From the NCBI GenBank assembly GCA_903929485.1, contig CAIYUY010000173.1, positions 1 to 54,042 on the forward strand: a DNA stretch of 54,042 bases, given 5' to 3'. This document shows positions 1 to 54,042 of the stretch, one piece after another. The stretch's first letter is position 1; every line of letters begins with the position of its first letter. The position numbers and the translations under genes were made by a program. Source of the stretch: an uncultured Desulfuromonadales bacterium. GTDB taxonomy: Bacteria > Desulfobacterota > Desulfuromonadia > Geobacterales > CAIOGM01. The notes below the pieces were generated by a model. The model ran no database searches. It saw only the letters and a list, made by a program, of their open reading frames with translations, and was not told the DNA's origin.

Positions 1-153
1 GAGGAACGAAGTGACGAAGCAATCTGATTTTATTTCAGCATGTTGTCGGTTTCGAGATTGCTTCGCTTCGCTCGCAATGACCGTTGTTTGTTTTCGCAGT
101 CTTTGCGTGGAGCGAAGCGACGAAGCAATCTCTTCGACGGACTTTGAGGAACC
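1..153. repeat. Intergenic repeats of the 'GCGAAGCAATC' family
   Basis: This stretch carries several partial copies, in both orientations, of a short repeat whose core reads like AGCGAAGCGACGAAGCAATC or its complement. The same core recurs at 448-535, 24553-24687 and 42431-42563. I see no gene here apart from the start of the GIY-YIG frame at 154. Confidence 0.75.
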
Positions 154-447
154 ATGTCTTCGGAAAAACTTTTCTGCATCTATATTATGACCAACAAAGG
201 AAATACCGTGCTGTACACCGGTATCACCAATGATTTGCAGAGAAGGGCTTATGAGCACAGTAACAAACTGACTGATGGCTTTACGAATAGATACAACCTC
301 ACCAAACTCGTTTATTATGAAGTGTTCGCTGACCCGGTTAATGCCATTGCCGGAGAAAAATAGATCAAGGCCGGATCTCGGGAAAAGAAGATAGCCTTGA
401 TTGTCAAAAAGAATCCGGAATGGAACGATCTTTATGAAACACTCTGA
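154..447 (+). pseudogene. GIY-YIG nuclease-like protein, interrupted by an amber codon
   Basis: The frame opens with the GIY-YIG core of the small UPF0213/YhbQ-like group: a YIMTN strand, then LYTGITNDLQRR, then EHS. At codon 70 (361-363) the frame hits TAG, but the same frame continues for 27 more codons (IKAGSREKK, NPEWNDLYE) to TGA at 447. Those residues are the normal end of the family, where the interrupted codon is usually Gln (CAG). One C-to-T change would explain the stop. The whole frame (97 codons) has the normal family length. It is flanked on both sides by the GCGAAGCAATC repeats. Either it is a dead gene or the TAG is read through; the former is more likely. Confidence 0.8.
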
Positions 448-544
448 GTTTGCTTCGCTCCGCTCGCAATGACCGCTTTGATGTTTTTCGCAGTCATTGC
501 GAGAAGCGAAGCGACGAAGCAATCTCTTTTGGAGAAATAAACCC
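448..544. repeat. Inverted GCGAAGCAATC-family repeat
   Basis: Two inverted copies of the repeat (TTGCTTCGCTCCGCTCGCAA and TTGCGAGAAGCGAAGCGACG) face each other and can form a long hairpin. It lies between the broken nuclease gene and the hsdM remnant. Confidence 0.7.
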
Positions 545-987
545 ATGGCCCGCGCCCCAAAATCATCCAAACCCAAACCACCGCCCAGCAACCGGGCTCC
601 ATCGTCAAGTCTTCCCGCGATATCATGCGCAAGGACAAGGGGCTTTCCGGTGATATCGACCGGCTCCCCGTACTGACCTGGATCATGTTCCTCAAATTCC
701 TTGATGATATGGAGCGGATTCGGGAGGAAGAGGCAATCATTTCCGGCGAGAAGTTTCGTCCGGCCATAGACACTCCTTACCGTTGGCGGGATTGGGCCGC
801 ACGGGAGGAGGGCATCACCGGCGATGAATTGATCTCCTTCGTCAACAACGATGAAGCTGTCCGCCCCGATGGGACGCGGGGAGCAGGTCTGTTCGCCTAC
901 CTGCGTGGCCTCCAGGGGGCTGACGGCGGCGACCGCCGCGACGTCATCGCCACGGTCTTCAAGTGTAACAAGGGGACACCGGACTGA
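545..987 (+). pseudogene. hsdM: Type I restriction-modification methyltransferase (HsdM) N-terminal remnant
   Basis: The translation reads like the start of a large HsdM subunit: IVKSSRDIMRKDKGLSGDID, RLPVLTWIMFLKFLDDMER, PYRWRDWA, LRGLQG, DRRDVIATVFK. The natural ATG at 545 (MARAPKSSKPK) is in a different frame from the rest. Loss of one A near 575-580 would account for this. Homology stops around 963 at VIATVFK, followed by unrelated codons and a stop. The remnant therefore holds about 140 of some 500-700 residues and lacks the whole catalytic domain. No hsdS or hsdR is in the window. Confidence 0.8.
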
Positions 988-1069
988 GCACAGGAGCGTC
1001 TACGCTGACTCATCCGGCTGGGGCAAAGCCGGCATGACAGCTTAGAAAAGGTGCGTGCTGATAAAAGCC

Positions 1070-1099
1070 TTGACTCTTTCTCGGATTATGTGGTATCTA
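1070..1099 (+). promoter_or_regulatory. Candidate sigma-70 promoter of the atp genes
   Basis: TTGACT at 1070-1075 and TATCTA at 1094-1099 are separated by 18 bases. They lie just upstream of the first ATP synthase gene, in a gap with no other feature. The assignment rests on consensus match alone. Confidence 0.4.
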
Positions 1100-1130
1100 G
1101 CCTAGGTTTAATTTGTCAGGGAAGCGCCTG

Positions 1131-1403
1131 ATGGAAGGTCCGGATCGTATGAATGACGAGAAAAAGGAGCTGTTCCGCAATCTGGGGATGGTTTCCAGCA
1201 CCGGGATCTCCGTAGTGGTGGCCATCGCCATGGGTGTTTATGCCGGGCTCTGGTTGGATAGAAAATTCGGCGCTTCCCCCTGGTTCTTTTACATTTTTCT
1301 GTTTTTCGGCATCGCCGCCGGATTCCGGAATGTCCAGATCATGACCGCCCGGGAGATCAGACGGAGTGAGCGAGATGACACCGGAAACGGAAAACGATCG
1401 TAA
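1131..1403 (+). CDS. atpZ: AtpZ/AtpI-type small membrane protein of ATP synthase
   Basis: This 90-residue protein has two predicted membrane helices, one around ISVVVAIAMGVYAGLWLD and one around FFYIFLFFGIAAGFRN. The loop between them, LDRKFGASPW, is typical of AtpZ (F0F1-ATPase subunit, putative ATPase_gene1 family). Such proteins are thought to help assemble the c-ring or to carry Mg2+. The chosen ATG at 1131 follows AGGGA; a second in-frame ATG at 1149 follows GGAAGG and gives MNDEKKELFRNLG, which matches family starts, so either is possible. The gene overlaps atpI and heads an F0 operon. Confidence 0.8.
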   Translation: MEGPDRMNDEKKELFRNLGMVSSTGISVVVAIAMGVYAGLWLDRKFGASPWFFYIFLFFGIAAGFRNVQIMTAREIRRSERDDTGNGKRS

Positions 1404-1761
1404 CCTGTTCCGTAACCTGACAAAAGCCACGGTTCTTCTCCTTATTGCGTTGATCATGGGAGGGTGGATTCTCGGTTCTTCACGGTTTGCGGCGGGAATA
1501 GCCTGCGGCGGCATCCTGACCATGGCCAATACCTTTTGGCTGAAGCTCTGCATTCAGCGGGCCATGGGGCTGGAACCGCGACAGGCGGGAAGATTCGCAT
1601 TTGTCCGGTATCTGCTCCGGTTGGCGTTTTTGGCCGGATTGCTTTACCTGCTCATCGTAAAAATAGGCATCAACATTATTGGCCTCATCATAGGGCTTTC
1701 GGTTCTCGTGTTCGTCATAATCGGGTTTTCCCTGTATCGGGCAGCCCACAACGGAGGTTGA
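1375..1761 (+). CDS. atpI: ATP synthase subunit I
   Basis: This 128-residue, strongly hydrophobic protein has about four predicted helices and fits the ATP-synt_I family, encoded ahead of subunit a in many bacteria. It starts at ATG 1375, eight bases after GGAG, inside the last codons of the previous gene. A GTG at 1366 is also possible. It lies 3 bases upstream of atpB. The family is accessory: it is proposed to chaperone c-ring assembly and is dispensable in several bacteria. Confidence 0.75.
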   Translation: MTPETENDRNLFRNLTKATVLLLIALIMGGWILGSSRFAAGIACGGILTMANTFWLKLCIQRAMGLEPRQAGRFAFVRYLLRLAFLAGLLYLLIVKIGINIIGLIIGLSVLVFVIIGFSLYRAAHNGG

Positions 1762-1764
1762 CTC

Positions 1765-2457
1765 ATGATTCATCCCTACCTTTTTCTGCATTTTTTTCGG
1801 GAACTGCTGGCGCCGCTCCATATGAGAGAGGAAGGGTGTGACGCCATCGCCTACACCTGGCTGATCATCTGCATGTTGTTTATCCTTTCCAAATTCGCCA
1901 CCAAGGCTATCACCTCCCGCAGGCCCGACGGCCTTCAGAATTTCATGGAGATCATTGTCGGGGGGATCGAGAACATGGTTGTCGAGACCATGGGAGAGCA
2001 TGGCCGGTCGTTCTTCCCGCTTATCGCGACCCTGGCCCTCTTCATCCTGGTCTCCAACATTACTGGGTTGATACCCGGATTCTTCCCCCCCACCGCCAAC
2101 ATTAACACCACCGCCGCCTGCGCCATCATTGTCTTCGTCACGACGCACATCGTCGGTTTCAAACACCACGGTTTCGGTTATATCAAACATTTCATGGGAC
2201 CCATCATCTGGCTGGCCCCCATCATGTTCTTCATCGAGGTCATCGGGCACCTCTCTCGCCCCATCTCCTTGACGTTGCGTCTTTTCGGCAACATGAACGG
2301 GCATGAACTGGTGCTGATGATCTTCTTCGGACTGGTCCCGTTCCTGGTGCCCCTCCCGATGATGCTCATGGGGGTTCTGGTCTCCTTTATCCAGGCATTC
2401 GTCTTCATGCTTCTGGCGATGATCTACATTCAGGGATCGCTGGAAGAAGGGCATTAA
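1765..2457 (+). CDS. atpB: F0F1 ATP synthase subunit a
   Basis: Subunit a forms the ion half-channels that face the rotating c-ring. The 230-residue sequence has about five membrane helices. It shows the hallmark [17 protein letters not shown], whose Arg is the essential stator arginine that releases the ion from the c-subunit carboxylate. [20 protein letters not shown] is the usual conserved loop before the third helix. The gene sits between atpI and atpE. No F1 genes are present, so the rest of the enzyme is encoded elsewhere, as in Geobacter genomes. Confidence 0.95.
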
Positions 2458-2510
2458 TTTTCACATCCTATACTGTTTAGGATAATCAACCGCAAGAAGG
2501 GAGAATTAGA

Positions 2511-2789
2511 ATGGAATTTTTTACAATGTGTGTATTGGCGGCAGGTATCGGCATGGGAATCGGCACCCTGGGAACCGGCATCGGTCAGGGTCTGGCGGTA
2601 AAGAGCGCCGTTGAAGGCGTTTCCCGTAACCCCGGCGCATCCGGGAAGATCCTCACCAACATGATGATCGGTCTGGCCATGATTGAGTCCTTGGCCATCT
2701 ACGCCCTGGTTGTCAGCCTCATCATCCTCTTCGCCAATCCCTACACCAAGACCGTTCTCGAACTGGTCGGCAAGGGTACCGGCCACTGA
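2511..2789 (+). CDS. atpE: F0F1 ATP synthase subunit c
   Basis: This 92-residue hairpin protein forms the rotor ring. Helix 1 holds the glycine-rich run GIGMGIGTLGTGIGQG, the polar loop is SRNPGAS, and helix 2 carries the ion-binding carboxylate Glu59 in AMIESLAIY. Gln26, Glu59, Ser60 and Tyr64 fall at the same spacing as Gln32, Glu65, Ser66 and Tyr70 of the Na+-binding Ilyobacter c subunit. However, the positions matching its Val63 and Thr67 are Met57 and Leu61. An RBS, AGAAGGGAG, precedes the ATG, and a strong terminator follows. This is the last gene of the F0 operon. Confidence 0.95.
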   Translation: MEFFTMCVLAAGIGMGIGTLGTGIGQGLAVKSAVEGVSRNPGASGKILTNMMIGLAMIESLAIYALVVSLIILFANPYTKTVLELVGKGTGH

Positions 2790-2811
2790 GCCGAAGCTAC
2801 AAGGTAATGTT

Positions 2812-2847
2812 AAAAGGGGGATGTGCTTCGCGGCGCATCCCCCTTTT
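2812..2847 (+). terminator. Rho-independent terminator of the atp operon
   Basis: A stem GGGGGATGTGC / GCGCATCCCCC (one G-U pair) with a 6-base loop is flanked by AAAA on the left and TTTT on the right. It lies 23 bases after the atpE stop. Confidence 0.9.
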
Positions 2848-2913
2848 GTCGGCTTCAACTCCGAACATCCGTCTGCCACCGCCAGGCCTCGCTGAATAGC
2901 GTGATACCACGCT

Positions 2914-3600
2914 CTACCTCCGCAGACTCCCCGGCGGGTAGCCGAACTTCTTCCGGAAGGCGGTGCTGAAATGATTGACGTGTGAAAAGCCGAGATTCAT
3001 GGCTATCAACTTTATCGGCGCGTCGGTGGTCATGAGCGCGTCATGGGCCTGGGCCAGCCGCTGTTCGCTCACATAGGTGTAGATGGAGCAGCCGAACATC
3101 TCTCTGAACCCCTGATTCAGCGCCTTCCCTGATCTCCCCTACTTCCTGGACAGTTCCGTCGAGGTCGGCGACCTCCCTGCCAATGCCGTCAGCTCTTCAT
3201 GCAGTTCCTGTATCATCCCCTGGTCGGTTCTCTTCCGTTCCGGTTGCGCAGTGACGCTGTCCAGCCAGCCGGCCAGCTCGCAGATAAACTCCAGGATCTT
3301 GGCCTGAGCGTAGAGGATGCCGATGTCTCCGGTAAGGTGATCGGGCATGCAGAACGGATTTACTGAAGATGGCGGAGACCCAATCGATATGCTCACTCAG
3401 ATCCAGGGTCAGATCGGCGTCGGCGGCAGTTTCCAGGAAATGAATGAGCATCGTTCCTGCTGAAGGGCCGATACTTTGGCTCGCACCGGTAGCATCAGTA
3501 AGCAGTGCTCGTCCGCTCTTTAGTGAGAAGACGGTCAGAGTCGGTTCCGGTTGGCGGGATAAACGGGGATGAATTTCTTGACATGCCAAGGTGAAAGGAA
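2914..3600 (-). pseudogene. AraC-family (PchR-like) regulator, broken by a frameshift and a stop
   Basis: The C-terminal part reads as an AraC DNA-binding domain: KALNQGFREMFGCSIYTYVS, then GFSHVNHFSTAFRKKFGYPP. Directly upstream in the same frame, but past a TAG at 3136-3138, lies the middle of a PchR-like regulator (ILYAQAKILEFICELAGWL). Further upstream the homology moves to another frame (SIGPSAGTMLIHFLETAADA, HIDWVSAIFSKS), with the shift near 3380. At least two lesions therefore separate the ligand-binding half from the helix-turn-helix. The likely N-terminus has been lost near 3600. PchR-type proteins respond to siderophores; here the gene is dead. Confidence 0.75.
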
Positions 3601-3631
3601 GTAGCTTGTTGGATAATTCAAGAGGCAGATC

Positions 3632-5173
3632 ATGCGCAAGAAACTTCCTATCGGTATTCAGTCCTTTTCCAAAATTCGCGAAGGCAACTATTACTATGTC
3701 GACAAGACCGGTTTTGCCCTGTCCCTCATCGATCAGGGAAGTCATTACTTCCTCTCGCGACCTCGACGTTTCGGTAAGAGCCTGTTTCTGGATACTCTGA
3801 AGGAACTGTTCGAGGGGAACCAGCCTCTCTTCCGGGGACTTGCGGCCTATGATCAATGGGACTGGTCGGTAACCTATCCGGTTATCAGGATCAGCTTCGG
3901 CGAGGGAGTAGTGAAAAGCGGTGGCGAACTGAAGGAGAGAATCACCGAGTTGCTCCGTCATCATCAGCAGCGGTTGGGTGTTAGTTGTGAAGCCGCAAGT
4001 AACGCCGGCTGTTTTTTGGAACTGATACAAAAGACTCACCAAAAGTTTGGACAAAGGGTCGTCATCCTGGTCGATGAATACGATAAGCCGATCCTGGATA
4101 ATATCGAATCACCCGACACGGCTTTTGATATTCGTGAAAAACTGAAGGATATCTACTCCGTCGTCAAGGGCGCAGATGCCCACGTCAAATTCGCCTTTCT
4201 TTCCGGAGTCAGCAAGTTCTCCAAGGTCAGTATCTTCTCCGGGCTCAATAACCTGGAGGACATCACCATTGACAAACGATACAGCGCCATCTGCGGCTAT
4301 ACCGACCGCGATCTTGACGCTGTTTTTGCTCCCGAGTTGGAAGGGCTTGAACGGAACGAGGTCAGAGAGTGGTACAATGGCTACAACTGGACCGGTGACG
4401 CAGTCTACAACCCTTTCGACTTGCTGCTGCTGTTCCGCAATCGTGAGTTCCGCCCCTGGTGGTTCGAGACGGGAACGCCGACCTTTCTCGTCAAATACCT
4501 GACTGAAAAAGGGTTCTTTACTCCCGATCTGGCCGGTTTGCGTGGCAGCATGACCCTTCTTTCCACGTTTGATGTGGGTCACATCGCGCCTGAAGCTCTG
4601 CTGTTCCAGACCGGTTATCTGACCATTAAAAAGGTTGAAGAGCCCATCCGGGGGCAGTGGGTTTACACGCTTTGCTATCCCAATCATGAAGTTGAGACCA
4701 GTTTGAACAGCGCACTTCTGGGAGGTTATCTGGGCGAAGAAAGGGGCTCTTTTGAGGTTCGGCTCCGGCTGTTGGACATTCTTAAAGCCGACGACCTTCT
4801 GGCGCTGCGGGAACTCTTCCACTCCTTCTTCGCCTCCATCCCCCACGACTGGTACCGGAAAAATCAGTTGGCTGGGTACGAAGGGTACTATGCCAGTATC
4901 TTCTACAGCTATTTTGCTGCGCTGGGACTGGAGATAATCGTGGAGGACGCCACCAACAAGGGGCGGATCGACATGACGGTGCGGTACAACCGCCGGATCT
5001 ACCTGTTTGAATTCAAGGTGGTTGAGATGGTTCCCGCAGGAAAAGCTCTGGAGCAGTTAAAAAACAAGGGGTATGCCGAGAAATACCGGCGGTACGGTGA
5101 ACCTATCAGCCTGATAGGCGTGGAGTTTAGCCGTGAGAGCCGGAACATCGTGGGGTTTGAGGTCGAAACATAG
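3632..5173 (+). CDS. AAA-ATPase-like / PD-(D/E)XK nuclease-superfamily protein
   Basis: This 513-residue protein has the two-part layout of the AAA-ATPase_like plus PDDEXK_9 family. The N-terminal half has a Walker A-like RPRRFGKSLFLDTL at about residues 43-56 and a Walker B-like VVILVDEYDKPI. The C-terminal end has the nuclease-fold motif: Asp in GRIDMTV and Glu-x-Lys in LFEFKVV. An AAGAGGCAG sequence precedes the ATG. Such genes occur in many copies in anaerobes and often differ between strains; their function is unproven, with mobile-element or defence roles suggested. It stands alone between a pseudogene and repeats. Confidence 0.8.
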   Translation: MRKKLPIGIQSFSKIREGNYYYVDKTGFALSLIDQGSHYFLSRPRRFGKSLFLDTLKELFEGNQPLFRGLAAYDQWDWSVTYPVIRISFGEGVVKSGGELKERITELLRHHQQRLGVSCEAASNAGCFLELIQKTHQKFGQRVVILVDEYDKPILDNIESPDTAFDIREKLKDIYSVVKGADAHVKFAFLSGVSKFSKVSIFSGLNNLEDITIDKRYSAICGYTDRDLDAVFAPELEGLERNEVREWYNGYNWTGDAVYNPFDLLLLFRNREFRPWWFETGTPTFLVKYLTEKGFFTPDLAGLRGSMTLLSTFDVGHIAPEALLFQTGYLTIKKVEEPIRGQWVYTLCYPNHEVETSLNSALLGGYLGEERGSFEVRLRLLDILKADDLLALRELFHSFFASIPHDWYRKNQLAGYEGYYASIFYSYFAALGLEIIVEDATNKGRIDMTVRYNRRIYLFEFKVVEMVPAGKALEQLKNKGYAEKYRRYGEPISLIGVEFSRESRNIVGFEVET

Positions 5174-5581
5174 AGACAGGTGAATGGTGAAAAGTTGAAT
5201 GCCGTGAATGGTGAAAGGTGAAAGGTGAAAAAAACCTTGAACCTTGAACCTTGAACATCGAACGGGTTTAGATGTGTGTTGCAGGGGCGAAGCAAGGTTC
5301 ATCTGCTTCGCCCTGTTTTTTTAGTGCATAAGCATGACGCCGGTTATCCCGCGTATAAAATAGTCATGATTGCGTACAACAGGCACATAAAGGGGCGATC
5401 GTTTTCGCCCCTGTTCGGTTTTTCTGCTCTGCCGGTCCGTCTCCAGCCCCCTTCTCCGCCATTGCCCAGGTTCATTCCTGGTCTTCAGCTTGTCATCCTG
5501 AACGGAGTGAAGGATCTGCCTTTCAAACAGAAGCAGATCTTCGCTTTGCTAAGGATGACAGGCACGGGACAAGACGGGCTC
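5174..5581. repeat. Mixed intergenic repeats
   Basis: No gene is visible here. The stretch holds a run of GTGAAAGG-type direct repeats (5178-5265) and a GGGGCGAAGCA/TGCTTCGCCC palindrome (5283-5314). It also holds an inverted repeat at about 5492-5563 with TCATCCTGAACGGAGTGAAG on one side and AGGATGACAGG on the other. Each belongs to a family with other copies in the window. Confidence 0.65.
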
Positions 5582-6040
5582 TTACACTATCTTTTCCCGC
5601 ACGATCTGGTACGGCTTCAGGGTGTAGGCGCGGTAACCGATCGTCCCGTTAAAGCTCAACAGGGTCTGAAACCGCTCTTTCATGACGCTGTTGCCCACCT
5701 TGGCCACGGCTTCCGCGGGGGGGAGCCAGACCGCTTCACCGCTGTCGCCGGTTGGCGCCAGTTCGCCGGAGAGGTAGCGCCCCAGAAAGGTAAAGATCAC
5801 CGCCGACGGAAGCGTCAGCTTGGACCAGACCGCCGCCAGCGGCCCCATGGTTATCTCCACCCCCGCCTCTTCTCGCACCTCGCGGTGGAGAGCGTCCACG
5901 AGGCTCTCTCCCTCCTCAACCCTCCCCTGGGGGATCTCCCATCCCCGTCTTTGGTGCCTGATAAGGAGAACTTCGTCCCGGTCATTGCGGACCAGGCAGC
6001 CGACGACCAGCGTATGGGTAGGATCTTTACCGGTGGGCAT
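5582..6040 (-). CDS. Nudix hydrolase (first copy)
   Basis: The 152-residue protein contains a complete Nudix box, GRVEEGESLVDALHREVREE followed by AGV, which binds the divalent metal for hydrolysis of nucleoside-diphosphate-linked substrates. The box follows RGWEIPQG, a common RppH/diadenosine-polyphosphatase-like context, but the substrate cannot be told from the sequence. The start ATG at 6040 follows AAAGGAATTAAC. It is the better-preserved member of a decayed locus whose intact counterpart is at 13467-13949; the two proteins are clearly related but diverged at many positions. Confidence 0.85.
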   Translation of the reverse strand: MPTGKDPTHTLVVGCLVRNDRDEVLLIRHQRRGWEIPQGRVEEGESLVDALHREVREEAGVEITMGPLAAVWSKLTLPSAVIFTFLGRYLSGELAPTGDSGEAVWLPPAEAVAKVGNSVMKERFQTLLSFNGTIGYRAYTLKPYQIVREKIV

Positions 6041-6072
6041 GTTAATTCCTTTGGTGGTGAGGTCGTGGAGTG

Positions 6073-7047
6073 TCAGGAGAAGAGTTCGTAAATGGCTTCG
6101 AAATCCAGGCTCTTGTCGGCCAGGGAGCGGATGAGATCGAGTTTTTCAGTATCCTCGGCGATGATCTTGGAGACATCCTTGCCGATGATCTGGTACAGTT
6201 CCGCCGAGGTCCGTTGCTCGTCGCGTATGTACGGGATTCGGCTCTTGTCCAGAATCTGCTGGGTGATGGGGGCCATGGGTGTGGCCCCGGAGATGACGAG
6301 ACCGACGATGTGGGAGCTGTATTCAGGCATATGATACAGGTGGGCCAGGGTCACCAGGAGCTCGTCCCGGCTGCTGGTGGCCAGGATGAGGGACGTCCCC
6401 TGGAGCAGTTCGGTGATCCGCTGGGTGGAGGCCGCTCCCACCAGAATCACATGAATGATCTTTTGCAGCTCCTTTTTGCTCCCATGCACCGGGAGCCCCA
6501 GGAGAGTGGAGATCCGCCGGAGGGTAGGGTTGGCCAGGATCGGCTGGTAATCGAACCCCGCCATGACCTGGAACGGTTCGTTCGCCAGCGCCCGGCGAAG
6601 GTAGTCCAGGCTCTTCTCCCGTTTGCCGGGGATGAGCCGGTTGACCAGGATCGCCCGCATATCCACCATTTCCTTCTCGAAAAGCGCCTGGATCATGGCC
6701 AGTCGGTCCACCACGTTTCCCAGGCCGCCATCGGTCACCAGGAGCACCGGGGCGTTGAGGAGTCGGGCGATGCGGGCGTTTGATAACCCCACGATGGAGC
6801 CGACTCCCGGATGCCCCGATCCTTCGATGATGATAAAGTCGCAGTTTTTTCCAGCTGGGCGCAGGCATGAACGATCTTCTCCTGAAGCTCAAGGTGCGAG
6901 ATCAGGCCGTCCACTACGTTGCGAGTGGTGTCGGGATACAGGACCACGGGAGACATGAGCTCCAGCTCCTCTTGCAAGCCGAAGACCTGGGCCATGAGGG
7001 CCACATCCTTGTCCACCACTTTCCCGTTGTGGGTGACCGACTTGGCG
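6073..7047 (-). pseudogene. DRTGG/CobQ-type ATPase, truncated and frameshifted copy
   Basis: This is the decayed twin of the intact gene at 13984-15081. From 6073 to about 6840 it matches the C-terminal two thirds (NARIARLL, VNRLIPGKREKSLDYLRRA, the DRTGG-like ILATSSRDELLVTLAHLYHM). At about 6846-6851 a run of six T replaces seven bases (GATTTTT) in the intact copy, which shifts the frame. Upstream the match continues in the other frame (KSVTHNGKVVDKDVALMAQV) and ends abruptly at about 7047. The first 40 or so residues, including the P-loop, are replaced by the end of the aspartoacylase-like remnant. It cannot bind ATP as the family does. Confidence 0.8.
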
Positions 7048-7764
7048 CCGGATGCCGGTGAGGAGTCCGGTGAACGGAGCCTCCACTTTCGTATGCACAT
7101 TTCCGTTGAAGCTGTCATAGATGTACCCCAACTCCTGCCCCTTGTTGACCCAGCGTCCCACCCGGCTGTCGGAGACAAACATCCCCGCCTGCTCCGCGTA
7201 GACCCGCGCCTCGTGACCCCGGGTGAAGTAGAAGACTCCGTGATCCCCTTCATCAAGGGTCACCCCTTCCAGGATGCCGGTCCGGCCGAGAAAGGTGACC
7301 AGCGACTTGAAGACCTCCTGGCAATGGTTCAGCTGAATGTTTCCCGCATGCCCCACGGTGAGGAGATAGTTTTCGCCGGGCCAGACCTTCCAGGAGTTCA
7401 TGAGAGTGGTGGAAAAGACCGGTCCCGGCCGCCGCTCCATGATGGCGGTGAGGCCGAAGCGCCGGGCCCCCTCTTTTTCCGCGTCGGTGGGGTAATAGAC
7501 CCGGACCTGGGGGAGTTCCTCGAAGTCGGCGCTGGAGCTGTGAATATCGATCCGGTAGCGGGCCTTCTTGGTCGCCTCCAGCACCGCGTAGGCGATCCGC
7601 TGGGTGGTCTCGCCGTGGGGACTGCCGTGGAACATCCGGTTCAGGTCGGTGTCGAAGACGGGGAGTGACCGGGTGAGTGTGTCGATCCCCAGGGTGTTTA
7701 GGGCGGGGTAGAGCTCCACCGTTCCCTGGAGCCGGCCGGGGTTGGTGGCGGAGAGACGCTCCAG
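7048..7764 (-). pseudogene. Chimeric aspartoacylase/succinylglutamate desuccinylase-like remnant
   Basis: This frame is a splice of two different genes that are intact side by side at 15110-17040. Its start (LERLSATNPGRL, VELYPALNTLGIDTLTRSLP, VFDTDLNR) matches the second paralogue. After DLNRMF it matches the first (GSPHGETTQRIAYAVLEATK and onward to GLLTGIRRQ). Recombination between the tandem paralogues at the shared DLNR-x-F-x-GSP motif explains it. The upstream HGDE zinc motif is missing. The 3' end runs out of frame into the DRTGG remnant at a shared GGCGCCAAG-like stretch. The open frame extends upstream to 7890 only because it is fused to an IS21 istA start. Confidence 0.8.
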
Positions 7765-8090
7765 ACATTCGGCAACGGTGCTTCTGGCAATGGCGCAGCT
7801 TTTTGCAATCGTTCGATTGCTCAGTTGCGCAGACCACTTGAGTCTCAAAACTTCTCTAATTTTACGCATTGGGGTCCTTTCGCTAGGCACATGCTCCTCC
7901 TCATTCTGGAATTAATGAGGGCGGAGCATACACCTGATGAAATTACCCAGCGACGCTAAAGGAGGGGATGAAGGAAGTTACTCAGGGGGTGGCCGAAATC
8001 ATCGGATTAGGTGGCCGACTTGAATCGTAATGGGTGGCCGATTTCGATCGGAATCGCCGGCCGATTTGCCGCGGAATACGCAGTTTGGGA
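7765..8090 (-). mobile_element. istA: IS21-family left end with start of istA (remnant)
   Basis: The first 42 codons of the frame beginning at 7890 read like an IS21-family IstA N-terminus: MRKIREVLRLKWSAQLSNR, then IAKSCAIARSTVAE, a helix-turn-helix. Upstream, at about 7986-8077, lie four imperfect copies at roughly 22-base spacing of GGTGGCCGA-type units. These are typical of the multiple terminal repeats at IS21-family ends. Nothing of the rest of istA or of istB remains; the sequence passes directly into the chimeric hydrolase remnant at 7764. The element probably helped cause the rearrangement of this locus. Confidence 0.75.
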
Positions 8091-8179
8091 CGGGAAAGGC
8101 TCTATAAGGCTCTCACACCCGGCGCGAAACCCCGTTGCGAAAAGGTAATGAAGGTGGTCAGTTTATCTTCGCCCCGGCT

Positions 8180-8326
8180 TCATCCCACCGGACGCGCTTC
8201 ACCCTTCTTCATTCTCTTCCGAGCATATCCCAAACCAACCAAGCCGATACAGACGAGTGCGTAGGTGGAGGGTTCGGGGACGGCGTTTTTTTTGACTGTA
8301 ATTGATAGACCCGTCAACCTTGCCAT
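8180..8326 (-). pseudogene. PEP-CTERM protein C-terminal remnant
   Basis: The minus strand encodes a lone PEP-CTERM sorting signal: AVPEPSTYALVCIGLVGLGY followed by ARKRMKK, then a short tail and a stop. It is nearly identical to the C-terminus of the gene at 10830-11510. Only about 14 codons in front of the signal remain open. With no signal peptide or exported domain it is most likely the 3' end of a deleted paralogue of the cluster at 9958-12394. Confidence 0.75.
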
Positions 8327-8350
8327 TCTTGTGATTGTCCGAACCTCACC

Positions 8351-9520
8351 TCAACCGCTTTTCAGCACCTGGCCACACTCTTTCCATCCGACAACCCGGA
8401 CACCTTGGTGGCGATAGGCTTCATCTCCTCCATAAATAAGGACCGGTTCCCCACTGAGATCTCCCGCAAGGGTTCTCCATTTCTCCAGGCCGGCAAAAGA
8501 GTCGCGGGCCACGGTTTGCCCGGATTTTATCTCCAATGGAACCAGCTTTGTTCCCTGTTCAGCGATAATGTCTACCTCGTTGCCATTACTGTCTCGCCAG
8601 AAATATACGTGAGGACGTTCCCCCTGATGCAGGCGCGATTTAACCAGTTCGGCAATCACAAATGTTTCAAAGATGCTCCCCCTCAGAGGATGGGTCGCCA
8701 GTTGCTCTCCGGTTCTGATGCCAAGCAGCCAGGAAACCAGACCAGCGTCATAAAAATAGAGTTTCGGCATCTTTACCAAGCGCTTGTTGAAATTGGCATG
8801 GTGGGGCCGGAGTAGAAAGACAAGATAGCTGGCCTCAAGGACCGAGATCCAGGCCTTTGCCGTGTTATGGGTGATACCGCACTCCGTGGCAACTCCTGAA
8901 AGGTTAAGCAGTTGCCCGGTGCGACCAGCACAGAGGCGCACGAAGCGCTGGAATGTTTCCAATTCCTGGATTTTGAGAAGTTGCCGCACGTCCCGTTCGA
9001 TATAGGCAGTTACGTAAGCGGCAAACCAGTCCGCCGGCGATACTGCGCGATCATAAAGCGGCGGGTAACAGCCGGCGAGTAACATCGAGTCACTATCGAG
9101 AGGCATTTTGTCCGCGCGGGAGAGTTCATTGACGGAGAACGGCAGTAGTTCGACAAAGGCGGTCCGACCCGCCAGTGATTGAGTTATTCCGGACATCAAC
9201 CCAAACTGCTGAGAGCCCGTCAGGATGAAGAGCCCCATTCGGCCATCGCTATCGACAATGGTTTGCAGGTAGGAAAGCAATTCCGGACAGCGTTGAACCT
9301 CATCCAAGACCGCGCCATCCGGGAACCGCTTCAAAAATGACCGAGGATCATCCCGTGCCGCCAGAAGTTTGTCCGGGTCCTCCAAGGAGACGTAAGGGCG
9401 GTCAGGAAATACCGCCTTCGCCAAGGTCGTTTTTCCCGATTGCCGCGGACCCGTCAAGGTAACAACGGGAAAGCCTCGCAACAATCTCCGGATGATAAGC
9501 TCGCTGTCTCGTTTAATCAT
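8351..9520 (-). CDS. AAA_14/DUF4143 ATP-binding protein
   Basis: The 389-residue protein begins with an ATPase module: Walker A at residues 24-31 (GPRQSGKT) and Walker B-like GAVLDEVQ at about residue 90. It continues with a winged-helix-like middle and ends in a DUF4143 domain that carries a PD-(D/E)XK-like EVDIIAEQ...LEIKSG. The length is usual for the family. Such proteins are common in anaerobes and archaea and have no established role. The gene is single, between repeats and the PEP-CTERM cluster. Confidence 0.85.
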   Translation of the reverse strand: MIKRDSELIIRRLLRGFPVVTLTGPRQSGKTTLAKAVFPDRPYVSLEDPDKLLAARDDPRSFLKRFPDGAVLDEVQRCPELLSYLQTIVDSDGRMGLFILTGSQQFGLMSGITQSLAGRTAFVELLPFSVNELSRADKMPLDSDSMLLAGCYPPLYDRAVSPADWFAAYVTAYIERDVRQLLKIQELETFQRFVRLCAGRTGQLLNLSGVATECGITHNTAKAWISVLEASYLVFLLRPHHANFNKRLVKMPKLYFYDAGLVSWLLGIRTGEQLATHPLRGSIFETFVIAELVKSRLHQGERPHVYFWRDSNGNEVDIIAEQGTKLVPLEIKSGQTVARDSFAGLEKWRTLAGDLSGEPVLIYGGDEAYRHQGVRVVGWKECGQVLKSG

Positions 9521-9957
9521 ACCCTATCGTAAGAATATTCATGCTAACTGTCAATGATTTTTACAAATTGCATAGCAATTGACGGGAAAACTTTCAAGTG
9601 GCCAAAATAGCGGAGATAATTGGAGCACTTCGGAGGATATGGGAGCAGTGTTGCGGTATCACAACTACGCCGCTACAAAAAATTTGCCAGGCATGAACGC
9701 GCCGGTGTGCGTAAATACTGTCATGAATAAAGGAGTCAGCCCCCAGCGTGACCTGAATGGTTGCATTGTAATACGTGTATTGGTTGACCAACTCACTAGC
9801 CTGAATTGTTATTTTCCGGCAGGTTAGATGCCCATTTCGGCACGCAGGAATGGGCGCAAAAAAGTGAAAACGGCTCTACGGAGAAGAGCTCCGAAGTAAA
9901 CTTCGAAGCTCTTGTCTATTCAGGTAGACATGCTTGCCTCCCTCCGGTTCCCCGGTT
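9521..9957. other. Gene-free gap with two small hairpins
   Basis: No convincing gene is seen here. AGAGCTCCGAAGT / ACTTCGAAGCTCT (9887-9914) and GTCTA-TTCAGG-TAGAC (9914-9929) can fold as hairpins just past the 3' end of the PEP-CTERM gene and may terminate or stabilise its transcript. The 82-codon frame starting at 9579 resembles nothing I recognise. Confidence 0.4.
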
Positions 9958-10656
9958 TCATCCCACCAGACGCGCTTCATCCTTCTTCATTCTCTTCCCG
10001 GCATATCCCAAACCAGCCAGGCCGATACAGACGAGAGCATAGGTGGAGGGTTCAGGGACAGCGGAGATGTTACTCGCATTAATCTGCATCTGTAATACAT
10101 AAGTTTGATCAAAACTATCCCAATTGACACCGTCGGTCCTGGTCGTACGGTTACTTGGAAATCCTGTCCCGGTAGCGTCCCGTGTCACCCCCCAACCAAT
10201 ATAGGCATTTCCAGGTGATGTTCGACTGAGACCGCTAGGTGTAAACACGAGGTAATAATTTGTGTCAGGACTTAGCCCGATCGAGAGGCCATGCCAACTC
10301 ACTGCCGACGCCGTATTAAGGTTAAGAAGACTTGCATCATAGTATGCGACTACGCTACCTGCTGATGATCCGGGTGCGCCGCCTGTTCCGGTAGCGTCAT
10401 AGATAGACACTGAAAAATTTCCAGCAATATCGGGGCCTTTTTCCAAAAGCATGGTGACACCGGTGACGATAAAACCTTGGGCAGTCGTTCTGAAACCCTG
10501 TGCATCAGACTGACCGCTTAATCTGTTAATATTACCATAATTTGTATTACCAAGATTGTCCGACAAGGCTATTAAAGATGCAAAAGACGATGAAGCACTC
10601 AACAAGATAACGGTAAGTACTGCATGGGTGACAACTGACTGAATGGCTTTTTTCAT
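9958..10656 (-). CDS. PEP-CTERM sorting-domain protein (paralogue 1)
   Basis: The 232-residue protein starts at ATG 10656 behind GGAGGAAACC. It has a signal peptide (MKKAIQSVVTHAVLTVILLS, cut near SFA-SL) and a beta-rich extracellular domain with NTNYGNINRL, SVSIYDATGTGG and YLVFTPSGLS. It ends in a PEP-CTERM signal: AVPEPSTYALVCIGLAGLGY, then RKRMKK. The middle resembles 'choice-of-anchor R'-type domains. PEP-CTERM proteins are cleaved by exosortase and linked to exopolysaccharide or biofilm matrix; no exosortase gene is in this window. It is one of three tandem paralogues. Confidence 0.85.
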   Translation of the reverse strand: MKKAIQSVVTHAVLTVILLSASSSFASLIALSDNLGNTNYGNINRLSGQSDAQGFRTTAQGFIVTGVTMLLEKGPDIAGNFSVSIYDATGTGGAPGSSAGSVVAYYDASLLNLNTASAVSWHGLSIGLSPDTNYYLVFTPSGLSRTSPGNAYIGWGVTRDATGTGFPSNRTTRTDGVNWDSFDQTYVLQMQINASNISAVPEPSTYALVCIGLAGLGYAGKRMKKDEARLVG

Positions 10657-10925
10657 GGTTTCCTCCTTGAGGTTCAGTTGATTGATGATCAGATGCCGAC
10701 CTACGGCTGAATAATGCGGATAAAATCGGGCGGTCACATAACCGGGCGATCGCAAGGATCGCCCCTACATATCCGCATCATACCGTAGGGGCGAATCTTG
10801 TATTCGCCCGGTTTATCTTCGCCCCGGCTTCATCCCACCGGACGCGCTTCACCCTTCTTCATTCTCTTCCGAGCATATCCCAAACCAACCAGGCCGATAC
10901 AGACGAGGGCATAGGTGGATGGTTC
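10650..10925. repeat. Long direct repeat between PEP-CTERM genes, copy 1
   Basis: This stretch runs from the start codon and RBS of paralogue 1, through its upstream region, to the C-terminal codons of paralogue 2. It is nearly identical to about 11504-11780. Within it, GGGCGATC-GCAAG-GATCGCCC and GGGGCGAATC-TTG-TATTCGCCC form small hairpins. The arrangement shows tandem duplication by unequal crossing over. Confidence 0.8.
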
Positions 10926-11510
10926 GGGGACGGCGGAAGGGGAACTTGCATTAATCTGCATCTGGAATGGATGATCTTGATTAGGCCCGTACCAACTACC
11001 TCCGGAATATAAGAGACGGTTGCTTGGAAATCCTGCCCCTGTGGCGTTAGCCGTTTCCGCCCAACCTATCCTGGCACCGCCACCGCTGAGATTGTTAGCT
11101 GTCAACATCAGGTAATAATCCGTGCCGGGAGTTAGCACGATTGAGAGGTTATTCCAACTCACTGCTGACGCGGCATAATTAAGCAAACTTGCATCAAAGG
11201 ATGCAACCACGCTACCGACAGATGATCCAGGCTTGCCACTTCCTCCGGTAGCGTCATAGATGGACACCGAAAAATTTCCAATAACCGGACCAGCTCTATT
11301 CAAAAGCATGGTGACATTGGTAACCGTATATCCTTGGGCGGTAGTTTTAAAACCCTGAGCTTGAGATTCTCCCGGTTGTAAGCTAAACACACCATCATAT
11401 GTATTGCTGAGATTGTCCGACAAGGTAATAGATGCAATGGAGGGTGAAGCACTTAACAAGGTAGCGGTCAAAACTGAATGGGTGAGGATGGACAGGATGG
11501 CTTTTTTCAT
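10830..11510 (-). CDS. PEP-CTERM sorting-domain protein (paralogue 2)
   Basis: The 226-residue protein starts at ATG 11510 after GGAGGAAACC. The layout is a signal peptide (MKKAILSILTHSVLTATLLS), a beta-rich domain (LSDNLSNTYDGVFSLQPG, FSVSIYDATGGSGKPGSS, DYYLMLTANNLSG) and the C-terminal signal AVPEPSTYALVCIGLVGLGY with a basic tail. It is closely related to paralogue 1 throughout, and its 5' flank is almost the same, so the two arose by recent tandem duplication. It is probably exported and anchored to or released into the matrix after exosortase cleavage. Confidence 0.85.
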   Translation of the reverse strand: MKKAILSILTHSVLTATLLSASPSIASITLSDNLSNTYDGVFSLQPGESQAQGFKTTAQGYTVTNVTMLLNRAGPVIGNFSVSIYDATGGSGKPGSSVGSVVASFDASLLNYAASAVSWNNLSIVLTPGTDYYLMLTANNLSGGGARIGWAETANATGAGFPSNRLLYSGGSWYGPNQDHPFQMQINASSPSAVPEPSTYALVCIGLVGLGYARKRMKKGEARPVG

Positions 11511-11780
11511 GGTTTCCTCCTTGAGGGCCAGTTGATTGATGATCAGATGCCGACCTACGGCTGAATAATGCGGATAAAATCGGGCGGTCACATAACCGGG
11601 CGATCACAAGGATCGCCGCTACATATCCGCATCATACCGTAGGGGCGAATCTTGTATTCGCCCGGTTTATCTTGGCCCCGGTTTCATCCCGCCATAATCT
11701 CTTCGTCCTTCTTCATTCTCTTCCGAGCATATCCCAAACCAACCAGACCGATACTGACGAGGGCATAGGTGGAGGGCTCG
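11504..11780. repeat. Long direct repeat between PEP-CTERM genes, copy 2
   Basis: This is the second copy of the segment at 10650-10925. It runs from the start of paralogue 2 to the C-terminal codons of paralogue 3, with the same hairpins and only scattered base changes. Confidence 0.8.
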
Positions 11781-12394
11781 GGAACGGCGGAGGCTGAATT
11801 CGTCTCAAGTTTCAACATATATCTATTGGCATTCTCTCCCCAGACTCCTCCTTGACTATACCCGGTGGCAAGTACGGTGTAACCGTCACCCGTCGTGTAA
11901 TCGCTGAGAGTACTTCCGGGTTTATACCCCCAATACAGTGTGTTGTTGCCGTTTTCGCTATCCAGGGCCAGCGCATATTTTTGGCCGGAAAGCATGATGA
12001 AACTGCTCAGGTTGGCGATATCAGCGCCGGTATACGTGATATCGAAAGTGAATCCTGGACCGAATAGAGAGTAAGCCATTCCGGTTTGTGAGGCGAGAGG
12101 AGACCCCGTTGGCATATTGGTGGCATCGACAGCATAAAGGTGCGCTGCAAAGGTCCCAGAAGAAGATCCGGCGGCAGTTAACCCGAACTTGAAGGTGAGA
12201 CTGTTGATGCTTGCTGAGTTGGAGCCCGTTTGAAATGCTACGTAACGGGGATATCTATAAAAGTTTTGGCCGATGTCTGTTGTCAGCGTCGTGTTGTCGA
12301 TTGCGGTGACGAGGGACGCCGTTGCCGGGGTTGTCAGGGCTGTCAAGGTGAGCGCAGCAGTAATGGTGAGGATGGACAGGATGGTTTTTTTCAT
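11684..12394 (-). CDS. PEP-CTERM sorting-domain protein (paralogue 3)
   Basis: The 236-residue protein starts at ATG 12394 behind GGAGGAACCC. It has a signal peptide (MKKTILSILTITAALTLTAL ... ATA) and a beta-rich domain with SINSLTFKFGL, GTFAAHLYAVDA and MLSGQKYALALDSENGN. The C-terminal signal is AVPEPSTYALVSIGLVGLGY followed by RKRMKKDEE. Its exported domain differs much more from paralogues 1 and 2 than the signal region does. This suggests conversion of the 3' ends among the three genes. It is the most upstream gene of the minus-strand cluster. Confidence 0.85.
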   Translation of the reverse strand: MKKTILSILTITAALTLTALTTPATASLVTAIDNTTLTTDIGQNFYRYPRYVAFQTGSNSASINSLTFKFGLTAAGSSSGTFAAHLYAVDATNMPTGSPLASQTGMAYSLFGPGFTFDITYTGADIANLSSFIMLSGQKYALALDSENGNNTLYWGYKPGSTLSDYTTGDGYTVLATGYSQGGVWGENANRYMLKLETNSASAVPEPSTYALVSIGLVGLGYARKRMKKDEEIMAG

Positions 12395-12629
12395 GGGTTC
12401 CTCCTTGACAGTCAGGGGATTGATGATCAGGTGACGGCCGATCTCTATGAAAATGCACTATCCATTAAAATTCTGCAGACGTCTACTCACAACATACTCA
12501 CAAAATAGCTGTAGTATTCGGCCGGTTTGAGGCGAAGAAGGAGGGAACTGTGGTGCTGATGCCGTTTTGGGGGTGAAAAAAGTAAGGTGATTCGGGTATT
12601 CGGTGCGGAGGGTGTGTGAAGGGGTTCCG

Positions 12630-13427
12630 TCACCGCCTGAGCAGCGGAGCGGTGAAACGATAACCGATACCATAGACGGTCAGGAGCGGAAAGGGTGAGC
12701 CTGTGTGGTTCTCCACCTTCTTGCGCAGACGGGAGAGGAGCATGTCGAAGGCGTGGGTTGCGGAGTCGTCGCAGCGGGAATAAATGTCGATAACGGCATC
12801 ACCGCGCCGGAGCGGCGTCGTGCCCGAGTCGGCCAGCATCCCCAGAAAGAGTGCTTCCTTCTTCTTGAGCCACAGGGGCTCACCACCGGGAACCAGCAGC
12901 TGTCCAACCTGCTCGTTGAAGATCCAGGCAGTGGAGGAAGAGAGCTCGTCGCCATCCAAGGGAGGTGGTTCGTCCGTCCGGCATGACTCTTTGAGATAGG
13001 TGATATCCGTAAGGACGCCGCTGCCGCGGAGCGCCTTGCCGGTGGCGTCGCGTTCGGTGACCGCGCCGACGACATGGACCCATTTCCAACGGCCGTCCTT
13101 GCAACGCACCCGGTGCTCCACGTTGCTGTAGGAGACCCCCTCTTCGATATCGGCCCGGAAGGTCTCGAGAATTCGCGGCAATTCGTCGGGGTGGAGCATG
13201 GCGTGCCAGGAGTCGACCGTCTGCCGGTTGTCGATCTCGTCAACGGCATACCCCAGCAGCTTCTTCCATCCGTCGGAGAAATAAAGCAGACCGGCTACCA
13301 GATCATTATCCACCATGATCACCCCGGCCGCGTTCAACGCGTTCCAACGCAGCGAGATCTTCTCCAACTCCTCCTGCGCATTCTTGCGTGCGGTGATCTC
13401 CTCCGGATATCCTTCCATGCAGGCCAT
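12630..13427 (-). CDS. PAS domain plus winged-helix (OmpR/PhoB-type) regulator
   Basis: Residues about 20-140 form a PAS_3-type sensor (LLYFSDGWKKLLGY, WHAMLHPDELPRI, EHRVRCKDGRWKWVHVVG, then the PAC end LTDIT). The C-terminal 100 residues fold as a PhoB-type winged helix: LWLKKKEALFLGMLA, HAFDMLLSRLRKKVE, LLTVYGIGYRF. There is no receiver or kinase domain, which is unusual: PAS would have to control the DNA-binding domain directly. The beginning (GYPEEITARKNAQEELE) reads like the tail of a preceding PAS domain and no clear RBS precedes the ATG. The gene may therefore be a 5'-truncated remnant of a longer sensor. Confidence 0.7.
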   Translation of the reverse strand: MACMEGYPEEITARKNAQEELEKISLRWNALNAAGVIMVDNDLVAGLLYFSDGWKKLLGYAVDEIDNRQTVDSWHAMLHPDELPRILETFRADIEEGVSYSNVEHRVRCKDGRWKWVHVVGAVTERDATGKALRGSGVLTDITYLKESCRTDEPPPLDGDELSSSTAWIFNEQVGQLLVPGGEPLWLKKKEALFLGMLADSGTTPLRRGDAVIDIYSRCDDSATHAFDMLLSRLRKKVENHTGSPFPLLTVYGIGYRFTAPLLRR

Positions 13428-13466
13428 CGCTCCCGTTGAAGTAGGGGGTTACGCTGAGCGGCCGTA

Positions 13467-13949
13467 CTATGGACGGAGGAGAGGGGCTCCCCCCAGAATC
13501 CCTTCCTGCACCATCTGATACGGCTTGACAGTATAGGCGCTGTAGGTCACTGCTCCGTCAAAGCTCAACAGGGTCCGGAGGCGCGCTTTCATGACGCTGT
13601 TGGCCACCAGCTCCACGGCTTCCCCCGGGGGCACCCAGGCCGCTTCCTCGCTGTCGCCGGTGGGAGCCAGTTCTCCGCTTTTATAGTTCCCCAGAAAGGT
13701 AAAGATCACCGCCGACGGAAGCGTCAGCTTGGACCAGATCGCCGCCAGCGGCCCCATGGTTATCTCCACCCCCGACTCCTCCCGCACTTCGCGATGGAGG
13801 GCGTCCACGAGGTTCTCCCCTTCTTCAACCCTCCCCTGGGGGATCTCCCACCCCCGTTTCCTGTGTTTTATGAGGAGAACTTCGTTCCGGTCATTGGAGA
13901 CCAGGCAGCCGACTACCAGAGTGTGTGTAGGATCTTTACCGGTTGGCAT
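13467..13949 (-). CDS. Nudix hydrolase (second copy)
   Basis: The 160-residue protein starts at MPTGKDPTHTLVVGCLV, behind AAAGGAAGAG; a longer frame upstream has no family match. The Nudix box is intact (GRVEEGENLVDALHREVREE followed by SGV). It is the last gene of the minus-strand operon that begins with the ATP-grasp gene, 34 bases after the DRTGG gene. Compared with the copy at 5582 it has a different last 15 residues. The substrate is unknown. A Nudix enzyme beside ligase and deacylase genes may remove a nucleotide by-product, which is only a guess. Confidence 0.85.
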   Translation of the reverse strand: MPTGKDPTHTLVVGCLVSNDRNEVLLIKHRKRGWEIPQGRVEEGENLVDALHREVREESGVEITMGPLAAIWSKLTLPSAVIFTFLGNYKSGELAPTGDSEEAAWVPPGEAVELVANSVMKARLRTLLSFDGAVTYSAYTVKPYQMVQEGILGGAPLLRP

Positions 13950-13983
13950 CTCTCTTCCTTTCGTGGTGACGTGATGGGGGATG

Positions 13984-15081
13984 TCAGGAGAAGATTTCGT
14001 CAATGGCTGCGAAATCCAGACTCGTCTCTGCCAGGGAGCGGATGAGATCGAGTTTCTCACTGTCTTCCGCGATGATCTTGGATACATCCTTGCCGATGAT
14101 CTGATACAGTTCCGCCGAGGTCAGCTCTTCTTCCCGCATGTACGGTATCCGGCTTTTATCGAGAATCTGCCGGGTGATGGGGGCCATTGGTGTCGCCCCT
14201 GTGATGACGAGACCGACGATGTGGTCGCTGTATTCAGGCATATGATACAGATGGGCCAGGGTCACCAGGAGCTCGTCCCGGCTGCTGGTGGCCAGGATGA
14301 GGGACGGTTCCTGGAGCAGTTCGGTGATTCGCTGGGTGGAGGCCGCTCCCACGAGCACCGAGTGGATGATCTTCTGCAGCTCTTTTTTGCTGCCGTGTAC
14401 CGGGAGTTCCAGGAGCGTGGAGATCCGCCGCAGGGTAGGGTTGGCCAGGATCGGCTGGTAATTGAACCCTCCCATGACCTGGAACGGTTCACCGGCCAGC
14501 GCCCGTCGGAGGTAATCCAGGCTCTTCTCCCGTTTATCAGGGATGAGCCGGTTGACCAGGATCGCCCGCACATCCACCCGTTCCTTCTCGAAAAGCGCCT
14601 GGATCATGGCCAGTCGGTCCACCACGTTTCCCAGTCCGCCATCGGTAACCAGGAGTACCGGGGCGTCGAGGAGCCGGGCGATCCGGGCGTTGGACAACCC
14701 CACGATGGAGCCCACTCCCGGATGTCCTGATCCCTCGATGATGATAAAGTCGCAGGATTTTTCCAGTTCGGCGCAGGCGTGAATGATCTTCTCCTGGAGC
14801 TCGAGGGGCGAGATCAGGCCGTCCACCACCTTGCGGGTGGTGTCCTGATGCAGGACGACGGGAGACATGATTTCCAGCTCCTGTCTCAGGTCGAAGACCT
14901 GGGCCATGAGGGCCACATCCTTGTCCACCACCAACCCGTTGTGGGTGACCGACTTGGCTCCAAAGGGCTTGATGAACCCTACCCTGTCGTATTTCTTTCG
15001 AGCCAGATGCATCAGGGAGATACTGGTGGTGGTCTTGCCGCTGTTCTTGTCGATGGCGGCTACGAAGAGTTTTTTTGCCAT
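13984..15081 (-). CDS. CobQ/DRTGG-type P-loop protein (phosphotransacetylase N-terminal-like)
   Basis: The 365-residue protein opens with a CobQ/BioD-like P-loop, AAIDKNSGKTTTSISLM at about residues 8-24, followed by FIIIEGSGHPGVGSIV and LLVTDGGLGNVVDRLAMI. Its C-terminal third is a DRTGG domain (LILATSSRDELLVTLAHLYH, VGLVITGATP). Together these resemble the regulatory N-terminal half of long phosphate acetyltransferases, but there is no acetyltransferase domain. The function is unknown; stand-alone proteins of this kind may sense nucleotides or acyl phosphates. The gene lies 28 bases after the preceding hydrolase in the same operon. A broken twin lies at 6073-7047. Confidence 0.8.
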   Translation of the reverse strand: MAKKLFVAAIDKNSGKTTTSISLMHLARKKYDRVGFIKPFGAKSVTHNGLVVDKDVALMAQVFDLRQELEIMSPVVLHQDTTRKVVDGLISPLELQEKIIHACAELEKSCDFIIIEGSGHPGVGSIVGLSNARIARLLDAPVLLVTDGGLGNVVDRLAMIQALFEKERVDVRAILVNRLIPDKREKSLDYLRRALAGEPFQVMGGFNYQPILANPTLRRISTLLELPVHGSKKELQKIIHSVLVGAASTQRITELLQEPSLILATSSRDELLVTLAHLYHMPEYSDHIVGLVITGATPMAPITRQILDKSRIPYMREEELTSAELYQIIGKDVSKIIAEDSEKLDLIRSLAETSLDFAAIDEIFS

Positions 15082-15109
15082 ATGATCGTTACCTGCCGTA
15101 GTAAGCTTG

Positions 15110-16072
15110 TTAGGGTAAAGTATTCGGTTCCTTGGTGCAGACCCTCAGGAGCAGTTCTCCCTCGAAGAGGAGCGGCTGACGGCGGATGCCGGTGAGGAGC
15201 CCGGTGACCGGCGCCTCAACCTTCGTATGAACGTTGCCGTTGAAGCTGTCATAGATGTATCCCAGCTCCTGCCCCTTGTTGACCCAGCGTCCCACCCGGC
15301 TGTCGGAGACGAACATTCCTGCCTGCTCCGCGTAGACCCGCGCCTCGTGTCCCCTGGTGAAGTAGAAAACTCCGTAGTCCCCTTCATCAAGTGTCACACC
15401 TTCCAGAATGCCGGTTCGGCCAAGAAAGGTGACCAGCGCCTTGAAGACATCCTGGCAGTGATTGAGCTGGATGTTCCCCGCATGCCCCACGGTGAGGAGG
15501 TAGCTTTCTCCCGGCCAGACCTTCCAGGAGTTCATGAGTGTGGTGGAAAAAACCGGCCCCGGTCGTCGCTCCATGATGGCGGTAAGGCCGAAACGTCGGG
15601 CCCCCTCTTTCTCCGCGTCGGTGGGGTAGTAGACCCGGACCTGGGGGAGCTCTTCAAAGTCAGCGCTGGAGCTATGGATGTCGACGCGGTAGCGGGCCTT
15701 CTTGGTGGCTTCAAGCACCGCGTAGGCGATCCGTTGGGTGGTCTCGCCGTGGGGGCTTCCAGGGAACATACGGTTCAGGTCGTTTTTGTCAAAGGGCCAG
15801 GAGCGGCTTCGAGTGTTGATCCCCATGACGTTAACCGCAGGAATGATGAGCACCCGTTTGCGCAGCGTCAGGTCAGGGAACTTCCCCGCCTCCACGCAGC
15901 GGAGAAAGTCGGCCAGCCGGGCCAGGATGTAGGTGCCGTTGATCTCGTCGCCGTGGAGAGCCGCCACCAGGGCGATCTCCGGAGGAGAGAGTCCCGGGCC
16001 GATGTCGTGGTAGGGGATCTCCACGCTGTCGCGCAGCGGCGCAGTCATGAGGAGGAGCTCTTTCCGGGTCAT
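15110..16072 (-). CDS. Succinylglutamate desuccinylase/aspartoacylase-family hydrolase (paralogue A)
   Basis: This 320-residue protein belongs to the AstE/AspA (M14-like) zinc family. The metal motif HGDEINGT gives His40 and Glu43; NDLNRMFPGSPHGETTQRIA contains the conserved Asn-Arg substrate pair; and VDIHSS gives the third zinc ligand. The C-terminal beta domain (FYFTRGHEARVYAEQAGMFV, GYIYDSFNGNVHTKVEAPV) is a barrel-sandwich-like cap. The family cleaves N-acyl amino acids or amide bonds; substrate cannot be read from sequence. The start codon overlaps the previous gene's stop by 4 bases (ATGA), implying translational coupling. Confidence 0.85.
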   Translation of the reverse strand: MTRKELLLMTAPLRDSVEIPYHDIGPGLSPPEIALVAALHGDEINGTYILARLADFLRCVEAGKFPDLTLRKRVLIIPAVNVMGINTRSRSWPFDKNDLNRMFPGSPHGETTQRIAYAVLEATKKARYRVDIHSSSADFEELPQVRVYYPTDAEKEGARRFGLTAIMERRPGPVFSTTLMNSWKVWPGESYLLTVGHAGNIQLNHCQDVFKALVTFLGRTGILEGVTLDEGDYGVFYFTRGHEARVYAEQAGMFVSDSRVGRWVNKGQELGYIYDSFNGNVHTKVEAPVTGLLTGIRRQPLLFEGELLLRVCTKEPNTLP

Positions 16073-17040
16073 ATTCGCCTCGGTTTTACGGCCATGATGC
16101 GGGCCACCAGGGATCCCTCATAGACGATGGGGTATTCGCGCAGGGTGAAGAGGATGCCGTCCACCGGGGAGCGGAGCTGGGAGAGGATCTCGCCGTGGTG
16201 GGGTGAGACGATGGTTCCCAGGAGCTCGCCTTTGTGTACGTCGGTCCAGTGAGACGCCGCTGGGACAAACATGCCGGAAGTCTGAGCATTAAGGTAGTGG
16301 ACGTTGCTGTCGTCGGCCACCAGGGGATGATGAAGCTGCGGGGGGAGCTCCACCTCCGGAGCGAGGATTCCCAGTTCCTTCCAGAGGGAAAGGATGCCGG
16401 TAACGAGTTGTTCGCAGTATTCCGGGGTGATACGCATCCCCACCCCCATCTCCACCACGAGACAGGGAACCCCGCTGGAGTTGAGGCTGTGGGCTATGGT
16501 GGATTCCAGCACCGTCACCGCGCTGTGGAGCCAGATCAGGTCCAGGTTCATCTTCCGGGCCAGCGGCACCAGGTGATCGGCGAAGTCCTGGTTGATCCGC
16601 ACCTGGGGGATCTCCCGGAGGAAGATGTTGCTGGCGTGGATATCTATGACCAGATGGGCCCCCGCCAGACTACCCATGATGGCGTGGGCGATGCGATGAG
16701 GGATGTCGCCGCTGGGAGAGCCGGGGAAATTCCGGTTCAGGTCGGTGTCGAAGACGGGGAGTGACCGGGTGAGGGTGTCGATTCCCAGGGTGTTCAGGGC
16801 GGGGTAGAGCTCAACCGTCCCCCGCAGCCGGCCAGGGTGGGTTGCGGAGAGTCGCTCCAGCCATGCCGCCAGCAGATGGCAAACGTGGAGCCCCTCCAGT
16901 TCGTCGCCATGGATGCCGGCGGTGACCGCTACCCGGGGGCCGATGCCGCCGGAAAAGACGGTGCGCCGCAGTTCCAGGTTTTCGCAGTAGGGCATCTGGA
17001 GGGTGAAAAAGGTTTCAACGCTCTTGGCAATCTTGGACAT
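16069..17040 (-). CDS. Succinylglutamate desuccinylase/aspartoacylase-family hydrolase (paralogue B)
   Basis: The 323-residue protein is a second AstE/AspA-type zinc hydrolase. AGIHGDELEG gives His44 and Glu47, DLNRNFPGSPSGDIPHRIAH the Asn-Arg pair, and VIDIHAS the third ligand. PCLVVEMGVGMRI is the usual Glu-containing catalytic strand. I place the start at ATG 17040 because the residues upstream look non-native. A TTG at 17106 keeps the frame open, and neither start has a good RBS. It is clearly paralogous to the next gene, and a hybrid of both survives at 7048-7764. It is separated from the transglutaminase gene upstream by about 410 bases of mostly repeats. Confidence 0.8.
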   Translation of the reverse strand: MSKIAKSVETFFTLQMPYCENLELRRTVFSGGIGPRVAVTAGIHGDELEGLHVCHLLAAWLERLSATHPGRLRGTVELYPALNTLGIDTLTRSLPVFDTDLNRNFPGSPSGDIPHRIAHAIMGSLAGAHLVIDIHASNIFLREIPQVRINQDFADHLVPLARKMNLDLIWLHSAVTVLESTIAHSLNSSGVPCLVVEMGVGMRITPEYCEQLVTGILSLWKELGILAPEVELPPQLHHPLVADDSNVHYLNAQTSGMFVPAASHWTDVHKGELLGTIVSPHHGEILSQLRSPVDGILFTLREYPIVYEGSLVARIMAVKPRRI

Positions 17041-17454
17041 GGTGGAGATGACTCGCGAAGGAACTGGGATAACCGGCAAGATACGTGGATTCGGGGCGAA
17101 AAACAATGTAAAAAAAACAATGGGACTTGGATCAAATCTGATTGTACGGATAAATGCAGATTAAAAAAATATAGCTTTTGGCTTTACCCCTAAGCCGGAC
17201 AAGCCGGAAAAAATAACTCACCGGCACAACTAAATGCGAAAACATTTTCACCGCAAGGACGCAAAGGACGCAAAGGACGCAAAGGAACCGCAAAAAAGCC
17301 TTTTTAGAGGTAAACCGAAAAAAACCAGGTTTTGTCGTTTCTCTTTTGTTTTCTTTGCGTACTTTGCGTCTTTGCGGTTCAAAGGTTATTATTGTATTTC
17401 TCTTAGTTTTTTGGGCGTAAATCAGGGTAAATTTGCGTCATCCGAATTTAAGGT
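17041..17454. repeat. Gap with an inverted CGCAAAGGACG repeat
   Basis: Direct repeats CGCAAAGGACGCAAAGGACG at about 17253-17292 face CTTTGCGTACTTTGCGTCTT at about 17352-17378 and form a long interrupted hairpin. I see no gene. The repeat could separate expression of the upstream ligase genes from the downstream hydrolases. Confidence 0.65.
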
Positions 17455-18366
17455 TTATTCCTGTTCCTCCGCGTCCGGTGCCTGGAGCCCCGCGCCCTTG
17501 CCACTGATGGTGATATGCACCACCGGCTTTTTGCCCGGCTCGTCTCCCTTGAAGCTTCCCCGCTGGGGGGCGGCGTCATAGGAGTCGCGACCCACAGCCA
17601 CCGGGATGTAGCGGTCATTGGCCAGGAGATTGTGGGTGGCGTCGAACCCGACCCAGCCGCCGCCGGGGATCAGAACCTCGGCCCAGGCATGAGTGGCCAC
17701 CTCGCTGCTTTTTTCCAGGAGGGAAAGTTCGGGCGCCTGATACCCCATGACATATCGCACCGGCACTCCCCAGGAGCGAACCACTGTTATAAAAAGGTTG
17801 GCAAAATCCTGGCAAACCCCGGCGCCGGCCTTGATGGCGTGGATCAGTTCCGTATGGACCTCGGTGGCCCCCGGCTGATAGACAAGGACCGACGGTATCC
17901 ACTCCATGAGTGTAAAGAGGGAATCCATGAGCGGGGTTTCCTGGGTATGCCGCGGCAGCGCCCTGTCGATCTCCGCGGTCAGCTTCACGATGGATGGTGT
18001 TTCGCCGCTCCGGTGAAGCGTATAATCGTGGAGTGACGGTTCATTCTTCAGAGCCTTGCGGAACCATTCCTTGCATTCTCCCGGCGGGAGTGGCGAAAAG
18101 TCAAAAGGGTTTTCCCTCAGCGGTTCCACATCGGCGATGAGTCGGGTGACCAGGCGTGTGTGGGGAGGGATGACACAGAAGTAGTCCACCCGATTGCCGA
18201 AATGATCGATGTAATGCCCCAGCTTTCCCGATGGATCGGTTTCGATCCTGCTGCCGTGCACCCTTTGGTTCAGGTCATTGCGGGGGGTGAGTCGCAGTTC
18301 GGTATGGTGCTCGCGGACGGAATGGGGGAACTCCAGGATGGTTTCGTGTTCGATCTGATAGCGCAT
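17455..18366 (-). CDS. Transglutaminase-like cysteine protein
   Basis: The 303-residue protein has the N-terminal beta domain of bacterial transglutaminase-like proteins, then the papain-like core. The catalytic triad is visible: Cys185 in GAGVCQDFAN, His226 in ATHAWAEV and Asp242 in GFDATHN. Proteins of this type (COG1305) are often encoded with COG2307 (alpha-E) and COG2308 (permuted ATP-grasp), as here. In those clusters they are predicted to cleave or form amide bonds on a peptide made by the ligase. The spacing to the upstream alpha-E gene is 15 bases. Confidence 0.9.
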   Translation of the reverse strand: MRYQIEHETILEFPHSVREHHTELRLTPRNDLNQRVHGSRIETDPSGKLGHYIDHFGNRVDYFCVIPPHTRLVTRLIADVEPLRENPFDFSPLPPGECKEWFRKALKNEPSLHDYTLHRSGETPSIVKLTAEIDRALPRHTQETPLMDSLFTLMEWIPSVLVYQPGATEVHTELIHAIKAGAGVCQDFANLFITVVRSWGVPVRYVMGYQAPELSLLEKSSEVATHAWAEVLIPGGGWVGFDATHNLLANDRYIPVAVGRDSYDAAPQRGSFKGDEPGKKPVVHITISGKGAGLQAPDAEEQE

Positions 18367-18381
18367 GCGGTTTTTTTCCCC

Positions 18382-19326
18382 TTACTGGAAGAAATCTTCT
18401 GACAGGGCGGCGTGAAGATCCCCCAATTTGGTGAGAAAATCTTCAAGAAACTCGTGGAGCCCGGAAGCAAAGACCAGTTCCGCGGTGGTATTTTCCAACA
18501 TCTCCCTTAAGGCGAAGTAAGCCCCGGCTGTCCGCTCCTTGTTCTCCAGGCCGATCGTCTTCAGTGCTCTCCCCATGGTCTCCACGGAAAAGAAGATGGA
18601 GCGGGGAAAATCCCGCTCGAAGAGGATAAATTCCACCACGTCCAGGGCGCGAAAGCCGGCGTGGTATTTGCGCCGGAAAGCTTCGAAACCGGAGAGGGAC
18701 TTGAGGAGGGCGGCCCACTGGTAGTAATCCAGGGCCGAACCCACTCGTGAGAGGTCGGGAAGGATGAGGTGGTACTTCACATCCAGTATCCGGGCAGTCA
18801 TGTCGGCCCGTTCCATGAACGCACCCAGTTCGTAAAAACTGTAGGACTCCCCTCGCATCATGGTGTTGGCGGTGATGCCGTCGAAGCGGGAGATCTCGTT
18901 TCTCAGCAGCACGAAAAAAGGGCGGGCTTTTTCAGCGGTGAGGGGGGATCTCAGCCGGTCGTTGATGCTCATCCAGAGCTCGTTGACCATCTCCCACATC
19001 TCCTTGGAGATCCGGTCCCGGGCCACCCGGGCGTTCTCCCGAAAAAGGCGGACGGAGGAGCGGATGGAGTTGGAGTTCCCCCGCTCGCTGCTGATGAACT
19101 GAAGCAGGCGCTGGGAGTTGATAAGAGCCTCGGCGCCGTAGAGTTCGGAAAAAAGCTCCTCGGAAGAGGATATCTTCAGGAGCGGCAGCCACTTATCCTC
19201 TTCGGACATATCCTCTTCCGCCTCCAGGAGATAGAGGAGGTTAATTTCCACGAGTCGGGCGGTCTCTCCGGCCCGCTCCTGGTAGCGGGACATCCAGTAC
19301 ATCGAATCTGCTATGCGACTAAGCAT
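18382..19326 (-). CDS. Alpha-E domain protein (COG2307)
   Basis: The 314-residue, almost entirely helical protein begins with the family signature MLSRIADSMYWMSRYQERAG and continues ETARLVEINLLYLLE. The rest is a bundle of long helices with conserved Glu and Arg. It has no known enzymatic activity but is a nearly constant partner of the permuted ATP-grasp ligase. It lies 9 bases downstream of that gene. A complex or scaffold role is likely by association only. Confidence 0.9.
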   Translation of the reverse strand: MLSRIADSMYWMSRYQERAGETARLVEINLLYLLEAEEDMSEEDKWLPLLKISSSEELFSELYGAEALINSQRLLQFISSERGNSNSIRSSVRLFRENARVARDRISKEMWEMVNELWMSINDRLRSPLTAEKARPFFVLLRNEISRFDGITANTMMRGESYSFYELGAFMERADMTARILDVKYHLILPDLSRVGSALDYYQWAALLKSLSGFEAFRRKYHAGFRALDVVEFILFERDFPRSIFFSVETMGRALKTIGLENKERTAGAYFALREMLENTTAELVFASGLHEFLEDFLTKLGDLHAALSEDFFQ

Positions 19327-19335
19327 CTTATCTCC

Positions 19336-20784
19336 TTATTCCGAAAGCACCCACGTATCCTTGCTCCCCCCCCCCTGTGATGAGTTCACCACCAGGGACC
19401 CCTTCCGGAGCGCCACCCTGGTGAGTCCGCCGGGTACCACCTGGATGTCCTCTCCGTAGATGACGAAGGGACGCAGGTCCAGGTGCCGGGCCTCCAGTTC
19501 CCCGTCCATGTAGCAGATATGCCGGGAAAGATAGACCACAGGCTGTGCGATGTAGTTGCGCGGGTTCTCCAGCACCTTGTCCACGAACTCCCGCCGGAGT
19601 TGCGGCGTGGAGGCAGGTCCCATGAGCATCCCGTAGCCGCCGGACTCGCTCACCGCCTTGATAACCATCCCCTCCATGTTGTCGAAGACATATTCCCGAT
19701 CCTGCTGGTTGGTCATCTGGTAGGTGGGGACGTTCTTCAGGATCGGCTGCTGTCCCAGGTAATAGCGGATGATGTCCGGCACGTAGGGGTAGACCGCCTT
19801 GTCGTCGGCGATGCCGCTTCCCGGCGCATTTACCAGCGCCACGTTCCCGGCCCGCCAAGCGTTGATGACCCCGGCGATCCCCAGGGTGGAGTCGGAGCGG
19901 AAGATGAGCGGATCCAGGAAGTCGTCGTCGATGCGGCGATAGATCACGTCCACCCGTTGCAGGCCGGTGGTGGTCTTCAGGTAGACGATATCGTTGATGG
20001 TGACCATGTCGCGGCCTTCGGCCAGTTCCACCCCCATCTCCTTGGCCAGGAAGGTATGCTCGAAGTAGGCGGAGTTGTAAACCCCCGGCGTCAGCACCAC
20101 CACCTCGGCGTTATCCTTCCCCCGGGGGGAGAGGGAGCGGAGGGCGTCCAGGAGGAGCGCGGGGTAGTGGTCCACCCGCCTGACCCGGTACTTGTCGAAA
20201 AATTCCGGCATGATCCGCCGTTCGATGACCCGGTTCTCGATCATGTAGGAGACGCCGGAGGGGGTACGGAGGTTGTCTTCCAGGATCAGGTATTCACCGT
20301 CTTCGGCCCGAATGAGGTCGATGCCGCTGATATGGGTGTAGATTCCCTGGGGGGGGGTGATTCCCATGATCTCCCGCCGGAAATCTTTCCCCTGATAGAT
20401 CAGCTCGGGGGGAATGACCCCGTCCTTGATGATCTTCTGGTCGGTGTAGAGGTCGTTGAGGAAGAGGTTCAGAGCCTTGACCCGCTGCTTGAGCCCCGAT
20501 TCGATCTTTTCCCACTCCATGGCGGTGATGATCCGGGGGATCAGGTCGAAGGGCCAGATCCGTTCGATCCCCTCGTCTGATTCGCCGTAGACCGTGAAGG
20601 TCACCCCTTCGGTCTGGAGGGCAAGCTGAGACTCGTGGGCCTTCACCTCCAGGGAGTTCTGTCCCGTGGCCCTGATGTGATCCCACAAGGGGCGGTAGTG
20701 TGCTCGTGGGGTAAAGTCGTCGTCGTAGAATTCGTGAAAGGAGATACGGGGTTTATTCCCCGAGGACCCGTTATGGTTGTTCAT
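19336..20784 (-). CDS. Circularly permuted type 2 ATP-grasp protein (COG2308)
   Basis: The 482-residue protein matches the circularly permuted ATP-grasp ligases. It shows FHEFYDDDFTPRAHYRPLWD at the start, RDGVIPPELIYQ-like and RRIMGITPPQGIYTHISGID-type central motifs, DGEYLILEDNLRTPSGVSYM, KAVSESGGYGMLMGPAS and GLTRVALRKGSLVVNSSQGG at the end. Conserved acidic and basic residues fit ATP and Mg binding. The family is predicted to form amide or peptide bonds, but no product is established. ATG 20784 follows GAGGAG. It is the first gene of a minus-strand operon, 38 bases after the predicted start site of a sigma-54-type promoter, and directly downstream of nif genes. Confidence 0.9.
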   Translation of the reverse strand: MNNHNGSSGNKPRISFHEFYDDDFTPRAHYRPLWDHIRATGQNSLEVKAHESQLALQTEGVTFTVYGESDEGIERIWPFDLIPRIITAMEWEKIESGLKQRVKALNLFLNDLYTDQKIIKDGVIPPELIYQGKDFRREIMGITPPQGIYTHISGIDLIRAEDGEYLILEDNLRTPSGVSYMIENRVIERRIMPEFFDKYRVRRVDHYPALLLDALRSLSPRGKDNAEVVVLTPGVYNSAYFEHTFLAKEMGVELAEGRDMVTINDIVYLKTTTGLQRVDVIYRRIDDDFLDPLIFRSDSTLGIAGVINAWRAGNVALVNAPGSGIADDKAVYPYVPDIIRYYLGQQPILKNVPTYQMTNQQDREYVFDNMEGMVIKAVSESGGYGMLMGPASTPQLRREFVDKVLENPRNYIAQPVVYLSRHICYMDGELEARHLDLRPFVIYGEDIQVVPGGLTRVALRKGSLVVNSSQGGGSKDTWVLSE

Positions 20785-20832
20785 GCTGGCTCCTCAGAAG
20801 CGATGGATGCAAAAACAGTATGGATTGTGACT

Positions 20833-20848
20833 AGCAACAGTAATGCCA
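20833..20848 (-). promoter_or_regulatory. Sigma-54-type promoter of the ATP-grasp operon
   Basis: The minus strand reads TGGCATTACTGTTGCT: GG, ten bases, GC, with the TGGCA and TTGCT ends close to consensus. The predicted start at about 20822 leaves a 38-base leader before the ATP-grasp ATG. Confidence 0.6.
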
Positions 20849-20984
20849 ACGAAGGTACACGTAAAAAGTATGCTATTCAAGCATATTATGACGTTTTACC
20901 GTGGGGTTGGCCGCATGGTTTTTCTGTCGTTGCTTAAAAAGGTGACCCGCCATGATGAAATAAGATGCAATGGCGCTCTACTCC

Positions 20985-21218
20985 TCAATCCCCGCAGCCG
21001 CCGCAACCGCTGCCGCAGCAGTGGGTGACACCATGGGCGGGGGAGGAGGGGGTGCAACTTTGCAAGGATTTGTGTTCCACAAGCCAGGCGTCACCTTCAA
21101 GTTTTCCCCAGAGCTCCTTTCGTTTGAGCATCATGAGCACCCGAGTCTCGGTGGTCTTCAGGAGCGCCGCCGCCTGGGCAAGAGTGATATATGAATCCGC
21201 GGTTCCGTGTTCGCACAT
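20985..21218 (-). CDS. Small helix-turn-helix protein with a Cys-rich tail, nif-linked
   Basis: The 77-residue protein begins with an excisionase/MerR-like helix-turn-helix (YITLAQAAALLKTTETRVLM and MLKRKELWGKLEGDAWLV). It ends in a tail with five cysteines (HCCGSGCGGCGD plus one nearby), a plausible metal or Fe-S site. AAGGAGA precedes the ATG. It follows nifV by 12 bases and is the last gene of the nifB-GNAT-nifV unit, which suggests a nitrogen-fixation role. I know of no function for it. DNA binding controlled by a metal centre is an inference. Confidence 0.75.
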   Translation of the reverse strand: MCEHGTADSYITLAQAAALLKTTETRVLMMLKRKELWGKLEGDAWLVEHKSLQSCTPSSPAHGVTHCCGSGCGGCGD

Positions 21219-21230
21219 GATTTCTCTCCT

Positions 21231-22373
21231 TCAGGCTGCCGCCGGTACTGTTTCCGGTTCCAGATAAAGCGCCATCAGCTCCCGGGTGGTGAGGGCCCGT
21301 TTCCGCCGTCCGGCCAAGGCGCGGGCGCGAGCCAGCAGTAGTTCGGCCCGGAGGCGATCCACCGTGATCCCCATTCCCAGATACCGTTGAATGAGGCCGC
21401 TGGCGCCTGAATGTTTTCCCACCACGATGCTGCGCGCCATCCCCACCTCCGCCGGGTTGAATCCTTCGTAGTTACGGGGATCCTTGATGATGCCGTCGGC
21501 ATGGAGTCCCGATTCATGGGCATAAACCCGCTCCCCCACCACCGGTTTTGAAACCGGAAGGGGGCGCTGGGAAGCCTTGGCCACAAAGAGCGACATCTCG
21601 CGAAAGCGGTGGCTGTTGACGCCGCTTTCGATCCCGCAGGCATGTCTGAGTCCCATCACCACCTCTTCCAGCGCCGCGTTGCCGGCCCGTTCTCCCAGGC
21701 CGTTGATGGTGGTGTTGACATAGCGGGCCCCGGCCTTGATGCCGGCTATGGCGTTGGCGGTGGCCATCCCCAGGTCGTTATGGGTATGGACTTCAATATC
21801 CACCTCCGGCACCATCCGGCGGAGAAAGGAGATCTTGTCGAACATGGTGAAAGGATCCATCATTCCCAGGGTATCGCAGAACCGGAACCGATCGCCACCC
21901 AGGGATCGGGTGATCTCCATCAGTTCCACGAGAAAATTCAGATCGGCCCGGCCGGCGTCTTCTCCCCCCACCGAGACGTAGAGGTTGTGCGTCTTGGCGA
22001 AGCCCAACGCCACTTTCAGCTGCTCCTTCACCCCGGCGCGATTGGTCCGAAGTTTGTGGGCGATCATCTGGTCGGAAACGGAAAGTGAGATGTCCACGGC
22101 CTGTACGCCGCAGGCGATGCTTGCCTTGATCTCGGGGATCAGCGCCCGGTTCCAGGTGAGGAGGCGGGCGGCAAGTCCCAGGTCGACCAACGATTTGATA
22201 TCGGCCCGCTCTTCGTCTCCCATGGCAGGAATCCCGCACTCGATCTCCCCGACGCCGATGGAATCCAGCATCCGGGCGATGGTGATCTTTTCCCGGCGGG
22301 AAAAAACTACTCCGGCGGTCTGCTCGCCGTCCCGCAGGGTCGTGTCATCGATGATGATTGTTGCTGTTTCCAT
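21231..22373 (-). CDS. nifV: Homocitrate synthase
   Basis: NifV condenses acetyl-CoA and 2-oxoglutarate to homocitrate, the organic ligand of FeMo-co. The 380-residue protein has the DRE-TIM start IIDDTTLRDGEQTAGVVFS, the metal ligands in EVHTHNDLGMATANA, and the glycine-rich loop NTTINGLGERAGNAALEEV. YAHESGLHADGI and VVGKHSGASGLIQRYL complete the family pattern. The length fits NifV rather than the longer LeuA. AAAGGAGG precedes the ATG, and the gene follows the GNAT gene by 13 bases. Confidence 0.95.
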   Translation of the reverse strand: METATIIIDDTTLRDGEQTAGVVFSRREKITIARMLDSIGVGEIECGIPAMGDEERADIKSLVDLGLAARLLTWNRALIPEIKASIACGVQAVDISLSVSDQMIAHKLRTNRAGVKEQLKVALGFAKTHNLYVSVGGEDAGRADLNFLVELMEITRSLGGDRFRFCDTLGMMDPFTMFDKISFLRRMVPEVDIEVHTHNDLGMATANAIAGIKAGARYVNTTINGLGERAGNAALEEVVMGLRHACGIESGVNSHRFREMSLFVAKASQRPLPVSKPVVGERVYAHESGLHADGIIKDPRNYEGFNPAEVGMARSIVVGKHSGASGLIQRYLGMGITVDRLRAELLLARARALAGRRKRALTTRELMALYLEPETVPAAA

Positions 22374-22386
22374 CCGGCGCCTCCTT

Positions 22387-23214
22387 TTACCCCATGCTCC
22401 CCATGCTGCCGCAGGCGCCGATGAACTCCGGCTTGTATGCAGGCATTTCCCCTTGGTACATCAGCACCGTGGCGCCGCTACAGGTTAGCCCCTTTCGCTC
22501 CAGATAGCTCCCCATGACTCTGTTTCCCCGAGGGATGTCCAGGCAGATCCGCTCTCCCCCCACCGCCGGCGCAAGATACCGCTCAAGTAGTGTCACGGCG
22601 GCGGGAGCGGTTCCCGCCAATGGTCCGATCTGTTGCGCTCCGGAGACTGTTCTGGTTATCATAAAGGCATCCTCTCCTTTGATGGCGTTCCCTTCCACCC
22701 CCAAGGAGGTCAGGAGGAGTTCTCGCCGGTCACCCCAGCCGGTGGCGTCAAGGGTTACCATGTCGTCCGAAATTTCCTGTCTCCCCGGCGGAGGCGTCAC
22801 CGTGAAATTCTCACCGATCCAGCGGTCAATCCGGTCGATTTCTTTAAATCCCAATTTTTCGTAGAGTGGTTTTCCCAAAGGGGAAGCGGTGAGCCAGATC
22901 GTCTCCACCCCCGCATCCTTCAGCGCCTCCACGGCTTTTTTCATCAGTTCCGCTCCGATTCCTTGTCTGCGCTGTTCCGGACGGACCAAAAGATTGCCGA
23001 TCCAGCCGCTTCGGCGGTAGCGGAGTGTGGTGATGAAGGCAACCGGAACCGTTTTTATCCTCTTCACCAGGCAACCCTGGGGAAAGGAGTTCCGGAGGAG
23101 ATCCAGCTCCCACCTGTCCGAGATCCACCCCTCACCGGCGGCCAGGAGGAGGAATTCAGCGATATCGTCATGGCGGAATCTGTCGGTTGTCATTTCGGTT
23201 AACTCTCTTGTCAT
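22387..23214 (-). CDS. GNAT acetyltransferase, nif-linked
   Basis: The 275-residue protein has an N-terminal GNAT fold with the acetyl-CoA loop NLLVRPEQRRQGIGAELMKK and the later strand LYEKLGFKEID. Its C-terminal half looks like the second, Acetyltransf_18-type domain (QQIGPLAGTAPAAVTLLERY, CLDIPRGNRVMGSYLERKGL). The start could also be the ATG at 23193; neither has a clear RBS. It lies between nifB and nifV in the same direction, so it probably belongs to the nif transcript. The substrate is unknown. Confidence 0.8.
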   Translation of the reverse strand: MTRELTEMTTDRFRHDDIAEFLLLAAGEGWISDRWELDLLRNSFPQGCLVKRIKTVPVAFITTLRYRRSGWIGNLLVRPEQRRQGIGAELMKKAVEALKDAGVETIWLTASPLGKPLYEKLGFKEIDRIDRWIGENFTVTPPPGRQEISDDMVTLDATGWGDRRELLLTSLGVEGNAIKGEDAFMITRTVSGAQQIGPLAGTAPAAVTLLERYLAPAVGGERICLDIPRGNRVMGSYLERKGLTCSGATVLMYQGEMPAYKPEFIGACGSMGSMG

Positions 23215-23385
23215 TTCGAGCTATAGCGAAGAGTCTGCTGCCGTGACAAGCAGATCTTCACTCCGTTCAGGATGACAGGCAAGAAACAAGACAATAAAAA
23301 TAGGTTGTCATTCTGAGCGATAGCGAAGAATCTGCTTCTGTTTTTCAAGCAGATCCTTGCTTCGCTCAGGATGACAAGCTTAAGT
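23215..23385. repeat. Two 'AGGATGACA' inverted repeats inside the nif operon
   Basis: Two copies (about 23211-23279 and 23308-23379) of an inverted repeat with TCATTCTGAGCGATAGCGAA on one side and CTTCGCTCAGGATGACA on the other fill the space between nifB and the GNAT gene. A third copy lies at 5492-5563. Confidence 0.7.
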
Positions 23386-24246
23386 TCAGGCGGAGCAGCC
23401 GCCTTCACCCACGAGGACGTCTTGGCCGATGAGCCCCACGGCGTCTGCCCGGCACTGCCGGCAGTGCTTGAACTGGCCGATGATCTTCTCATTCTCACTC
23501 CGGATGCTCTCCAAAAGTTCCGGTTCCGGGGGGATAACCTGAGCGAAATCGGCCTGGGGGATGAGCGGCATGACGTTCATGACGAAGGCCCCCAACTCCT
23601 TGACCTTGGCGGCGATAAGCGGGATCTGATCATCGTTGAGTCCGGGGATGAGCACCGTATTGACCTTGATGGTCATGCCGTATTCCGCCGCCCGCTTCAG
23701 CCCTTCAAGCTGGTTGGCGATGATGATCTTCCCCGCTTCCGTGCCGGTATACCTTTTCCCGTGGTAAGTGATATAGGAGTAGATTTTGCCGGCCACCTCC
23801 GGCTCCAGGGCATTGATGGTGACGGTGAGGCTGTGCAGGTCGATCTCCTGGAGGAGGTCGATCTTCTCCGGGAGGAGGAGGCCATTGGTGCTCATGCATT
23901 TGATGAGGTGCGGGAACTCACTGCCGATGAGTCGGAAGGTCTCGAAGGTCTCCTCGTTGGCCAGGGGATCACCGGGTCCGGCGATGCCGATGACCTTGAT
24001 GATGGGGCCCAGAATATCGCTGGCCATGACGGTGCGGACTTTTTCCAGAGCTTCCTGGGGTGTCAGGATCTTGCTGGTGACCCCCGGGCGCGATTCATTG
24101 GCGCAGTCATGCTTCCTCGTGCAGTAGCCGCATTTGATGTTGCAGACGGGGGCGACTGCCAGGTGCATCCTGCCGTTTTTGTGGTGATTGCCGCCGAAGC
24201 AGGGGTGCCCCTGAATATTTTTTCTGCCGTTGCATGCCGTAGCCAT
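23386..24246 (-). CDS. nifB: Nitrogenase FeMo-cofactor radical SAM maturase NifB
   Basis: NifB builds NifB-co, the 8Fe-9S-C precursor of FeMo-co, from Fe-S clusters and SAM. The 286-residue protein starts near the conserved HPCFGGNHHKNGRMHLAVAP and carries the radical SAM motif CNIKCGYC followed by TRKHDC. GIAGPGDPLAN is the SAM-binding stretch, and the late CRQCRADAVG is also typical. It lacks the C-terminal NifX-like domain of longer NifB proteins; short forms are known in other bacteria and archaea. AGAGGAGG precedes the ATG. Confidence 0.95.
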   Translation of the reverse strand: MATACNGRKNIQGHPCFGGNHHKNGRMHLAVAPVCNIKCGYCTRKHDCANESRPGVTSKILTPQEALEKVRTVMASDILGPIIKVIGIAGPGDPLANEETFETFRLIGSEFPHLIKCMSTNGLLLPEKIDLLQEIDLHSLTVTINALEPEVAGKIYSYITYHGKRYTGTEAGKIIIANQLEGLKRAAEYGMTIKVNTVLIPGLNDDQIPLIAAKVKELGAFVMNVMPLIPQADFAQVIPPEPELLESIRSENEKIIGQFKHCRQCRADAVGLIGQDVLVGEGGCSA

Positions 24247-24278
24247 TGGTGCCTCCTCTTCGGCTGCCTTCAGCGCCG

Positions 24279-24314
24279 AAATTAAAACTACCCGTCGGAA
24301 ATAATCTCGTCGGG
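24279..24314 (-). terminator. Terminator-like stem in the nifB leader
   Basis: On the minus strand CCCGACG pairs with CGACGGG (one mismatch) around a 10-base loop, followed by TAGTTTTAATTT. It lies between the nifB promoter and start codon, so it would act as an attenuator. Confidence 0.5.
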
Positions 24315-24346
24315 CCGCGGTGCCGTTGTGGGACGCGTCGTTGCGT
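24313..24346 (-). promoter_or_regulatory. Candidate ANTAR-type two-hairpin element in the nifB leader
   Basis: Two hairpins follow each other on the minus strand: ACGC-AACGAC-GCGT (24333-24346) and GGC-ACCGCG-GCC (24313-24324). Both six-base loops have A at position 1 and G at position 4, the pattern known for ANTAR-protein binding sites. The second hairpin touches the terminator-like stem. Confidence 0.55.
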
Positions 24347-24360
24347 ACAACTTCTCAGTA

Positions 24361-24376
24361 GGCAGAAATCGTGCCA
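24361..24376 (-). promoter_or_regulatory. Sigma-54 promoter of nifB
   Basis: The minus strand reads TGGCACGATTTCTGCC, with GG, ten bases, GC. The predicted start at about 24350 gives a leader of roughly 100 bases to nifB. Confidence 0.75.
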
Positions 24377-24552
24377 AAAGTGCCGTCTTGCTAACTGGTT
24401 GTTTTTTGCACAATATTGGTCGGTCGGGCGGATAATGGATTGAATGAACTGCATGATTTGAAGTCCTACTGCCTGTTGTTTAGGCAGAAGTAGTCGGATT
24501 TTCAAACAAGTAAGAGTTGTTCACCACAGAGTCACAGAGACCACAATGAGTT

Positions 24553-24687
24553 GATGCCCTCGCAAATTCTGTCATTGCGAGCGAAGCGAAGCAATCCAGT
24601 ATCTAACTAACATCCTAAAACTACTAAGATTGCTTCGTCGCTTCGCTCCTCGCAATGACATCTTGAGGGAGAATTTGCGAGGGCATC
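24553..24687. repeat. MITE-like element, copy A
   Basis: The 135-base element is bounded by perfect 18-base inverted ends, GATGCCCTCGCAAATTCT and its complement. Inside are two inverted GCGAAGCAATC cores. A second, more diverged copy lies at 42431-42563. It contains no gene. Confidence 0.8.
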
Positions 24688-24766
24688 GTTAAAGCATATA
24701 CAAATTGCAGGGTTATGGACTCTTTGTTCCTGATCTTGGATGAATAAACCAAACCTGTTTCCAAAG

Positions 24767-24782
24767 AGGCACGTATTCTGCA
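24767..24782 (+). promoter_or_regulatory. Candidate sigma-54 promoter of draG
   Basis: AGGCACGTATTCTGCA fits GG-N10-GC. The predicted start (about 24793) is only 2 bases before the ATG at 24795 and about 29 bases before the alternative GTG at 24822. Confidence 0.5.
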
Positions 24783-24794
24783 TTGCCAACCTCC

Positions 24795-25706
24795 ATGCGA
24801 GCTACACTCCGGTATGAAGAAGTGAGGGATCGGGCGCGGGGAGCATTCCTCGGCCTTGCCATCGGTGACGCCCTTGGGGCGCCGGTGGAATTCATGACAA
24901 GCGGCGAGATCAAGGCCAAGTATGGTCTCCTCAAAGAGATTGTGGGGGGAGGGTGGCTGCGGCTCAAGCCGGGGCAGGTAACCGATGACACGGACATGGC
25001 TCTCTGCATCGCCCGGGCCGTGGTCTCCTCTCGGGGATGGGATTTGACCGCCATTGCCCAGCATTTTGCCCGGTGGCTCAAGTCGAAGCCGGTGGATGTG
25101 GGTGACACCTGTCGTCGCGGCATCCGCGACTTCATGCTTAAGGGACAGTTGGAGACCCCCTATAACGAGTGGGATGGAGGGAACGGCGCGGTCATGCGGC
25201 TTCTTCCCGTGGCGATCCTGACAGCGGGGGATGATGAACTTCTTCGGGAGTATGCCGTGGCTCAGGCCCGGATCACCCATAATCATCTTCTCTCCGACGC
25301 CGCCTGTGTCTGGCTGGGGAAGCTCGTGCAGCTCTGTTTCGACTCCGCCTCCAAGAGTCGCCTTCGTCGGGAACTGGAAACCCTTCTGGGGGAGCATCCC
25401 CAATTCAAGTTTGACCCTTATCGCGGTCTCGCCTCCGGTTATGTGGTGGACACCATGCAGACGGTTTTTCATCATTTTTTTCGGGGGAAGGATTTCGAGA
25501 GCTGCCTGGTGGGGACGGTGAATCAGGGGGGGGATGCCGACACAACCGGCGCCATCGTGGGGGCCCTGGCCGGCGCCTACTACGGCGAAGAGTCGATCCC
25601 CCAGCGGTGGCGGAAAAAGATGGACAAGAATCTTATGAACGAGATCACTCGTCTGGCGGAGGAGCTGTTGAGGTTGTCACCCTATGGGAGGGGAGTGACG
25701 GGGTGA
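24795..25706 (+). CDS. draG: ADP-ribosyl-[dinitrogenase reductase] hydrolase
   Basis: DraG removes ADP-ribose from the NifH arginine and reactivates nitrogenase. The 303-residue protein shows RARGAFLGLAIGDALGAPVE, the metal-binding TDDTDMAL, and the C-terminal VNQGGDADTTGAIVGALAGA with its di-manganese aspartates. ATG 24795 has no RBS; GTG 24822 would give the start VRDRARGAF, closer to known DraG proteins. The gene faces away from nifB on the plus strand, and its partner draT is at 30348. GGGCGACGCA/TGCGTCGCCC plus a T-run follows the gene. Confidence 0.9.
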   Translation: MRATLRYEEVRDRARGAFLGLAIGDALGAPVEFMTSGEIKAKYGLLKEIVGGGWLRLKPGQVTDDTDMALCIARAVVSSRGWDLTAIAQHFARWLKSKPVDVGDTCRRGIRDFMLKGQLETPYNEWDGGNGAVMRLLPVAILTAGDDELLREYAVAQARITHNHLLSDAACVWLGKLVQLCFDSASKSRLRRELETLLGEHPQFKFDPYRGLASGYVVDTMQTVFHHFFRGKDFESCLVGTVNQGGDADTTGAIVGALAGAYYGEESIPQRWRKKMDKNLMNEITRLAEELLRLSPYGRGVTG

Positions 25707-25722
25707 CGATTTATAACCGTAG

Positions 25723-25746
25723 GGGCGACGCATGCGTCGCCCTTTT
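25723..25746 (+). terminator. Palindromic terminator after draG
   Basis: A perfect 20-base palindrome, GGGCGACGCATGCGTCGCCC, is followed by TTTTT 17 bases after the draG stop. It belongs to the 'GGGGCG' palindrome family of the window. Confidence 0.7.
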
Positions 25747-26091
25747 TCTCGTTGTTTCCGTAGGGGCGCATGGCATGCGCCCGTTTTGAAAAGCACGTAT
25801 TGTTAAGGGTAAATCTGGCGAACGCCGATTCTGATTCAGGGCGAACGCCGATTCTGATTCAGGGCGAACGCCGTTCGCCCCTACGAAAACCGGGATGTTT
25901 ACTCTCTCCCAACTCTCTTGACCACCGCCACCCCCGCAAATGTCCCTTTTTCTCTCTTTCGCTCCCTCGCCCTCACCACTCTTGCAGGTTCCTTGACTCT
26001 TCAGGGGATATATGCGAAAAACAACAGAGTTTACCTGAGGCGTGGATGATCGGGGTATCGAGAGTTTGAAGATCATTCTGTTGGAGGAGCT
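25747..26091. repeat. Repeat-filled gap before the ATPase gene
   Basis: This holds the palindrome GGGCGCATGGCATGCGCCC (25764-25782) and a 23-base unit containing GGGCGAACGCCGATTCTGAT about 2.5 times in tandem at 25822-25882, ending in GGGCGAACGCCGTTCGCCC. I see no gene. The region is repeated in part at 28423-28525. Confidence 0.7.
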
Positions 26092-27252
26092 ATGACACCG
26101 AAACGCATCACGGTTAGTAATATCGGTCAGATTAAAAAAGCCGATGTCACATTCGGTGACTTGACGGTTTTTGTTGGTCCCCAGGCTACCGGTAAGAGCA
26201 TTTTTCTGCAATTACTCAAACTGGTTGCGGATGTGCCTTCTATTCAAAGTGAATTCAAGCGATTCGGGATCGATTGGGAAGGAAATCTTGATAATTTTCT
26301 CGAACTCTATTTCGGAGAGGGGATGTCAGGGATCTGGGAAGAAGGTTCAAGTCTGCTTAAAGTTGATGGAAAAGTAGTCAATTTGGAGAGTTATGCCAAG
26401 GGGACGAGGCGAATAGAAAAAGATGAACGACTTTTTTTTGTCCCCGCACAACGGGTCATGAGTCTTCGTGACGGTACGACTCAGCCCTTTGGAGTTTACC
26501 GCTCCGGTGATCCGTTTGCTTTACGTGAATTCAGTGAAAAGCTCCATCAACTGGTCCAAAATGAGTTTGGTCGTAACCCCGAGCTGTTCCCTCAGGAGAG
26601 TCGTCTCAAAAAAGTAGAAAGGGACCTTCTCTCAAAGCATATTTTTGGCGGATTTGATCTGAGAACATCCCTGGTAAAAATGCAAAAGCAATTTGTTCTC
26701 GGTAAACCCGGAGAGGAAAAAGGTTTGCCCTATCTGGTCTGGTCTGCCGGCCAACGTGAATTCGTGCCGCTACTCTTGGGACTTTATTGGTTAATGCCTC
26801 CGTCGAAAGTGGCGAAAAAAAATAAACTCGATTGGGTTGTCATTGAAGAGCCGGAAATGGGGCTGCATCCCAATGCGATTTCGACAGTCCTTTTATTACT
26901 GCTCGATCTCCTGTCGCGCGGATATCGGGTATGTCTGTCTACCCATTCACCCCATGTTCTGGATGTCGTTTGGGCGCTTCAGTTTCTGAAGAGAAAGGGG
27001 GGCACTCCACAAGATGTGCTCAGTATTTTTGATGTTACTTACGATGCCGATATCAAATCACTTGCTGAAGCCGGGTTAAACAAGGAGATGAAGGTCTACT
27101 CCTTCGGCCGTGACGGGGAAGTACGGGATATTTCTACTCTTGACCCCGGTTCAGAAAATGAGGACGAATCCGGGTGGGGTGGTCTGACAGAATTCTCTTC
27201 TCACATCGGTGATGTCGTCGCGAAAGTAGCTCGCCGGGCAGAGGGGCTGTGA
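26092..27252 (+). CDS. AAA-family ATPase of a two-gene unit (possible defence protein)
   Basis: The 386-residue protein is an ABC/SMC-like ATPase of the AAA_15/AAA_21 type. It has a variant Walker A (GPQATGKS, residues 24-31), the signature-like SAGQREFVPLL, Walker B with catalytic Glu in WVVIEEPEMGLHP, and a switch His in STHSPHVLD. Such OLD-like ATPases without a fused nuclease often pair with a small effector gene in phage-defence systems. Here the next gene overlaps the stop (TGATG). GGAGGAG precedes the ATG. Base composition is AT-richer than the nif genes, which suggests transfer. Confidence 0.8.
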   Translation: MTPKRITVSNIGQIKKADVTFGDLTVFVGPQATGKSIFLQLLKLVADVPSIQSEFKRFGIDWEGNLDNFLELYFGEGMSGIWEEGSSLLKVDGKVVNLESYAKGTRRIEKDERLFFVPAQRVMSLRDGTTQPFGVYRSGDPFALREFSEKLHQLVQNEFGRNPELFPQESRLKKVERDLLSKHIFGGFDLRTSLVKMQKQFVLGKPGEEKGLPYLVWSAGQREFVPLLLGLYWLMPPSKVAKKNKLDWVVIEEPEMGLHPNAISTVLLLLLDLLSRGYRVCLSTHSPHVLDVVWALQFLKRKGGTPQDVLSIFDVTYDADIKSLAEAGLNKEMKVYSFGRDGEVRDISTLDPGSENEDESGWGGLTEFSSHIGDVVAKVARRAEGL

Positions 27253-27734
27253 TGGAATTTAAGTCAGCGATAGAAAATGGAACTGCTGCCATCCGAACAT
27301 CTTATAAAGTTGGCTTAACGGCTCTTGGGAATAATTCTAAAAGAGTCTCCAGTGAAGATCCACGGAGATTTATCGGCAGCATTGATCTAGATGCGGCGCT
27401 TCAATTAACCCAACCAACCTCGCCTCGATGGGATTACGGAATTGGTTATGTTGCTGTGTCAACAAAGGAAGTGGCGATCTGGATTGAGGTACATCCTGCA
27501 GAGACTTCGGAGATAGTGACGATGATACAGAAATTGCAATGGCTTAAAATGTTTCTTAACGATCCCGAAAATGGACGGTTAAAAGCACTGACACTGGCCG
27601 CCGCTACGGAATCTCTCACGCCATTTCAATGGATTGCATCAAAAGGAGTCGATCTGCGGCCGACCACCAAACAAGAAAAGATGCTGAGGATGGCAGGTTT
27701 TGACCGGCCAAAAGCGCATTTGAACCTCTCATGA
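27252..27734 (+). CDS. Unknown partner of the AAA ATPase
   Basis: I do not recognise this 160-residue protein. It starts at ATG 27252, overlapping the ATPase stop by one base, so the two are co-translated. The N-terminal 45 residues are polar and basic. The middle WDYGIGYVAVSTKEVAIWIE followed by VHPA has a strand-strand-Glu look that could be a small nuclease fold, but I see no complete PD-(D/E)XK motif. A helical segment follows (SEIVTMIQKLQWLKMFL), then TKQEKMLRMAGF. It could be effector or antitoxin to the ATPase. Confidence 0.6.
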   Translation: MEFKSAIENGTAAIRTSYKVGLTALGNNSKRVSSEDPRRFIGSIDLDAALQLTQPTSPRWDYGIGYVAVSTKEVAIWIEVHPAETSEIVTMIQKLQWLKMFLNDPENGRLKALTLAAATESLTPFQWIASKGVDLRPTTKQEKMLRMAGFDRPKAHLNLS

Positions 27735-28072
27735 CTCATCCCGCCTCCCTTATTATCAACTCCCCCTACGACGCGCCACACCGCCACTGGCTGCAGGATG
27801 CCCGTTACGGTTCACTGGCCCTGGTTGAAGAACGCCGCTCGGCGGGGTACGAAATCCTTGACGTTCGCTACAACATCAATTGGCGGTGCAGCGGATCTGA
27901 GCAAGGTGCATGCCATAGACCTTGAGCGGATCCCCGACGGGTTCCGGTTGCAACTGCTCGTCTTCCAAGCGGCGCGCAAGGCGTTTGACGCATTGCAGGG
28001 GAGGTTCAAGGGGGGACGGGGCACGCACGGTGGCGCTGAACCAAAACTAATCGTACCGTGCGAAAGAGTGTA
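27731..28072 (+). pseudogene. Restriction-endonuclease/helicase gene remnant
   Basis: The first codons (ASLIINSPYDAPHRHW, then SLALVEERRSAGYEI) match the start of large DEAD/DEAH-type restriction proteins of the BPTD_3080/type III group. After about 40 codons the match breaks off. A later piece in another frame (HAIDLERIPDGFRLQLLVFQ followed by AARKAFDAL) reads like an internal part of the same kind of protein. More than 700 residues are therefore missing. It starts inside the stop of the preceding gene, so a complete ancestor may have formed one operon with the ATPase pair. Confidence 0.6.
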
Positions 28073-28228
28073 AAGGAATCCGACGGTAGGAGGGTGGCTG
28101 CTGTCGGACTTCTTTACATTGCGTTGCTCTTCTCATGGGAGGAGAGGGCTAACTGGCTGATAGTTGGTTGCTAACTGTTGGCTTATAACTTGCATGGCAA
28201 TATTAATTAAAATAATTGGGACTTGACA
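28073..28228. other. Gene-free stretch upstream of the sigma-54 site
   Basis: No gene is seen. TCCGACGGTAGGA and CTGTCGGACTTC can pair as a weak hairpin near 28080-28110. Several TAACTGGCTGATAGTTGGTT-like short repeats at 28149-28190 lie where an enhancer-binding protein could sit. Confidence 0.35.
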
Positions 28229-28244
28229 TGGCCACTATCTTGCA
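28229..28244 (+). promoter_or_regulatory. Sigma-54-type promoter before the (ACCG)n repeat
   Basis: TGGCCACTATCTTGCA has GG, ten bases, GC, with a good TTGCA end. Its last base is the first base of the tetranucleotide repeat, so the predicted start (about 28255) lies inside the repeat. Confidence 0.6.
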
Positions 28245-28302
28245 CCGACCGACCGACCGACCGACCGACCGACCGACCGACCGACCGACCGACCGACCGA
28301 CC
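28244..28302. repeat. Tetranucleotide repeat (ACCG), about 15 copies
   Basis: Fifty-nine bases of uninterrupted ACCG units begin exactly at the -12 end of the sigma-54-type site. Such pure short repeats change length easily by slippage. Confidence 0.95.
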
Positions 28303-28389
28303 ATAATCATGTAGTCGCCATTATTCATATTCAACGCCCTGAAAACCGGCGTCGCGGGAGCAGATCATGCCCTTCGACGCCGGTTTTTT
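28255..28389 (+). ncRNA. Candidate sigma-54-dependent small RNA
   Basis: A good sigma-54-type promoter and a strong terminator frame a transcript of about 135 bases with no sensible reading frame. The 5' end would consist of about 12 CCGA repeats, followed by an A/T-rich single-stranded stretch (ATAATCATGTAGTCGCCATT) and the terminator hairpin. The C-rich repeat could pair with G-rich mRNA sites. Alternatively it is the leader of the PEP-CTERM gene 210 bases beyond the terminator, but the hairpin should stop most transcripts. Confidence 0.45.
28342..28389 (+). terminator. Strong terminator of the candidate sRNA
   Basis: AAAACCGGCGTCG (28342-28354) pairs perfectly with CGACGCCGGTTTT (28375-28387), followed by TT, giving a run of six T. 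GCCCTG/CAGGGC (28336-28341, 28395-28400) extends the stem around it. It could work in both directions. Confidence 0.85.
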
Positions 28390-28422
28390 GCGTTCAGGGC
28401 GCGAAAGGAAAACATTGTTCAT

Positions 28423-28525
28423 GTAGGGGCGCATGGCATGCGCCCGCATTGAAAAGCACGTGTTACCAATGAAAAATTGGGGAAATGACGATTCTGATTC
28501 TGGGCGAACGCCGTTCGCCCCTACG
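28423..28525. repeat. Palindromic 'GGGGCG' repeats
   Basis: GGGCGCATGGCATGCGCCC (28426-28444) and GGGCGAACGCCGTTCGCCC (28502-28520) repeat the order seen at 25764-25890, with the same ATTCTGATTC spacer. No gene. Confidence 0.75.
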
Positions 28526-28598
28526 AAACCGGGATGATTGCATTATCCCGACTCTATTATCCCGCCACAAACGGGCAATTTCCCTTGGAGGAGGCAGT

Positions 28599-29333
28599 AT
28601 GTACAAACGAATGGCACAAGCAGTAGTAAGCATGGCGTTACTGATGTCAGTGATGGCGGGAGCGGCGCAGGCGAGCGTTCAGGTAATCGGCACGGCGGAT
28701 ATTGGCGGAGTGGGTACGGGGTACAATTTAATTTATGACACTGGTTCGGTAGCTGACGGTCTACCTTCTTTTGTCTGGCTTGACTACACCAATACTCCCG
28801 GTGACTGGTCTACACAGTTGTCCTGGGCGGCTGGGCTGAACGCTCTGGGGGCAGTCACCTATCATCTGAATCCCGGTATAAATATAGATTGGGGCGTGAA
28901 TAGTTGGCGGCTGCCGAGCACTGTTGATGGGCCAGTTGTCTATAGAGGTTATGATGGTACAACCATCGCCGGGTATAATATTACATCATCCGAGTTGGGT
29001 CACCTGTACTACACTGAGTTGGGGAACAAAGGTGCCGTTGATACCAGCGGTAATGCTTTGTCTGGCGTTGGACTTGTCAAGACCGGAAGTTTCAATAATC
29101 TCAAAGGGAATTATTGGTACTGTTCAGGCACGGGGTATCTAACAACAGGTAATAACTGGGCCTTTCAACCCACCAACGGCGAACAGATGTATTTTACTCC
29201 ATCCTTTTCTTGGAACGCCATCGCTGTTCGTTCCGGACAGTTTTCTGTCGTTCCAGAACCCTCAACCTATCTCCTCCTGGGGATCAGCCTCGGCGTGGTG
29301 GGATATGTGCGACGGAGAATGAGCGCTCGTTGA
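28599..29333 (+). CDS. PEP-CTERM protein with DUF1566/Lcl-type domain
   Basis: The 244-residue protein starts at ATG 28599 after GGAGGAGG. A signal peptide (MAQAVVSMALLMSVMAGAAQ-AS) is followed by a domain with LPSFVWLDYTNTPGDWSTQL, WRLPS and SELGHLYYTELGNKG, typical of DUF1566-like exported proteins. It closes with the sorting signal VVPEPSTYLLLGISLGVVGY followed by RRR. It is unrelated in its body to the three paralogues at 9958-12394. It is flanked by palindromic repeats on both sides. Confidence 0.85.
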   Translation: MYKRMAQAVVSMALLMSVMAGAAQASVQVIGTADIGGVGTGYNLIYDTGSVADGLPSFVWLDYTNTPGDWSTQLSWAAGLNALGAVTYHLNPGINIDWGVNSWRLPSTVDGPVVYRGYDGTTIAGYNITSSELGHLYYTELGNKGAVDTSGNALSGVGLVKTGSFNNLKGNYWYCSGTGYLTTGNNWAFQPTNGEQMYFTPSFSWNAIAVRSGQFSVVPEPSTYLLLGISLGVVGYVRRRMSAR

Positions 29334-29566
29334 TTCATCTTTTCATGGTTCAGGGGCGAAGCAAGGTTCATCTGCTTCGCCCGACTTTTGAATGTCTGAT
29401 TATTGCGGCAATACGGGCGAAGCAGATAAGGCTTTTGCTTCGCCCCTACGAAATATCCGGATGTTTACTCTCTCCCAACTCCCTTAACCACCACTGCCCG
29501 AGATTGTCCCTTCCTCACTCTTCTCCCTTTATCCCCTTTACGTTCAACAATTTTGCGCGAACAGAG
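29334..29566. repeat. Palindromes after the PEP-CTERM gene
   Basis: AGGGGCGAAGCA/TGCTTCGCCC (29351-29381) and GGGCGAAGCA/TGCTTCGCCC (29414-29444) could end transcription. The first is nearly the same as the palindrome at 5283-5314. No gene. Confidence 0.7.
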
Positions 29567-30004
29567 TTACAGCAAATCAGAGAGGTAGAGTACTTCCATG
29601 CCGGTCAATTTTTTCCAGGCCTTGTCATTGGTGACGAGCAGGGTCGCGTTTCCGGCAAAAGCTGTTGCGATGATGATTGCGTCGGGAGTCCGAAAACCGT
29701 ACTGAGCCCTTAACGTCGCGGCGTGACGGATGATGCTCCGGGAAATGGGAATGAGGGCCAGGTTGGGAAATTCGGTAAGCAGGATCTCGTAGTCATCGGC
29801 GACATCCTGTAGCTCAAGCTTGAGGGGGCGAACGAGGATTTCCAGAAGAGTCAACTCAGAGGCAAGAGCCCGAATGGTGCCCTTTTCAACAGTGTTCAGA
29901 AGTTCGGTAGTCAGTCGTACATAATCAGGATGGTTTTCGAAGTGATAGATGAAGATCGACGTGTCCAAGGCTATGAGACGATGTCGCGCCAGTAGAGATT
30001 TCAC
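29567..30004 (-). CDS. vapC: PIN-domain toxin VapC
   Basis: The 145-residue PIN protein is a presumed Mg-dependent RNase. Acidic residues are in place: Asp14 in ALDTSIFIYHFEN, Glu in LTLLEILV, Asp in GFRTPDAIIIATA and Asp in LVTNDKAW. It overlaps the antitoxin gene by 4 bases (ATGA), the standard arrangement. In most families the RNA target is tRNA or rRNA. Confidence 0.9.
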   Translation of the reverse strand: MKSLLARHRLIALDTSIFIYHFENHPDYVRLTTELLNTVEKGTIRALASELTLLEILVRPLKLELQDVADDYEILLTEFPNLALIPISRSIIRHAATLRAQYGFRTPDAIIIATAFAGNATLLVTNDKAWKKLTGMEVLYLSDLL

Positions 30005-30240
30005 GGCTGCCAGCTTTCTCGCTGTTCATTGAGATCTCCCTTTGTATCCGTCCCTTTCCACACTTCCTTGTGAAGACCCGCCATTTTTTCAACGAAGCTG
30101 CGAGGCTTCGGAATCAGCACTATCCGGTCTTCCTTGCAGAGGACCAGAAACTGCTCCCCTGCCTTGAGGTGAAGCTTTTCTCGCGCCTCACGCGGCACGA
30201 CGATCTGGTTTTTGCGGCTCATGGTAACAGCAAGCGACAT
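30001..30240 (-). CDS. vapB: AbrB/SpoVT-type antitoxin VapB
   Basis: The 79-residue protein has the swapped-hairpin DNA-binding domain (MSRKNQIVVPREAREKLHLK, then AGEQFLVL, RIVLIPKP). Its C-terminal tail (FVEKMAGLHKEVW) would block VapC. GTGGAGGT precedes the ATG. It probably represses its own operon. Confidence 0.85.
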   Translation of the reverse strand: MSLAVTMSRKNQIVVPREAREKLHLKAGEQFLVLCKEDRIVLIPKPRSFVEKMAGLHKEVWKGTDTKGDLNEQRESWQP

Positions 30241-30347
30241 GAGAGACCTCCACAGGGTAAAGCGTTTTCTGCTTTCACTTTACCATCGTTTCTCCGGGGT
30301 GTAAAGGCAGGAACTTTTGCGAAGTCTTGGGCGAACGCCGTTCGCCC

Positions 30348-31145
30348 CTACACCGTGCACATCACCCTTCTTACCCGGTACTCCCCCCCCACCACCAGAT
30401 ACTCTCCTTCACCCTTCATGATGCTGGAGGGAAAGAGCTTGTCGAAGAAGAAGACCTTGGCCGTGGGGGTCTTCATCTCCCAGACGACGGAACCGAACTC
30501 CCAGGCTCGCTCTTCATCGCAGGTCATGGATACCAGATTGTTCAGCCGGACGATCTGTTCTCGTTTTCCCAACTGCTCCAGGATCTCGTGCTCGCTGGCG
30601 TCCTGGGTGCCGCGGAAGAGGGTGAATATCTCCTTGCCGGGAAACCTACGGGCCAGTTCGTACTGGCAGAATTCGTAGAGGAGATCCAGTTGGGAGTTAA
30701 TGGCGCTGGTCCGCTTGCTGCCGGAGTTCCGATCCATGGCAAAGGTCATGTACTCTTGGGAATGGACGCCGGGGATGGGAATCTTATGGAAGGTGGGGGG
30801 AAGCCCCATCCGGCTCTCCACCCACCCTTTAAGCACCGCCCCCTCCACCGAATTGGAGTCCATCATCCACCCCCGGAGATACCGAAGATAGCTGTTTTTC
30901 AGGCTCTTGCGCGCCGAGGGGGTGGCCTGGTTCTCCCACTGATGGAGCTGGAATTTTACCGAAACGTAGTCGCTGAAGGTGATGGCGCGCTCTTCCGGAT
31001 CGTCCATCCCGTCCAGTCTGCCGAAGAGGAACCGGTTGGCCTGGCGCACACCCTGAATCTCAATGGGCTGGGGATGCTCGTTGAAATGGCGCGACGCAAT
31101 GACCCAAGGGGGGAGGTTGCAGTTATTGAATGATTGACTCGTCAT
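30348..31145 (-). CDS. draT: NAD+-dinitrogen-reductase ADP-D-ribosyltransferase
   Basis: DraT inactivates the nitrogenase Fe protein by ADP-ribosylating one arginine when ammonium or darkness/energy shortage signals arrive. The 265-residue protein matches the family from NNCNLPPWVIASRHFNEHPQ through WMMDSNSVEGAVLKGWVESR, FTLFRGTQDASE and LNNLVSMTCDEERAWEFGSV to a conserved end (EYLVVGGEYRVRRV). It starts 7 bases after the NifX-type gene. Its TAG lies inside a GGGCGAAC palindrome that probably terminates the operon. Confidence 0.92.
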   Translation of the reverse strand: MTSQSFNNCNLPPWVIASRHFNEHPQPIEIQGVRQANRFLFGRLDGMDDPEERAITFSDYVSVKFQLHQWENQATPSARKSLKNSYLRYLRGWMMDSNSVEGAVLKGWVESRMGLPPTFHKIPIPGVHSQEYMTFAMDRNSGSKRTSAINSQLDLLYEFCQYELARRFPGKEIFTLFRGTQDASEHEILEQLGKREQIVRLNNLVSMTCDEERAWEFGSVVWEMKTPTAKVFFFDKLFPSSIMKGEGEYLVVGGEYRVRRVMCTV

Positions 31146-31152
31146 GGTTTCA

Positions 31153-31482
31153 TTACAGCAGCTTGGCCAATTCCATGAGCGTCGGCTTGATGGGGCCGTC
31201 GGCCACAAAGGTTTCGATCCCCAGTTGCTCCAGTTCCATCTGCGGCCCCTGGCCGATCTGGGCGCAGACCACGGTATGGCACTCTCCCAGAGAATCGACG
31301 ATGGCCCTTAGCACCGGAGCCCGCAGTGGATGACCCTGATCATAGGTGCAGTACCGTTCAAACTTCTTCTCGTCCACCAGCTTGACCTCCGTCCCGTTCA
31401 CGTCATAGACGAGAAAACGCTCCGCATGGCCGAAATGCTGGTTAATCTCTCTTCCATCTCGTGAAGCAACGGCGATGAGCAT
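31153..31482 (-). CDS. NifX/NafY-family FeMo-cofactor carrier-like protein
   Basis: The 109-residue protein is a single Nitro_FeMo-Co domain: IAVASRDGREINQHFGHAER near the N-terminus, HTVVCAQIGQGPQMELEQLG in the middle, and a helical end. Such proteins hold NifB-co or FeMo-co on its way to NifEN or apo-NifDK. It is shorter than the neighbouring NifX at 31980. It is the gene directly upstream of draT, so modification of the Fe protein is co-expressed with cofactor genes. Confidence 0.85.
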   Translation of the reverse strand: MLIAVASRDGREINQHFGHAERFLVYDVNGTEVKLVDEKKFERYCTYDQGHPLRAPVLRAIVDSLGECHTVVCAQIGQGPQMELEQLGIETFVADGPIKPTLMELAKLL

Positions 31483-31656
31483 GGGACCCCCGGGAAAGTG
31501 TGAAGTGTGAAGAGTGAAAAGTGCAAAAACTGTGAAAAGTGAAAGGTGAAAGGTGAAAATAATCTAAAATCCGTTATTCACTTTCACAAGGTTTTACTGG
31601 TTTTATTCACCATTCACTTTTCACCTTTCACTGGTTCTATTCACCCTTCACTCTTT
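31483..31656. repeat. GTGAAAAGTGAAAGG repeats
   Basis: Repeats of AGTGAAAAGTGAAAGGTGAA (about 31496-31560) face CACTTTTCACCTTTCAC (about 31610-31632). Similar tracts lie at 5178-5265 and 37441-37463. No gene. Confidence 0.7.
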
Positions 31657-31920
31657 TTAAGCCTCCACCGGCGCGAAGGTGAAGCATTTCTTCGCGCAGG
31701 TGCGACCGCAGGCGCCGCAGCCGATACAGTTACCGGGATTTTCCAGCCGCATGAACATCTTGGCCGAGTCATCCTCGTCCAGTTCCTGAAAGCTGAGAAC
31801 ATCGTGGGCGCAGACCTTGTAACAACGGCCGCAGCCGATGCAGAGTTCTTCGTCCAGGGTCATGGCGTATTCCGGGGTCCATTCCTTCTTGTCGCGGGTG
31901 AGTCCTGTGATGTAGGCCAT
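31657..31920 (-). CDS. fdxB: Nif-specific ferredoxin III (2[4Fe-4S])
   Basis: The 87-residue ferredoxin has two cluster motifs, CIGCGRCYKVC and CIGCGACGRTC, with a further CAKKC. The spacing and the start MAYITGLTRDKKEWTPEYA fit the FdxB/ferredoxin III nif-specific family. It probably delivers electrons for cofactor synthesis or to nitrogenase. ATG 31920 follows GGAGGAAAG; a longer frame upstream has no family match. Confidence 0.9.
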   Translation of the reverse strand: MAYITGLTRDKKEWTPEYAMTLDEELCIGCGRCYKVCAHDVLSFQELDEDDSAKMFMRLENPGNCIGCGACGRTCAKKCFTFAPVEA

Positions 31921-31979
31921 CGTCTTTCCTCCGTGTAGTGGTTCTGTTTTGGGATGTAGGGGCAATTCATGAATTGCCC

Positions 31980-32375
31980 TTACGGTTCATCTTCTTCGGT
32001 GAACGACACGACTTTATCCTTGTTCATTGCCTTCCGGAGCCATGGTGGCGGATTGTTTCGCAGCACTTCCTGTATCCGCTCCACCGTTTCCAGTAGATTG
32101 ACTACGGCATTGGTCTTCATGGGGTGGATCTTCTGGGCTACCAGCTTGGCCGCCGCCGGGCCGCCGATCTGCATGGTATAGACAATGGCGCACTCCGTGA
32201 GGATCTTCGCCCGAGCGGAAATCCGGTCTTCCTCATCATGCCCATGAGCCCCCACCGTCAAAGTCTCATGATAGTGCGCCTCATCAGGACCTACCTCCCA
32301 GATCATGAAGCTTTCCGTCTGGCCGAAGTGTTGATCGATGTTCTCGCCGGTGGAACTGGTAAATGCAATTTTCAT
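31980..32375 (-). CDS. nifX: Nitrogen fixation protein NifX
   Basis: The 131-residue protein begins MKIAFTSSTGENIDQHFGQT, has MQIGGPAAAKLVAQKIHPMK in the middle, and ends in VLRNNPPPWLRKAM, all typical of NifX, which binds NifB-co and the VK-cluster and passes them to NifEN. I chose ATG 32375 (after AAGGGG) rather than the upstream GTG. Its stop overlaps a GGGGCAATTCATGAATTGCCC palindrome. It follows nifEN by about 200 bases of repeats. Confidence 0.9.
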   Translation of the reverse strand: MKIAFTSSTGENIDQHFGQTESFMIWEVGPDEAHYHETLTVGAHGHDEEDRISARAKILTECAIVYTMQIGGPAAAKLVAQKIHPMKTNAVVNLLETVERIQEVLRNNPPPWLRKAMNKDKVVSFTEEDEP

Positions 32376-32573
32376 GGTTAACCCCTTTTTTACCACGGAG
32401 ACACTGAGACACGGAGAAATCTTAAGTCGCTCGTTACAGGGAGGGACGAATGAACAGGAGACATGTTTCTTGAAAAACAGGAATAGTGCTTGGGTATGAT
32501 TTTTACCTGTTTATCCCGTCTATCCCTGTTAAAACTCTTTCTCCGTGTCTCCGTGTCTCCGTGGTGAGAGTTT
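32376..32573. repeat. 'CCACGGAGACAC' inverted repeat between nifEN and nifX
   Basis: ACCACGGAGACACTGAGACA (32391-32410) faces TCTCCGTGTCTCCGTGGTGA (about 32549-32568). The same family separates nifD and nifK at 38990-39072. No gene. Confidence 0.75.
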
Positions 32574-35384
32574 TTAGTTGTGGGCCAGTTTCTGCGCCTC
32601 GGTGGCGGTGGCCTGAAACAGATTCGCCGTCTCGAATATCAGGTTGAGGGTGCCCCGATACCCCACCCAAACCTTCTGATGTGCGCCCAGGCGGTCGAAG
32701 ACCGGGAGGCCGGTCCGGAGGTGCGCCTTTATCCCCAGTTTGGCCGCCGCCTGGCGGCCGTTGGAATTGGCCACAATGAGGTCCGCCCCAATGGCCGCCG
32801 TCTCCAGGTCCTCCAGATCTCCCACGAAGAGATTGCCTGCGGGGATTACGTCCAACCCTCGGGTCCGGGTGGCGGAGATGGCCGACTGGATCTCGCACCC
32901 CATCCCCGCCAGGAAGCGGCCCATTCCCTTCAGGTGATCCGCTTCCAGAGCCAGGGCCACCTTCTTGTTGCCGAACTGGTAGTGGCTGTCAACCATGGCG
33001 TCCATGAGCCGACTCCGCCACCGACGGTGCTTTTCCGGGATCGCCCTCCCCGAGATGGCTGCAAGGGTTTCCATGAAGAGGTCGGTCTCCCTGATTCCGG
33101 TCAGTGAGGTGAAACCATGAACCGGCATGCCGAATCTTTCCGTCATGATCCCTCCTGCCTTGGCCAGTGAATCACCCAGATAGAGTGTGGCAATGCTTCG
33201 TCCCGCTTTCCGGATCTCTTCCACCGTGATGCCGCCGGTGGAGAGGGGGGAGACCACCTCGTCGATATGCCCGTCCATGGCGTTGGCAATGTTGGGAATG
33301 GTAAGAACCGTCAGCCCGAAGGATTGAATGATTTCCGTCATCTCCTCCACGTCCGCCGGTGTCAGATGGGCGCCGGGGAGGAAGTTGACTTGGCCGGGAA
33401 TGATCCATTCCCCCTCACCCCAACCCTCTCCCACCAGGGGAGAGGGGGTGGGGATGGTGGCGACGATGGCCTCCACCGCCGCCGCGTATCCTTCCTGGAG
33501 CGACCCGCAGTAATCCGGGGTGGCGGCGTGAATGACGGGAATATGATCATACTCCGGGTTCTCCCGCCGGAAGTGAACGATGGCGCTCCTGACGTCATCC
33601 CCCATGGTCTCGGTAAGGCCGGAGGTCATGACCCCCACCACCGCGGGGTGGAACTTTTCCATGACCCTTTTCAACCCCTGTTTCAGGTTCTCCCATCCGC
33701 CGAAGATGGCGGTCTCCTCGCTCATGGCGGTGGAGTTAAGGGGGATGGACTCCTTGAAGTGGCGCGAGAGCTGGAGCCGGATGAAGGTGGAGCACCCCTG
33801 TGCCCCATGAAGGAGCCCCAGCATCTGGTCTATTCCCAGGTAGGCCAGAGTCGCCCCCAGGGCCGGAGAGTTTTTTTGGGGGTTTACCGTGGCTGCCTTT
33901 GCCTTGCCGTTGCCGTGGGGGGAACGAAGCGAATCGGCGGAGGGCATGGGGAGCGCCAGGAACGTTGCGCCATGCGCGGCGCTCATGGCCAGATCTGAAG
34001 CCAGCTCCACGGGAGATTTTTCCCAGGGCGCCGGTCCGTTGAGGGTCGGCCAGATGGGGTTATTCACCGTCATGTCCAGCTGCTGGGCAAAGGTCACCAT
34101 CCCCTCGTACCCAGCGTAGGGGTGTGATCTCCCATGGTTGATATCCAGAAATGGGGTCTTGGTCTTCAGCGCCAGGAACTTGGTCTTTCCTCCCGCCACG
34201 ATAAGGTCAGGCATCTTTTCGGCCATGACCGCCAGGAGTCCCGCTGTGGAGGTATCTTCGATGATTTTGGCGTCCTGGTGCATCAGCCCTTTCATCCGGT
34301 AGAAATCTTCCAGGGTAGAGTTCTGGGTTCCGGCGGCCAGGATTTCCACTCCCAGTTCCCGCAGGGCGTTAACCATGGACCAGGTCTTGACACCTCCGGT
34401 GAAGAGGACCGCTTTTTTCCCTTCCAGTCGCTCCCGGTAGGGGGCCAGTCGCTGGCGGCATTTCTCCTCTTCTTCTTCCAGGAGTCGCTCCACCCGCTCC
34501 TGCATGGTCCGTTTTTCCAGGCCGTTCACCGCATCATCCAGGGCGATGGCTATGTCCCGCAGCGCCTTGGCGGTGTCGGTCATGCCGTAGAAAGATTCCT
34601 CCAGATACGGCATGCCGTAGGTTTTCTGCATCTTCTTGGCCAGGTTGGTGAGGCTCTTGGAGCAGATGATGATGTTCAGTTTTGCCCGGTGGGCATAGCG
34701 AAGTTCCTCGAACTTGGCGTCGCCGGAGAAGCAGGAGAGAATCTGAATTCCCAGTCTATGGAAGAGCGGGAGCATCCCCCAGAGATCGCCGGCGATGTTG
34801 TATTCGCCGATGAGGTTAATGGGGTATTCTCCCAGGGTCGGAGGCTCGGTGGTTCCGATGACATACTTGAAGAGGATCTCTCCGGCCAGCCGGTTGCCGA
34901 TGTTCTTGTCGCCGATGAAGCCGGGGGTGTTCACCGGGATGATGGGAAACGGGACTTTTTCCTGGGCCGCCGTGCAGACCGCCTCCACGTCGTCGCCGGT
35001 CATGGCGGTGACGCAGGTGGCGTAGACGAACATTCCCTTGGCTTCGCCGGCGTAGCGGTCCGCCAGATCCAGGATCGCCCGGTAGAGTTTCTTTTCGCCG
35101 CCGAATATCACGTCATTTTCCAGCATCTCGGTGGTGAAACCGCGGCGGTAAAGTTGTGAGTCCGAGGAGCGGGCCCCCCGATTGTCCCAGGAGTTGCCGG
35201 CGCAGGCGATGGGGCCATGCACCAGATGGATCACGTCAGTGACCGGCATCAGGACTACCCGGGCGCCGTCATAGGCGCAGCTCCGTTCCGCCCCTTCGCC
35301 CGGCTCCGATTTCTTGCAGAATTTCGGCGCCCCCTTGTCGTTGGTGTCGCAGTCGGTGACATCGTAGTAATCCGGTTTAGCCAT
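32574..35384 (-). CDS. nifEN: Fused FeMo-cofactor scaffold protein NifEN
   Basis: The 936-residue protein joins NifE (about 1-455) and NifN (about 470-936) in one chain. NifE signatures include CKKSEPGEGAERSCAYDGAR, HGPIACAGNSWDNRG, GDDVEAVC, GEYNIAGDLW and DINHGRSHPYAGYEGM. NifN signatures include LGIDQMLGLLHGAQGCSTF, the metal Cys region and FDRLGAHQKVWVGYRG. NifEN converts NifB-co to FeMo-co with Mo and homocitrate. The fusion is known in Geobacter. A repeat element is inserted in frame near residue 655 (PTPSPLVGEGWGEGEW). The RBS is GAGGTGAC. Confidence 0.95.
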   Translation of the reverse strand: MAKPDYYDVTDCDTNDKGAPKFCKKSEPGEGAERSCAYDGARVVLMPVTDVIHLVHGPIACAGNSWDNRGARSSDSQLYRRGFTTEMLENDVIFGGEKKLYRAILDLADRYAGEAKGMFVYATCVTAMTGDDVEAVCTAAQEKVPFPIIPVNTPGFIGDKNIGNRLAGEILFKYVIGTTEPPTLGEYPINLIGEYNIAGDLWGMLPLFHRLGIQILSCFSGDAKFEELRYAHRAKLNIIICSKSLTNLAKKMQKTYGMPYLEESFYGMTDTAKALRDIAIALDDAVNGLEKRTMQERVERLLEEEEEKCRQRLAPYRERLEGKKAVLFTGGVKTWSMVNALRELGVEILAAGTQNSTLEDFYRMKGLMHQDAKIIEDTSTAGLLAVMAEKMPDLIVAGGKTKFLALKTKTPFLDINHGRSHPYAGYEGMVTFAQQLDMTVNNPIWPTLNGPAPWEKSPVELASDLAMSAAHGATFLALPMPSADSLRSPHGNGKAKAATVNPQKNSPALGATLAYLGIDQMLGLLHGAQGCSTFIRLQLSRHFKESIPLNSTAMSEETAIFGGWENLKQGLKRVMEKFHPAVVGVMTSGLTETMGDDVRSAIVHFRRENPEYDHIPVIHAATPDYCGSLQEGYAAAVEAIVATIPTPSPLVGEGWGEGEWIIPGQVNFLPGAHLTPADVEEMTEIIQSFGLTVLTIPNIANAMDGHIDEVVSPLSTGGITVEEIRKAGRSIATLYLGDSLAKAGGIMTERFGMPVHGFTSLTGIRETDLFMETLAAISGRAIPEKHRRWRSRLMDAMVDSHYQFGNKKVALALEADHLKGMGRFLAGMGCEIQSAISATRTRGLDVIPAGNLFVGDLEDLETAAIGADLIVANSNGRQAAAKLGIKAHLRTGLPVFDRLGAHQKVWVGYRGTLNLIFETANLFQATATEAQKLAHN
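33406..33456. repeat. Palindromic repeat inserted in frame in nifEN
   Basis: CCCCTCACCCCAACCCTCTC and GGGGAGAGGGGGTGGGG form an imperfect palindrome. The minus strand translates to PTPSPLVGEGWGEGEW, a repeat-encoded peptide of the kind made by a widespread small bacterial repeat. Reading frame is kept. Confidence 0.75.
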
Positions 35385-35418
35385 AAAGTCACCTCGGGTT
35401 TACATGAGCGTGATGATT

Positions 35419-35459
35419 AAAAAAGCGCCGACCAGCATGAATTGATGCAGGTCGGCGTC
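35419..35459 (-). terminator. Attenuator-like terminator in the nifEN leader
   Basis: On the minus strand CGCCGACC-T-GCAT pairs with ATGC-T-GGTCGGCG around CAATTC, followed by CTTTTTT. It stands between the promoter and the nifEN start codon, so it must be bypassed for expression. Confidence 0.9.
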
Positions 35460-35467
35460 TTTGCCGA
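35452..35467 (-). promoter_or_regulatory. Candidate ANTAR hairpin overlapping the nifEN terminator
   Basis: On the minus strand TCGGC-AAAGAC-GCCGA is a perfect 5-bp stem with a six-base loop that has A1 and G4. Its 3' arm is also the 5' arm of the terminator, so the two folds exclude each other. A weaker upstream hairpin (GGAT-GACAACCA-ATCC) could be the first half of the pair. Confidence 0.65.
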
Positions 35468-35507
35468 TACTCTTTGTTGGGATTGGTTGTCATCCTGATA
35501 ACTTCTT

Positions 35508-35523
35508 AGCACAACCCGTGCCA
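35508..35523 (-). promoter_or_regulatory. Sigma-54 promoter of nifEN
   Basis: The minus strand reads TGGCACGGGTTGTGCT, with GG, ten bases, GC. The predicted start at about 35497 gives a leader of about 113 bases. Confidence 0.75.
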
Positions 35524-35740
35524 ATAGCAGATATGCTTGTTTTTCGGTATGTTATCGTAGTCATCTTCCGTATTTGGCTTAAAGTTGAGGTCTTGATGCC
35601 TAAAATTAGGGCAATTACGCTGCCGTGAGGCGATGATATGGGTTCCAGGGTAGCTGTCGCTATTTCCATTGACAGCGCCGACAATATTTCATATGTTTCA
35701 TTTTTGTGTCGTTGCTATCCCGAGCATAAAATACGACCGG

Positions 35741-37405
35741 ATGGACTCTCCCCCCATGAGCAGTAATCGTGAAAAAAGCTCAAAATTCGGAGCTATCTTC
35801 GTTGTCGATAAAAAAATAACCCGTATCAAGCTCTTTTACGGTGTCGCCTTCTCCCTGATTGCGCTGACGCTTATCTCGTCATCCCTGTTGGTTCAGCGGA
35901 TCGCATCGAATAACAGCAGTGATTCGCGACGGATCAATATTGCCGGCCGCCAGCGGATGCTGAGTCAGCGTCTGGTCAAATGTGTTCTGGCTCTCCACTA
36001 TTTCCCCTCGCCGGCGGAGCAAAAGCCGTACCTGAATGAAATAGAGTCATCGTTGCGGTCATGGCGGAGGGCTCACCAGGGACTGCAGCGGGGTGACGAG
36101 GGATTGGGGCTCCCCCGTCAGACAACATCGCCGGAGCTCCTGGCGTATTTCAAGGAAATGGCCCCCTCTCATGATGCCATGGTTGCCGCGTTGGCGTTTT
36201 TGCTGAGGAGGAGTCAGGAGTCGGGAGTCGACCCGGCCCTTGTCCGGCGGACGGCGGCAACTCTTTTGGCCAACGAAGCCGGCTTTCTTCTCCTCATGGA
36301 CAAGATAACCTTTCGGATGGACAGCGAAGCCAAGCAACGGGTTACCTCCCTCCGGACCATGGAGGTGGTGATTCTTCTTGTCGGGCTCTCCCTGCTGGCG
36401 TTGGAGTTTCTCCTGGTGTTCCGTCCTTCGGTGCTCCATCTGGCCAAGATGATGAATGCCGTCACGCAACAGTCGGTACTGTTGCAGCAGGAAATCCATG
36501 AGCGGCGCAAGGTGGAAAAATTGCTCCAGGAGGAGCAGGAGCAGCTTGAAGGGAGAGTAAGGGAAGAGGTCACCAAGAACCGGGAAAAGGATCTGATGCT
36601 TATCCAGAACGACAAGATGGCTTCCCTGGGACAGGTTGCTGCCGGTGTCGCTCATGAAATAAATAATCCCATGGGGTACATAGCCGGTAATCTGTCCGTA
36701 TTAACCAGCTATTTTGAACAGGTGGTTCGTTACGACCGGATCATTCAGGAGGAGTGCCTCCCTGCGTTGTCGCTCTCCCTGCGCCGTATGGTTGAGCAAG
36801 ACAGAGATACTCTGAAGATAGAGCAGATTCTGGCCGACGGCGCCGAGCTCATAAGCGAAACGCGGGAAGGAACGTCGCGAATTACGGACATAGTCCGGAA
36901 TTTGAGGAGTTTTTCTCGAATGGATCAACCGGAGAGGGAACCGGTACAGCTTCATAACTGTCTGGAAAGCGCTCTTATTATCGTTCATAATGAATTGAAA
37001 TATGTCGCCACCGCTATCCGGAAAGAGTACCGGGAGACGCCGGCGCTCCTCTGTCATCCCGGCCAGTTGAGTCAGGTCTTTCTGAATCTGCTGGTGAATG
37101 CCGGCCACGCCATCGCCCCTGCCGGCGAGATTATTCTCCGTTGCTGGTGCGACGCAGATTCTGTTTATGCCTCGGTGAGCGATACGGGGAGTGGTATTCC
37201 GGACGAGATTAAAGAACGCATCATGGAGCCTTTTTTTACGACAAAGGAAGCCGGCAAGGGAACCGGGCTGGGGCTCAGCATCTCCCATGATATCGTGAAG
37301 CTCCACCATGGCGCCCTGCTCATGGAAAGCGTCGTGGGGCGAGGCACAACCTTTACGGTAAAACTTCCGCGTACCCTTGAGTGGCTGGGAAGCGGTTCCT
37401 CCTGA
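35741..37405 (+). CDS. Sensor histidine kinase with NIT/PilJ-type domain, within the nif region
   Basis: The 554-residue membrane kinase has one helix near the start (FYGVAFSLIALTLISSSLL). It is followed by a PilJ/NarX-type sensor with the motif RRINIAGRQRMLSQR, a second helix (VVILLVGLSLLALEFLL), a coiled coil, HisKA with VAAGVAHEINNPMGY, and HATPase (NLLVNAGHAI, DTGSGIPDEI, GKGTGLGLSIS). In NarX-like proteins this sensor binds nitrate or nitrite. It sits between nifK and nifEN on the opposite strand and has no receiver of its own, so the ANTAR regulator at 41678 is a likely partner. The start could be ATG 35756. Confidence 0.8.
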   Translation: MDSPPMSSNREKSSKFGAIFVVDKKITRIKLFYGVAFSLIALTLISSSLLVQRIASNNSSDSRRINIAGRQRMLSQRLVKCVLALHYFPSPAEQKPYLNEIESSLRSWRRAHQGLQRGDEGLGLPRQTTSPELLAYFKEMAPSHDAMVAALAFLLRRSQESGVDPALVRRTAATLLANEAGFLLLMDKITFRMDSEAKQRVTSLRTMEVVILLVGLSLLALEFLLVFRPSVLHLAKMMNAVTQQSVLLQQEIHERRKVEKLLQEEQEQLEGRVREEVTKNREKDLMLIQNDKMASLGQVAAGVAHEINNPMGYIAGNLSVLTSYFEQVVRYDRIIQEECLPALSLSLRRMVEQDRDTLKIEQILADGAELISETREGTSRITDIVRNLRSFSRMDQPEREPVQLHNCLESALIIVHNELKYVATAIRKEYRETPALLCHPGQLSQVFLNLLVNAGHAIAPAGEIILRCWCDADSVYASVSDTGSGIPDEIKERIMEPFFTTKEAGKGTGLGLSISHDIVKLHHGALLMESVVGRGTTFTVKLPRTLEWLGSGSS

Positions 37406-37409
37406 CCGT

Positions 37410-37444
37410 AAAAAAAGGGCGACCCCGTGTGGGGCCGCCCTTTT
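37410..37444. terminator. Bidirectional terminator between the kinase and nifK
   Basis: AAAAAAAGGGCG-A-CCCC pairs with GGGG-C-CGCCCTTTT around GTGT. It serves the converging kinase gene (plus) and nifK (minus). Confidence 0.85.
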
Positions 37445-37468
37445 CACCTTTCACCTCTCACCTTTTTC

Positions 37469-38932
37469 TTACCGCATCATCTCGAAATAGCGATCCTCGC
37501 AGGTATCATCCTTGATGTCGATGAACTTGTTGGCTATTTCGGTAATCATGTTGAGGGCGCCCTGATACCCCACCAGGGGGTAGCGGTGTTTGTTCACCCG
37601 GTCGAAGATGGGGAAACCGAAGCGGAACAGCGGAATCCTTGCGTCACGGGCCGCGAACTTGCCGTGGGTGTCGCCGATCATGGCGTCCACCGGTTCCGTC
37701 ATGAGGAGGCTCCGCATATGCCAGAGATCCTTGCTCATGTAGATCTTGCACCCCGCGCCGTACAGCGAGCCGTCCAGCAGCGCCTGCATCTCTTTCTCAA
37801 ACTTCTTGCTCCCCTTGCTGCAGAGGATATGGTAGGGGATTCCCCCCATCTCCAGCAGGAAGGAGACATACCCCAAAAGGTAGTCCGGGTCGCCGTACAG
37901 GGCGAACTTTTTGCCGTGGATGTACTGGTGGGCGTCGGTCATGGCGTCCACGGCCCTGCCACGATCGGCCTTCAGCGACGCCGGGACCGGCTTGCCGAAC
38001 AGTTCCGACAGTTTGAGGATGAATGCGTCGGTCTTGGCGATCCCCATGGGGATGGGAAGGGCGACGTGGGCGCCGGAGTAGGTTTCCTTGATCCAGGTGA
38101 AGGTCTTGGCCGTGGCGTAGGGGCCCAGGGTTATGGTCGCCTTGCCGTTTACGGAGTCGGCCGCGTCTTCCAGCTTGGTGCCGCCGGGGTAGATCTTGTA
38201 GGTTCCGTCCAGGGGGGAATCGAAGGATTCGGAGATGTCGGCCAGGAAGGTGGTGGGGATGCCGAACTCCTTGAGAATCTTCGTGTACTCCCGGTAGTTG
38301 CCGGTATTGAAGTCGCAGCCGGCGATGAGGTTCAGTTTACCGGTGCAGCGCCCTTCGATCTGTTTTCCCTCGGTGAGGTACTTGAGAATGCTCCCCAACA
38401 TGGCGTCATAGCCATGGATGTGCGACCCGGTGAAGCTGGGGGTATTGGCGTAGGGGGTGGGGAAATCTTCCGGCACGACCCCTTTTTTCTTGGCGTTCCT
38501 GATGAAAGCGGTGAGGTCGTCGCCGATGACCTCGGGCATGCAGGAGGTAAAGACCGCTATCATCTTTGGTTTGTACAGGGCAAGGGCGTTTTCCAGCCCT
38601 TCGTGCAGGTTGTTCTGGCCGCCGAACACGGCGCCATCCTCGGTCATGGAGTCGGAGACGGCGGGCGCCGGCTCGCGGAAATGACGGTTGAGGGTGGAGC
38701 GGTAGTAGGAAGCGCATCCCTGGGAGCCGTGGACAAAGGGGAGGGTTCCCTCGAAACCATGGGCCGCCATCTGGGCTCCCAGCGGCTGGCAGGCGTGGGG
38801 GGGGTTAATGACCAGGGCCTGACGGGCAAAGTTCTTTTCCTTGTACTCTTCGCTATTGATCCAGGCCGATACCCGCTCAATTTCCTCCATGGGGGTCTCG
38901 GTAACGTAGTTTACGGCAGCTTCTGCGCTCAT
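37469..38932 (-). CDS. nifK: Nitrogenase MoFe protein beta chain
   Basis: The 487-residue subunit shares the P-cluster with NifD. Its three cysteine ligands are seen in INPPHACQPLGAQ, HGSQGCASYYR and FTSCMPEVIGDDL. Further conserved parts are FVHGSQG, GYDAMLGS and the end HRYPLVGYQGALNMITEIAN. ATG 38932 follows GGAGAACTACC; an earlier in-frame start has no RBS. It follows nifD with a gap of 145 bases filled by a repeat. Confidence 0.97.
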   Translation of the reverse strand: MSAEAAVNYVTETPMEEIERVSAWINSEEYKEKNFARQALVINPPHACQPLGAQMAAHGFEGTLPFVHGSQGCASYYRSTLNRHFREPAPAVSDSMTEDGAVFGGQNNLHEGLENALALYKPKMIAVFTSCMPEVIGDDLTAFIRNAKKKGVVPEDFPTPYANTPSFTGSHIHGYDAMLGSILKYLTEGKQIEGRCTGKLNLIAGCDFNTGNYREYTKILKEFGIPTTFLADISESFDSPLDGTYKIYPGGTKLEDAADSVNGKATITLGPYATAKTFTWIKETYSGAHVALPIPMGIAKTDAFILKLSELFGKPVPASLKADRGRAVDAMTDAHQYIHGKKFALYGDPDYLLGYVSFLLEMGGIPYHILCSKGSKKFEKEMQALLDGSLYGAGCKIYMSKDLWHMRSLLMTEPVDAMIGDTHGKFAARDARIPLFRFGFPIFDRVNKHRYPLVGYQGALNMITEIANKFIDIKDDTCEDRYFEMMR

Positions 38933-39077
38933 GGTAGTTCTCCTTTCAGCCGGCAACCAATCCGTCGCACGACCGGAAAAAATTCGTTTCACCACGGAGA
39001 CAGTGAGACAGGGAGAAAGACGAAACAGTTCAGATCAGGTTTTCTCCGTGACTCCGTGTCTCCGTGGTGAAGAAGGT
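38933..39077. repeat. 'CCACGGAGACA' inverted repeat between nifD and nifK
   Basis: TTCACCACGGAGACAGTGAG (38988-39007) faces TCCGTGTCTCCGTGGTGAAG (39053-39072), forming a stem of about 18 pairs around a 45-base loop. No gene. Confidence 0.75.
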
Positions 39078-40523
39078 TTAGAATGGCGATTTGACCAGAC
39101 CCCAGGTGGGGCTGTTCACCGCCATGTCGATGTCCCGGGCAAAGATGGAGAACCCCTGGTAACCATGGTAAGGGCCGGAGTAATCCCAACTGTGCATCTG
39201 CCGGAAGGGAATTCCCATCTTCTGGAAGACGTACTTTTCCTTGATACCGCTGCCGATGAGGTCGGGCTTCATGGCGTGGACGAACTGTTCAAATTCGAAC
39301 TCGGAAGGGTCATCATAGACCACCGTGGCTTCGGGCATCTCCGGCTGGGTCCGCTCGTAGTCGTCGCCATGGGCGAATTCGTACCCGGAGCCGACGCAGA
39401 CCATCCCCAGATCCTCGTAGGCGCCGATGGTGTGACGGGGACGAAGCCCACCCACCAGAAGCATCACCTTCTTGCCGTCCAGACGCGGCTTGTATTCGTC
39501 AACGATGGCCTGCATGATCGGGTCGTATTTGGCGATGACCCGCTCCACGTTCTCCTTGATGGTGTCGTCAAACCGCTCTGCTATCTGGCGAAGACTTTCC
39601 CGGATCTTGGTGGGGCCGAAGAAGTTGAACTCCAGCCAGGGGATGCCGTACTTCTCTTCCATGACTTTGCACATGTAGTTCATGGAGCGGTAGCAGTGGA
39701 TCAGGTTCAGTTTCACCGTATGGGTCGCCGCGATCTTCTCCAGTTCTCCATCGCCGGTCCAGACCGACTTGACGTTGAGGCCGATCTCTTCCAGGAGCGC
39801 CTTGGCGCTCCAGACATCGCCGCCGATGTTGTAATCCCCGATGAGGGAGATGTCGTAGGGAGACGACGGCTCGGCGAATTCCCGGGTGCCGATGATGTAG
39901 TCACGGATGGTGTCGTTGGAGATATGATGTCCCAGCGACTGGGAAACCCCCCGGAACCCTTCGCAGTTGCAGGGGATGACCGGTATATCAAGATCCTTGG
40001 CGGCCTGCTTGGCCACGGAGTTGATGTCATCGCCGATGAGCCCCACGGGGCATTCGGAGAGGACCGAGATCCCCTTGGCCAGGGGGAAAAGCTCATGGGC
40101 TTCAGCAAGGAGTGTCTTCAGCTTCTTGTCGCCGCCGTAGACAATATCTTTTTCCTGGAAGTCAGAGGTAAACTGCATGCCGAACTGGTTGACCCCGTTG
40201 ATGCCGCTCATCAGGTTGCGGCGGGTTCCCCAGGAGTACCAGCCGCATCCCACCGGGCCGTGGGAAACATGAACCATGTCGCGGATGGGGCCCCAGACGA
40301 CCCCTTTGGCGCCGGCATAGGCGCAGCCCCGGGCGCTCATGACACCGGGAACCGTCTTCCGGTTGGACTTGACGCAGGTGGATCCGCTGGTGGGATCATT
40401 GGGGGCCAGATGTGGCGCCCTTTTTTTGCGCGCTTTCTCGGGATAGACATCAAGGGCCTTGTCGATGACCGCCTGGGTGAATTCCTTGGTGATCCCTTCT
40501 ATCTTTTTATTGGAATGGGACAT
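39078..40523 (-). CDS. nifD: Nitrogenase MoFe protein alpha chain
   Basis: The 481-residue subunit holds FeMo-co. Visible ligands are the Cys in [13 protein letters not shown] and the His in [21 protein letters not shown]-cluster cysteines lie in [24 protein letters not shown] and [12 protein letters not shown]. The residues around them match Mo- rather than V- or Fe-only enzymes, and no vnfG/anfG is present. It starts 16 bases after nifH, behind AAAAGGAGATTATC. Confidence 0.97.
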
Positions 40524-40539
40524 GATAATCTCCTTTTCA

Positions 40540-41551
<1,012 letters not shown>

Positions 41552-41583
41552 AATTTTTGTTGTACTGCTGCTGATTTCTCTTT

Positions 41584-41599
41584 TGCATTCGTCGTGCCA
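41584..41599 (-). promoter_or_regulatory. Sigma-54 promoter of nifHDK
   Basis: The minus strand reads TGGCACGACGAATGCA: GG, ten bases, GC, near-perfect consensus. The predicted start is near 41573. Confidence 0.85.
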
Positions 41600-41677
41600 A
41601 GTCGTAACTTGCTGATTTTTCGTTGTCCGGTTGTTTTGCAGTCGTTTGTCGGGAGAATGCTGCTGCTTTTTTAATCA

Positions 41678-42241
41678 TCATTCGGTCAGGATGACGGCAT
41701 CGGCGATCTGCTTCATGCTCTTGCGCTTATCCATTGCCAGTTTCTGCATCATCCGAAACGCTTCGGGCTCGGAGAGCTTGCGTGACCGCATGAGTATCCC
41801 CTTGGCCTTCTCAATAACTTTTCGGCTTTCGATGGTCTCTTTCAGATCCTCAACCTCTTCCTTCAGCGCATCAACCTCGTCGGCGTGGGAAAAAGCCAGT
41901 TCCATGGCCGGCAGGAGATCCTGATCCCGGAAAGGTTTGGTGAGCATGGCGGCAATGCCGTTCTCCTTGGCCCGCTGCACCGTTTCCGGGTCATAGCAGG
42001 CGGTGAGGAGAAGAATGGGGATCTTCAGCTTCTTCCGGATCTCCGCGGCAGCCGAGATCCCATCTTTTCCCGGCATGGAGACATCCAGGATTGCCAGGTC
42101 GGGAATTTTTTCCAGGCAGAGGGAGACCGCCGTAATACCGTCGGCGCATTCCAGAATTTCAGCAAAGCCCAGATCCTTCAGCTTATTTTTTAAGCTCTTC
42201 CGGAGGATCGGTTCGTCATCGGCAATCAGTACACTCTTCAT
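41678..42241 (-). CDS. ANTAR-domain response regulator (GnfR-like antiterminator)
   Basis: The 187-residue protein has a receiver domain (acidic pair in IADDEP, phosphorylatable Asp53 in LAILDVSMPGKDG, Lys in LTKPF) and a short coiled coil. The C-terminal ANTAR domain reads RKVIEKAKGILMRSRKLSEP, then EAFRMMQKLAMDKRKSMKQI. ANTAR proteins bind paired RNA hairpins with A1/G4 hexaloops and prevent termination. In Geobacter sulfurreducens an ANTAR regulator (GnfR) controls nif genes. Here the gene lies directly upstream of nifH, and such hairpins occur in three nif leaders of the window. AAGGCGGTG precedes the ATG. Confidence 0.9.
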   Translation of the reverse strand: MKSVLIADDEPILRKSLKNKLKDLGFAEILECADGITAVSLCLEKIPDLAILDVSMPGKDGISAAAEIRKKLKIPILLLTACYDPETVQRAKENGIAAMLTKPFRDQDLLPAMELAFSHADEVDALKEEVEDLKETIESRKVIEKAKGILMRSRKLSEPEAFRMMQKLAMDKRKSMKQIADAVILTE

Positions 42242-42430
42242 GAAATCACCGCCTTATGGGGTATTTTACGACTGGCGCCTTAAACATATGTTTGAACAAG
42301 CACGAAACGTTCCAAAATAACGGTTTGACAGCGGGAAATACAACGAAATTTTCCCAGTTGGTTATTATCCTCAACTGGTGATAGAATGAAAACGGCTATT
42401 AGGAACGCAAATGACTCATCGTTCAAGCAT
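42242..42430. other. Intergenic stretch, promoter region of divergent regulators
   Basis: No gene is visible. AT-rich sequence at 42280-42390 probably carries the promoter of the ANTAR gene; I cannot assign boxes with confidence. The MITE-like copy B follows. Confidence 0.4.
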
Positions 42431-42563
42431 GAAGCTCTAGCAAATTCCGTCATTGCCAGCGAAGCGAAGCAATCAAGTATCTCGCTAACATCATGAAACT
42501 ACAAAGATTGCTTTGTCGCTTGCTCCTTGCAATGACGTCTTGGGAGGGATTTGCGAGAGCATC
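42431..42563. repeat. MITE-like element, copy B
   Basis: This diverged copy of 24553-24687 has imperfect ends (GAAGCTCTAGCAAATTCC and GGGATTTGCGAGAGCATC) and the same two inverted GCGAAGCAATC cores. It lies 75 bases upstream of the kinase gene at 42639. Confidence 0.75.
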
Positions 42564-42638
42564 ACGCGTGACCAGGTTCAGGCGCCCCGGTTGGAGTTGT
42601 TTTATAAGGGGTACGTTACCAAGCCGTGGAGGGAAGCA

Positions 42639-43814
42639 ATGTTGACCGATAACAGGGATGCGCCTCGGATATTGCTGGTAGAGGATGACAGTAGTCATGC
42701 TGATCTGATGAAAAGATCTCTTCAGGATGCTCCGGAAGAGTATTGCCTGGAAATTGTCGCTACCCTGAGCCAGGCGCGGGCGGCCATGGCGCGGCTGACC
42801 CCGAATCTTGTCCTGACCGATTACCGTCTGCCCGACGGAGACGGCAGTGAACTGCTGGAAACGGCGAGGAGACTCTGTCCGGTGGTTCTTACCACCTCCC
42901 AGGGGAATGAACAAGTGGCAGTGGACGCCATGAAGGCCGGGGCGCTGGATTATGTAGTCAAATCGGCAGCAATATTTCCCGAAATGTCCCGCATTGTGCA
43001 ACGCTCTTTGCGTGAATGGTCGCTTATTCAACAGCGTAAGCTTGCGGAAGATGAACTGAAGCTGTTGCACAAAAATCTGGAAGCGCGAGTCGTGGAGATG
43101 GTTGCCGATCTGCGCCGCAGGGATGCGGCGATGATCCAGCAGAATCGTATGGCTGCCATGGGGGAGATGATCGGCAACATTGCCCACCAGTGGCGCCAGC
43201 CGCTCAACGCCATCGCCCTGATTGTTCAGAGCCTGCAGGCTGAATACGACTCCGGCACGCTCACCCGTGAGGAGATGCATGGCGACATCAACGAAGTAAT
43301 GAAAGCCCTGCTGTATATGTCCCGCACCATCGACGACTTCCGCAATTTCTTCCGGGAGGACAAGATGAAACGCGATTTTTTGATCAGCAGGGCGGTCACC
43401 AATTGTCTGGAACTTGTCTCGGCGAGTCTGAAAGATAATAACATCCTGGTGGAGATTGAGGCCGATGATGAGGTGACCGTCACCGGTTACCCAAACGAAT
43501 ATGCGCAGGTGCTGCTCAATATCATTTCAAATGCACGGGATACCTGCCTTGAGCGTTGTGTGGTCAACCCCCGCATTTTGATCCGGATAGCCAGGGAGAA
43601 CGGTCGTTCCCTGTTGGTTGTTCGCGATAATTGCGGCGGCATTCCGGATGATCTCCTGCCCAGGATATTTGATCTCTATTTCACCACCCGTGGTCCGGAC
43701 AAAGGGACCGGCATCGGCCTGTATATGTCCAGGATGATTATTGAGCAGAACATGGGCGGGAGGCTGACGGCCCGCAACGTTGACAGTGGCGCGGAGTTTC
43801 GCATTGAGGTCTGA
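42639..43814 (+). CDS. Receiver-histidine kinase hybrid (REC-HisKA-HATPase)
   Basis: The 391-residue cytosolic protein starts with a receiver domain (LLVEDDSSH, phospho-acceptor Asp61 in LVLTDYRLPDGDG, but Lys replaced in context as YVVKSAA). It then has a coiled coil, an H-box GEMIGNIAHQWRQPLNAIAL, and HATPase motifs (NIISNARDTC, DNCGGIPDDL, GPDKGTGIGLYMSR). The order REC before kinase suggests phosphoryl input from another kinase of the cluster. GGAGGGAAGCA precedes ATG 42639. The next gene starts 30 bases later. Confidence 0.88.
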   Translation: MLTDNRDAPRILLVEDDSSHADLMKRSLQDAPEEYCLEIVATLSQARAAMARLTPNLVLTDYRLPDGDGSELLETARRLCPVVLTTSQGNEQVAVDAMKAGALDYVVKSAAIFPEMSRIVQRSLREWSLIQQRKLAEDELKLLHKNLEARVVEMVADLRRRDAAMIQQNRMAAMGEMIGNIAHQWRQPLNAIALIVQSLQAEYDSGTLTREEMHGDINEVMKALLYMSRTIDDFRNFFREDKMKRDFLISRAVTNCLELVSASLKDNNILVEIEADDEVTVTGYPNEYAQVLLNIISNARDTCLERCVVNPRILIRIARENGRSLLVVRDNCGGIPDDLLPRIFDLYFTTRGPDKGTGIGLYMSRMIIEQNMGGRLTARNVDSGAEFRIEV

Positions 43815-43844
43815 TTACTCTAGAGTTGTCAAGGGACTAGGGCG

Positions 43845-45089
43845 ATGACAACGCTGATACTCATGTGGGGCACGGGAGGCTTGATCCTGCTGGTATTGTT
43901 CGCTTCAGGCTGGGTTCTTTCGTATCGGCGGCAGATGGCGCTGAAAAAAAGCGAACAGGCGAAATCGGAACTCCTTGAGAAATTAGAGAAGATGAAAAAT
44001 ATCCTGTCCGAGGGGGAGAGGATTGCACGGATGGGCGCATTTGAGTATATGGCGGATACTGATGCAACGTTTTGGTCCGAAGGGGAATACTGCATTTATG
44101 GGTTAAATCCGGAGGGGCCTTCTCCCACCTATGACGTCATACTCGCGACAAGTATCCATCCCGACGATGCGGCCCTGCTCCACCAAACCTTCACCGCCGC
44201 TCTTCAGAGTGGTTCCGTCTACGAGCTTGAACATAGGATCGTGCGGCCCGATGGCGGCGTGCGGTGGGTGCATGACCGCGCCAATCCTTATTTCGACCGG
44301 AACGGCAAGCTCGTCCGGTATGTCGGTTCAACGCTGGATATAACCGAACGTAAGCAGATCCTGCAAGAGCTGCAGGACAAGAACACCGAACTGGATCGTT
44401 TCGCCCATACCATTTCACATGATCTGAAAAGCCCGCTGATCACCATACAGGCGTATGCCGGCATGATCAAAAAGGATTTGGAAGCGGGCAAGTACGAGCG
44501 GGCCCAGGAGGACATGACGAGGATCGAGGGGGCGGCGGACAAGATGACGTCACTGCTCAGAGACCTGCTGGAGTTATCCCGCGCCGGCAGGATGATGGAC
44601 GAGCCTTTGCCTCTGGATATGAACCGTTTAGTTAAAAATACCCTGCAGCAACTGGCAGGTCCGCTGGCGGGTGGTCACGTTGAGATTGTGATTCAGCCTG
44701 ATCTCCCCTCTGTTCTTGGCGACGGGAAACGGATCGTGGAGGTCCTGCAGAATCTGATCGAAAACGCTATTAAATACAGGGGAGATCAGGCCGCGCCTCG
44801 CATCCGGATCGGCGCGCGGCAGATGGGGAAGGAGTGCGTCTTCTTTGTCAGTGACAACGGCAAAGGGATTGACCCGCGCCACCATGAAAAAGTCTTCGGC
44901 CTGTTCAACAAGCTGGATGCCGAAAGTGAAGGGACCGGCGTCGGTCTGGCGCTGGTCAAGCGGATTATTGAAGCGCATGGCGGCCGGGTCTGGGTGGAGT
45001 CGGAAGGGGAAGGTAAAGGGAGCAGGTTCTGTTTTACTCTGCCCGGCATTTCACGGATCGCGCAGCTGCCATTGGGAGGTAGAGAATGA
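43845..45089 (+). CDS. PAS-containing membrane histidine kinase
   Basis: The 414-residue protein has one N-terminal membrane helix (LILMWGTGGLILLVLFASGW), a coiled coil and a PAS_3 domain (ARMGAFEYMAD, SIHPDDAALLH, EHRIVRPDGGVRWVHD, GSTLDITERK). The H-box is FAHTISHDLKSPLITIQAYA, and HATPase (NLIENAIKYRG, DNGKGIDPRHHEKVFGLFNK, EGTGVGLALVKRII) follows. The H-box type (HDLKSP, HWE-unlike HisKA) recurs in three further kinases of the operon. Its stop overlaps the next start by 4 bases. Confidence 0.88.
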   Translation: MTTLILMWGTGGLILLVLFASGWVLSYRRQMALKKSEQAKSELLEKLEKMKNILSEGERIARMGAFEYMADTDATFWSEGEYCIYGLNPEGPSPTYDVILATSIHPDDAALLHQTFTAALQSGSVYELEHRIVRPDGGVRWVHDRANPYFDRNGKLVRYVGSTLDITERKQILQELQDKNTELDRFAHTISHDLKSPLITIQAYAGMIKKDLEAGKYERAQEDMTRIEGAADKMTSLLRDLLELSRAGRMMDEPLPLDMNRLVKNTLQQLAGPLAGGHVEIVIQPDLPSVLGDGKRIVEVLQNLIENAIKYRGDQAAPRIRIGARQMGKECVFFVSDNGKGIDPRHHEKVFGLFNKLDAESEGTGVGLALVKRIIEAHGGRVWVESEGEGKGSRFCFTLPGISRIAQLPLGGRE

Positions 45090-46201
45090 AGCATGGTATG
45101 ACCGGCGACTACATGGCCCACGGCTTCTGCTTTTCGTGGGAACCTGGTCTGGTATGGCTTCACGTCGTCTCCGACATTCTAACCGGAGTGGCCTATTACG
45201 CAATTACTTTTGCCATGCTCTATTTTGTCTTCAAACGAAGAGATCTTCCGTTTCTCGTGGTATTTCTCTGCTTTGGACTCTTTATCATAGCGTGCGGCAC
45301 AACCCACTTCCTTGCCGCTTACACAGTCTATCTGCCGGAGTACTGGGTGGAAGGATATGTAAAGGCGTTCACCATGGTGGTCTCGGTGATTTCAGCGATA
45401 TTGTTCATCCCTATCATACCCAAGGCGCTTGAGATGCCGAGCATTGTCCGGGCGCTTGCCGATCTGCGGCTGGTGAGCGCGGAGCAAAAGCGTACGGGGG
45501 AAGAGCTGAATCAGAAGGTCGCCGAGCTGGAGCGTTTCACCTACACCGTCTCCCACGACCTGAAAAGTCCGATTATTACCATCAAGGGATTCATCGGTTC
45601 TCTGGAAAAAGACCTTGAAAACAGCAACTATCAGCGGATGGCGGGTGATCTGAAGCGGGTCGGCGCTGCCGCCGACAAGATGAACGATCTGCTCCATGAC
45701 CTGCTGGAACTCTCAACCATCGTCCGTGCCATTAACAAACCGGAACCGGTGGCTATGAATCTGCTGGTGGATGACGTGCTGGCGCAACTTGCCGGCCCCT
45801 TGAAGAGTTACAATGTCACCGTTGCCGTGCAGCCCGGACTTCCGACGGTTTTATGTGACCGGCGGCGCATGGCCGAAGTGCTGCAAAATCTGGTGGAAAA
45901 CGCCATCACCTACCGGGGAGACACGCCGGAGCCGCGCCTGGAAATCGGCCTGCGGAAAGAAGCCGGCAAAAACATTTTCTTTGTGCGGGACAACGGTATC
46001 GGTATTGACGAAAAATATCAGAAGATCATCTTCGGCCTGTTCAATAAGTTGGATGCCGAGAGTGCGGGGACAGGTATCGGTCTCGCGCTGGTGAAGCGGA
46101 TTGTCGAGATGCATGGCGGCAAGGTCTGGGTGGAGTCGGAAGGGGTGGGGAGGGGAAGTACGTTTTGCTTTGAACTTCCGCTGGTCTCGGAGGTTACATG
46201 A
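45086..46201 (+). CDS. Histidine kinase with ETR1-type (ethylene/Cu) membrane domain
   Basis: The 371-residue kinase opens with three membrane helices that match the plant ethylene receptor. Asp30, Tyr37, Ile67, Cys70 and His74 (in SDILTGVAYY and IIACGTTH) have the same spacing as ETR1 Asp25, Tyr32, Ile62, Cys65 and His69; Cys and His bind Cu(I) there. No GAF domain follows; instead a short coiled coil leads to FTYTVSHDLKSPIITIKGFI and a full HATPase. Ethylene or copper is the expected ligand. The start overlaps the previous stop (ATGA), as does its own end with the next gene. Confidence 0.88.
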   Translation: MKHGMTGDYMAHGFCFSWEPGLVWLHVVSDILTGVAYYAITFAMLYFVFKRRDLPFLVVFLCFGLFIIACGTTHFLAAYTVYLPEYWVEGYVKAFTMVVSVISAILFIPIIPKALEMPSIVRALADLRLVSAEQKRTGEELNQKVAELERFTYTVSHDLKSPIITIKGFIGSLEKDLENSNYQRMAGDLKRVGAAADKMNDLLHDLLELSTIVRAINKPEPVAMNLLVDDVLAQLAGPLKSYNVTVAVQPGLPTVLCDRRRMAEVLQNLVENAITYRGDTPEPRLEIGLRKEAGKNIFFVRDNGIGIDEKYQKIIFGLFNKLDAESAGTGIGLALVKRIVEMHGGKVWVESEGVGRGSTFCFELPLVSEVT

Positions 46202-48588
46202 AACTCTCACCGGGGAAAAAGATCGTTTTTGCCGATGGTTCAATAACTCGCGGACTGTATCTTCATGCCGCCGGCGTCGCCGTCTTTCTCCTGGTCGTCA
46301 TTTCCATAACCGTCTGGGCCGGAAACACCCTGACCATGATCACCGCTATTGCCCGTGTTGAGCGAACCCACACGGTTTCCCGGGTTGAAGCCATGGCGGC
46401 TTTCCTTGAGTACCATAACCACAAAAATCCGGAGAGTCTGGAATCGTTTCATGCGAAAATGGCTATTACTCAATCCTACAACAAGGTTTTCAGCCGGTTG
46501 CTTGACATGCGAAAAGATACGCCCGATGCTGAATTTGTCCGGATTCTGGAAAGAACCTTCAGTGAAACGGATCATAAAACGGCGGTGATTATCGTTAACA
46601 GGATAAAGGTTCTGTACCGGAATCCGATTCTGAAAAATCTGGTTGCCGATGCCGCCGGCGCTCACGGGGCGGGGGAAAAATTGAAGGTTCTGATCGCACA
46701 ATTTCTCGGGACGAACGATGAGGCTGAACAGGCGGCCATCTCCGCGGAAATTGATAAAACAAGAAAAGAATCGATTTTCTACGAGACCTCTTTTTCCAAG
46801 AGCTGTAGCGCCCTTTCCAATGAAATATCCTCGAATGTCAATCGTATCACCATCGCCCTGCTGATTATGTCAGTGGGATTCACCGCTCTGCTGACGTATG
46901 GCATTGCGAAAACAGTCCTCCGGCAGGCGGCGCGGTATACCTGGGAGCTGGAAAAGGAAATCCAGGTGCGTAAGCAGACGGAAGAGGCGCTGGTTGAGTC
47001 GAAAACCCTGGTTGAAGCAGTTGTCGAGAATGTTCCGCTCATGATTTTTCTCAAAGAGGCTACGGATCTCCGTTTCGTTTTATTCAATCGCGCCGGTGAG
47101 GAGCTGCTGGGGTATGACCGGGAGCTGTTGCTGGGCAAGAACAACCTGAATCTTTTTCCTCCCGAACAGGCCGCCGACTTCATGGCCAAGGATCGGGAAG
47201 TGCTTGCTGGAGAGCCCGGCATACTGGACATACCGGAAGAGCCGATTTCAACGAACAAGAACGGTCTGCGGTTTCTTCATACGCGGAAGGTCTGCATACG
47301 AGGCGGAGATGGGGTCACGAAATATTTGCTGGGTATCTCCGAAGACATCACCGAGCGGAAGCGGGATAAGGAGATAATCGAAAAACGGCTGGCATCACTG
47401 ACACAGCCCCCGGACAGCAGCTTTATAACTTTTACGGAGCTGTTCAACCTGGATGAACTGCAGCAGATTCAGGATGCCTTTGCCCAGGCGACCGGAGTAG
47501 CATCCATAATCACCACCCCCGAGGGAATACCTCTCACCAAACCGAGTAATTTCGGTCTGTTATCTGCTCAGACATGCATGAGCGGCGGACTTATGCATGG
47601 CGGCGCAAGCATCACCGTCGGCGGCAGGCATCTTGCCGACTGGCTGATCGGGCAGGTCCGAAACGAAGCGGAGGACGAAGAGACGATGCCGGGATACGCC
47701 GATGAGGTCGATGTTGACCGGGAATTGTTAGGAGCTGCTCCGGCGGAAGTTCCGATCATGCCTAAAGAGCGTTTAGACAAGGTGGCTACGGCGCTACACC
47801 TGCTGGCCAATGAATTGTCCCTGAAGGCGTACCGGAATATACAACAGGCTCGTTTTATCGCCGAACGAAAAGTGTATGAACAAGAGCTGCAACAAAAAAA
47901 CGCCGAGCTGGAACGCTTTACCTACACCGTCTCCCACGACCTGAAAAGTCCGATTATTACCATCAAGGGATTCACCGGTTCCATGGAAAAGGATCTTGAA
48001 AATGGGAATTATCGGCGGGTGGCGGGTGACCTGAAGAGGGTCGGCGCCGCCGCCGACAGGATGGGAGATCTGCTGCGCGACCTTCTGGAACTCTCCACCA
48101 TCGGCCGGATAATCAATACACCGGAACCGGTGGCCATGAACTTGGTGGTGGATGATGTGCTGGCGCAACTTGCCGGGCCTTTGAAAAATCATAAGGTTAC
48201 CGTTGCCGTGGAACCGGGGCTTCCAACGGTTTTTTGCGACCGGCGGCGCATGGCCGAAGTGCTGCAAAATCTGGTGGAAAACGCCATCACGTACAGGGGT
48301 GATACGCCGGAACCGCGCCTGGAAATCGGCCTCCGGAAAGATGCGGATGAAAACATCTTCTTTGTGCGGGACAACGGCATCGGTATTGATGAAAAATATC
48401 ACAAGATCATCTTCGGCCTGTTCAACAAGCTTGACGCCGAAAGTGCGGGGACAGGTATCGGTCTCGCGCTGGTCAAGCGGATCATTGAGGTGCATGGCGG
48501 TCGGGTCTGGGTGGAGTCGGAGGGGGAAGGTAAAGGGAGCAGGTTTTGTTTCACTCTGCCGGGGGGTGCTGAACCGGTAAGAAGTTGA
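46198..48588 (+). CDS. Multidomain histidine kinase: periplasmic sensor, PAS, shortened PocR
   Basis: The 796-residue protein has helix 1 at about 20-42, a helical periplasmic domain and helix 2 at about 218-238. A PAS domain follows (VVENVPLMIFLKEATDLRFV, EDITERK), then a PocR-type ligand domain from about 410 (FTELFNLDELQQIQDAFAQA, TGVASIITTPEGIPLTKPSN, GGASITVGGRHLADWLIGQV). HisKA (SHDLKSPIITIKGFTGS) and HATPase complete it. Between PSNFG and CMSGGLMHGG, about 30 residues usual in PocR, including the CxxC-type cysteines, are missing. Its kinase core is almost the same as that of the preceding gene. Confidence 0.87.
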   Translation: MKLSPGKKIVFADGSITRGLYLHAAGVAVFLLVVISITVWAGNTLTMITAIARVERTHTVSRVEAMAAFLEYHNHKNPESLESFHAKMAITQSYNKVFSRLLDMRKDTPDAEFVRILERTFSETDHKTAVIIVNRIKVLYRNPILKNLVADAAGAHGAGEKLKVLIAQFLGTNDEAEQAAISAEIDKTRKESIFYETSFSKSCSALSNEISSNVNRITIALLIMSVGFTALLTYGIAKTVLRQAARYTWELEKEIQVRKQTEEALVESKTLVEAVVENVPLMIFLKEATDLRFVLFNRAGEELLGYDRELLLGKNNLNLFPPEQAADFMAKDREVLAGEPGILDIPEEPISTNKNGLRFLHTRKVCIRGGDGVTKYLLGISEDITERKRDKEIIEKRLASLTQPPDSSFITFTELFNLDELQQIQDAFAQATGVASIITTPEGIPLTKPSNFGLLSAQTCMSGGLMHGGASITVGGRHLADWLIGQVRNEAEDEETMPGYADEVDVDRELLGAAPAEVPIMPKERLDKVATALHLLANELSLKAYRNIQQARFIAERKVYEQELQQKNAELERFTYTVSHDLKSPIITIKGFTGSMEKDLENGNYRRVAGDLKRVGAAADRMGDLLRDLLELSTIGRIINTPEPVAMNLVVDDVLAQLAGPLKNHKVTVAVEPGLPTVFCDRRRMAEVLQNLVENAITYRGDTPEPRLEIGLRKDADENIFFVRDNGIGIDEKYHKIIFGLFNKLDAESAGTGIGLALVKRIIEVHGGRVWVESEGEGKGSRFCFTLPGGAEPVRS

Positions 48589-48599
48589 GGAAATATCCC

Positions 48600-49268
48600 A
48601 TGAATATCGCCGATTTTAGTGATCAGTTGCTGACCGCCATGATCAATGCCGACCGCGCCGGCGCGGCGGATATCATTGAGTGTGCGGTTGCCGCCGGAGT
48701 TGATCCTCCGCGGGTCATCGCCCATATCCTCGATCCGGCCATCGTCAGTCTGGGACGGTTGTGGGAAGGGGAGGCCATCTCGCTGGCTCAGGGCTTTGTC
48801 GCCTCAAAAATTGCCGAAGACGCTCTTTTGCGCTGTCTTCCGGTGGGTGGCGTTCATCAGCATACCAAAGGCGCGGTGGTGATCGGCAACATAGAGGATG
48901 ATTTTCACAGTCTCGGTCGGAGAACCGTAGGTTTATTTCTGACTGCCGCGGGCTGGGATGTTTACGATCTTGGCAATGATGTGCCGGCCGAGCAGTTTCT
49001 GAAAAAGGCCCTTGAGGTCAACGCTTGCGTCATCGGCGCTTCGGCGATGATGCAGACCACCGCCCTGAACATCCGGAGGCTGCGCCGGTTGATCGATGCC
49101 CGCGGCCTTAGGGACCGGATAAAGCTGGCGGTAGGCGGTGCGGTATTCAACTGGCGTCCGGAATTGGTGGCAGAGGTGGGGGGGGATGGCACTGCCCATA
49201 ATGCCGTGGGGGCGGATCAGCTTTTCATCCGGCTGCAATCTCAGGTTAAAAGAGAGGTGGCGCAATGA
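48600..49268 (+). CDS. Corrinoid (B12)-binding protein
   Basis: The 222-residue protein has a methionine-synthase-type helical cap followed by a B12-binding Rossmann fold. The lower-ligand motif D-x-H-x-x-G is DFHSLG (Asp101, His103, Gly106); later strands (VYDLGNDVPAEQFLKKALEV, IGASAMMQTT, KLAVGGAVFN) fit. Such proteins carry methyl groups between methyltransferases. GAGGAAAT precedes ATG 48600. It lies 11 bases after a kinase gene and overlaps the next gene by 4 bases, so it appears to serve the signalling operon. Confidence 0.9.
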   Translation: MNIADFSDQLLTAMINADRAGAADIIECAVAAGVDPPRVIAHILDPAIVSLGRLWEGEAISLAQGFVASKIAEDALLRCLPVGGVHQHTKGAVVIGNIEDDFHSLGRRTVGLFLTAAGWDVYDLGNDVPAEQFLKKALEVNACVIGASAMMQTTALNIRRLRRLIDARGLRDRIKLAVGGAVFNWRPELVAEVGGDGTAHNAVGADQLFIRLQSQVKREVAQ

Positions 49269-50299
49269 ACTCATACCAGCGGGTGATGAATACCTTGTCC
49301 GGGCGGGCGGTTGATCGTCCGCCGGTATTTGCGGTGCTGGGCGCATATGGTGCAAAACTCACGGGAACCGATCCGCGCACCCTGTATAGTGACGCCTCCG
49401 CTTATGTGGCCGGCCAAAAGGCGCTTCAGGCTGAATTCGGTTTCGATCTGGTGATGACGGCTTTTGATTACAGCGCTCTAGCGGAAGCCTTTGGCGGAGA
49501 GACCGCCTGGAGCGCCGTTCAGGCTCCAAACATGAAGCGACCTGCCGCGGGAAGCGCGGCGCAAGCGCTTGCCTTGCCGCTCCCCGATCCCGGGCAGACA
49601 GGCCGACTGCCGGTTATCCTGGATGCGACCCGGCAACTTGCATCTGTTTACAAGAAAAATGTGCCGATAATCAGCGTGCTGCCTGGCCCATGCATCATGC
49701 CGGCGCTGCTGATGGGACTCGAGAATTGGATGGAAACGGTACTGTTCCATAAGGATATCGCACTGAAACTTCTTCGGCATACCGGAGTTTTTTTTGTCGA
49801 TTGGGCAAACGCTTTGCTGGCGGCGGGAGCCGATTGTCTGGTTGTGACCGAAAGCATGGCGTCGTCCGATATTGCCACGCGCGCCCTTTTTACTCAGCAG
49901 TTCCTGCCGCATCTGACGGAAACATTTGCACGGATAGATGGCCCGAAAGTGCTGCATCACTCCGGAGGCCGCTTGAACCAAAACCTGGATCTGCTTCCCG
50001 GTCTGGATGGTCTGGTGGGTGTAACCGTCAGTTCAAAAGATGATCTGACCCAGGCCAGACAGTCTCTAGGACCGGATCTGACCCTGATCGGAAACCTTGA
50101 CAACCTGACCCTGCCGGAAGTCACCGCCGCCGAACTGTTTGATATGAGCCTTGCCCGACTCCGGATTGCAGCGCCGTGCGGTCACTATATATTGTGCAAT
50201 TCAGCCGCGGACATTCCGCTGACCACGCCAACGGTGAACCTGAGAGCAATGCTTGCCGCCGCCGTTGCATATTCCACCGGGGTCGGGTGCGGGAGGTGA
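49265..50299 (+). CDS. Uroporphyrinogen decarboxylase-family (MtaA/CmuA-like) methyltransferase
   Basis: The 344-residue protein has the URO-D barrel used by corrinoid:CoM or corrinoid:folate methyltransferases: NSYQRVMNTLSGRAVDRPPV, ISVLPGPCIMPALLMG, LLAAGADCLVVTESMASSDI. The likely zinc ligands are the His of VLHHSGG and the Cys of HYILCNSAADIP. It lacks the N-terminal features of true HemE. Encoded right after the corrinoid protein (ATGA overlap), it probably moves a methyl group to or from that protein. Confidence 0.85.
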   Translation: MNSYQRVMNTLSGRAVDRPPVFAVLGAYGAKLTGTDPRTLYSDASAYVAGQKALQAEFGFDLVMTAFDYSALAEAFGGETAWSAVQAPNMKRPAAGSAAQALALPLPDPGQTGRLPVILDATRQLASVYKKNVPIISVLPGPCIMPALLMGLENWMETVLFHKDIALKLLRHTGVFFVDWANALLAAGADCLVVTESMASSDIATRALFTQQFLPHLTETFARIDGPKVLHHSGGRLNQNLDLLPGLDGLVGVTVSSKDDLTQARQSLGPDLTLIGNLDNLTLPEVTAAELFDMSLARLRIAAPCGHYILCNSAADIPLTTPTVNLRAMLAAAVAYSTGVGCGR

Positions 50300-50904
50300 A
50301 GCCCTGTACCATCTGGCTCAGTTGCGGGGTGATAAGGGCCGAAATGGAGGAGTTGCATCGCCTGGGGCTTATCCGGGGAGAGCTGCTTTTCCTCGATTCC
50401 ATGCTGCATATGTATCCGCCACTGCTGGAGGCGACGCTGACCGCGGCTCTGGAACATCATGACGGTCAGTCCGGTCGCCTGGTGCTGGTATATGGCGACT
50501 GCTCTGCAAGGATGCTGGATCTGGTGCGCCGTTTTCGGGTCGGTCGGGTTAATGTCATCAACTGTGCGCAGCTGCTAGTCGGCCGCGACCGCTATCGCCT
50601 GCTCATGCGCGAAGGGGCCTTTCTGGTTCTACCGGAATGGGCGCGGCGCTGGGAGCATCTCATGAGTAGTGAACTGGGGCTGACCAGGGGGGTGGCCCGG
50701 GAGCTCATGGGCGAAAACCGGGTAGTGCTGGTCTATCTGGATACAGGTCTGGTTCCGGCGCCTGAGCAGGAACTGGCCGAGTTTTCATCATATACCGGAT
50801 TACCGTGGCGGGTTGAAGCCGTCACTTTGGACAGTATGCTGGCAGCGTTGCTGGAAGCGGAGGCAGGGGCCAGGATTGAGCCGGATGGTCAGGAGATGAG
50901 ATGA
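50287..50904 (+). CDS. DUF1638 protein
   Basis: The protein of about 205 residues matches DUF1638: CTIWLSCGVIRAEMEELHRL, FLDSMLHMYPPLLEATLTAA, LVLVYGDCSARMLDLV, NVINCAQLLVGRDRYR. The start is uncertain: GTG 50287 or 50296 keep the conserved CxxxxxE start; neither has a strong RBS, and the gene overlaps the methyltransferase end. DUF1638 genes are often found beside corrinoid methyltransferase genes; the biochemical role is unknown. Its stop overlaps the next start by 4 bases. Confidence 0.75.
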   Translation: MREVKPCTIWLSCGVIRAEMEELHRLGLIRGELLFLDSMLHMYPPLLEATLTAALEHHDGQSGRLVLVYGDCSARMLDLVRRFRVGRVNVINCAQLLVGRDRYRLLMREGAFLVLPEWARRWEHLMSSELGLTRGVARELMGENRVVLVYLDTGLVPAPEQELAEFSSYTGLPWRVEAVTLDSMLAALLEAEAGARIEPDGQEMR

Positions 50905-52157
50905 AACGCAGTGAATCCCAGCCGCTCTCACCGGCTGCCCAGCTGATGGCCATTGAGATCATCTCGGAACTGCTGGTTTCAACGTCACCACACAAGCTGG
51001 GCGAAGTACTGACCGAACATCTGCGCGAGCTGAGCGGGGCCAGAACCGCGATGGTTCTTGTCCATCGCTGTGAACCTGAAACAGACGAACTCTTGAATGT
51101 CAGCCCGTTACGCCGGAGAACACTCTTTACCCCGGCTGAGCTGAACAATTTTTGTCATGAAAAGAGCCCTGCTCTGCTTCCCTTTCATCCTGAAGAGCTC
51201 CCTGTAAATCATCCGTTGCAAGCCCCGCTGTTGCGGGCCGGCATCCGCTCCATGCTCCGCTACCCGTTGCGCGTGGTTGGTGAACTGGTCGGTTTGCTGC
51301 TGTTGTTTGACCTGCCGGAGATAAAGCGGAGCGCCGAAATAGACCGGATCATAAATCTTCTCACCCCACCCATTGCCTTGGCCCTTAAGAACGCGCTTGC
51401 CTTTCGCCAGATTGAGCAGCAGGCTCTGGAGCTGGAGAAACGGGTGGCTGAGCGGACCGCTGAACTCCAGGAGAAGAATACCGAGTTGGAGCGTTTTACT
51501 TATACCGCTTCCCATGACCTTAAAAGCCCTCTCGTCACCATTCAGACGTTTGCCGGGATGATCAGGCATGATCTGGAAGCAGGCAATCATGACCGTCCAT
51601 TGCGCGATCTTAGGAGAATTGAGGATGCGGCCGGAAAGATGAACGACCTGCTTAATGATTTGCTGGAGTTGTCTCTTATCGGCAAGCAGATGAATAGCGC
51701 CTCGCGGATTGATATGAACCGGTTGGTCAAGGAGACTCTGATGCAGCTGGCGGGAATCGTCACACAGGGTCGGATTGAGGTCGTGGTGCAACCGGATATC
51801 CCTCCTGTTATGGGTGACCGGAAACGTATCGCCGAACTCTTGCAGAACCTGATTGAAAACGCCGTTAAATACAGAGGAGATCAGCCGGCGTCAAGGATAG
51901 AGATAGGAGTCAGGCAGGAGGGGAAGGAGTGCGTCTTCTTCGTCAGCGACAACGGCAAAGGGATTGACCCGCGCCACCATGAAAAAATCTTCGGTCTGTT
52001 CAACCAGCTGGATGCCGACAGTGAAGGGACCGGTGTCGGACTGGCGCTGGTCAAGCGGATTATTGAGGCGCATGGCGGCAGGGTCTGGGTGGAGTCGGAG
52101 GGGGAAGGTAAAGGAAGCAGGTTTTGTTTCACGATAAAAAAGGAGGCACTCCAATGA
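50901..52157 (+). CDS. GAF-type histidine kinase
   Basis: The 418-residue cytosolic kinase has an N-terminal GAF-like domain (IEIISELLVSTSPHKLGEVL, LRAGIRSMLRYPLRVVGELV, GLLLLFDLPEI) and a coiled coil. The H-box is FTYTASHDLKSPLVTIQTFA, and HATPase (NLIENAVKYRG, DNGKGIDPRHHEKIFGLFNQ) follows. The GAF domain could sense a soluble ligand or the state of the corrinoid proteins encoded upstream. The next gene starts inside its stop. Confidence 0.87.
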   Translation: MKRSESQPLSPAAQLMAIEIISELLVSTSPHKLGEVLTEHLRELSGARTAMVLVHRCEPETDELLNVSPLRRRTLFTPAELNNFCHEKSPALLPFHPEELPVNHPLQAPLLRAGIRSMLRYPLRVVGELVGLLLLFDLPEIKRSAEIDRIINLLTPPIALALKNALAFRQIEQQALELEKRVAERTAELQEKNTELERFTYTASHDLKSPLVTIQTFAGMIRHDLEAGNHDRPLRDLRRIEDAAGKMNDLLNDLLELSLIGKQMNSASRIDMNRLVKETLMQLAGIVTQGRIEVVVQPDIPPVMGDRKRIAELLQNLIENAVKYRGDQPASRIEIGVRQEGKECVFFVSDNGKGIDPRHHEKIFGLFNQLDADSEGTGVGLALVKRIIEAHGGRVWVESEGEGKGSRFCFTIKKEALQ

Positions 52158-52594
52158 ACGGAGAACCGTTGACTATTCTGCTGGTAGAGGACAATCCCGA
52201 CCATGCCGAGCTGATAATGCGCACCATGGAGGATTTTCAAGTGGCCAATACCATCAATCATCTGAAAGATGGCCAGGCAGCGCTGGATTACCTGAATGGG
52301 CGCGGCGCCTATGCCGATCGAAAGCAATTCCCCCTGCCGCACCTGGTGTTGCTGGATCTGCGCCTGCCCAAGGTGGACGGACTGGACGTGCTCAAGGAAG
52401 TCAAAACCGATGACCTCCTGCGAGCTATTCCCGTGGTTATCCTGACAACCTCGGAAGCCGAACGGGACATGGCGATGGCCTATGAGTATCATGCCAACAG
52501 CTATGTGACCAAGCCGGTGAATTTTGCGGAGTTCAGTAAACTGCTGAAGGATCTTGGGTTCTATTGGCTGGCCTGGAACAGGCACCCGTGGTGA
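52154..52594 (+). CDS. Single-domain response regulator (Rcp1-like)
   Basis: The 146-residue receiver has the acidic pair in LLVEDNPDH, phosphorylatable Asp68 in LVLLDLRLPKVDG, Thr in VILTTSEAERD, and Lys in SYVTKPVNFAEF. The loop GRGAYADRKQFPLPH is typical of Rcp1/phytochrome-type receivers. No output domain is present, so it may relay phosphate or act through protein contacts. AGGAGG precedes ATG 52154, which overlaps the kinase stop. It is the last gene of the operon. Confidence 0.92.
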   Translation: MNGEPLTILLVEDNPDHAELIMRTMEDFQVANTINHLKDGQAALDYLNGRGAYADRKQFPLPHLVLLDLRLPKVDGLDVLKEVKTDDLLRAIPVVILTTSEAERDMAMAYEYHANSYVTKPVNFAEFSKLLKDLGFYWLAWNRHPW

Positions 52595-52719
52595 GAAGAT
52601 CTTGGAAGCCAAGATATTGGTAAAATATAACTAAACCGTTTGCGAATTATTCTGAAGTTCTCTTTTCTCGCGCCGAAAAGATGCAGATACGTGGGATATT
52701 GTACTCAGGAGGTTTGATC

Positions 52720-52935
52720 ATGTCACTCTCTGGCATATCGTCCAGTAATAATGTCGCGGCATATACCGTGCCGATGCAACAGCCAACGAAGGCGCCCAAG
52801 CCGCTGCCGATGACGGACAGCGTATCATTTTCAAGTCAAGCACAGCAGTTGGCCAAGAGCTCGGATATTCAGGTCCAGGCCGGACAGGAAACGAACGTTC
52901 AGAAAAGCAATGATACTCTTTATGGAGTGGCGTGA
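52720..52935 (+). CDS. Small hypothetical protein
   Basis: This 71-residue protein is low in complexity and rich in Ser, Gln and Pro (SLSGISSSNNVAAYTVPMQQ, SVSFSSQAQQLAKSS). It has no membrane segment or signal peptide. The start ATG 52720 follows a strong CAGGAGG. The sequence resembles the disordered start of FlgM-like or other motility-associated small proteins, but I cannot assign it. It lies directly before the hemerythrin gene, 11 bases apart. Confidence 0.7.
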   Translation: MSLSGISSSNNVAAYTVPMQQPTKAPKPLPMTDSVSFSSQAQQLAKSSDIQVQAGQETNVQKSNDTLYGVA

Positions 52936-52946
52936 GAGGCGGACAG

Positions 52947-53336
52947 ATGTCATTGGTTACGTGGGTTGATGCCTATTCCATCGGAAATGATGAAATCGAC
53001 AGTCATCATAAAAAACTGTTCGATATGTTTAATCTGTTGTATGACAGTTCCGTTGACACCGATAACGGAACTGTTGTTTACACTCTCCTTGACGAGCTGT
53101 TATATTACGCCGACTATCACTTTAAGGCTGAAGAGCAACTGATGATTGATAATAATTATGTGGATACCGCCATGCATATGGTGAGGCATAAATATTTTAT
53201 CGATACCGTCATGAGTTTCAGGCACACCGAAGGGGTGAGCAGTAATGAACTTGTCAAGGAAACCGTAAAATTTCTCGGGAACTGGTTGTTGTTACATGTG
53301 ACCAAGGAAGATAGTAAAATAGCGGTCTATTTTTAG
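52947..53336 (+). CDS. Bacteriohemerythrin
   Basis: The 129-residue four-helix protein has the di-iron ligands of hemerythrin: His20 or His21 (IDSHHKKLFD), His58 and Glu62 (YHFKAEE), His77 and His81 (MHMVRHKYF), His117 and Asp122 (LHVTKED). It binds O2 reversibly and may carry, store or sense oxygen, useful near an oxygen-sensitive nitrogenase, though the link is only by position. ATG 52947 follows GAGAGGCGGACAG. Confidence 0.93.
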   Translation: MSLVTWVDAYSIGNDEIDSHHKKLFDMFNLLYDSSVDTDNGTVVYTLLDELLYYADYHFKAEEQLMIDNNYVDTAMHMVRHKYFIDTVMSFRHTEGVSSNELVKETVKFLGNWLLLHVTKEDSKIAVYF

Positions 53337-53390
53337 CATGAATCTTCTCTTTTCGGGTCGGATGCCGGAGCGGGAGGTCGCACTGATCGT

Positions 53391-53909
53391 ATGATTAAAT
53401 CTCGTTCCAATATCGTTCTCATCGGCATGCCGGGGGCAGGCAAGAGCACCGTCGGTGTCCTCCTGGCCAAGCGAGCATCCCTTCAGTTCGTGGATACGGA
53501 TCTGCTTATTCAGAGTAGAGAGAAGCGGTCGCTGCAGGATATTGTGGAGAGTGATGGTTATGAGTTTCTGCGGCGGGTAGAGGAGGAGGTTTTATCCGAA
53601 GTTGAGCTCCATAACTGCGTCATTGCAACCGGCGGCAGCGCCGTCTACAGCCAAAGAGGGATGAACCACCTCAAGTCCGGCGGCCTTGTCGTCTTTCTTC
53701 AGGTGCCGCTTCCTCTCCTGGAATTACGGGTAGATGATTACAGTACCAGAGGTCTTGCCAAACGACCGGACCAGAATTTTACCGATCTGTTTCATGAACG
53801 AACCACCTTATATCGGAAGTATGCCGACATCGCCCTGGAGAATGTCAACCAAACTCATGAAGAAGTTTGCGGACAAATAATGCTGCTGACACGGGGATTA
53901 CTTAGGTGA
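53391..53909 (+). CDS. aroK: Shikimate kinase
   Basis: The 172-residue P-loop kinase phosphorylates shikimate in aromatic amino acid synthesis. Walker A is GMPGAGKSTVG (12-22), the substrate-binding DTD is in FVDTDLLIQ, EFLRRVEEEVL gives the conserved Arg-x-x-Glu region, and IATGGSAVYS the glycine loop. The lid has TRGLAKRP. No RBS is evident before ATG 53391. It is a single gene. Confidence 0.88.
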   Translation: MIKSRSNIVLIGMPGAGKSTVGVLLAKRASLQFVDTDLLIQSREKRSLQDIVESDGYEFLRRVEEEVLSEVELHNCVIATGGSAVYSQRGMNHLKSGGLVVFLQVPLPLLELRVDDYSTRGLAKRPDQNFTDLFHERTTLYRKYADIALENVNQTHEEVCGQIMLLTRGLLR

Positions 53910-53942
53910 TTCGCGACAAAGAACATACCCGACAGAAACCTG

Positions 53943-54032
53943 TTCACCCTTCGACAAGCTCAGGGCGAACGGATTCAGGTTTAATAACCGCCTTATTTTC
54001 CGTTCGTGGTGAGCCTGTCGAACCATGAACGG
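53943..54032. repeat. 'TTCGACAAGCTCAGG' inverted repeat
   Basis: TTCGACAAGCTCAGGGCGAA at the left and TTCGTGGTGAGCCTGTCGAA at the right, with nested CCGTTC copies, form a long hairpin. It is a repeat family widespread in bacterial genomes. Confidence 0.75.
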
Positions 54033-54042
54033 AAAATCGATA

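Follow-up and report, generated by a model that had tools for sequence, protein, structure and literature searches.

The window, that is, the whole 54,042-nt stretch of DNA analyzed here, comes from an uncultured Desulfuromonadales bacterium and carries on its plus strand a gene for a PEP-CTERM protein of 244 amino acids (28599-29333; PF07589 and TIGR02595 over cut-off). The region ahead of this gene contains a series of plus-strand features, beginning with a sigma-54-type site, P2 (TGGCCACTATCTTGCA, 28229-28244), that has the exact GG-N10-GC spacing. P2 shares its last base (28244) with the start of a 59-nt tract of pure ACCG repeats (28244-28302), which lies directly 3' of the -12 element and comprises 14.75 copies, a number that may be misjudged in an assembly of 369 contigs. 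A GTAGTCG box (28311-28317) follows, and 39 nt after the tract begins an intrinsic terminator (28342-28389), whose arms (28342-28354 and 28375-28387) are fully complementary over 13 bp and which has the inner sequence GGGAGCA...TGCCC and a T6 run. The PEP-CTERM gene starts 210 nt past the T-run and 355 nt after P2. From P2 and the terminator, a short RNA of ~135 nt is predicted (28255-28389), with its +1 at ~28255, inside the ACCG tract. The unit thus described has its own promoter-type site and intrinsic terminator and holds no long ORF. An earlier note on this DNA had described the promoter ending on the first tract base, the perfect terminator with T6, and an RNA of about 135 nt starting near 28255, all of which agree with the coordinates given here; it had also counted 15 copies of the repeat, which is pure as claimed but not quite of that length. 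Palindromic extragenic repeats of the GTAGGGGCG...CGCCC type are found between the terminator and the gene (28423-28445 and 28502-28524) and at 25752-25931, and have many copies in the same genome and in its relatives.

Upstream of P2 lies a second sigma-54-type site, P1 (TGGCTTATAACTTGCA, 28179-28194, plus strand), which the earlier note had missed. P1 stands 60 nt after a PrsR-type box of 17 nt ending in TTTACA (TGTCGGACTTCTTTACA, 28102-28118, plus strand; one mismatch to TGTCGGRTTTCTTTACA). An inverted copy of this box (CGTCGGATTCCTTTACA, 28069-28085, minus strand) has two mismatches to the same pattern, and the element TAACTGGCTGAT (28150-28161, plus strand) sits between box and P1. In the published PrsR-type site of PEP-CTERM genes, motif 1 is 17 nt long, ends in TTTACA, and is separated from a sigma-54 site by a mean spacer of 62.8 ± 10.6 nt (PMC1569441); assignment of the present box to this type rests on its length, ending, gene type, and 60-nt spacer. 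The spacer to P1 also falls within the 32-92 nt of the PrsR-type regulon. Across the genome, the TGTCGGRTTTCTTTACA pattern with at most two mismatches has 25 matches, as against none for a reversed control, and a PrsR protein is encoded in the same genome over the curated cut-off, which is reached by no control genome. P2 lies 110 nt from the box, beyond the published maximum of 92; however, the spacers of other PrsR-type promoters in this genome are ~60-124 nt, so P2 could respond as well. A minus-strand sigma-54-type site (TGGCATGCACCTTGCT, 27900-27915, 11 of 12 matches) is located 153 nt from the inverted box, within a short ORF (27798-28073).

P1, its 60-nt spacing from the box, and an element between them (TAACTGGCTGAT, TAACYGGCTGAT) are common to the window, a second locus of the same genome (G000:C161, hereafter C161), and the sister species G003, where the gene follows a short leader that lacks the repeat unit. 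P1 is therefore likely to be the older promoter of the PEP-CTERM gene, and the window unit appears to sit inside this older PrsR-type/sigma-54 promoter region.

The match of P2, taken alone, is no better than chance: at a threshold of 9 of 12 matches, the window has 24 sigma-54-type sites against 21 expected. At 10 of 12 matches, such sites are enriched (10 versus 2.75 expected). The ACCG tract and the hairpin are far beyond chance, because tetranucleotide runs of at least 15 nt occur only twice in 976 kb of the genome (18 percent of it, in sampled stretches that include the loci of the family described below), both in family members, and because the fold of the predicted RNA (28255-28389) has a z-score of -4.0. 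In ~960 kb, runs of the CCAA class of at least 11 nt are confined to family members, and other ACCG-class runs of 11 nt number three. A general abundance of tetranucleotide repeats was considered as an explanation and rejected, since heptanucleotide repeats are common in this genome and long tetranucleotide ones are not. These heptanucleotide tandem repeats span 24-64 nt (for example, in L220 16497-16617 and L235 18541-18601). Searches against Rfam, at the gathering threshold and at E 0.5, gave nothing credible, and the window had no match.

The unit is one of five in its genome. A DNA search retrieved C161, which has the same order of parts and a repeat of six CCAA copies. A covariance model of only two hairpins, those of the window and C161 (R1), then recovered three further loci, C326, C39, and C66, each with an upstream sigma-54-type site. 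The independent step is that a hairpin-only model led to loci that also carry promoter and tract. A whole-unit covariance model (R2) scores the five members at 79-112 bits, partly by construction, as it was built from them. In all five, the order is TGGC-N8-YTGC, a period-4 run directly after it, TAGYCG, and a hairpin (GAGCA...ATGC) followed by at least six T residues as its U-run; predicted RNA lengths range from 90 to 135 nt. The members fall into three subgroups by repeat unit: ACCG in the window, CCAA in C161 and C326 (2.75 copies in the latter), and CAGG in C39 (2.5 copies) and C66 (an imperfect run). The claim of the earlier note that this is a sigma-54 small RNA with a repeat at its start can accordingly be kept in part, as a putative sigma-54-type, repeat-fronted, terminator-ended unit in five genomic copies, with the qualification that the P2 match by itself is at chance level.

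Comparison among paralogues strengthens the case for the promoter element. TGGC and TGC are invariant at their exact spacing in the five members, and the bases between -24 and -12 vary among subgroups; consensus positions kept amid varying spacer bases are what would be expected of a promoter in use. The pattern TGG[CT]N8TGC has 352 occurrences in 1.95 Mb of strand, or ~2 percent per 110 nt, which makes one in each of three subgroups unlikely by chance. Furthermore, a period-4 run of at least 10 nt right after the -12 element was found at 6 of 243 TGG[CT]N8TGC sites, four of which are family members, and at 0-2 sites when control offsets were used. Covariation in the hairpin was not significant with five sequences, and Rfam searches of the paralogues gave two sub-threshold matches only, including mir-341, a low-complexity match to the repeat on its minus strand. 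PrsR-type boxes accompany the units of the window and C161, and none was found within 700 nt of C326, C39, or C66, which indicates that the unit is modular. The family, its architecture, its gene context, and the differences in tract length among paralogues are seen in the sequence itself; the unit appears portable, occurs with and without a PrsR-type box, and is known from one genome.

Across 35 other genomes of the order, R2 gave no strong match among the best 100 candidates scored per genome, a search in which weak members could be missed. Most of the weak matches inspected had no sigma-54 site followed by a tract and were set aside. A possible far member lies next to a transposase gene in G015:C11 (L159 1506-1612) and consists of a sigma-54-type site (TGGCAACACTATTGCA) followed by CAGACAGACA and a weak, T6-ended hairpin. 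The hairpin alone was rejected as evidence of membership: G003:C63 and G001:C116 have a similar hairpin with neither a tract nor TGGC-N8-YTGC at the usual place. In addition, an element at L196 4849-4930 (minus strand) combines a related GTAGTCG, a T-run, and a hairpin with no sigma-54-type site like that of the family, and lies immediately 3' of an ORF whose end is PEP-CTERM-like.

The tract differs in length between paralogues. In the close pair C161 and C326 it measures 24 and 11 nt, respectively, indicating that it changes length in evolution. The (ACCG)14.75 tract is itself a long, pure repeat of a short unit in the control region of a gene, as is characteristic of contingency loci. Such a tract may provide the RNA with a slippage-prone 5' end. 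Elsewhere, (TGCC)12 (L126 ~2364-2412) and (ATCT)5.5 (L122 ~2736-2757) lie upstream of two far PEP-CTERM homologues in other MAGs, at positions relative to the sigma-54-type site that differ from those in the family. A sample of 18 PEP-CTERM homologues from across the phylum showed no tract in the 900 nt upstream.

Each of the five units is followed by a same-strand gene that starts 63-296 nt past the T-run, which places the terminator between promoter and gene. Four members, at 63-210 nt, precede genes for exported proteins or the PEP-CTERM system: two encode PEP-CTERM proteins, one a PrsT-like TPR protein, which scores under the family cut-off and whose gene is followed by a PEP-CTERM gene, and one a large repeat protein whose start is signal-like. 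Downstream of the fifth, C66, lies a short ORF that is regulator-like and not a surface gene. In C326, no sigma-70-like site was found in the remaining 63 nt before the gene. Far PEP-CTERM homologues in L127 (~2776-2912) and L143 have a comparable layout, with a sigma-54-type site, a strong intrinsic terminator ~100-130 nt on, and then the gene; in L127, a period-4 run of 10 nt (CACTCACTCA) lies at the -12 element as well. That the units lie ahead of genes for exported proteins favors a leader from which a short RNA is also produced. Likewise, the distance of 63-296 nt to the genes, the lack of a sigma-70-like site at C326, and the layout in L127 and L143 favor a leader that often terminates. 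In the minimum-energy folds, the terminator is the only strong element and no clear antiterminator is evident; strong hairpins with no evident antiterminator favor a free RNA, and read-through may be negligible. By analogy with UpsM in Rhodobacter, a leader that yields both a short RNA and read-through would fit these observations best.

The reading we prefer, to which we give close to an even chance, is that the locus is one of five paralogous, portable sigma-54-type leader units that mostly terminate, feed a surface gene by read-through, and have a slippage-prone 5' end. Under this reading, sigma-54 RNA polymerase would initiate in or near the tract, and most transcripts would end at the hairpin to give an RNA of 90-135 nt. 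A fraction would pass the terminator into the downstream gene. Slipped-strand changes of the tract would alter the 5' end of both the short RNA and the read-through product and could thereby tune initiation, RNA stability, or pairing. Use of sigma-54, the position of the start, read-through, and whatever the tract does functionally are all inferred here. Against the preferred reading stand the chance-level match of P2 alone, the strong hairpins with no clear antiterminator, the regulator-like ORF after C66, the hairpin covariation that is not significant, and the ACCG tract, which makes the region to be melted unusually GC-rich.

The main rival, which we consider rather unlikely, is a free-standing family of trans-acting small RNAs in which termination is complete, the tetranucleotide 5' end provides a repeated seed for pairing with other mRNAs, and the neighboring genes are incidental. 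The strong hairpins, the U-runs of six or longer, and the predicted lengths fit such RNAs well, as does the occurrence of the unit with and without a PrsR-type box. However, four of five members stand before same-strand exported or PEP-CTERM-system genes, and complementary target repeats are not enriched: the ~960 kb searched contains only the three other 11-nt ACCG-class runs noted above, and CCAA-class runs in family members alone.

Improbable is a scheme in which P1 alone works, as a PrsR-type/sigma-54 promoter of the PEP-CTERM gene, and P2, tract, and hairpin form a functionless, decaying, duplicated insert. P1 has its box at the published distance and is also conserved in G003, where the insert is missing; no strong family member was found in sister species, and P2 is at chance level in isolation. 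Against this scheme, the parts of the unit relevant to transcription have been kept although the three subgroups have diverged, and a PrsR-type box is absent from three members. More improbable still is a phase-variable leader peptide, in which the tract would lie in a short ORF starting from an ATG over P2 (28228) and the repeat number would switch the frame. The distance from the -12 element to TAGYCG is a multiple of three in C161, C326, C39, and C66, and in the window it is 67 nt, one repeat unit out of frame. A coding small ORF is nevertheless disfavored, as substitutions in the closest pair, C161 and C326, avoid third codon positions (5, 2, and 1 at positions 1, 2, and 3, including a nonsense change), and the C-terminal parts are dissimilar. 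Control of a small RNA by NtrC or NifA under nitrogen limitation, as the earlier note had suggested, is so improbable that it can be set aside: the window carries nif-type and draT genes and is enriched in good sigma-54-type sites, but neither a NifA TGT-N10-ACA nor an NtrC-like dyad occurs within 300 nt of P2, where a PrsR-type box pair is present instead, three paralogues have no such box, and no nitrogen gene is among the flanking genes identified for the paralogues.

If the preferred reading is true, an environmental Geobacterales-like organism has a five-member family of units in which the repeat is the transcript's own 5' end, the repeat unit differs by subgroup, and a link to PEP-CTERM genes exists. 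The organism is called Geobacterales-like from its nearest named homologue, in a Geobacteraceae MAG, and from the relatives used in the searches. The repeat may act as a mutable dial on genes for exported or cell-surface proteins, and the five loci would be suited to asking if a leader RNA is tuned by the number of repeats at the 5' end of its transcript. A broader proposal can be offered tentatively, and with more doubt than the leader reading: that these are sigma-54-dependent contingency RNAs of an environmental bacterium, whose 5' ends, hypermutable tetranucleotide repeats that vary from one paralogue to another, tune exported and PEP-CTERM proteins by acting in cis, in trans, or both. Host-adapted bacteria provide the best-known cases of surface genes switched by simple repeats, which usually lie in coding regions or between promoter elements. 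To our knowledge, regulation of the PEP-CTERM export system has been little studied. In the open-licence literature, no relevant paper was found that joins PEP-CTERM genes with tetranucleotide repeats or slippage, and titles and abstracts gave none describing a repeat-fronted RNA, which is weak evidence of novelty.

Several known systems resemble parts of the unit. A cis-regulatory site of PEP-CTERM genes (Haft et al., 2006; PMC1569441) has been associated with sigma-54 and PrsK/PrsR, and pepA is RpoN-dependent (PMC9850573). The locus resembles the PrsK/PrsR site in its 17-nt box ending in TTTACA, ~60-nt spacer, sigma-54 site, and long non-coding region before a PEP-CTERM gene. It differs in its insert ahead of the gene, which comprises another sigma-54-type site, a tetranucleotide tract, and a terminator, and in that three paralogous units have no box; the gene start lies 355 nt after P2, compared with a published maximum of 221 nt. 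GlmY and related enterobacterial small RNAs (discussed in PMC3162934) are likewise short, have sigma-54 promoters, and are linked to envelope function. In contrast to these RNAs, the present unit matches no Rfam family, and the GlmY type is not known to have a repeat tract. UpsM, a small RNA of the dcw cluster in Rhodobacter sphaeroides, offers a parallel for the leader, since a terminator in a long 5' leader yields a short RNA upstream of genes (PMC5089854); UpsM is a single locus in Rhodobacteraceae, and the abstract mentions no sigma-54 promoter, repeat tract, or several paralogues. With respect to the repeat, RepG and the tlpB G-repeat of Helicobacter pylori show how a small RNA can act together with a simple repeat of variable length to set surface-related expression gradually (PMC8295292). 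There, the variable repeat is in the leader of the target mRNA, whereas in the present case the RNA unit itself carries it at its 5' end. Similarly, the number of non-coding tetranucleotide repeats at the NadA promoter of Neisseria meningitidis affects a surface-protein gene (PMC2791445); that repeat changes the spacing of distal promoter elements, whereas the present one begins at the -12 element and is predicted to be mostly transcribed.
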